A stretch of 27,345 bases of DNA, taken from positions 1-27,345 of IMG/VR virus record IMGVR_UViG_3300046542_000230; one strand, written 5' to 3'. Both the position numbers and the translations under genes were made by a program. Below the pieces are notes generated by a model that had not been told where the DNA came from, made no database searches, and saw nothing but the letters and a program-made list of their open reading frames with translations. The stretch comes from a virus. Positions within the stretch are counted from its first letter, which is position 1. Each line of letters starts with the position of its first letter. This document shows, in pieces, positions 1-27,345 of this stretch.

Positions 1-2
1 AT

Positions 3-1367
3 GAAGGACAACCTGTTATTGCAATTCCTCGTAGATATCCATTACCTAAACTTCATAAATTCACTAATACTGGTGAAATGGTTAAAGAAGGTGGATACTC
101 TCCTGCAGCTACTAGAAAAATTAAATGTGCATTCAAACCTAAGAGTGATGAACAAGCTGGTATGCTAGATTTCCTTGAAGGAAAAGGTGCATACACTGAT
201 TTAGCTAAATCTCCTCGTCGTGGTTTGTTTGCTCGTACAGGTACTGGTAAAACATATCTGTCTATTAAATATATTGCTAATAGTGGATCATTTGCATTCA
301 TTAGTTGCCCTGATGAGAAAGCTATTCTTACATGGTCTCAAGAGATTGCTAAGTTTTCCGATATCAAGCCTGAAGAAATTGGCATTGTTAAAGGACGAGA
401 GTCTCTTGCTAAACTTATAAAGAACAGAAATAAGTACAAAATTATTCTTGGTTCTTCAAAGACTTTTGGTTCTCTTATCTATAGTAATGAACACCATCTA
501 ATCACTGATTTCTTTGAACAGATGGAATTTGGTTTAACTATTCATGACGAAGCACACTTGAATATTATTGTACTATTCTTCTTGGAAATGTGTACTAACA
601 CTCGTAGAACCTTTTATCTTACTGCTACACTTGGACGACGTATTTACAGAGAATCAAAGCTTCTTGAGATTTTGATGCCTGCAGATAATTGCTTGTATTT
701 CCAAAAGATTCTTCCTAAATATACTGTGCGTGTATGTAGATATCATACTAACCCAACTCTCCCTAATCATGTGAAAGGTCTTAATCGTCCTAAAGCATTT
801 GATTATCTTGCATATGGTAAAAAGTATCTGCTCAATCCAGAGCTTCCATATATGGCTGTATATCTTGATGAAGTAATGCGTAGAGTTATCCTAGCAGCTA
901 GGAAAGCTTTGACTAATCCTACACATAAGATAGCAATTGTTTGCAAGACAAAGCTAGAGAATGAACTTCTTGCTGGATATATTAAGAAAGCATTTCCTAC
1001 ATTAAGTCTAGGTGTCTTTAACTCTGATATCGAAGACATGGAAGCACGGTTTGCTGAAACAGATGCGCAGATTATTATTACTACCGATAAGAGCTTTGCT
1101 GGTATTATTAACGTATCTAAATTAGAAGCTATTGTATTTCTACATCCTACTACATCATCTGAGCATTTGCTACAGATTGTTGGTCGTATGCGTGATGATG
1201 TTCCCGGTAAGAAATATCTAGTATATATTCTGATTGATGGTTCATTTAAAAGATGTTTACGTTCAGGTGAGAATGCTCTTGAAGTTCTTGAGCAACACTC
1301 TATTGATATCAAACATATTACATTGAATGAGAAACGTACTATACAAGTTGATATTGATGACATTTAA
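3..1367 (+). CDS. SF2 DEAH-box helicase, UvsW-like, 5' end cut by window edge
   Basis: ATP-dependent DNA helicase or translocase of superfamily 2, of the kind phages use for branch migration and recombination-dependent replication (T4 UvsW is the model). The Walker A motif ARTGTGKTY is encoded around 231-257, the Walker B box DEAH at 546-557, motif III TATLGRR near 621-641, and the C-terminal RecA-like domain ends in motif VI QIVGRMR at 1173-1193. The frame is open to the left edge, with codons EGQPVIAIP before the first visible methionine at 78, so the true start lies upstream and ATG 78 is probably internal. Both RecA-like domains are complete. A terminator follows directly. The helicase assignment is firm; the UvsW label is by domain layout only. 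Confidence 0.88.
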   Translation, partial: EGQPVIAIPRRYPLPKLHKFTNTGEMVKEGGYSPAATRKIKCAFKPKSDEQAGMLDFLEGKGAYTDLAKSPRRGLFARTGTGKTYLSIKYIANSGSFAFISCPDEKAILTWSQEIAKFSDIKPEEIGIVKGRESLAKLIKNRNKYKIILGSSKTFGSLIYSNEHHLITDFFEQMEFGLTIHDEAHLNIIVLFFLEMCTNTRRTFYLTATLGRRIYRESKLLEILMPADNCLYFQKILPKYTVRVCRYHTNPTLPNHVKGLNRPKAFDYLAYGKKYLLNPELPYMAVYLDEVMRRVILAARKALTNPTHKIAIVCKTKLENELLAGYIKKAFPTLSLGVFNSDIEDMEARFAETDAQIIITTDKSFAGIINVSKLEAIVFLHPTTSSEHLLQIVGRMRDDVPGKKYLVYILIDGSFKRCLRSGENALEVLEQHSIDIKHITLNEKRTIQVDIDDI

Positions 1368-1373
1368 ATTACA

Positions 1374-1408
1374 ATGGATATAACCTTCGTGGTTATATCC
1401 ATATTTTT
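1374..1408 (+). terminator. Rho-independent terminator after helicase gene
   Basis: A perfect 12-bp stem, with ATGGATATAACC at 1374-1385 and GGTTATATCCAT at 1391-1402, closes a TTCGT loop and is followed by ATTTTTA. It lies 6 bases after the helicase stop and separates that gene from the operon that begins at 1469. Confidence 0.88.
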
Positions 1409-1437
1409 AAAAGGTCTTTGAAGCATTTAATATTAAT

Positions 1438-1454
1438 TTGAATTCAGAATTCAA
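1438..1454. promoter_or_regulatory. 17-bp palindrome upstream of the 1469-5884 operon
   Basis: TTGAATTC, a central A, then GAATTCAA: perfect 8-base arms in the short interval between the helicase terminator and the first gene of the next operon, 14 bases before its ATG. The position fits an operator or a small RNA hairpin over the weak ribosome site. No promoter boxes could be assigned with confidence. Confidence 0.4.
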
Positions 1455-1468
1455 TTAGTGGTACAAGA

Positions 1469-2122
1469 ATGAATATCAACTCCAGACTCATAAACTTTAA
1501 TACCATGTCTATTGGTCTTCTAGTTACCGATAACTCTGAAGCACCATTTCCAAAATTCTTTAACTATTATAAAGCTTCTGCTTATATGCAATATTCACCA
1601 TTCTTATCATTTGAATTTAAAAGTGATATAGATGGTAAAGTGAAAGTTGGTAAGAAAGCAGAAGGTGATATCTATGAGAATTGTACATTCTCCGTAATGG
1701 ATATGCGTAAGCTTAAAGATGCATTTCAAGAAGTAGATGATATTGTATCTTCTGATTATTATGCATGGGAAGATCATATTGATCGTGGTCAGATTCCTAG
1801 AGTTAAACCAGAATATAAAGAATACAAAGTAATTGTTACAAATTCATCGCAGAAAGGACAGATTGCTCTGTTGCTATGTTTTACATATAACAGAAAACAA
1901 GATATTTATACGCCGTGTGTAAAGATTCTTATCAACTCTGATGGATGTGCAATCAATGTTCCTATTGAACATTTTCTAGCAATATCATTATTCATTAAAG
2001 AAATGAATCTTCATAGTGCTGCAAGAGAAACTATTTCAGCATTTCTAACTAACCATCATCTACGCAAAGCAAATATTGCTGCATCTGCTAAGCAGGTAGA
2101 GATTGAAGAGGAAGAAACATAA
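1469..2122 (+). CDS. unrecognised 217-residue phage protein
   Basis: I do not recognise this protein. It looks like a soluble globular protein: no signal peptide or membrane segment is evident, the middle is rich in alternating hydrophobic strands, and the C-terminus ends in an acidic run (EIEEEET). It is the first gene after the helicase terminator and opens the operon running to 5884. The start ATG has only a weak purine stretch (CAAGA) directly ahead, so expression may be low or controlled by the palindrome at 1438-1454. Its stop TAA shares one base with the ATG of the next gene, implying translational coupling. No function is claimed. Confidence 0.75.
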   Translation: MNINSRLINFNTMSIGLLVTDNSEAPFPKFFNYYKASAYMQYSPFLSFEFKSDIDGKVKVGKKAEGDIYENCTFSVMDMRKLKDAFQEVDDIVSSDYYAWEDHIDRGQIPRVKPEYKEYKVIVTNSSQKGQIALLLCFTYNRKQDIYTPCVKILINSDGCAINVPIEHFLAISLFIKEMNLHSAARETISAFLTNHHLRKANIAASAKQVEIEEEET

Positions 2123-2736
2123 TGGCAATATCACCACACTTTCTTGGAGATTCTACTGAGATTCTAGCATTGATTCATGAATTTACTGTAGAGCTGAAAA
2201 CTCGCTCTATCTATGTAGATAGTGATAATCTGGTAGTTCAAGAATTAATCAATGAAACTTTTCTGCTAGCAGAGAATCTTCGTACACTTTTAAAGAAGAA
2301 TGTTTATTCATCTTCTGCTGTTGCGCAACAATTCTACGGTCAATTCACTTGTATTGAAACAAGAGATAATATCACAAGTATTATTACTGCTCTTATTGGT
2401 GATCTTGTAAGATTCCAGTCTCAATGGAGTTTTAGTTATAATACGTGGGCAAGCTCATACAGGTCTATTAAGAATAATAGAGATGTATTAGTTCGTGGTG
2501 AAGAACATATGCAATTTGAATTTCAAATTCTATTTCCTAACTATGATAAAATGTCACGTAGTATTAGTTATATTACTAGTCAAATTAAAAATGTAGCTGA
2601 TTTTCAGTTACCTAAAGTTTCAGATGTAGTAAAAGATAATTTAGATAATAATACTGCTTTTAAGCATCTTATGTATAAATTATTTGGTAAGAATCCAAAC
2701 CGTAAATACACCTTGTTCAATAAAGAAAGAGTCTAA
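2122..2736 (+). CDS. unrecognised 204-residue phage protein
   Basis: Unrecognised. The protein appears mostly helical, with several long amphipathic stretches (for example around LIHEFTVEL and LLAENLRTLLKK), and has a basic C-terminus (GKNPNRKYTLFNKERV). No catalytic or metal-binding motif is apparent. The start is set by TAATG overlap with the preceding gene and by GAGGAAG about 7 bases ahead, inside the upstream reading frame. It is part of a close-packed operon, so it is probably co-translated with both neighbours. Confidence 0.75.
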   Translation: MAISPHFLGDSTEILALIHEFTVELKTRSIYVDSDNLVVQELINETFLLAENLRTLLKKNVYSSSAVAQQFYGQFTCIETRDNITSIITALIGDLVRFQSQWSFSYNTWASSYRSIKNNRDVLVRGEEHMQFEFQILFPNYDKMSRSISYITSQIKNVADFQLPKVSDVVKDNLDNNTAFKHLMYKLFGKNPNRKYTLFNKERV

Positions 2737-2737
2737 T

Positions 2738-2917
2738 ATGTCTACTCCATTCATGGAAAGTCAAGCAATGCCATACTCAGTTCCTTCCAAGAAAGTAAAT
2801 GAAGAAACTGTTGAACCTCTAACAGATCGTGCTCGTAAGGCCCAAGAAGAACGTGCACGCTTTCTAAAAGAAAGTACTATTCCTGCACAAGATGGTTTCA
2901 TCAATCTAAGTGAGTAA
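2738..2917 (+). CDS. unrecognised small protein, 59 residues
   Basis: Short hydrophilic protein starting MSTPFMESQAMPY. The ATG at 2738 is preferred over an upstream in-frame ATG at 2684, because 2684 lies inside the preceding gene while 2738 follows that gene's stop by one base and has AAAGAAAGAG ahead of it. The middle (about residues 28-43, LTDRARKAQEERARFL) looks like a charged amphipathic helix. The rest is low in hydrophobic residues and may be disordered until bound to a partner. Function unknown. Confidence 0.65.
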   Translation: MSTPFMESQAMPYSVPSKKVNEETVEPLTDRARKAQEERARFLKESTIPAQDGFINLSE

Positions 2918-2922
2918 TATTT

Positions 2923-3696
2923 ATGGAACTTAAGTTATCAGTTGCAAATTGGGTACAGCCAACATTCAGACTTAAGCCTCCAGTAATTCCGCTACATCCT
3001 GGCAAGTTTATTGCTGCCAATATAGCTACAATTGGATTTGGTATAAAAACTCATAAAGATTTAGTTAACTTCATATCTGATCGACTATATCTAACAACTA
3101 CAGTTGGTGAGGATTTTCTACTTGGTAAATTCTCAATCCAAGAAAAACATATCGGATTGATAGATAGTATTCTTGGTAAAACTGGTCTAGAATGGCTAGA
3201 TATGCAAATTAAGTATGATGATTTTTGCTTACGTAGTAGCATAGCATCTGAAAAGAATTTGAAGATGCTGCAAGATTATGTAGATACTTGTAAAAAATAT
3301 GGTCTTTCATTAGATTATTCAACTCCAGTTTATAAAGGTCTAGGGCAACGTATGGTTGATAATGCACGTCGTATTCAACTTGGCGATAACGGTAAAGCTT
3401 TGCTACCAAAAGAAAAACCACAGCATATTATTCAAGGTACCATTATTGATCTTACTGCTGATAAGCCAGAACTACCTACTGTAATTAAATTTAGTAAATC
3501 AAATGATCCTGGACATCTAACACATATTCGAAAAGATCAATTTAATCCTGATGCACCTGATACTATTTTTCTATGTACCACAGATGAGAAAGAACCAGAT
3601 AAATCTGGTGTAGCATTAAAAGTTACAAATAGAAAAACTGTAGAACAACTCATTGCTGCACTTCAAATGACCATTGACCTAAAGTGGGTACGCTAA
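2923..3696 (+). CDS. unrecognised 257-residue phage protein
   Basis: Unrecognised soluble protein. The N-terminal part (KPPVIPLHPGKFIAANI) and following helices (about residues 30-110) resemble a folded domain. A stretch around GLGQRMVDNARRIQLGDNG is basic. The C-terminal third looks like alternating strands. No enzyme motif was found. The gene sits five bases after the 59-residue protein and one base before the next gene, so it belongs to the same transcription unit. No strong Shine-Dalgarno is visible at its start (AGTGAGTAATATTT), suggesting coupling to the gene before. Confidence 0.72.
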   Translation: MELKLSVANWVQPTFRLKPPVIPLHPGKFIAANIATIGFGIKTHKDLVNFISDRLYLTTTVGEDFLLGKFSIQEKHIGLIDSILGKTGLEWLDMQIKYDDFCLRSSIASEKNLKMLQDYVDTCKKYGLSLDYSTPVYKGLGQRMVDNARRIQLGDNGKALLPKEKPQHIIQGTIIDLTADKPELPTVIKFSKSNDPGHLTHIRKDQFNPDAPDTIFLCTTDEKEPDKSGVALKVTNRKTVEQLIAALQMTIDLKWVR

Positions 3697-3697
3697 A

Positions 3698-4390
3698 ATG
3701 ACAGTTATTGCCTTCAAACCAAAAGCACCAGTTATCGAAGTTACCAAAGATCTTGATGATGCATTTGTAAAGCTTCTCAATGAAAAGTTGGCAAACTACC
3801 ATACACGTCGTCTTCCTAACCCGAATTCATTTGTAGCTGAAATGGCTTCAGTTGTACAGTTCATTTCACTAGAACATGCAATTGAACAGCTTGTTATTTT
3901 CTGCAATACTGAGACAGAATCTAGCACATTCTCAGCTGATACATTTGATCCTATGAAGCCTGCACGTTATATCATTCCTGCAAGTCTTGCTAAGAAGATC
4001 GATGATCGCCTTGATCTGTCTGTGAATTGCATGTATAAATATTATCTTGGACAGGTAATTCCTAACTTCATTATTGAAGCATATCTGAAAGAAAATCATC
4101 TTCGTCGTAATGATATTGTATATGCCGCTGATGCTGATTATGTACAAGAAATTCTTTTTGATGCTGAAGGTAAACCTCGTACTATTGTACAGATGATGGA
4201 CTACTATGTAACTAAGTATAATACTGGTTGTGATGAAGAAGATTTTGCAGAATTGAAAGAATTCTTTGATGTTACTAATAATAGTTATGTACCTGACCTT
4301 GTTGAAATTGCATGTAATATGTATATTCCTCCTGCACTATTACTAGCTCATAATCTTCAAATGGAATATAATGGCTATAATTTGTCATAA
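3698..4390 (+). CDS. unrecognised 230-residue phage protein
   Basis: Unrecognised. Acidic, mainly helical soluble protein with a distinct central segment (SLAKKIDDRLDLSVNCMYKYYLGQVIPNFI) and a C-terminus rich in hydrophobic helix (PPALLLAHNLQMEYNGYNLS). A plausible helix-turn region near HLRRNDIVYAADADYVQEI is visible but not diagnostic. It is separated from the upstream gene by a single base and from the first gene of the six-paralog array by 12 bases that contain a strong AAAGGA. Confidence 0.72.
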   Translation: MTVIAFKPKAPVIEVTKDLDDAFVKLLNEKLANYHTRRLPNPNSFVAEMASVVQFISLEHAIEQLVIFCNTETESSTFSADTFDPMKPARYIIPASLAKKIDDRLDLSVNCMYKYYLGQVIPNFIIEAYLKENHLRRNDIVYAADADYVQEILFDAEGKPRTIVQMMDYYVTKYNTGCDEEDFAELKEFFDVTNNSYVPDLVEIACNMYIPPALLLAHNLQMEYNGYNLS

Positions 4391-4402
4391 AAAGGATTGC
4401 AA

Positions 4403-4651
4403 ATGCTTCCTACTCCTGAAATTGATGAGCTACCTAAATCTGTAATAATTAAAAATAGATATAGTAGAGAATACTGCTTTGTATTAGCACACATTGCAGA
4501 GATTTTTTCATTTGATGATACTGCTACTACTTTGTATATTACTCTTAATACTGGTAAAGAAAAACCTACTGAAATCGAATTTATTGACGCTAAGCGGCGT
4601 CGATATGTTCAAGATAGACTCTATAGACTTTTGGATGCTATCACATTATGA
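4403..4651 (+). CDS. tandem paralog array, member 1 (82 residues)
   Basis: First of six neighbouring genes that share length, an N-terminal M-[LI]-P start in most copies and a common pattern: a strand ending in an isoleucine, a turn, then T-L-x-[IL], a further strand ending in I-x-F, and a C-terminal basic helix. Here these are VLAHIAEI, TTLYITL, IEFI and KRRRYVQDRLYRLL. ATG 4403 is chosen over a TTG six bases upstream because AAAGGA at 4391-4396 is correctly spaced and the other copies begin M-[LI]-P. It is closest to member 2 (AHIAEI versus SHIASI; KRR in both). Function unknown; the fold would be a small beta-sheet plus helix. Confidence 0.8.
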   Translation: MLPTPEIDELPKSVIIKNRYSREYCFVLAHIAEIFSFDDTATTLYITLNTGKEKPTEIEFIDAKRRRYVQDRLYRLLDAITL

Positions 4652-4878
4652 TTCCAGAAAATCACTCTCCACCAGCAGTATCGTTTAAAGATATGGGTGA
4701 TAATGACTACACAGTCGTATTATCGCATATTGCTTCTATATCTCTCAGTACAGTTTATTCAAGTACGCTGTATATCAATATCTCTGGGAAAGATATGACA
4801 ATTAAGTTTTATAATAATAAACGTCGTGATGAAGTGTATGAGATTATTAAAAAACGACTAAACTCTGAAAATATCTAA
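4648..4878 (+). CDS. tandem paralog array, member 2 (76 residues)
   Basis: Starts inside the stop of member 1 (ATGA overlap), so translation is coupled. Matches the shared pattern with VLSHIASI, STLYINI, IKFYNNKRR and a final helix DEVYEIIKKRL. It pairs most closely with member 1, indicating a relatively recent duplication within the array. No cysteine, histidine cluster or catalytic motif is visible, which argues against an enzyme. Function unknown. Confidence 0.8.
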   Translation: MIPENHSPPAVSFKDMGDNDYTVVLSHIASISLSTVYSSTLYINISGKDMTIKFYNNKRRDEVYEIIKKRLNSENI

Positions 4879-4890
4879 TAGGTTACCTAA

Positions 4891-5151
4891 ATGCTACCAT
4901 TACCTACAGATGTACCAGTGAAACCTAAATTATTAGTATTTTTAGATGATACTGGTACTCATGTGAGTCATTGCTTGAGTGAAATTGGAGGCTGTTTAAT
5001 CTTACCAGATAGTCCAGAAGTGTTACGTATCCGTGTTAAAGGCGTTGTGGAGCTAAAAAGAATAAACTTTAGAACAAAGAAGGAATGTCAAGAAGCTAAA
5101 GCTTTTGTATATTCTTTCTTTGAAGTTGAAACTTTTCAAGGAATCGGCTGA
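4891..5151 (+). CDS. tandem paralog array, member 3 (86 residues)
   Basis: Begins MLPLPTDVP after an AGGTTACCTAA spacer. Shared elements are LSEIGGCLILPD, EVLRIRV, KRINF and a helix ending AFVYSFFEVETF. It is clearly closest to member 4, which has NGCFIYRDAP, SLRFYF and RFVQSFFKITTF at the same positions. Its stop codon overlaps the member 4 start (TGATG). Function unknown; the pairwise similarity to member 4 is what supports a real gene. Confidence 0.8.
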   Translation: MLPLPTDVPVKPKLLVFLDDTGTHVSHCLSEIGGCLILPDSPEVLRIRVKGVVELKRINFRTKKECQEAKAFVYSFFEVETFQGIG

Positions 5152-5399
5152 TGAGTTCTTCAGCAGAATTTTCAAAACCTGAAATGTTAACATTCTTTGA
5201 TAGAGACGGTGATGAAGTTAGTATTAAAGTAGATGCAATAAATGGTTGCTTTATCTATAGAGATGCTCCAGCATCTCTTAGATTTTATTTCACTGGTTCT
5301 AATGATTCTAAGACTCTGACATTTAAGTCAAGTCAAGAATGTGAGAAAGCACGTCGATTTGTACAATCTTTCTTTAAGATAACAACTTTCAGGCCTTAA
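5151..5399 (+). CDS. tandem paralog array, member 4 (82 residues)
   Basis: Overlaps the stop of member 3 by one base. It carries DRDGDEV near residue 17, then NGCFIYRDAP, SLRFYF, TLTF and CEKARRFVQSFF. The x-D-G-x-E/H-V turn before the second strand recurs in members 3, 5 and 6 (DDTGTHV, TADGIAL, DRNGVEI). This is the only copy that does not begin M-[LI]-P (MSSSAEF). Function unknown. Confidence 0.8.
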   Translation: MSSSAEFSKPEMLTFFDRDGDEVSIKVDAINGCFIYRDAPASLRFYFTGSNDSKTLTFKSSQECEKARRFVQSFFKITTFRP

Positions 5400-5402
5400 C
5401 TA

Positions 5403-5648
5403 ATGCTACCTAATCAAGAAACATCTATCTCCCTACCAAAAATGATTCGTCTTGTTACAGCAGATGGTATTGCACTTACTTATTTAGTTAGTACCATTTC
5501 TGGTATATTTGAAGATGCTAATGACACAACATTAAAACTTCGTCAACACAATGTTCCAGACCTTAGACATATTATATTTAAAAATAAAGCTGATCGTGAC
5601 AAGGCCGTAGCGCTATTATACACTTTCTTTGATGTTGTTACTCCGTGA
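5403..5648 (+). CDS. tandem paralog array, member 5 (81 residues)
   Basis: Begins MLPNQETS three bases after the member 4 stop. Shared elements are STISGIFEDAN, TTLKLR, HIIFKNK and DKAVALLYTFFDVV. It is intermediate between the member 3/4 pair and member 6. No good Shine-Dalgarno is visible, so reinitiation after member 4 is likely. Function unknown. Confidence 0.8.
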   Translation: MLPNQETSISLPKMIRLVTADGIALTYLVSTISGIFEDANDTTLKLRQHNVPDLRHIIFKNKADRDKAVALLYTFFDVVTP

Positions 5649-5656
5649 GAAATCAG

Positions 5657-5884
5657 ATGATTCCCAAACCAGCTAATAACCTTGCAGTTCGTGATAGAAA
5701 TGGTGTAGAGATCTTTGATCTAAATAGAATCATTAGTATCTTTACTTGTGATTCTACTAGAAAGATCACTATCTATTTTGAACATGGTCATAATCTAGTT
5801 CTGATTTATGAAAAGAAAGAAGAAATGCAAAAAATTCATGATATCTTAGTAACTGAAATGAATGCAAAGGTAATTGAATTATAA
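5657..5884 (+). CDS. tandem paralog array, member 6 (75 residues)
   Basis: ATG 5657 gives MIPKPANNLAV, matching the M-[LI]-P start of the other copies; a GTG at 5645 overlapping the member 5 stop would add four residues and cannot be excluded. Shared elements are VRDRNGVEI, RIISIFT, KITIYF and a C-terminal helix EEMQKIHDILVTEM. It is the most divergent copy and the last gene before the terminator at 5892, so it closes the operon. Function unknown. Confidence 0.75.
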   Translation: MIPKPANNLAVRDRNGVEIFDLNRIISIFTCDSTRKITIYFEHGHNLVLIYEKKEEMQKIHDILVTEMNAKVIEL

Positions 5885-5891
5885 TATTAGA

Positions 5892-5921
5892 AAGAGAGTG
5901 TAAAAACTCTCTTTTTTTTTT
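5892..5921 (+). terminator. Rho-independent terminator after paralog array
   Basis: AAGAGAGT at 5892-5899 pairs with ACTCTCTT at 5906-5913 over a 6-base loop and is followed directly by an uninterrupted T run to about 5921. It ends the 1469-5884 operon. Confidence 0.9.
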
Positions 5922-5944
5922 GTACTTTATACTATATCTTAAAC

Positions 5945-5966
5945 ACTTATATAGTACACACATATA
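5945..5966 (+). promoter_or_regulatory. candidate phage promoter motif
   Basis: ACTTATATAGTACACAC lies between the terminator at 5892 and the start at 5980. A similar stretch, ATCTATATAGTAGAAACAC, is found at 9147-9165 upstream of the gene at 9187, also just after a terminator. The shared core TATATAGTA and the equivalent positions suggest a phage-specific promoter. Two copies are thin support, and the window is AT-rich. Confidence 0.3.
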
Positions 5967-5979
5967 GGATTAAAACGCC

Positions 5980-7287
5980 ATGGGAAGAGTCTCAAGTGTT
6001 GTTCCTGTTAAAGATATAGTAGAGAATTCTATTCAATCTTTTGTAACAGATGCAACTACGGTTTACCCTAATTTTCTAGACACAGCACCTATTTTTGTAA
6101 CCTATTATAGTCGTGCTGCATATAAGTCAACACATGATGAATCATTTGAAGCTTTCAACGAAGTAGCTGGTTCTGAATCACCTAACAAGTTCTTCAAGAT
6201 TGAAGATCTACCTCTTTACTCATTAGATACTTCTGATTTTAGTACTGAAATGGGTGATCAAGGTTGGGCTGGTGAAGTTAGTTCTTCAGCTATTATATTA
6301 CCTGATACAGTCAATCCTAAGACTGACGATCTTATTGAGATTTCTTTCCATACAAAGAAATATCTATTTATCGTTACATCTGGTACTCCAGATAACTTCG
6401 GTAATAATAAATTCTATAAGATCAATATTCGTCTCAGCCAATATACCGCTGCTGAAGTAGATAGGCAGGTTGATGCTGAATACAAGATTGACTATGATCT
6501 TATTGGTAAGAAAGCAAATACGCTTGTTAAAAAGAATTATGCTGAAGCTCTAGTAGAATTACGTAGTGTCTACGATCAGCTGTTAAAAGCATATATGGAT
6601 CAATTCTATAATACAAGTGCTCAATGCTTTATTAATACAACTAATAATACTTTAGATCAATATCTAAACTATTTCTTAATGAAGAATGCACTCATAACGC
6701 CTTTTGTTAATTATCGTAATAGCTGCTTTATTTCACCTACTATTGATAAATATACTGATAAACGTAATTATCAGAACTCATTCTTAAAGGTCATTGAAGA
6801 CCTTAAATTTCCATTACTGCCTACAGATGTAACAGTCAATGTGATTAAGAGTAGTTTAGGGAAAAATCGCTATGAGTTTATGAATCTATTGCGAAATAAA
6901 TATCACTTTGCTGATTATGAGCTAGCTGATACCAATAGTGTTAACACTATAGTAGATATTATTGATCTAGCATTATTCAGTAAACCAAAATATCCTGAGA
7001 ATGTAGAAGATCATAAAGATGTCAATATTAGTTTCATCTATGAGTTTAGTAGATTTTTCTACAATCTAGATGAATTTGGCAAACTTTCTAATGGTATTAT
7101 GATTGACGAATTACTTACCATAAGTGGTAAAGAGCATTTTGAAAACATGCTTGAAAGTATTTCAAATATTGAAATTAGATATACATCATTAGCTGATAGT
7201 GCAAATACCCCCATTAATGACTATTACATTACGCCATTATTATTATTTGCTCTAAAACATCTTTTCTATTTAATATCAAAAACCTAA
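5980..7287 (+). CDS. probable virion structural protein, 435 residues
   Basis: No named family can be assigned with certainty. The protein begins MGRVSSVVPVKDIVENS and has an N-terminal half with alternating strands (about residues 35-150: APIFVTYYSRAAYKSTHD, then FKIEDLPLYSLD). The C-terminal two thirds is helical and rich in Asn, Tyr and Phe. This layout and the position ahead of the capsid gene suggest a neck, adaptor or other structural role; that is inference from context. The start is preceded by AGGATTAAAACGCC, an acceptable ribosome site. It opens a new transcription unit after a strong terminator. Confidence 0.75.
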   Translation: MGRVSSVVPVKDIVENSIQSFVTDATTVYPNFLDTAPIFVTYYSRAAYKSTHDESFEAFNEVAGSESPNKFFKIEDLPLYSLDTSDFSTEMGDQGWAGEVSSSAIILPDTVNPKTDDLIEISFHTKKYLFIVTSGTPDNFGNNKFYKINIRLSQYTAAEVDRQVDAEYKIDYDLIGKKANTLVKKNYAEALVELRSVYDQLLKAYMDQFYNTSAQCFINTTNNTLDQYLNYFLMKNALITPFVNYRNSCFISPTIDKYTDKRNYQNSFLKVIEDLKFPLLPTDVTVNVIKSSLGKNRYEFMNLLRNKYHFADYELADTNSVNTIVDIIDLALFSKPKYPENVEDHKDVNISFIYEFSRFFYNLDEFGKLSNGIMIDELLTISGKEHFENMLESISNIEIRYTSLADSANTPINDYYITPLLLFALKHLFYLISKT

Positions 7288-7344
7288 AGCTAACAAACTA
7301 ATAGCGTTCTTAAGTTTTTAAACAAACAAAACGGAGAAATTCCT

Positions 7345-7812
7345 ATGTCAATTGCTGACCTAATGCTCGAATCTACTACCGAAGCAGATTTGCTTCTAAT
7401 GGAAGATACTCTAAGTGACGAAGCTGATATGCTTACTGAATCACTAGATGCTTCTTTCGAACAGCCATTAGAAGATGACGAGACTAATGCTCTCCAATTC
7501 TTCAACCAAGATCAACTAGATGGCGTTTCTGATGCTGATCTAAATAACTATCATCCAGACAAAACTGATACCCTAAATAACATGGGTGTTGGTGGTGGTG
7601 TCGATGCTCCTAAGTATTCAACTGAAGCTATTACCCGCAGTCTCTTAAGTGAAGCTGCTGATGATGGCGTTGAAGGCGATGGTGCTGGCGCTGTAGACTT
7701 TCAAGATCAAACCGTTCAAGGCGGCGTTGATCTAGATGATTCAGATCTTTCTGATATGTCTGACGATCTAGATGATGAAGATGATGATAATCTTCTAGAT
7801 GGTCTACTATAA
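7345..7812 (+). CDS. strongly acidic 155-residue protein
   Basis: Almost no basic residues; the C-terminus is dominated by D, E, S and L (ending DDNLLDGLL), with Gly-rich linkers near GVGGGVDAP. The N-terminus, MSIADLMLESTTEADLLL, is an amphipathic helix. Good ribosome site (GGAG) before ATG 7345. Such acidic, poorly folded proteins near a capsid gene can be scaffold, core or internal head components, but there is no motif to prove it. Leucine is mostly CTA, as in the capsid gene, suggesting strong expression. The next gene starts 11 bases downstream with GAGGAC ahead. Confidence 0.75.
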   Translation: MSIADLMLESTTEADLLLMEDTLSDEADMLTESLDASFEQPLEDDETNALQFFNQDQLDGVSDADLNNYHPDKTDTLNNMGVGGGVDAPKYSTEAITRSLLSEAADDGVEGDGAGAVDFQDQTVQGGVDLDDSDLSDMSDDLDDEDDDNLLDGLL

Positions 7813-7823
7813 GAGGACTTTTT

Positions 7824-8438
7824 ATGTCTGACGTAACTAATTTTGTATACGTAACTATCAAGTCTACTGGTCGTATTCCATTCTTGAATCGTAGTGGTCC
7901 TGTATCACGCCCTATCTCAATTGCGAAAGCAGTGTATGATACTCTCAAATCTTTAGGTTATGAGATGACTGTACATGAGAAAGAAAATGTATCTGTTGAC
8001 AGTGTTACTGGCGTTCGCGTTGCTATTACTGCTGACAATTTTGTACCTCATACTGAAGGTACTTACATTGATGTGGACACTACTGAGCCTTCACCTGCAC
8101 TAGTTCCTCCTACTATGAATGAAGTAACTGTTGATGAGCCTAAACAGCTTGATGGCATTCCTGAACCAGAAGTAGAAGAAACTGATGTTGATGGCACTGA
8201 AGAAGATACCGAAGAAGAAGGCGAAGAATCTGTAGAAGACGCAGATACTGACCCTGAAGCTGGTATTGATGTCTATGACATGGAAGTCTATAAGACTTAC
8301 ACCAAAGCACAGTTAGTGACTTACCTACGTAAAGCCGAAGAATATTTATCTGACGAAGCAATTGCAGAATTGCCTTCAGCTAACAAAGTTCGTCTACTAG
8401 AAATCGTAGAAAAAGAAATCGTTAACGCTGCTGAATAA
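7824..8438 (+). CDS. acidic-linker protein, 204 residues
   Basis: Unrecognised three-part protein. Residues 1 to about 75 form a folded domain (FVYVTIKSTGRIPFLNR, then SIAKAVYDTLKSLGYEMTV). Residues about 90-150 are an acidic, Pro- and Glu-rich linker (VEETDVDGTEEDTEEEGEE). The C-terminal 50 residues are helical (YTKAQLVTYLRKAEEYL and VRLLEIVEKEIV) and resemble a small helical docking domain. Starts after AGAGGACTTTTT. It ends at a strong terminator together with the acidic protein before it, so the two form a pair. Role unknown; a structural or scaffold function is inferred only from context. Confidence 0.72.
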   Translation: MSDVTNFVYVTIKSTGRIPFLNRSGPVSRPISIAKAVYDTLKSLGYEMTVHEKENVSVDSVTGVRVAITADNFVPHTEGTYIDVDTTEPSPALVPPTMNEVTVDEPKQLDGIPEPEVEETDVDGTEEDTEEEGEESVEDADTDPEAGIDVYDMEVYKTYTKAQLVTYLRKAEEYLSDEAIAELPSANKVRLLEIVEKEIVNAAE

Positions 8439-8442
8439 AATT

Positions 8443-8480
8443 AAACCCTATAGTCCGTAAATGGCTATAGGGTTTCTTAT
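8443..8480 (+). terminator. Rho-independent terminator
   Basis: AAACCCTATAG at 8443-8453 pairs perfectly with CTATAGGGTTT at 8465-8475 over an 11-base loop and is followed by a T-rich stretch. It lies 5 bases after the stop at 8438. Confidence 0.85.
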
Positions 8481-8684
8481 TTATTTTTGTTTTTTATTAA
8501 AATACTCAATATTTTATTTTTAGTATAAACTCTGTTGAACTTATATACACTAAAAAATGCGCGTAATGGTTATAACAAAAAGATAGCTTTCAGATTTTAA
8601 ATGAGATATCTCACTTCTGACTGATTCAACCTAAAAACTCCTTGACACTTTCGTCAAAAAATCATTTTATAAAGGAATTCTATC
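8481..8684 (+). promoter_or_regulatory. long leader region of the HU-like gene
   Basis: About 200 bases without a gene, longer than most gaps here. It contains ACTTATATACACTAAAA near 8538, which loosely resembles the TATATAGTA element seen at 5945 and 9147. Near the end there is a small inverted repeat, TTGAC at 8642-8646 and GTCAA at 8653-8657, then AAAGGA (ribosome site of the gene at 8685). Together these suggest a promoter and a leader hairpin, but the exact start of transcription cannot be read. Confidence 0.3.
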
Positions 8685-9056
8685 ATGGCAACTCGTGATG
8701 ACGTTATCGTTCGTATGCAACAACTACTAACCGCTGCTGGCATCGACGGCGCTACTAAAGACCAATGTGGTACTACCCTAGACGTAGTTCTAACTGCAGT
8801 CAAAGAAGTCGCTCTAGAAGACGGTTCAGTCCGTACCAAAATCGGTACTTTCCGTCGTAAAGAAACTGAAGCCTGTACTCGTCGCAATCCGCGCACTGGT
8901 GATCCGGTTGACGTTCCAGCAAAAACTACCCTAGCTTTCAAAGCAGCTTCAAGCGTTGCTGTTGTTGAAGCTCCAGTTAAAGCCAAGGCCGCTAAGCCTG
9001 CTGCTAAAGCTGCTGCTCCTCTAGCTAAGAAAAAAGTAGTTGCTAAGAAAAAATAA
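8685..9056 (+). CDS. HU/IHF-family DNA-binding protein with Lys/Ala tail
   Basis: Histone-like DNA-bending protein. Residues 1 to about 88 follow the HU/IHF fold: N-terminal helices (DDVIVRMQQLLTAAG), KIGTFRRKE, then the beta-arm signature RRNPRTGDPVDVPAKTTLAF, in which RNP..G is the DNA-intercalating turn. After about residue 90 there is an extra tail of repeated Ala, Lys and Pro (KAKAAKPAAKAAAPLAKKK) like those of histone H1-type proteins, which HU itself lacks. It probably binds or packs phage DNA non-specifically. Excellent ribosome site (AAAGGA) and nearly all-CTA leucine usage suggest high expression. It stands alone between two terminators. Confidence 0.92.
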   Translation: MATRDDVIVRMQQLLTAAGIDGATKDQCGTTLDVVLTAVKEVALEDGSVRTKIGTFRRKETEACTRRNPRTGDPVDVPAKTTLAFKAASSVAVVEAPVKAKAAKPAAKAAAPLAKKKVVAKKK

Positions 9057-9072
9057 TTTTTCTTAAGGCAAT

Positions 9073-9110
9073 CCCCTAACCTGTTTTATATAGGTTAGGG
9101 GTTTTTGTTT
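9073..9110 (+). terminator. Rho-independent terminator after HU-like gene
   Basis: CCCCTAACCT at 9073-9082 pairs perfectly with AGGTTAGGGG at 9092-9101, followed by TTTTTGTTTT. Confidence 0.92.
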
Positions 9111-9146
9111 TCTGGTAGTCTTATTAGAGTATATTTATACCCTAAC

Positions 9147-9165
9147 ATCTATATAGTAGAAACAC
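9147..9165 (+). promoter_or_regulatory. candidate phage promoter motif
   Basis: ATCTATATAGTAGAAACAC shares the TATATAGTA core with the stretch at 5945-5966. It lies between a terminator and the start at 9187. Weak support: two matches by eye in AT-rich DNA. Confidence 0.3.
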
Positions 9166-9186
9166 TTATTTTAGTAAGGTATAAAT

Positions 9187-9792
9187 ATGAATTTTCTAGA
9201 GTATTTCATGAGCGAGGCTACTGCGCCTAAAGATGAGGCTAGTGAACCTACTGACTCTAATAAAGATGACAGTAACAAAGATATAGATGCTGATAAAAAA
9301 GATTCAACTGCAGATAGCGGTGACGTGGCATCTGATACTGAAGATAGTAAAGAAGGTTCAACAGATTCTGAACCAGCTGACACTTCTGATGACACTTCTA
9401 GTGAAGACACCTCAACTGTGGCGGATGATGGTGGTAATGACGATTCACTGGAAGGTATTCAGCCAGAAGAAGGAGCGAAGGATAGAGAGAAGAAATTATC
9501 AATCTATCGATCTTTAAGAGATATTCGCGCTTCCTTTAATGGAACTGCAGATATATATGATACGATTCTAAGTACTGATATTCCTGAATCCAATATTCCT
9601 ACAATTAAAATTATTCGTAAGAAGATTGGTGAAAATATTACACTAATGGATGAACTATTATCTGATACCAGTATTGCTAAGACTAAAACTTATGCAGACT
9701 TGCAAGTCATTCATAATATCTATTTAAATGACCTACAGACAATTAATAAAAATCTTAAAGCTTTTTACAATCTTATCAAACCTAAAAAATAG
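9187..9792 (+). CDS. acidic-repeat protein with helical C-terminal domain, 201 residues
   Basis: Two parts. After MNFLEYFMSEA, residues about 12-95 are low-complexity Asp/Ser/Thr/Glu sequence (for example DSTADSGDVASDTEDSKE) and almost certainly disordered. Residues about 100-201 form a helical domain (KLSIYRSLRDIRASFNGT, IPTIKIIRKKIGENI, ending NLIKPKK). The start ATG has AAGG ahead; an in-frame ATG at 9208 is a less likely alternative. It lies directly upstream of the major capsid gene, where a scaffold or head-assembly protein would be usual, but no family is recognised and the role is inferred from position and composition only. Confidence 0.75.
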   Translation: MNFLEYFMSEATAPKDEASEPTDSNKDDSNKDIDADKKDSTADSGDVASDTEDSKEGSTDSEPADTSDDTSSEDTSTVADDGGNDDSLEGIQPEEGAKDREKKLSIYRSLRDIRASFNGTADIYDTILSTDIPESNIPTIKIIRKKIGENITLMDELLSDTSIAKTKTYADLQVIHNIYLNDLQTINKNLKAFYNLIKPKK

Positions 9793-9857
9793 TACTACTG
9801 GCAACTGAAACGTACAGTAAGTGCTATCTTATTTTACTAACAAATCTTTAGTAACTA

Positions 9858-9896
9858 GATAACCTAAGACGTTATCGCCAAATAAATTTATTTTGG
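9858..9896 (+). promoter_or_regulatory. structured leader of the major capsid gene
   Basis: Two inverted repeats stand directly before the capsid ribosome site. GATAAC at 9858-9863 pairs with GTTATC at 9871-9876. CCAAATAAATTTATTTTGG at 9878-9896 is palindromic apart from one unpaired T. The GGAAAGGA ribosome site follows immediately. They could stabilise the mRNA 5' end or modulate translation of the most abundant virion protein. Confidence 0.4.
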
Positions 9897-9908
9897 AAAG
9901 GAAAAAAT

Positions 9909-11471
9909 ATGTCAATCGATTATGGTTCAAAAACTCACGGTCGCGCAAGCTACCAGTCAGGCGCTCTAGACAACTTTAAAAGTCTAGTAGAATCCTTCGA
10001 ACAAGACGGTGTGTCTGTTCTAAGTGAAGGCGTCCAAGACGTTCTTAATAACCGTGTATCATTCGCTGAATACACTGAAAAGCTATTAGAAGGCGTTGAA
10101 GAATCAGAAGTTGAGACTATGACTCAGCTTATTGAAAACACCCGTCTAACTATGCTTTCAGAAAGCATGATGTCCGGTTCTAACCCTATCTCTGCTCTTT
10201 CCCTCCCAATGCTACGTATTGGCTGGCCGAAAATTGCAGTACGTGAAGGTCTACCTACTGAGCCTGTTGAACAACCTAAGTTCAAAGTTACCACTCATCG
10301 CCAATACATCCGTATGCCTGATGGTACCAAGCGTTTCCTACCTGAAGCCCTAGTAGGTCCAGGCGCTGTTGAATTTGGTCTACCTAAACTAAAAGAGACT
10401 TCTATTGCTGCCACTTCTGGCTCAATCGCTGCTCACGATCTTCTAGCTGAAATCGGTAAAAATACTGAACTAGGCGACGAAATCGATCCACGTTTCTCCG
10501 TCGTTGAAGTGGTTGCTGTATTCGTTACCAACCCTGAAACCTTCGCTGTTAACTTTGAACTAGATACCAACATCAACGTTGCTACTGGTCAAATTAAAGG
10601 CGCTAACGGTGCTTTCGCTACTGTTATGGTTAAAGTCAACCGTGAAACTGGTCTAATGGACGCTGTTATTATCGGTGCTGAACTGAAATCTGTTAAGATC
10701 GTAGGTTTTGTAACCTCAGAAGCTAACAACTCAGCTACTCAAGTTGGTTTCGATATCGACGCTGTTGAATGTGTAATCGGTACTGCACAGCCAATTGAAG
10801 CTCCTATCAACATCCAACACATGACTGACCTGATGCACATGTATCAGATCGATGCTACCCTAAGTAACATCGAAATCATGTCTACTGCTCTAGCTCACTT
10901 CACCGACAAAGAAGGTGTAAACTTCATTGATTCTACTTATCAGCGTGATGCTGTTCAGAAGATTCAAGAAACCTTCGACGTAGCTCCTCCTTCGAACTAC
11001 GCTCTAGGTGATGCTGAATGGCGTGAACAGATCAAACTAAAACTTGATCGTATCGTTACTCGCCTACAAACTGGTGCAAACATCTACTCCGGTCACGCAG
11101 TAGTATTCTGTCACCCACTAGACGCTCAGATTATCTCTAACGTCAAATGGGCTTACAGCGCTTCTGAACAAGTAAACGACGTTGCTGTCGACTATAAAGT
11201 TGGTAACTATACCTCTGGTATCACCAGCTACATGGTTCTTCAATCTCCTTACTTCTCACAGGGTAAAATGCGTATTGTTTATGTTCCTGCTGATGCACAA
11301 CATAAATCACTCGTTTACTACCCTTACAGCTTCTCCACTATCCGTGGTTCAGCTTCAAGCTCAGCTAACGCTGTAAACGTTCCTGCTATTCAGATGATCA
11401 AACGTCACCTGTTCAAAGCGTTTACTCCGCTAGTCGCTATGCTAAATATCACCGGTAACGGTGTTAGCTAA
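9909..11471 (+). CDS. major capsid protein, 520 residues
   Basis: Forms the icosahedral head shell; HK97-fold capsid protein of the T4 gp23-like class. The N-terminal 75 residues are acidic and helical (NFKSLVESFEQDG, TEKLLEGVEESEVE) and may be a propeptide removed during maturation. They are followed by a segment typical of this family (NPISALSLPMLRIGWPKI, then EPVEQPKFKV). The rest is long strand-rich sequence ending TPLVAMLNITGNGVS. Codon choice is strongly biased (leucine mostly CTA, many -C third positions), as in highly expressed genes. Ribosome site GGAAAGGA is very strong. It is a single-gene transcription unit with its own terminator. A prohead protease gene is not in this window. 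Confidence 0.9.
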   Translation: MSIDYGSKTHGRASYQSGALDNFKSLVESFEQDGVSVLSEGVQDVLNNRVSFAEYTEKLLEGVEESEVETMTQLIENTRLTMLSESMMSGSNPISALSLPMLRIGWPKIAVREGLPTEPVEQPKFKVTTHRQYIRMPDGTKRFLPEALVGPGAVEFGLPKLKETSIAATSGSIAAHDLLAEIGKNTELGDEIDPRFSVVEVVAVFVTNPETFAVNFELDTNINVATGQIKGANGAFATVMVKVNRETGLMDAVIIGAELKSVKIVGFVTSEANNSATQVGFDIDAVECVIGTAQPIEAPINIQHMTDLMHMYQIDATLSNIEIMSTALAHFTDKEGVNFIDSTYQRDAVQKIQETFDVAPPSNYALGDAEWREQIKLKLDRIVTRLQTGANIYSGHAVVFCHPLDAQIISNVKWAYSASEQVNDVAVDYKVGNYTSGITSYMVLQSPYFSQGKMRIVYVPADAQHKSLVYYPYSFSTIRGSASSSANAVNVPAIQMIKRHLFKAFTPLVAMLNITGNGVS

Positions 11472-11480
11472 GTAAATCAA

Positions 11481-11516
11481 TCCCATATCCCTCACAAGGG
11501 GATATGGGGTTTTTAT
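11481..11516 (+). terminator. Rho-independent terminator after capsid gene
   Basis: TCCCATATCCC at 11481-11491 pairs with GGGATATGGG at 11499-11508, followed by G and TTTTTATTT. The stem sequence is repeated almost exactly after the tail tube gene at 21777. Confidence 0.92.
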
Positions 11517-11662
11517 TTGCTTTTTTGAAAACCGTAACTGAAATCATTATACTGATATATAATTACTTTGATATTGTAATAATAAAACTATAAATATCAT
11601 CCATTAGGTGTTGCCAACACACTAAAATCAAAAAACTCAACTGCAAGAAAAAGGATTGTTGT

Positions 11663-12094
11663 ATGCCTCAAAACTCCAAGAAAGCTTCACTATCCCCGCT
11701 AGGAATGTCAATGAAACATCTAGTGAATTCTAAGACCGGAATCTTAGATCTAGAGATTGACACAAAAAATATTTTTGCACAAACATTCAAGAAAGTAATT
11801 TTGGGTGGTGCAAAAGACTACAAAATCGATGTTACAATAAAAAAGAAAAACATCGAGCGGCTCGGGGGATTAGGATTTATTGCAGATACCAGTATTAAAG
11901 ATGGTACTGTAATAAAAAGTAAGCTATTGGAGATGGTAACCTTGCGTGATAGACGGTTACTAGAAGACCTAGAAACACATGCGGTCAATGCAAAAGTAAC
12001 AGAGAAGTCACTATCGGCATCGCTTAAACACTTATATAGCGATCCATATACAAATGAGAGTTCTAAATTAAATTTATTCCTTTCGTTTGATTAA
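11663..12094 (+). CDS. unrecognised 143-residue basic protein
   Basis: Unrecognised. Begins MPQNSKKASLSPLGMSMKHL after a strong AAAAAGGA site. Basic, with a likely strand-rich middle (KVILGGAKDYKIDVTIKKK) and helical second half (LRDRRLLEDLETHAVNAKV). No enzyme or metal motif is evident. The gene is flanked by the capsid leader-terminator block upstream and its own terminator at 12118, so it is expressed as a single gene or from a nearby promoter in the 190-base AT-rich gap upstream, where GTGTTGCCAACAC forms a small inverted repeat. Probably a minor structural or tail-associated protein, by neighbourhood only. Confidence 0.72.
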   Translation: MPQNSKKASLSPLGMSMKHLVNSKTGILDLEIDTKNIFAQTFKKVILGGAKDYKIDVTIKKKNIERLGGLGFIADTSIKDGTVIKSKLLEMVTLRDRRLLEDLETHAVNAKVTEKSLSASLKHLYSDPYTNESSKLNLFLSFD

Positions 12095-12117
12095 CTAGAA
12101 ATTTGTATAAACTATAT

Positions 12118-12145
12118 GGCACTCGTTTGAGTGCCTTATTTTTTT
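12118..12145 (+). terminator. Rho-independent terminator
   Basis: GGCACTC at 12118-12124 pairs with GAGTGCC at 12129-12135 across GTTT, followed by TTATTTTTTT. Confidence 0.9.
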
Positions 12146-12155
12146 AGGTAATTTT

Positions 12156-12569
12156 ATGAACCCTATCAAAGTATTCCCTTTTAGACGCAAAATGAAAGAA
12201 CCTACAATTGTCGATATTAGACTATCTGATTTACTAGGTATTGACATTACTAATTCGTCTAGCCTTACCATTAATATTATTGATGATCTACCAACTAATA
12301 TCAACTTCTCTGAGAACGTTGGTTTATCAACTATAAAAAATTTTTTTCTTTCTTCACTTAATAAATTATTCATTAATCCAAAATCTCTAACTGATGGCTC
12401 TAAAGTGGATTTTAATAATTTTGATGCTCATGTCAAGAGCGTAGAGAAACACTTAGAATTAGAGGCATTAAAATCTGCAGCGCCATGTTCTTGTGCTAAG
12501 AAGAAACGAAGCAAAAAGGCTACTCGTATCACATTCCTTAAGGAGAAGAAAGATGCCTGCTGCAGTTAG
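12156..12569 (+). CDS. unrecognised 137-residue protein with Cys-rich basic tail
   Basis: Unrecognised. Residues 1 to about 105 look like a small mixed fold (VDIRLSDLLGIDITNSSSLT). The last 30 residues carry CSC, a run of Lys and Arg (KKKRSKK) and a terminal CC pair. Two closely spaced cysteine pairs could bind a metal or form disulfides, though spacing matches no family I can name. The 3' end overlaps the PAAR gene start by 17 bases, so the two are translationally coupled; with PAAR next door, a spike or baseplate accessory role is a reasonable guess, not a finding. Confidence 0.7.
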   Translation: MNPIKVFPFRRKMKEPTIVDIRLSDLLGIDITNSSSLTINIIDDLPTNINFSENVGLSTIKNFFLSSLNKLFINPKSLTDGSKVDFNNFDAHVKSVEKHLELEALKSAAPCSCAKKKRSKKATRITFLKEKKDACCS

Positions 12570-12843
12570 ACTTGGCGATACTAGCACTGGTGATCCATGT
12601 GGTGCTCCTGCCCGTCCAAATAATATGGGCTGTGCTATATCTATCATTAATAATAAACCTATTCATTGTGCAACTCATACATGGGTTAAACATGCATGTC
12701 CCGGTGATCCACCACATGACGCTAATACAACTGCAGGTTCACCTGATAGTTTTGCCGAATCCCTTCCAATTGCAAGGATAGGCGATCCTATTAGCTGTGG
12801 ATCTACATGTGCAACTGGCTCTCCAGACACATTTGTAAATTAA
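12553..12843 (+). CDS. PAAR-domain spike tip protein, 96 residues
   Basis: Small conical protein that caps the central membrane-piercing spike of contractile tails and type VI secretion systems (T4 gp5.4 is the phage example). The family signature is clear: an opening RLGDTSTGDPCGAPARP, then IHCATHTWVKHACPGDPPH, then IARIGDPISCGSTCATGSP. Histidines and cysteines in the middle and end supply the usual metal site at the tip. Length of about 96 residues is typical for a stand-alone PAAR protein. ATG 12553 is chosen because AAGGAGAAG is correctly placed before it and the family begins at that point; a longer frame from 12493 lies within the previous gene. The terminase gene follows after 9 bases. 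Confidence 0.92.
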   Translation: MPAAVRLGDTSTGDPCGAPARPNNMGCAISIINNKPIHCATHTWVKHACPGDPPHDANTTAGSPDSFAESLPIARIGDPISCGSTCATGSPDTFVN

Positions 12844-12852
12844 AGAGGCTTT

Positions 12853-13500
12853 ATGAGTACTCAAACTGAAATAGCTGCTACAGGAGAAAAGTATACTACG
12901 CATTTGAAAACACAGAATATGTCTTTCCTAAAGATGTATAGGTATTTACGAGATCGTGGTATTAAAAACAATAAGTTCTTTCTCCGCTTATATGATGAAT
13001 CCCTAGCTACTGTAAACCCACACAGTGCTAGACTTACTCCTGTACAGAAGACTAAGATTCTTGCAGAAATTACAAAGAATCCATATTACTATTTGCGTGA
13101 AATCGTTAAGATTCCTATTCCGGGTGGTTTAGCAAGCTTTGAACTACATCCAGGAAATTTAGCAATTACATGGGCTCTTATTAATAACTTAGACCAAATT
13201 GCATTACTACCGCGTCAGCGTTATAAGACAGTATCTATTGCTGCTACGCTTACTTGGGTATATGACTTCGGTACTAAAAACACCCACATGCTGTTTGGTA
13301 ATAAATCACTAGGCGACTCCAAGAACAACTTACGACGGTTCAAAGAGATTCGTGAGAACATCCCACAATTCTTAAGAGAAACCATTAATACTCCTGGCCT
13401 GGACGTAGATAACATGGAATCTGTTAAGAGTGAGAAAACTCGTAACAAGATTGATACTGTTGGTCAGCCTACAAACGAAGATGCTGCCGACAAACAGGGT
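12853..13500 (+). CDS. terminase large subunit, exon 1 (residues 1-216)
   Basis: N-terminal part of the DNA-packaging motor ATPase, which with the portal drives DNA into the prohead. The adenine and Walker A region reads LLPRQRYKT, residues 118-126 (about 13204-13230). The Gln-containing P-loop is typical of terminases (T4 gp17 has SRQLGKT), but the usual Gly before Lys is Tyr here. The exon ends ADKQG at 13500. Without splicing, the frame continues only nine codons to a stop at 13528, so the ATPase would be cut just before Walker B. AAAGAGG precedes ATG 12853. Splice boundary evidence is given under the intron. Confidence 0.9.
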
Positions 13501-13713
13501 TATTGCATGGCTCTGTATAAATACCTTTAAATGCTGGGACGCCCCTTGAATATGGGTAATCAGCAGTATAGACAAAACCGTATCTGTTGCATAAATGTTG
13601 ATATATAATTCTTGTGAACTCATATAGATAATACTGTGTGAACGTACTATTCTGTGGATTTTTACTATGATCCGTCTAGAATACTATAACCCTACCATAC
13701 CAAGGATTGTATA

Positions 13714-15075
13714 ATGACTACTTCTAAAACTGTAAAAGCAACTGAAGCTCAAGTTAAAGTTGCAAAAGAATTTGATGTAAAAGCGCATACTCATGCGTTT
13801 GGGGAAGCTCTGAATAATGCACTTACTAGTGTATTCAAATCAGATGCAAAGGATGTAATCTATGTAGACGGTGAGTTGAAGAAACTCTCTGCTATTGGTT
13901 ACCACGTTGTAAATCAACCTAATATTTACAATGCTGACCGACTGGTTGCAAAAGCAAAGTCGATAGTAGCTGAATTGGTAGAGCATCAAGCTCTGACAGT
14001 TCATGGGGAAGATGCTGTAAATGTGGTTGTTGGTAAGTTCACTGCTTTTGCTTCTAACATTACTAATGCTGTAAACCAAGAGGAACCTGCAATGACTACC
14101 ACTACCACCGCTAAGCCCGTTACTAAATCTACCACTGCTAAAGCTGCAGTTAAACCTGTTCAACCAAAGAAAGTTGAACGTGCTGAAAAGCCTGTTGTAA
14201 AAGCAGCGGCTAAAGCAACTGCTCCGATTGTTGAAGAAAAAGTAGTAACTGATTCTTTGAAAGAACAGCTGGACCTTTTGACTCCTGCACAACGTGCTGA
14301 ATTTGATGCAATGATTGCAGAGGCTACTGCTACTATGCAGACGCCTGAACAGCGTGTACTGTTCGAATCGATGATTAATAATATGCTCATTACTCTGCTA
14401 GGGAACGCTACCATGACCAATACCGCTACCGCTGCTACCGCTCAAACTGTTGCTGCTGAAGAAGTTGTAGATGTTAAATCTACTCCGAACCGGGATGCAA
14501 TCATTGCAGACTTGTTCAAGCAAGCTACCAAGTTCTTCGAACGTCTGGAACTGGCTACCATTGGTAGTTCTACCAAGATCAAGAGTAAAGCTCTTGGTAT
14601 CAACTCGGAGAAGAATGAATACATTCCATCTCCTGAACTGTTGATGGCTGCTGTCGTTGAAAACCCTGTAGAACTCGGTACAGTAATGTACAAGATCTAC
14701 AGCGTTGTACATGACAAAAAGTTGGGCAAGACTGTACGTCGTGTTCTGGAAATCACTGCTGGTGATACCAACTACGAAGTATTCGACAAGAAGGCTGTAA
14801 AGCTCGCAAAGCGCTTATTGGTTGCTGAGACTGCTGAAACTCGTGAAGAGATTGTGAAGAACAGTAACGAGTCTAAAGCTCTTAAAGTAACCATCATGAA
14901 ACCAGTGTATCGTACTGTTGATGATATTCTGGATGCTGGTAAAACCCTGATCAAAGCTGGTTTCAAGGGTATTACCACTCTTCCTAAGAAAACAGTGCGT
15001 CAAGAAATGCGTACCATTAACAACAACTACAAGAATGCCAACGGCGGCTTCTTCAAAGTGTTGACCACCTGGTAA
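13714..15075 (+). CDS. intron-encoded protein of unknown function, 453 residues
   Basis: Lies wholly inside the P6 loop of the intron. Strong ribosome site AAGGA at 13702. Residues 1-125 form an apparent domain (VKAHTHAFGEALNNAL; IYVDGELKKLSAIGYHV). Residues about 126-185 are an Ala/Lys/Thr/Pro linker. Residues about 188-230 contain a helical repeat (LTPAQRAEFDAMI and TPEQRVLFESMI). Residues about 255-453 are a C-terminal domain ending GKTLIKAGFKGITTLPKKTV and KNANGGFFKVL. I find no LAGLIDADG, GIY-YIG, HNH, His-Cys box or PD-(D/E)XK pattern, so a homing endonuclease is not evident. Leucine codons are mainly CTG and TTG with CTA once by eye, unlike neighbouring genes, which suggests separate ancestry. 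Function unknown. Confidence 0.85.
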   Translation: MTTSKTVKATEAQVKVAKEFDVKAHTHAFGEALNNALTSVFKSDAKDVIYVDGELKKLSAIGYHVVNQPNIYNADRLVAKAKSIVAELVEHQALTVHGEDAVNVVVGKFTAFASNITNAVNQEEPAMTTTTTAKPVTKSTTAKAAVKPVQPKKVERAEKPVVKAAAKATAPIVEEKVVTDSLKEQLDLLTPAQRAEFDAMIAEATATMQTPEQRVLFESMINNMLITLLGNATMTNTATAATAQTVAAEEVVDVKSTPNRDAIIADLFKQATKFFERLELATIGSSTKIKSKALGINSEKNEYIPSPELLMAAVVENPVELGTVMYKIYSVVHDKKLGKTVRRVLEITAGDTNYEVFDKKAVKLAKRLLVAETAETREEIVKNSNESKALKVTIMKPVYRTVDDILDAGKTLIKAGFKGITTLPKKTVRQEMRTINNNYKNANGGFFKVLTTW

Positions 15076-15104
15076 GCAATCTGCAATACGGTATAAAACC
15101 TAGA

Positions 15105-15149
15105 GTATTGACCACCTGTAATGGGTGGTCATGCTTTAGTTTTTTTTTG
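15105..15149 (+). other. hairpin and T tract between intron ORF and P6/P7
   Basis: GACCACC at 15110-15116 pairs with GGTGGTC at 15124-15130. Nine bases later a run of T (15140-15148) leads into the 3' strand of P6. Because of the nine-base gap it is not a standard terminator. An identical TTGACCACCTG occurs at the ORF end (15061-15071) and at 15108-15118, so GGTGGTC could pair with either copy. Confidence 0.5.
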
Positions 15150-15318
15150 TCTATATTCAACGACTATCGAAAAGAGTGTGGAAACACATTAACTTAGTAG
15201 AGTACACTCAAGTGAGTGGAAACTTGGTACATAGAAAAATCTATGAAGATATAGTCTGCTCTGCATAGTAATATGCAGCCCCATGGACATGAATTAACGA
15301 CTCATGTTAAACATAACG

Positions 15319-16719
15319 CGTGGTATGTCTATTCCATTTTATTGGCCTGATGAATTTGCATTCATTAAATTCAATGGAACTATTTATAAATCTGCAGCAC
15401 CTGCAATCAGTAAGGTATCTGAAATTGCTGAGAGTCATGGTCGTCCTCATGGGAAGATCTTCTCTACTACTCCAGCTAACGTTGATACCGAGAATGGTGC
15501 ATTTGCTAAGAATCTAATTGATAATGCATGTCCATTCTTAGAAGAAATGTATGATTGGCCTAGAGACAGGATTAAGCAATTCGTAACTGCTAACTCTGCT
15601 AACGACTTCTTATACATTCGATATACATGGCAAATGCTCGGCTTATCTAAAGAATGGTATGATAAACAATGTCGAGAATTGCTATTTGACTGGCTTACTA
15701 TTCGACGTGAAGTAGACTTAAATTGGACTAAGTCTTCTGATAACTCTGTCTTTAAAGAAGATGAACTTGATAAGTTAAACAAGTTTACCATCATGAACAC
15801 TACTCCTTTAATGGTTGAAGTGAAGAAAGAGAATCCAGAGACAAATGAAATTGTCAAGATGCCTTATGCATTTGTACAACTTAAGCCTATTGATAAAAAT
15901 AAAGTCTACTTTATAGGATGCGACGTTGCTGGTGGTTTAGGTAAAGACTCCTCTACTATTATTGTAACTGATCCACATAATAACTTTAGAGAAGTTGCTA
16001 CTTTCAAAAGTAACACTATCAACATTACTAACTTTACACTATTACTAATTGAATTCATTCTTACATATTGCCCTAAATCAATTATGTTCATTGAAAACAA
16101 CAACTATGGTAAAGGTGTAATTGATAACCTATTAGAACATCCTAGACTTTCTAAGCAAATCTACTATGAATATAAGATTGCAGATAAAGACAAAACAAAA
16201 TCTAATCCTAGTACTGTAACTGAGACTATTGTATATGGTATCAATACTAATACTGCGTCTCGTAGTCTAATGATTGACATTGCAATGGAACTAGTTAGAG
16301 AGACACCGGAATTTATTGTATCTGAAGCTGTGTACCAAGATATTAAAGGTTTAATCTTTACTAAGTCTGGTAAAGTAGAACATGATACTACTGCGCACGA
16401 TGACTCCTTATTTGGTCTCTTAATGATTCACTATGCAGTTAGATATGGTAATAACATTGGGCGATTCTTAAGAGACGCATCAGCTGTTAAGAAAAATATT
16501 GCGCGTGTTAATGCTCTAGCTACAAATGGAGTATTCAATAAAGTTATTGATGATCCAGCGCAAAATAAAGGCATTCAAGTGAATCTCAATGACATTGCTA
16601 GACTTCTAGAATCCGGCGAGTCACTTGCAGATGTCATGCGTCATGTACAAGATTTTGCTGCTAATAAAAAAGCTAAACCTATTAATAATAACTTAATGTC
16701 ACAACTTTTTAAAAGGTAA
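15319..16719 (+). CDS. terminase large subunit, exon 2 (residues 217-682)
   Basis: Completes the packaging motor. The exon opens RGMSIPFYWPDEFAFI, with the Walker B aspartate and catalytic glutamate as residues 227-228, then SAAPA and the coupling motif FSTTPAN. The C-terminal RNase H-fold nuclease has its acidic residues at D418 (IGCDVAGG), E475 (FIENNNYG) and D577-578 (AHDDSLFG), all present. The spliced protein of 682 residues is a normal size for large phages. A stop at 15295-15297 in this frame and no ribosome site before ATG 15304 argue against separate translation, so splicing is needed. The RG at the junction lines up with the RG of T4 gp17 before its Walker B. Confidence 0.92.
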   Translation, partial: RGMSIPFYWPDEFAFIKFNGTIYKSAAPAISKVSEIAESHGRPHGKIFSTTPANVDTENGAFAKNLIDNACPFLEEMYDWPRDRIKQFVTANSANDFLYIRYTWQMLGLSKEWYDKQCRELLFDWLTIRREVDLNWTKSSDNSVFKEDELDKLNKFTIMNTTPLMVEVKKENPETNEIVKMPYAFVQLKPIDKNKVYFIGCDVAGGLGKDSSTIIVTDPHNNFREVATFKSNTINITNFTLLLIEFILTYCPKSIMFIENNNYGKGVIDNLLEHPRLSKQIYYEYKIADKDKTKSNPSTVTETIVYGINTNTASRSLMIDIAMELVRETPEFIVSEAVYQDIKGLIFTKSGKVEHDTTAHDDSLFGLLMIHYAVRYGNNIGRFLRDASAVKKNIARVNALATNGVFNKVIDDPAQNKGIQVNLNDIARLLESGESLADVMRHVQDFAANKKAKPINNNLMSQLFKR

Positions 16720-16727
16720 TATTTCTC

Positions 16728-17477
16728 ATGTCTCTTCCAATTTTGTCAGGGTCTCTTGACCTTATATCCGAATCATATTCAGTGTTGGCAACTGAATTAG
16801 AATCTGTTTTATCTAATCCAAAAGATCTTTATTCAAATGTACAGTTAAATGATATTTTAGCTCTACTTACTAATAAGATTGATAGCATCAAATTCTCATA
16901 TGATATTGATGAAGAACAATCCGATGATCTAAGAACTCTAGCTAATACTTCATATCAGACTATTATTGATGCATTTAAAGCAGAATTCCCTGAAACTGCT
17001 GATGTCATTGAAACTGAATTCAATGATAGTTCAAATGCTTTCCTAGCTGAACTTATCTATAAGCATCTATATATTGGTCGTCGTTCACTACTTATGGCGT
17101 ATCTAGTAGATACTACATTACGTAATCGCACTACCTTAGCAAAAAGCTATCGTACTCCAGATTCAAAGAAAGATATTACATATCAGGCAATTCGCTCTGA
17201 ATTTCCTATTCGAAATCCAGATTATTATATTCTATTAATGAATTATAATCAGATCTGTGAAGATATTCTTACTGATGAAAATCTAGACATCATGGATATT
17301 TTCAATAATACTGATCTATCTGAAGACGAAAGTGATGCATTAGAACGGTTGTTTACTGGTAATGGTGTAAGCGCAATTCAGGAAATTATGAAATCGCTTA
17401 TATCTTCTTTCTCTTATTCTGAGTTTGTAAGCTCATATAGATTTGCATTAGCAAACGAAATCAAACATGTAGTCTAA
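16728..17477 (+). CDS. unrecognised 249-residue phage protein
   Basis: Unrecognised, largely helical acidic protein starting MSLPILSGSLDLISESY, 8 bases after the terminase stop. Several helices run through residues 1-130 (LATELESVL; FLAELIYKHLYIGRRSLLMAYL). A Tyr- and Ile-rich segment follows (NPDYYILLMNYNQICEDIL). No catalytic motif. It shares a transcript with terminase exon 2, so its expression from the same start would not need splicing. Head-tail connector proteins often lie near terminase and sheath genes, but nothing in the sequence identifies it as one. Confidence 0.75.
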   Translation: MSLPILSGSLDLISESYSVLATELESVLSNPKDLYSNVQLNDILALLTNKIDSIKFSYDIDEEQSDDLRTLANTSYQTIIDAFKAEFPETADVIETEFNDSSNAFLAELIYKHLYIGRRSLLMAYLVDTTLRNRTTLAKSYRTPDSKKDITYQAIRSEFPIRNPDYYILLMNYNQICEDILTDENLDIMDIFNNTDLSEDESDALERLFTGNGVSAIQEIMKSLISSFSYSEFVSSYRFALANEIKHVV

Positions 17478-17525
17478 CATAAAAATATAGATTTCACTTT
17501 CGTACACCCAATTAGGATTTTTTAA

Positions 17526-18284
17526 ATGAATACTGTACAAACTATTGCTGGCGAAGAAATTGTTCTAGACCAACCTCTACACGTTCAAGTACCTGCTGGT
17601 GCTGACGCTGAAACTGCTCAAGCAATTGCTGAACACAACGCAGATGTTGCTGAACTTGTTAAAGAAGCTGGCACTGAAGTAATTTCTGATACTAATGAAC
17701 TTTTTGACACTATCGAAAAATCATTGCTATCTGCTTATACTGGTGCTCAAGATTCTATCAAGACTGCACAAGAACAAGTAAAAGAAGTTATTGCTAAGTA
17801 CGATGAAGGTACTACTCCTGATAAGTTTGCTGAAGAAGATCGTAAAGCTCTTCTAGCTTCAGCCCGTGTTGTTGCTGATGCAAACACTGTTGTTAATGCA
17901 GTTAAAGAAGTTCAGTCACAAACTGGTCTACTTTTCTTTGCTGAGACTTCACATATCACTGCATCTATTGCTGCTACTCCTACACTAATTGTGAAAGAGT
18001 ATAAAAAACTGCAACACTTCCTACGGAAACATCGTATTACTGAATTCCAATTTGAGAATATCTTTGGTATCAGTGCAAAATACAATGGTGTTCAATCCAT
18101 TCGTAATTGCAACGTAACTCTATATTGCTTCTTACGTTATCTGAATGACCTGAATGCTAAAGGTAAACTAGTAGAGAACTTCATCTATGCTAAGTTCACC
18201 GCAGCTATCATTTCTGCAGGTTTCGTAGCAGGTCAGCAACTGAACCTGACTTCTGAGCTATTGAAAGTTATTCCAGCAAAGTAA
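17526..18284 (+). CDS. unrecognised 252-residue protein, probable virion protein
   Basis: Unrecognised. Residues 1 to about 130 are acidic, Ala-rich and helical, with likely coiled-coil stretches (AETAQAIAEHNADVAELV, IKTAQEQVKEVIAKYDEG). The C-terminal half is a compact domain with mixed basic and aromatic residues (YKKLQHFLRKHRITEFQFEN; NVTLYCFLRYLNDL). AGGA ribosome site before ATG 17526. Many CTA leucine codons in the first half suggest good expression. It ends at a strong terminator. The position between terminase and sheath fits a neck or tail protein, which is only an inference. Confidence 0.75.
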   Translation: MNTVQTIAGEEIVLDQPLHVQVPAGADAETAQAIAEHNADVAELVKEAGTEVISDTNELFDTIEKSLLSAYTGAQDSIKTAQEQVKEVIAKYDEGTTPDKFAEEDRKALLASARVVADANTVVNAVKEVQSQTGLLFFAETSHITASIAATPTLIVKEYKKLQHFLRKHRITEFQFENIFGISAKYNGVQSIRNCNVTLYCFLRYLNDLNAKGKLVENFIYAKFTAAIISAGFVAGQQLNLTSELLKVIPAK

Positions 18285-18327
18285 GTAAATGCCTATATTA
18301 GATAACAATCTAATATTATAGGTACTG

Positions 18328-18365
18328 AATCCCTATACCTTAATTGGTATAGGGATTTCTTTTTT
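18328..18365 (+). terminator. Rho-independent terminator
   Basis: AATCCCTATACC at 18328-18339 pairs perfectly with GGTATAGGGATT at 18346-18357 over a 6-base loop, followed by TCTTTTTTCTTC. A second inverted repeat just before it, at about 18290-18322 (CCTATATTAGA and TCTAATATTATAGG), may extend the structure. Confidence 0.9.
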
Positions 18366-18387
18366 CTTCTATAGGACATATACTAAT

Positions 18388-19068
18388 ATGGCTAAGAAAA
18401 TTTCAGACTACATTATCAAGAAAGATCTAAGTCTTGTAGCTGTAGATGATTGCAAGATTATTCTAGATAAAGAAGATTTTGCAACAAAATTGGCAGTAGA
18501 AGTTGATGATACAATTGAAACCTTTGGTGTATTCATTATTACTTCCGCAGATGGTAAGTCTCGTTTCAAATCTAAGTTTCCAATCGTATTAGCATTGAAT
18601 TCATACGATCGTGAAACTACAAGTACTTCAGTAATCCTTTCCTATAAGAAAGGCGAAATTATTATTGATCAAATGGGCTTTTTCAAAGGTCCAAAACCTG
18701 CAATTAGATTCCTAGACCTTCTTACTACTGGTAAGTTTGATACACTTAATGGTGAGGATCTAGTAAATCTATTCATTAATAACTTAAACCTAAATGGTAT
18801 TGGTTCTGGTGTACAAAACGAAATCATTGAAGTAATGGTTAGTGAAATGGTACGCTGGAAACAAGATCCGGGTATTGCTTATCGTCTTAAATATGGTAAA
18901 GTTGCTGAAGATGACTTTGAATTAATGAACATTAAAGATATTGCACGTACTGCATCTGTATTTAGTGCAGTCTCCTTCGAAGATGTTAAAAAAGCTGTCC
19001 AATCAGCTGTATTGATTAGTCGTACTGGACAGAAACAGACCTATTCGCCTATTGAAAGTGCAATTTAA
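18388..19068 (+). CDS. unrecognised 226-residue phage protein
   Basis: Unrecognised. Begins MAKKISDYIIKKDLSLVAVD after TAGGAC. Residues 1-110 look beta-rich (FGVFIITSADGKSRF; SVILSYKKGEIII); residues 115-226 look helical (RFLDLLTTGKFDTLNG; EIIEVMVSEMVRWKQD), with a basic C-terminus. The gene stands between the terminator at 18328 and the sheath gene, making a tail or neck role plausible but unproven. The 128-base gap after it holds no gene. Confidence 0.72.
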   Translation: MAKKISDYIIKKDLSLVAVDDCKIILDKEDFATKLAVEVDDTIETFGVFIITSADGKSRFKSKFPIVLALNSYDRETTSTSVILSYKKGEIIIDQMGFFKGPKPAIRFLDLLTTGKFDTLNGEDLVNLFINNLNLNGIGSGVQNEIIEVMVSEMVRWKQDPGIAYRLKYGKVAEDDFELMNIKDIARTASVFSAVSFEDVKKAVQSAVLISRTGQKQTYSPIESAI

Positions 19069-19196
19069 AATACTTAAATAACATAGGTAATTGCGCTTAA
19101 CATTTTTATAGATGAATATGTATTTAACAATAGACTTACTAAACTTTTTAATGTTGGTAACTCTCTAATCAAACTACGATAGTTAAGGAAACAAAT

Positions 19197-20993
19197 ATGA
19201 CTGACTATTTACATCCATCGGTAAGTACCACCGTTACTGATAACAGTTTTGTTTATCAGACTGCTAATGGTTCTACCGTACTATTCCAGGTTATCATGTC
19301 TGAAAAAGGCCCTGATAACGTTATTACTATGGTTACTGACCCAACTGAATTCGTTTTCAAGTTCGGCGAACCTAATCTTGAGAAGTATGGTCAAGCTGCT
19401 TACAACGTTCTTGAATGGACTCGTGTTGGTGGTCTTGCTTACGTAATTCGTGTTCTTCCTACTACTGCAACCCTAGCTGTTACTGGTGTTGGCCTTGAGC
19501 TAACCAAAGTAACTGGTGGTGATGTTCAAGTAGCTATTAAAGACTACTCTGCTGCTGCACAATTTACCTCTGTTGGTGCTATGGAAACTTTCCTAGGTAC
19601 TGAGCGTAAATCTGCTGCAGATCGTGCTACTTTTCCACTAGGCTTAGTATATCCGTACGGTCGTGGTGTTGGTTATAATGGCCTTGGTATTAAATTCACC
19701 CTACGTGATGATTTAGATGATACCTATGCTTTCCGCACTTACAACGTTGTTGTTACTGCTAAAGATGCTCTAGGTTTAGATGTCCAAGTTGACGGTCCTT
19801 TCCTAGTATCTCTAGATCCTAATGCTCGTAGTAAATCCCGCGAATCACTATATTGGGGTACTGTAGTTAACAAGTACTCAAAATATGTAAAAGTACTTGC
19901 ACAACGTGGTGCTTATGATGATGCTTACGAATTCATCGTTGATCATGTTCCGACTCTAGATTTAAGCTCTATTGATATTCTTTTCGGTACTCCGCGTAAT
20001 ACTTCAGAAACTGCTGCTTATGCAAAACTAGAAATCGTTACTGCTGAAAACGCAGCCGATCTAGATTCAGGTATTGTAATTACTGTTGGTAAGCTGTACG
20101 ATACTAACGAAGTTACTAACCTTGCTGGCGGTACTGATGGTGTTTGGACTGGTGCTGATGCCGAAGATTCATTGATTGTCAAAGCTTATAACGGTGTTAC
20201 TGACTCCGCTATTCTAGACAAAAAATCATATGAATTCGATATCCTTCTAGATGCTAACCATTCTCCAGCTGTAAAGGAAGCAATGTCAAGCCTAGCTAAC
20301 GATGTTCGTGGTGACTGTCTTGCAATCGTCGACCTTGGTTTCCAAGCTAGCGAATCACAGACTCTAGAATATCGTCGTGATTCTGTAAATATTGCTAAGA
20401 CCTATACTGCTATTTTCGCACATCACATGGAAATCTTTGATGCTTATAATGGTGAGAACGTAAAAGTTACTTCTACCTACTTACTAGCTTCCAAAATTCC
20501 TGCTAATGATAATGCAAATGGTATTCAATGGACATTCGTTGGTCCACGTCGTGGTACCATCAGTGGTTACGAGAACCTGAACTTTATTCCTAACGCTGTA
20601 TGGCGTGAACAGTTCTATAAATCTCGTATCAACTACATTGAAAAAGATCCTAAGAAAGTTAACTTTGCTACTCAGCTAACTTCACAGGCTCAAAACTCAG
20701 CACTAAGTGATATCAACAATGCTCGGGTAATTCTACGTATCAAGCGTGAAGTGGAAGCACTAGCCGCTGATTACCGTATGGAATTCAACGACTCAATCAC
20801 TCACGATAGCTTGAACTACGATGTAAACTCACTTCTACAGAAATGGGTTGCTAACCGTGCATGTTCTTCTATCAGCGGTTCTGTATATGCTTCTGACTAT
20901 GATCGTCAAAACAAGCTAGCTCGAATTGATATTCAGCTAACTTTCACTGGCATCATGGAACGTATTGCTATCAGCATTACCGTAAACCGTTAA
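19197..20993 (+). CDS. contractile tail sheath protein, 598 residues
   Basis: Forms the contractile outer tail cylinder. The N-terminus fits sheath proteins (HPSVSTTVTDNSFVYQTANG, then TEFVFKFGEPNLEKYGQA and TRVGGLAYVIRVLP). The conserved C-terminal domain is clear: QWTFVGPRRGTISGYENLNF, AVWREQFYKSRINYIEKDPK, QAQNSALSDINNARVILRI, ending in a strand LTFTGIMERIAISITVNR. The middle about 250 residues are the variable outer domain. Strong ribosome site AAGGA. It is followed after 15 bases by the tail tube gene, the standard order in contractile phages and strong support for both calls. Confidence 0.95.
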   Translation: MTDYLHPSVSTTVTDNSFVYQTANGSTVLFQVIMSEKGPDNVITMVTDPTEFVFKFGEPNLEKYGQAAYNVLEWTRVGGLAYVIRVLPTTATLAVTGVGLELTKVTGGDVQVAIKDYSAAAQFTSVGAMETFLGTERKSAADRATFPLGLVYPYGRGVGYNGLGIKFTLRDDLDDTYAFRTYNVVVTAKDALGLDVQVDGPFLVSLDPNARSKSRESLYWGTVVNKYSKYVKVLAQRGAYDDAYEFIVDHVPTLDLSSIDILFGTPRNTSETAAYAKLEIVTAENAADLDSGIVITVGKLYDTNEVTNLAGGTDGVWTGADAEDSLIVKAYNGVTDSAILDKKSYEFDILLDANHSPAVKEAMSSLANDVRGDCLAIVDLGFQASESQTLEYRRDSVNIAKTYTAIFAHHMEIFDAYNGENVKVTSTYLLASKIPANDNANGIQWTFVGPRRGTISGYENLNFIPNAVWREQFYKSRINYIEKDPKKVNFATQLTSQAQNSALSDINNARVILRIKREVEALAADYRMEFNDSITHDSLNYDVNSLLQKWVANRACSSISGSVYASDYDRQNKLARIDIQLTFTGIMERIAISITVNR

Positions 20994-21008
20994 TAAGGAA
21001 TCTAAGAA

Positions 21009-21761
21009 ATGGCTGATACAATTTTAACTCGCTCAAATTCGATGACTGCCTGGAAAGATGCTTCTCCTGCAACGGATAACTTCTTCACCGGTAGTCTTCA
21101 AACGGGCACCAATAGCTTCGACCCTTATGTATCTGGTTATGCTTTCATCATGTGGCTCAAAGTTCCTACTTGGGTTCCTAATGGTGATACCTTTAAACAG
21201 TTTTCTCAGAAAAACTTCAAAAGCTTCCAAGGTCTTCAAAACCAAGATCTGGAAACTGAAGGCGCTAAAATGGGCTTCAGCGTCAACGAAACCCATTACA
21301 CCAAGAGCCTTGCTGCTAAGTCTTCTGAGTTTACTCTTAAGTACCAGGAACATTCTGGCTCACCAATGACCTCTACCTATGATGCATGGGTATCTGGTAT
21401 TCGTGACCCTAAGACTAACATTGCAACTTATCCTGCTCTGTCTGGTCTTCCTTATCACTCTAGTAACCATACTGGTACTCTTCTGTACATCGTTACCCGT
21501 CCTGATGCTAATAACTTCAGCGGTACTAACATTGAGAAAGCATTCCTGTGGACTCACGTACAGCCTAAGCGTATCAACTTGGAACACTACAACTTTGAAC
21601 AAGGTTCACACGATATGTTTGACCTTGATCAACCGTTCTCTGGCTATCTAAGCTACGGTGAAGCGGTAGACGATTTTGCTGCATCATATGCTGCTACTCG
21701 TATCTACAACTTCTACAGCGAAAACAGCTTCGACAACATCAACCAGTATACTGGTGGTTAA
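21009..21761 (+). CDS. tail tube protein, 250 residues
   Basis: Inner tube through which DNA passes. The call rests on position 15 bases after the sheath gene, the length, and a strand-rich sequence without catalytic motifs (AFIMWLKVPTWVPNGDTF; SSEFTLKYQEHSGSPMTSTY; AFLWTHVQPKRINLEHYNF). Family motifs are weak, so the evidence is mostly context. AAGGA ribosome site. Leucine codons here are mainly CTT and CTG, while the neighbouring sheath gene uses CTA and CTT; this may reflect separate ancestry. A terminator follows after 16 bases, and the strand changes beyond it. Confidence 0.85.
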   Translation: MADTILTRSNSMTAWKDASPATDNFFTGSLQTGTNSFDPYVSGYAFIMWLKVPTWVPNGDTFKQFSQKNFKSFQGLQNQDLETEGAKMGFSVNETHYTKSLAAKSSEFTLKYQEHSGSPMTSTYDAWVSGIRDPKTNIATYPALSGLPYHSSNHTGTLLYIVTRPDANNFSGTNIEKAFLWTHVQPKRINLEHYNFEQGSHDMFDLDQPFSGYLSYGEAVDDFAASYAATRIYNFYSENSFDNINQYTGG

Positions 21762-21776
21762 TCAGTAGAAAGTAAA

Positions 21777-21812
21777 TCCCATATCCCTTTTTAAGGGGAT
21801 ATGGGGTTTTTA
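21777..21812 (+). terminator. Rho-independent terminator after tail tube
   Basis: TCCCATATCCC at 21777-21787 and GGGATATGGG at 21796-21805, followed by GTTTTTATT. The stem is almost identical to the one after the capsid gene (11481). It separates convergent transcription of tube and portal; on the minus strand the following bases are not T-rich. Confidence 0.9.
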
Positions 21813-21819
21813 TTGCAAA

Positions 21820-24459
21820 TTAAGCGTCAGTATCAGCTTCATCATCTGGAATGGTATCATCTAGACCACCATCTGCATTGATATCTGTGTCTGTATCTAC
21901 TGCACCTGCAGTTTTAATAGCATTTTCAATCTGACTTTCAGTATATTCAGCAATAGCTTGAGTGGCAATTTCATCGAATCCATCCCAATCTAGACTTGTA
22001 ACAAGCTTACGAGCTAGCTTAGATTTGATTAGATTAGTTACTTTCTCTAAGTCATCTGGACCAACACTTAGAAGCTGTGGTAGATATGGAGCAATAGCTT
22101 CAATAACGTTGGCAGCATTACCAAGTTGTTCAGAAATATTAACAAGAGCTAGTGCTGCTGGAGCGGGAAGATTAATTAATAACTCTTCTGCACCTACTGC
22201 ATCAACATCGTTCAATGAATTATCTTCAGATTCAGATTCTTCATTTTCTTTAGCTACTTTCTTCTTACCTTTTTTAACTTTAGGAGCAGTAGCATTTTCA
22301 CTATACTCTAGAGCATAGATCTTACGAATAAGCTCAGTAAAGCCACGCGATAGGATACTCTGTTCAGCAATACAATCCCGTAAGAAACGACTATTTTGCA
22401 TAGACAGTGATTTAGCAAAGTCAATGTTTTCAACTTCAGTTAGATATGCAGCTGGAAGACCGATACCTGAGAAGATGTTATTACTCAACCAGCTTAGGAA
22501 TTCATCATCAACAGATTTGTTAGCAAGAGAATCCATAGTATCAAAACTAATTGGTTTTTCACCATCAACTACAGGAATGTAATAGTCTTGGAATTGAGCA
22601 TGTAAATTCAATACAGACTGAAGGTCCATATTCATTACAGAACTAATTTCTTTTGACTTCATATCCCTGATAACTTGCTGAACTGCTTGAGCACCGTTGT
22701 TATCTTCACCGACCTCTACATAGACAATACGACGATCACCACCATTGAGCACGTTCTGCATTAAAATAGTGGTTAAGGTAGCAATGTATAATTTGGAGAA
22801 GAAAAGAACGTTATCAAAAATACTTTGACCTCTGTTGATATAGACAACCTCTTCAGGTTTCAGATATACAACTCGAATCTTTTCATTAGAATTCAATTTC
22901 TTGATTGCAAGCCCATTATAGATTGCATCTTTTAGAACTTCATTCCGCTTAAGCATTTTCAGGTTGGTTTGCTTGCTTAATTTGTTAGCAAAGATATTTG
23001 CCATAAACATTAAACGAGCATCTTCAATTGGATCAGATTCACCAGTAGGATTTTCTACACCACGCTTAGATGAACTAGTATTAACGTTGTTACCATTAAT
23101 AGTTACATCTTTGCTCGATGAAATAATATTCTGTAGAATAGATCCATTAGACATAGCACCAGCTGCAGATGGCATCATATTCATACCTTCTACATCAGAT
23201 GTAGAATCAGTTGGTAATACATGATTATCTGGATCAACTTCAACGATATCTAGGTGTAGATAGCCATAGTTATTATTCTCAAATGTTAGTGGAATAATAT
23301 TAGCTGGTGATACGCGCTTAACGATAGCAGATTTCCTACCCTTAATTTCATTTTCTTTGACATTAGGAGTATTTGCATCTGTGGTATTAGTGGTAGATGT
23401 TGCATTGTTAATACTAGTACCTGAAGTACCAACACCAAATCCACCAAAAGAAACAGCTTCATTTAAGTTTTCTTCAGAATCCATAGAAAGTGATGCAGCA
23501 TCACCTAACATAAATTCTCTAGCAAAGAATGCATCAACATTTTGAGCGGCTTCAGTAATAGCTGCAGCTTCTTCTTTCAATGCAAATAATATTCTGAATT
23601 CATGCAACTCACTATGCTTTGGAATATCTGTAATATTTGGAGATTCTGTTAAAACTTTTGCAGTTTGAGCAGCAAACGATGTAGAATCGAGTTTTGAATA
23701 AGCTGCACCAATACCAGCAGTACTTACGTTTTCATTCAATAAACGAGTGATTTCACGATTCAAAGGAAGTACTAGATAAATTAGTTTACCATTAATCAAG
23801 TATGATGCAATATCATTCTTAATATCACGGTTGATGTTAAATTTATCTAATAGACCACCAGCACGTTTTACTACCTTGTTAATAGTAGAAGCTTCAATAC
23901 TAGTACTATCAACTGACACAGAAAGAGATTGCTTAGTAAAGTCATCTGGAGAAAGAATAGTGTTAGCTAGAGTATTAATAGCTAGACGCATCTTTGGAAT
24001 GATCTTAATAATCATATTGTAAGTAGCAACACTATCAGCTACTTTCTTTTTATGACGAAGCATAAGATTGTCAATTTGTTGTTTATTTGCATCAATGACT
24101 TGTTTCTTTAGCTCATCTACTTCAGCTTTCATTTGTTTCGTTAGTTTGCTAAGGCCAGCTTTTTTATTATCTCCCTTAACTTGGCTATGAGCAAGAAGAA
24201 GCATGCGATCAATATCAACATCACTTGCGTCACTACCATTAGTACCAGATGGTGATAACTGTGACATAAGACGGTTGATTGTACTATTAACACTTGCTGT
24301 TGTATCTTCTTGCTGTTTAACAATATCTAAAACTGAAGGTTCAACACTGTTTTGTGTTTGCTGCAGTTTTCTTGTAGAATTATCCAATGTAGCTGCTAAC
24401 TGTGATTTAGCAGAATTGGATAGTGGATTGTCAAAGATATTATCATCACTATCAGACAT
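21820..24459 (-). CDS. portal protein, T4 gp20-like, 879 residues
   Basis: Ring at the head vertex through which DNA enters and leaves; docks the terminase. Family features in the C-terminal half include the segment IRVVYLKPEEVVYINRGQSI, IVYVEVGEDNNGAQAVQQVI, then NNIFSGIGLPAAYLTEVENI, FAKSLSMQNSRFLRDCIAEQ and GFTELIRKIYALEY, matching the order in T4-type portals. It is considerably longer than T4 gp20 (524), with a long Ser/Asn-rich and coiled-coil N-terminus (KQMKAEVDELKKQVIDANKQ) and an acidic tail ending DDEADTDA. It is on the opposite strand from the other head genes here. AGGTG precedes the start, and the next gene upstream ends 7 bases before. Confidence 0.88.
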   Translation of the reverse strand: MSDSDDNIFDNPLSNSAKSQLAATLDNSTRKLQQTQNSVEPSVLDIVKQQEDTTASVNSTINRLMSQLSPSGTNGSDASDVDIDRMLLLAHSQVKGDNKKAGLSKLTKQMKAEVDELKKQVIDANKQQIDNLMLRHKKKVADSVATYNMIIKIIPKMRLAINTLANTILSPDDFTKQSLSVSVDSTSIEASTINKVVKRAGGLLDKFNINRDIKNDIASYLINGKLIYLVLPLNREITRLLNENVSTAGIGAAYSKLDSTSFAAQTAKVLTESPNITDIPKHSELHEFRILFALKEEAAAITEAAQNVDAFFAREFMLGDAASLSMDSEENLNEAVSFGGFGVGTSGTSINNATSTTNTTDANTPNVKENEIKGRKSAIVKRVSPANIIPLTFENNNYGYLHLDIVEVDPDNHVLPTDSTSDVEGMNMMPSAAGAMSNGSILQNIISSSKDVTINGNNVNTSSSKRGVENPTGESDPIEDARLMFMANIFANKLSKQTNLKMLKRNEVLKDAIYNGLAIKKLNSNEKIRVVYLKPEEVVYINRGQSIFDNVLFFSKLYIATLTTILMQNVLNGGDRRIVYVEVGEDNNGAQAVQQVIRDMKSKEISSVMNMDLQSVLNLHAQFQDYYIPVVDGEKPISFDTMDSLANKSVDDEFLSWLSNNIFSGIGLPAAYLTEVENIDFAKSLSMQNSRFLRDCIAEQSILSRGFTELIRKIYALEYSENATAPKVKKGKKKVAKENEESESEDNSLNDVDAVGAEELLINLPAPAALALVNISEQLGNAANVIEAIAPYLPQLLSVGPDDLEKVTNLIKSKLARKLVTSLDWDGFDEIATQAIAEYTESQIENAIKTAGAVDTDTDINADGGLDDTIPDDEADTDA

Positions 24460-24466
24460 AATACAC

Positions 24467-25477
24467 CTATAGAGAGTTTAGATTAAGTACATTAGATAAA
24501 TCCAATGTAGAATCCTGTAAAAAGTTAGAGACCGTAGTCGCATACGTATAAAGTGTTAGAAAACTATTGTAAAATGTATTTGATACAGTTAGATTATTAT
24601 TCTGTTCAATAGTTCTGATTTTACAGATAGTATATAAACAATATACCATAACGTCATCAATAGGTATTGTAGTAAATGCTGTATTATAGAAGTTAGTCCA
24701 TAGTGTAGCAATCGTAGTGGAGTTATATGTAGTTGCTGTATTGATTGAATACACATCATTCTTCAATAGAGTTTCTAAAGAACTTTTATACTTTTCAAGA
24801 TTCATTGTAAGAGTAAAGTCTTGAATCTTGGAAGACACTAATGATGTACTATCATTATTCCATACAAAGATTTCTAATAGACGATAAAGACTTGTATAAC
24901 TACTTCCATTAAATATACGCGCTGCAATTGCATTCAAAAAGTTCTTTTGCGCAGTAGACAGCGATGCGTTAGGAGTAAAAGAAGGAATTGGATGTGCTGC
25001 GTTTATTGCAGAGATAGTAGATGTTAATGCTGATTGAATCTCATATAGAGAGCTATATTTTGATTTTGCATCAGCAAAGTCTACATATAAAACTGGAATA
25101 GATTTAAAAGCCACTTCAGGACTAGATGCTTTTGTAGTTAGATATGTATTATATTCTGTCATTAATACAGATAATGGCGTAGTGAGTACATCGGTACCCA
25201 TTAGATATGTATATGCTGGAGTAGCTCCAGTAGGAGTAGTAATGATATTGGTTGGAGTGGTCAATCTATTACGATCAGCCAACATTGCAGAAATTGCAAT
25301 ATCATCAATTAAAGTTAAACGTGTAAGATCAGTTAGATTAAGACGATTCTTATATAAAAGATCTATGACAGCTCTATAATTTTCCACATTCTTTAGGTTT
25401 GCAAGCGCTGCAAAGACAAAAAAATTTTGTGGTGTTACTATAGACCTGATATATGTTTCTAATTCACTATTGGTCAT
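24467..25477 (-). CDS. unrecognised 336-residue protein, probable paralog of 25481-26518
   Basis: Unrecognised helical protein rich in Asn, Thr, Leu and Ser, lying just upstream of the portal on the minus strand. Its N-terminal motif NYRAVIDLLYKNRLNLTDL resembles ETIMYYLVIGKINISQLYTI in the next gene and FKPIMEEILSGRINIEDTRA in the third. A further similarity is KYSSLYEIQSALTSTI here versus RYKSFLDVMNIYDSIV there, and both end in a Tyr/Leu-rich helix. This suggests an old duplication. The start is 3 bases after the preceding stop. Could be a connector or other virion component; no function is assigned. Confidence 0.72.
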   Translation of the reverse strand: MTNSELETYIRSIVTPQNFFVFAALANLKNVENYRAVIDLLYKNRLNLTDLTRLTLIDDIAISAMLADRNRLTTPTNIITTPTGATPAYTYLMGTDVLTTPLSVLMTEYNTYLTTKASSPEVAFKSIPVLYVDFADAKSKYSSLYEIQSALTSTISAINAAHPIPSFTPNASLSTAQKNFLNAIAARIFNGSSYTSLYRLLEIFVWNNDSTSLVSSKIQDFTLTMNLEKYKSSLETLLKNDVYSINTATTYNSTTIATLWTNFYNTAFTTIPIDDVMVYCLYTICKIRTIEQNNNLTVSNTFYNSFLTLYTYATTVSNFLQDSTLDLSNVLNLNSL

Positions 25478-25480
25478 GGT

Positions 25481-26518
25481 TTACTCACTGGCAATCAGAA
25501 GTTTACATTGAGCTTGAATGTAAGAAGAAAGACTATTCAATTTTCTGAAATAATCTAACACTGCTGCATATAAATTATTCTCTGCTGTAATCTGTGTAGG
25601 AGTAAAATAGTTTGCTCCATAGATATTACAGTATAATTCTTTACGTACAAAACTAATTAGAGATAATTGTGCTAAAAATGCTTCACCTCTAGAAACGTAA
25701 TCAATATTAAAGATTGATTTGTACATATAGTCTGTAGCAAGCATTAGTTGCTGTAGAGTATATACACCGTTCTTAGGAACATCTAGTGCATTATTCAATG
25801 CCATCTTAATACAAACTGTATTTATATTTGAAAGCACGTTAGTTTGTGTTAAAGTTTCATGCATGTTACGTGCAATGAAGCCTAGAATTGTATTACTAGC
25901 TAGAGTACTTTTAAGAGTTGTAGTTGATGCAACTAAACCATACTCAGTAATAGTTTCTAATAAGGTTTCATTAAACTGAGTAACACCTGTAAAACCATAT
26001 GTATTTTTCAATACGTTTGCAGCTGTTACTACTGCATTAAATTTAGTTTGTGCTGGAAGACTAAATACAATTGAATCATAAATATTCATTACATCTAAGA
26101 AACTTTTGTATCTACCAGTACCACCTAATGGATCGACAATGACAGTTGTCATAAGCTCATCTACACTAAGTGCCATATTTGATAAACGTAAAGAAGCACT
26201 AGCTGTTAATGCATTCTTAAATGTAATATAACCTGGAAGGGCTTTAATTTTATTCTTATAGAAAGTTCTTAGATTTACAATTGTTTCACTAGCATCTAGA
26301 CCAGCAATGAATTGCTTAATACTAAGGTTGTTGATATCAATTGTATACAACTGAGAAATATTAATCTTACCAATTACTAGGTAATACATAATAGTTTCTA
26401 GTAGATTTGGATTTAGAACTTGTACGTTAGCTAATACTTTACGGTTATCTATGACCGTCATATCAATACTGCTAATGTATTCATTCAGTGCAGCGCTACT
26501 TACTAATGCTTCTGACAT
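25481..26518 (-). CDS. unrecognised 345-residue protein, probable paralog of 24467-25477
   Basis: Unrecognised, similar in size, composition and helical layout to the neighbouring 336-residue gene. N-terminal helix-rich region (NLLETIMYYLVIGKINISQL), then a variable middle, then SLISFVRKELYCNIYGANYF and a C-terminal helix YAAVLDYFRKLNSLSSYIQ. The gene is separated by three bases from each neighbour, so all of 21820-27058 is one transcription unit read leftward. No membrane segment or enzyme motif is visible. Confidence 0.72.
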   Translation of the reverse strand: MSEALVSSAALNEYISSIDMTVIDNRKVLANVQVLNPNLLETIMYYLVIGKINISQLYTIDINNLSIKQFIAGLDASETIVNLRTFYKNKIKALPGYITFKNALTASASLRLSNMALSVDELMTTVIVDPLGGTGRYKSFLDVMNIYDSIVFSLPAQTKFNAVVTAANVLKNTYGFTGVTQFNETLLETITEYGLVASTTTLKSTLASNTILGFIARNMHETLTQTNVLSNINTVCIKMALNNALDVPKNGVYTLQQLMLATDYMYKSIFNIDYVSRGEAFLAQLSLISFVRKELYCNIYGANYFTPTQITAENNLYAAVLDYFRKLNSLSSYIQAQCKLLIASE

Positions 26519-26521
26519 AAC

Positions 26522-27058
26522 TTATAACTCTACATTAGGTTTATATGATAACGAATCAGAGATAAAAGTCTGATAAGTCTTATTTATAGTTGCATTACCA
26601 GTATTATTCATTGATAATTCACTATACACTTCCATTTCTACTAATGGTAATAGTTTTTCAATGTCTTCAGCTGGAAGGGTAATGCCATATGTTTCTTTGA
26701 ACTGAGCTGCAATTTGATACTTAAGATCTGTAGTATCTGGAAAGATAAGGTTTTCTTTTACAATATCATTACCATTACCGCTCATACGCGCTATAAGATT
26801 GCTCTTAATAGTCTCAGAGATATCAGTTGAGATTCGTGTATCTTCGATTTTAGAATATCCATTATCCCAAGAACTATTAACAGTGTTTGCAAATACTGCT
26901 CTAGTGTCTTCAATATTTATCCGACCTGACAATATTTCTTCCATTATTGGTTTGAAATCACTGATATCTAATTGTAGTAGAATACTGTACAATGCTATAT
27001 TGTCTTCAGAGAATGGTAACGCATCAAATTTTTCTTTTAGTAAACTGATACTAGCCAT
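26522..27058 (-). CDS. unrecognised 178-residue protein, first gene of the portal operon
   Basis: Unrecognised acidic helical protein. Residues about 20-50 (YSILLQLDISDFKPIMEEIL then SGRINIEDTRAVF) resemble the start of the two longer genes that follow, as if it were a shorter relative. The C-terminus ends SLSYKPNVEL. On the minus strand AAAGGAACAGCT precedes the ATG, the best ribosome site of the four portal-operon genes, and no gene precedes it before the terminator at 27111, so the operon promoter is probably in the 27059-27110 AT-rich interval. Confidence 0.72.
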   Translation of the reverse strand: MASISLLKEKFDALPFSEDNIALYSILLQLDISDFKPIMEEILSGRINIEDTRAVFANTVNSSWDNGYSKIEDTRISTDISETIKSNLIARMSGNGNDIVKENLIFPDTTDLKYQIAAQFKETYGITLPAEDIEKLLPLVEMEVYSELSMNNTGNATINKTYQTFISDSLSYKPNVEL

Positions 27059-27110
27059 AGCTGTTCCTTTAAAATAAATATGAATTAGTATATTTTAATG
27101 TTCAAAAACA

Positions 27111-27147
27111 AGAAAAAAATAGCAGAATACAGCTTTCGCTGTATTCT
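27111..27147 (-). terminator. Rho-independent terminator of the right-edge gene
   Basis: On the minus strand AGAATACAGC (27147-27138) and GCTGTATTCT (27133-27124) form a perfect 10-bp stem with a GAAA loop, followed by GCTATTTTTTTCT. It ends the gene that enters from the right edge. Confidence 0.9.
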
Positions 27148-27172
27148 ACCTAGTAAGTCTAAACTATCTTAG

Positions 27173-27345
27173 TTATTCCATGATGTACAAACGACATTCA
27201 ATGCTATTGGCATATTCTATAAATGCTAATACTGCTCTTGTATTAAACTCATCATCTGAAATTTGAGAACTTCCAAGTAGCCCATCCTGATATAATGCAG
27301 TATTAACATCTTCCTGCTTAATACTATATACTGAAATGAACTCAA
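27173..27345 (-). CDS. 3' end of an unrecognised gene, cut by window edge
   Basis: Minus-strand frame open from the right edge to a TAA at 27173-27175, giving about 57 C-terminal residues, including SIKQEDVNTALYQDGLLG and NTRAVLAFIEYANSIECRLY with terminal IME. The two other minus frames contain several stops, and a strong terminator lies 25 bases beyond the stop, so it is a real gene end. The mixed helical, acidic sequence gives no family. Confidence 0.65.
   Translation of the reverse strand, partial: EFISVYSIKQEDVNTALYQDGLLGSSQISDDEFNTRAVLAFIEYANSIECRLYIME

Follow-up and report, generated by a model that had tools for sequence, protein, structure and literature searches.

A lineage-specific tandem array of six small phage genes with a predicted PH-like fold

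The window, by which we mean the whole 27,345-nt stretch of viral DNA analyzed here (an IMG/VR virus record), carries six consecutive small genes at positions 4403 to 5884 that form a real, old, and lineage-specific array built on a known fold. Our preferred reading, to which we assign a probability of about 0.45, is that the array is an accessory cassette encoding small, adaptor-like, PH-like binders that have diverged toward different partners and are not part of the virion. All features placed below between positions 1374 and 7287 of the window lie on the plus strand.

The six genes and their common ancestry

As the preliminary description had it, the six open reading frames (ORFs) encode proteins of 75 to 86 amino acids (aa) and are packed head to tail. 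Members 1 (4403 to 4651; 82 aa, MLPTP...) and 2 (4648 to 4878; 76 aa, MIPEN...) form one clade, and members 3 (4891 to 5151; 86 aa, MLPLP...), 4 (5151 to 5399; 82 aa, MSSSA...), and 5 (5403 to 5648; 81 aa, MLPNQ...) form another; member 6 (5657 to 5884; 75 aa, MIPKP...) is the most diverged and has an alternative GTG start at 5645. The M-[LI]-P start proved to be peculiar to the array: it opens five of the six members and none of the 25 remaining window proteins (hypergeometric, 3.5e-5). Two further features of the initial account held in part. The start of one gene overlaps the stop of the preceding one at 1/2 (ATGA) and 3/4 (TGATG), but gaps of 12 and 3 nt separate member 2 from member 3 and member 4 from member 5, and an overlap of members 5 and 6 depends on translation starting from the GTG at 5645. 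The D-G turn ascribed to members 3 to 6 occurs literally in members 4 and 5 only; the shared element is a G-containing turn that links strand 1 to strand 2. Judging from this gene arrangement, neighboring members are probably made jointly through coupled translation.

The wider proposal, that the six are a single diverged paralog family, is supported, for members 1 to 5 by both blastp and hhalign profile comparison with shuffles. Among window proteins, blastp linked member 1 to member 2 (E = 2e-6) and members 3, 4, and 5 to each other (E = 8e-19, 1e-8, and 3e-5). The profile of members 3 to 5 matched that of members 1 and 2 at E = 2.7e-5, with a score of 30.5 compared to 18.0 for the best shuffle; none of 200 shuffles equaled it. 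Member 6 matched the profile of members 1 to 5 at E = 0.0012, with a low probability of 19% and again no equal among 200 shuffles, and it outscored, though weakly, all nonmember window proteins against that profile. The closest pairs were indeed 1/2 and 3/4, with member 5 grouping with the latter, and between-group identities were only 12 to 25%.

Identity at codon positions 1, 2, and 3 was 0.47 to 0.50, 0.59 to 0.60, and 0.42 to 0.44 for pairs 1-2 and 3-4, compared to 0.28, 0.28, and 0.34 for random pairing. These values show that synonymous sites are near saturation and the duplications old, and that the array proteins, with second positions conserved, are under purifying selection and truly coding. 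On these comparisons, members 1 to 5 are homologous, old protein-coding duplicates of one ancestral gene, while the relationship of member 6 is supported by its borderline profile match together with an independently predicted model that has the topology of member 3.

No seventh copy was found in the window, where the six-member profile gave exactly six matches. By eye, the C-terminal ∼80 residues of the product of an upstream gene (2923 to 3696) resemble the array domain in having a T-I-F-L strand and a helix at the end; they were suspected of being a seventh copy, but profile comparison gave no support.

Predicted fold and known relatives

The AlphaFold2 model of member 3, built on the six-row paralog alignment (pLDDT 89), has five strands (residues 14-18, 24-28, 32-36, 44-49, and 56-59), with a short helical turn between the second and third, and a C-terminal helix (63-74). 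Member 6, which was modeled from its single sequence so that nothing could be borrowed from its paralogs (pLDDT 79), shows the same order of elements: strands 8-13 and 16-21, a short turn, strands 25-31, 36-41, and 46-50, and helix 54-70. The M-[LI]-P tails are of low confidence in both models. Structure prediction had been suggested as a check on kinship, in which unrelated folds or assignments to different families would count against it; the two members share one predicted fold.

Structure searches with both models returned PH, PTB, FERM, and related domains, as well as yeast TFIIH Tfb1 for member 6. The predicted model of member 6 aligned with the Avo1 PH domain over 70 of 75 residues (Z = 8.8, root mean square deviation 2.2 Å), and that of member 3 reached Z scores of up to 6.4 to PH-like domains; Z scores of such size may mirror a common arrangement, yet nearly all listed rows belong to one superfold. 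Foldseek E values were weak, the best for member 3 being 0.003 (PDB). Pfam scores for the PH clan agree with these matches but fall short of the curated cutoffs: 18.4 bits compared to 23.6 for GRAM (member 2, E = 0.002) and 14.7 compared to 27 for SIN1_PH. Weak PHROG matches differed for each member and were therefore not used.

Similarity to the PH-like superfold thus extends over most of the chain in the predicted models of members 3 and 6. A PH domain proper is a seven-stranded barrel with the C-terminal helix as a cap. We rejected that name in favor of "PH-like" because five strands are predicted rather than seven and because the Pfam scores lie under their cutoffs. What the array proteins share with members of the superfold (PH, GRAM, PTB, FERM F3, and Avo1/Sin1 PH) is the predicted strand order and the C-terminal helix; they differ in being free-standing at 75 to 86 aa. 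They are best read as stand-alone minimal PH-like domains, although a shared fold by itself shows no function.

Matches among viral predicted structures were small, uncharacterized phage proteins, some of them annotated as flagellar or swarming proteins (FlbD-like), and the top 50 viral matches of member 3 and of member 6 overlap by about a dozen entries, which are small phage proteins or proteins without a name. These predicted structures suggest that very distant relatives of the array exist as single small phage genes. FlbD/SwrD-type proteins, which in phages carry the label "flagellar and swarming motility protein," resemble the array in small size and in several of the viral structure matches; in contrast, the array genes stand six in tandem, and their products carry M-[LI]-P tails. 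The FlbD family itself (PF06289) was undetected in the window, with no match to the members in a Pfam scan at E values up to 10 (positive controls were detected).

Searches for closer relatives gave tblastn chance matches only in phage records (members 1 and 3), no match in IMG/VR by pattern scans (member 3, the 3-5 alignment, and the 1-2 alignment), and none in GTDB contigs with a pattern from the 3-5 alignment; being pattern or BLAST based, they would let very distant relatives escape. The alignment of all six members was too poorly conserved along its length to supply such a pattern. The array profile gave weak or no matches in phiR1-37, AR9, AH12, BpSp, LPJP1, and two IMG/VR relatives. In the whole 249-kb and 262-kb relatives, the array profile had no match. 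A literature search bore out the statement that no such phage system had been described: no tandem six-member set was found, while small PH-like or FlbD-like phage proteins are common among the predicted structures searched.

Two gene runs bear a more general likeness. Genes 37 to 60 of SPO1, a host takeover module (PMC6873191), may be analogous in that small accessory phage genes are tightly clustered there in operons, but the array members are paralogs on one fold. Genes g001 to g044 of phiR1-37, the closest sequenced relative (L021, 103 to 11446), are 44 consecutive, mostly overlapping small genes, mostly of 60 to 120 aa, many of which start M-K-[IV] or M-R-[IV]. They lie in a different genome region, and blastp shows no clear paralogy among them; we dropped them as array relatives because blastp shows no relation.

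Genomic setting and possible roles

Its major head protein and gene order place the window in an uncultured jumbo phage from the group of AR9 and phiR1-37. The major head protein (9909 to 11471) shares 55% identity with its counterpart in Yersinia phage phiR1-37 and about 33% with the one in AR9, and the gene order (helicase, head-tail joining/structural protein, DNA-binding protein, head protein) is that of phiR1-37 g121...g135. Only three relatives on this branch were found in IMG/VR, namely, phiR1-37, a 249-kb contig (L015), and a 45-kb contig (L017); a scan of GTDB contigs for the major head protein gave no match.

The array closes an operon that begins after a terminator (1374 to 1402) with orthologs of phiR1-37 g122 (1469 to 2122), g126 (2122 to 2736), and g127 (2738 to 2917; 59 aa; hhalign E = 4e-4 to g127 and 1e-3 to the L017 copy). 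Two orphan genes of 257 aa (2923 to 3696) and 230 aa (3698 to 4390), for which a search found no relatives, and the six array genes follow as an insert of ∼3 kb lying exactly between the g127 and g128 orthologs. An intrinsic terminator (5889 to 5916) ends the operon; it is followed by a late-promoter-type motif, AACA-N6-TAG (5942 to 5954), 26 nt upstream of the g128 ortholog (5980 to 7287), a member of a virion structural/head-tail joining family. The g127/g128 junction in phiR1-37, L015, and L017 holds a terminator and a promoter only, without the array. Elsewhere within the corresponding operon, phiR1-37 has g123 to g125, and L015 has a 124-aa ORF between its g126-like and g127-like genes; taken with the insert found here, this means that the operon's cargo changes among relatives. 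Since the insertion spot holds different or no extra genes in relatives, the array looks accessory rather than a core virus part.

AACA-N6-TAG is absent from positions 1 to 5941 of the window. Early (virion RNA polymerase) promoter sites, ATATATTAT, precede the operon copies in phiR1-37 and L017; the operon in the window has no exact early motif and only a degenerate site (1425 to 1440) with two mismatches, 29 nt from the start at 1469, of a kind for which chance matches are common. Sigma-70-like promoter matches in the window showed no excess over chance and were set aside. In the phiR1-37 record, g122 to g127 carry no structural note, whereas such notes stand at g128 to g131 and g133 to g134, and the major head protein is g135; these notes belong to another phage, whose g122 to g127 may simply have been missed in the virion. 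Lineage specificity, a variable-cargo operon, and the lack of a late-promoter motif favor an accessory, probably nonvirion role, which is compatible with host targets.

PH-like domains generally bind proteins, peptides, or lipids. For a free-standing copy that has no catalytic partner, the best reading is a role as adaptor or blocker; for a lineage-specific cassette of six such copies, old and diverged, it is a set of binders whose partners differ. We propose that one small PH-like gene underwent an old tandem expansion to six, each product consisting of five strands and a C-terminal helix behind a flexible N-terminal tail beginning M-[LI]-P, and that the array, together with the two orphans, forms lineage-specific accessory cargo at the 3' end of the operon. 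The PH-like surface of each member would bind one protein or peptide, so that duplication and then divergence would have yielded six adaptors with different partners; the conserved tail may act as a docking motif common to the members, or it may be just a conserved start region. For a probably accessory and nonlate cassette of this kind, the likeliest partners would be host proteins encountered in takeover or defense, as with SPO1-type takeover modules (PMC6873191).

As the main rival reading, the six paralogs could instead be subunits of one mixed assembly, such as a ring or heterodimers 1/2, 3/4, and 5/6, which we regard as possible but doubtful. Mixed assemblies occur in other old tandem paralog sets, and several features fit one here: member lengths are similar, translation of 1/2 and 3/4 (and of 5/6 from the GTG at 5645) would be coupled, all six genes were retained despite near-saturated divergence, and the M-[LI]-P tail is conserved outside the folded part. 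Indeed, a fixed number of six and a conserved N-terminal motif would also be expected of an obligate hetero-oligomer. However, at the low identity between groups, a common interface is not visible, and a lineage-specific cassette would be an unusual home for a core machine. The narrower version, in which one defined hetero-oligomer of PH-like subunits serves as a phage-made binding hub restricted to this lineage, is unlikely.

Because the next gene and the block after it are virion genes, the members might be minor virion proteins decorating the head, neck, or tail; the terminator and late-type promoter that stand between array and block, and the missing structural notes for the operon's orthologs in phiR1-37, make this improbable. 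The members might also regulate machinery that belongs to the phage itself, for instance by binding phage RNA polymerases or the neighboring helicase. This would agree with the Tfb1 match of member 6 and with the peptide or protein binding that PH-like domains perform in transcription complexes, but the array is absent from relatives of the same group, and we consider such a role quite improbable. Small ORFs are readily overcalled, and the six might have been spurious, noncoding, or unrelated look-alikes; homology, shuffle controls, the codon-position pattern, and concordant predicted folds refute this, leaving it a negligible probability.

Phages hold very many small proteins without an assigned function. 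Under the accessory-binder reading, six tandem binders with one fold and saturated synonymous sites are a compact natural experiment in phage binder diversification, with each member small enough for expression and pulldown. If the members hit different host targets, the array would indicate which host processes this phage group has to deal with.

Promoter motifs across the phage group

The late-promoter consensus of AR9 is AACA-(6N)-TA/G, whereas the transcriptome study of phiR1-37 yielded no late consensus (PMC5312081); AACA-N6-TAG, which fits the AR9 consensus, is thus a candidate late-promoter motif. It recurs about 20 to 120 nt upstream of genes, on the coding strand, across the phiR1-37 group: at 5942, 7292, 8574, 9144, 9839, 12027, and 19099 in the window; at 7960, 9329, 12190, and 12954 in L002; at 2928 and 8180 in L015; at 2959 and 8203 in L017; and at 11504, 13766, 36869, and other positions in L021. 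There are no minus-strand matches in L002, L015, L017, or the window. Of the 10 matches in 50 kb of phiR1-37, 8 lie 22 to 63 nt before annotated starts, yet intergenic sequence makes up only 4% of those 50 kb.

Two sites of the early type, ATATATAAT-N6-G, occur further along the window. One, at 11555, lies just past the major head gene and 93 nt before an orphan gene at 11663. The other, at 13601, lies within the large terminase locus, where the terminase is split into two ORFs (12853 to 13530 and 15304 to 16719) separated by an ORF of 453 aa (13714 to 15075) that has no clear family; the motif is 98 nt before this ORF, which might represent an early gene that was inserted or is carried by an intron.

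Follow-up and report, generated by a model that had tools for sequence, protein, structure and literature searches.

The window analyzed here, a 27,345-nt stretch of viral DNA (positions 1 to 27,345 of IMG/VR record IMGVR_UViG_3300046542_000230), comes from a jumbo phage whose nearest relative by terminase is Yersinia phage phiR1-37, at approximately 48–55% identity. The gene for its terminase large subunit is interrupted (Table 1). Joining the two exons gives a 682-aa terminase with the junction ADKQG/RGMSIPFYWPDEFAF (ADKQG/RG), in agreement with the terminases of three phages whose gene is intronless, Goe21 and BpSp of Bacillus and SA1 of Staphylococcus. Removal of the intervening element by predicted splicing restores the uninterrupted host protein. 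The insertion site is conserved and lies ten codons before the Walker-B-like DE of the terminase. An ATG at 15304, upstream of the 3′ exon, is inside the intron.

Table 1. Features of the interrupted terminase gene and of the unit nested in it (positions in the window).
Feature	Position	Strand	Basis and remarks
Terminase large subunit, 5′ exon (ends ...EDAADKQG)	12853–13500	+	PHROG terminase, 270 bits
Terminase large subunit, 3′ exon (RGMSIPFYWPDEFAF...)	15319–16719	+	Spliced product aligns through junction
Predicted group I intron with L6 ORF; IA-like (P7.1/P7.2 present), 1818 nt	13501–15318	+	Rfam RF00028, core fold, relatives
P1, CAGGGU (13495–13500, U.G at splice site)/GCUCUG (13510–13515)	13495–13515	+	
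P3 5′ strand UACC, partner GGUA at 15226–15229	13522–13525	+	Compensatory changes
P6 5′ strand UAUAGAC, then A-tract; closes L6	13567–13573	+	Perfect complement of 15149–15155
P6 3′ strand GUCUAUA	15149–15155	+	Stem extended: terminator U-tract pairs with A-tract after 13573
P7 (15162–15167/15251–15256), P7.1/P7.2, P3′	within 15162–15278	+	Rfam, inspection, fold
P8 (15230–15235/15240–15245), P9 (15261–15267/15272–15278)	within 15162–15278	+	Rfam, inspection, fold
Early-type promoter motif GATATATAAT (RATATATWAT)	13600–13609	+	Genome-wide enrichment in relatives; 114 nt before ORF
Shine-Dalgarno of ORF, AAGGA	13702–13706	+	Sequence
Intron-nested ORF, 453 aa	13714–15075	+	453 codons; no known family match
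Candidate internal in-frame start M127 (ATG at 14092)	14092–15075	+	Shine-Dalgarno (AAGAGG) precedes; 327-aa C-terminal product; sequence only
Intrinsic terminator inside intron: stem 15100–15139, nine U (15140–15148)	15100–15148	+	Fold −23.6 kcal/mol, z −6.1

The interrupting element is a predicted self-splicing group I intron. Rfam model RF00028 matches its 3′ half (15143–15278, 36.6 bits, E = 3.7e-7). The ORF divides the intron core, which keeps this score under the gathering cut-off (50). The element has P1, a P3–P9 core, a U.G at the 5′ splice site, and the guanosine-binding helix P7, with P4 (UGCUG/CAGCA) and P7 (GACUAU/AUAGUC) assigned by inspection, and the core without L6 folds into P1 and P4–P9 with a z score of −3.45. 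In a helix comparison that serves as support rather than as an unbiased covariation test, because its arms were picked by eye, the P1 pairing is the same in phiR1-37, in a second jumbo phage from IMG/VR (L018), and in a relative of the intron residing in another gene (L095), and it is compensated in intron 1 of Bacillus phage AR9 (CUGGGU/GCUCAG); P6 in L095 and P8 in L018 are not cleanly paired with these arms. The complementarity of P3 is kept across five introns (UACC/GGUA, UUCC/GGAA, UUCU/AGAA, CUCC/GGAG, and GCCC/GGGC). In the window, phiR1-37, and L018, P6 has a different sequence each time and its strands remain complementary; the longest stem was equaled in 0 of 1000 shuffles. The P6 strands flank the insert, and therefore the ORF sits in L6.

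The first-pass annotation of this DNA had proposed a 453-residue ORF encoded in an intron. Its coordinates are exact, and the group I intron is detected by Rfam. The promoter motif, the terminator, the candidate internal start, and the related introns had gone unnoticed there. The domain layout given there is also borne out: a linker rich in Ala, Lys, Thr, Val, and Pro (81% of residues) at approximately 127–180 is followed by an internal repeat (residues 189 and 210) and by a basic C-terminal part (255–453, pI 9.7). In g144, the ORF found in the corresponding intron of phiR1-37, the ATG of M266 is likewise placed at the start of a linker. The pI of the whole protein is 9.2, compared to 5.6 for g144 and 5.3 for the intron ORF of L018, so charge is not kept. 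AlphaFold2 models are nearly all-helical and of low confidence (mean pLDDT 39 for the full protein and 35 for the C-terminal part, the latter with a two-row alignment).

No homologue of the full 453-aa protein was found by tblastn against phages, in plasmids, with IMG/VR patterns, in GTDB genomes, in ten related virus records, or among PDB sequences, and nothing credible was matched in Pfam, PHROGs, NCBIfam, or PADLOC. Weak matches to DUF3490, Fy-3, bcl-2, and a T3SS effector (Pfam/NCBIfam, E 0.01–0.06) were rejected as composition-driven. The last ~52 residues are common to a 366-aa ORF of the L018 intron, with a Smith-Waterman score of 51 that was reached by none of 408 unrelated C-termini and none of 1000 shuffles; a profile of this shared C-terminus brought up no further convincing match in 47 related records. 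The protein could not be aligned with g144 and is not recognizably homologous to it. Residues 477–495 of g144 form a strongly hydrophobic C-terminal helix (Kyte-Doolittle 2.35), which is absent from the window protein, and a common membrane-anchor role was dropped since this helix occurs in g144 only. The idea of a conserved basic domain for nucleic-acid binding was given up too, the g144 and L018 proteins being acidic. As to its molecular role, host takeover or genome protection would be a guess.

The ORF appears to be equipped with expression signals of its own. RNAP-encoding jumbo phages use AT-rich early promoters of approximately 10 nt (PMC7598289), and the motif before the window ORF conforms to this type. 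It is homologous to the promoter annotated before g144 in phiR1-37, where it reads GATATATTAT, and an annotated early promoter of AR9 includes GTATATATTAT. The consensus RATATATWAT occurs upstream of an ORF in all three introns with cargo. In phiR1-37, 39 of its 50 copies are intergenic (intergenic DNA makes up only 10.7% of the sequence) and 32 lie no more than 250 nt upstream of a same-strand ORF, compared to 3 and 1 of 10 copies of the reversed motif used as a control. Similarly, a 249-kb contig from another sample (G005) contains 54 copies, 51 intergenic and 45 upstream, and three copies of the reversed motif, none of them in either position. Within the window alone, the two motif matches are not significant (equaled in 11 of 100 shuffles). 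A sigma-70 promoter scan, with fewer sites than in shuffles, was uninformative. The sole other copy in the window (11554–11564) is found past the terminator of the major capsid gene and ahead of a 143-aa ORF. Judged from its sequence, the intron contains a putative promoter of the kind described for the genes within genes of T4. At the other end of the unit, terminators are present at the same place in phiR1-37 (annotated) and L018. The U-tract of the window terminator leads directly into the 3′ strand of P6, and its pairing with the A-tract extends P6 in the window and phiR1-37, while terminator and P6 are separate in L018. The promoter motif, Shine-Dalgarno, ORF, and intrinsic terminator would make the L6 insert a self-contained transcription unit.

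The same intron was found at the same codon boundary in phiR1-37 (90175–92127, 1953 nt; 14063–16015 of locus record L002), with similarity in the intron core at E values of 2e-12 and 1e-8. Its L6 carries g144 (526 aa), for which the phiR1-37 record lists both a promoter and a terminator. In this record g143 and g145 stand as two terminase genes, with no intron shown; the comparison indicates that they are exons of one terminase gene with an unannotated intron. The insertion site, an L6 ORF, a promoter motif, and a terminator are shared by the two phages, but g144 and the window protein are not recognizably related. With a profile, 80 terminase loci were retrieved from IMG/VR, and the near relatives among them, L012 and L013 included, are mostly intronless. 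In L018 (668–5467) the same intron is enlarged to 4800 nt and holds about nine co-directional ORFs. Several of these ORFs stand behind AT-rich promoter motifs, nearly all are without a family, and the cargo is of unusual size for an intron of group I in a phage. Another gene of L018 has a second group I intron at its end (12643–12924, minus strand, Rfam 69.8 bits). Because the contig G005 carries the L018 locus at 99.9% identity (C1, 72842–77638), the two were counted as one allele, and three independent cargo-bearing alleles of the terminase intron are known. The terminase gene of AR9 has four introns, the first of them a group I intron at the same site as in the window (DKLG/RG) with no ORF. 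A pattern scan also identified the clearly ORF-less relative in L095, and matched the 5′ end of the intron in other contexts in L093 and L094.

The arrangement in the window is beyond chance, because phiR1-37 and an independent phage from IMG/VR show every one of its components again: intron, insertion site, L6 ORF, promoter motif, and terminator. Since L6 holds g144 in phiR1-37 and about nine ORFs in L018 and the AR9 intron is ORF-less, this loop appears to behave as a cargo slot. Listeria phage LPJP1 (L007, 2011–4000) also has an intron with an ORF, placed either exactly at this terminase site or a few codons from it, but the RNA is that of a group II intron and the ORF is a recognizable homing-type endonuclease. 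The terminase site is an insertion hotspot for unrelated introns, of group I in AR9, phiR1-37, and the window and of group II in LPJP1.

Codon usage was compared with a measure normalized for amino-acid composition and for each phage's own usage, which was adopted in place of a CAI against MCP, sheath, and tube alone, where the window ORF was mid-range. Scored with the E. coli set of optimal codons, which may not be that of the host, the window ORF ranked fourth of 25, after MCP, sheath, and tube. By the same E. coli set, g144 ranked fifth of 217 in phiR1-37 and the 366-aa ORF third of 223 in L018. The T4 controls I-TevII and MobD took the last ranks among 18 genes, and the endonuclease of LPJP1 fell below average. 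The second-ranked gene of phiR1-37 (241918–243252) overlaps the position given for g326 in the phiR1-37 RNA-seq study. According to that study, g326 is among the highest transcripts, the transcript level of g145, the 3′ terminase exon, is very low, and an antisense RNA, misc_5, maps to mid-g144 (PMC4848604). The high g326 and low g145 levels fit abundant expression of the cargo together with attenuation by the terminator. From the promoter motif and codon usage we infer that the window protein is made early and abundantly.

Two readings of the ORF had been offered in the first-pass annotation, namely a new intron mobility or splicing factor and an unrelated phage gene captured by the intron. 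The latter has gained ground: a promoter motif and a terminator belong to the ORF itself, its codon usage resembles that of major structural genes, relatives carry differing ORFs, and the AR9 intron has none. These same ORF-less and differing introns, the lack of any nuclease signal, and the absence of ORF or charge conservation across intron copies speak against the former. On the sum of these comparisons, the window ORF is quite probably not an intron-mobility gene but an ordinary gene of the phage, housed in the L6 loop of a self-splicing group I intron. It is most likely independently transcribed and strongly expressed, with the intron loop as its site.

Phage homing endonucleases are usually located in L6 of group I introns, at a conserved site close to the active site of the interrupted protein. 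The window ORF occupies such a place, and the recognizable endonuclease ORF of LPJP1 is at or near the same insertion site, as would be expected if the ORF encoded a homing endonuclease of unrecognized fold whose cuts in intronless terminase genes spread the intron. This is improbable, however, in view of several results. The LAGLIDADG, GIY-YIG, HNH, PD-(D/E)XK, and EDxHD patterns are absent from the ORF, as had been noticed on first reading for the first four, and Pfam, PHROGs, NCBIfam, and PADLOC found no homing-endonuclease family in it, although PHROGs recognizes the LPJP1 endonuclease, a positive control, at 3e-36. Moreover, neither the ORF nor its pI is kept between copies of the same intron, and its codon usage is opposite to that of real homing endonucleases; the nearly all-helical models point the same way, with little weight at their low confidence. 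A splicing helper (a maturase or RNA chaperone) that binds the intron through its basic C-terminal domain is slightly less probable again. The C-terminal pI and the sequence shared with the L018 intron ORF would suit this role, but the L018 and phiR1-37 proteins are acidic, the loop of L018 houses about eight further unrelated genes, and by computation the ribozyme core, which is complete, folds in the absence of the ORF. An ORF that is neither present in the AR9 intron nor recognizably related in phiR1-37 is not one that the intron requires or is conserved with. The rapid divergence of the ORF between phages could also mean that a former homing endonuclease gene was replaced or eroded to a non-functional ORF that persists by chance in a degenerate intron. 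This we regard as the least probable of the three, as such a remnant would hardly be expected to have selected codon usage over a long open frame, a promoter motif and Shine-Dalgarno before it and a terminator behind it, and a C-terminus conserved in L018.

If the ORF is an ordinary nested gene, the phage virion RNA polymerase would start near the promoter motif early in infection and stop at the intron terminator, and a non-virion accessory protein would be made abundantly. When the terminase is transcribed from upstream, the polymerase would have to read through this terminator. P6 would then close over the whole cassette, intron and cassette would be spliced out together, and the terminase exons would join. 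The intron could thereby house a short, strong transcription unit in a weakly transcribed gene while leaving the gene unbroken. A more tentative proposal, which we consider possible but rather doubtful, is that L6 is a stable cargo bay for one to about nine strongly expressed genes, in which terminator and P6 are integrated into one element and the locus switches between early cargo and late terminase. Short early transcripts would yield the cargo, and long late transcripts would fold, splice, and give terminase.

Phage group I introns have usually been described as empty or as carrying their own homing endonuclease. The T4 td, nrdB, and nrdD introns (with I-TevI, I-TevII, and I-TevIII) are likewise group IA-type introns in phage genes, and their ORFs are in peripheral loops with their own promoters within the intron (PMC2988022). 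Intron genes with their own promoters are thus already known from T4; what is different here is the cargo and the direction of the promoters. Codon usage is poor in the T4 ORFs, which encode homing endonucleases, whereas the window ORF combines strong codon usage with no detected nuclease. The cargo of the present intron is not an endonuclease, comprises up to about nine ORFs, and is exchanged between phages. In T4, middle or late promoters are inside early or middle genes; in the window, an early-type promoter motif is inside a terminase gene. An intron in the RNAP gene of phiPA3 is also in an essential gene of a jumbo phage, and its homing endonuclease, an active nicking enzyme, is used by phages in competing with each other (PMC12908238). 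Compared to these, a single lineage of introns, fixed in its position within an essential gene, seems to carry normal, highly expressed phage genes, with a 4.8-kb block in one relative. If this is true, a self-splicing intron can serve as neutral real estate where early genes are housed in a late gene, the terminase of phiR1-37 has been misread as two genes with the intron between them unrecognized, and an abundant uncharacterized protein of the g144 class is open to direct testing in an isolated phage.

Immediately 5′ of the terminase gene, the window encodes a PAAR-like spike-tip ORF (12493–12843), the phiR1-37 counterpart of which is g142. In the transcriptome study of that phage, g142 is reported as an early gene (PMC4848604), which is odd for a tail-tip protein.
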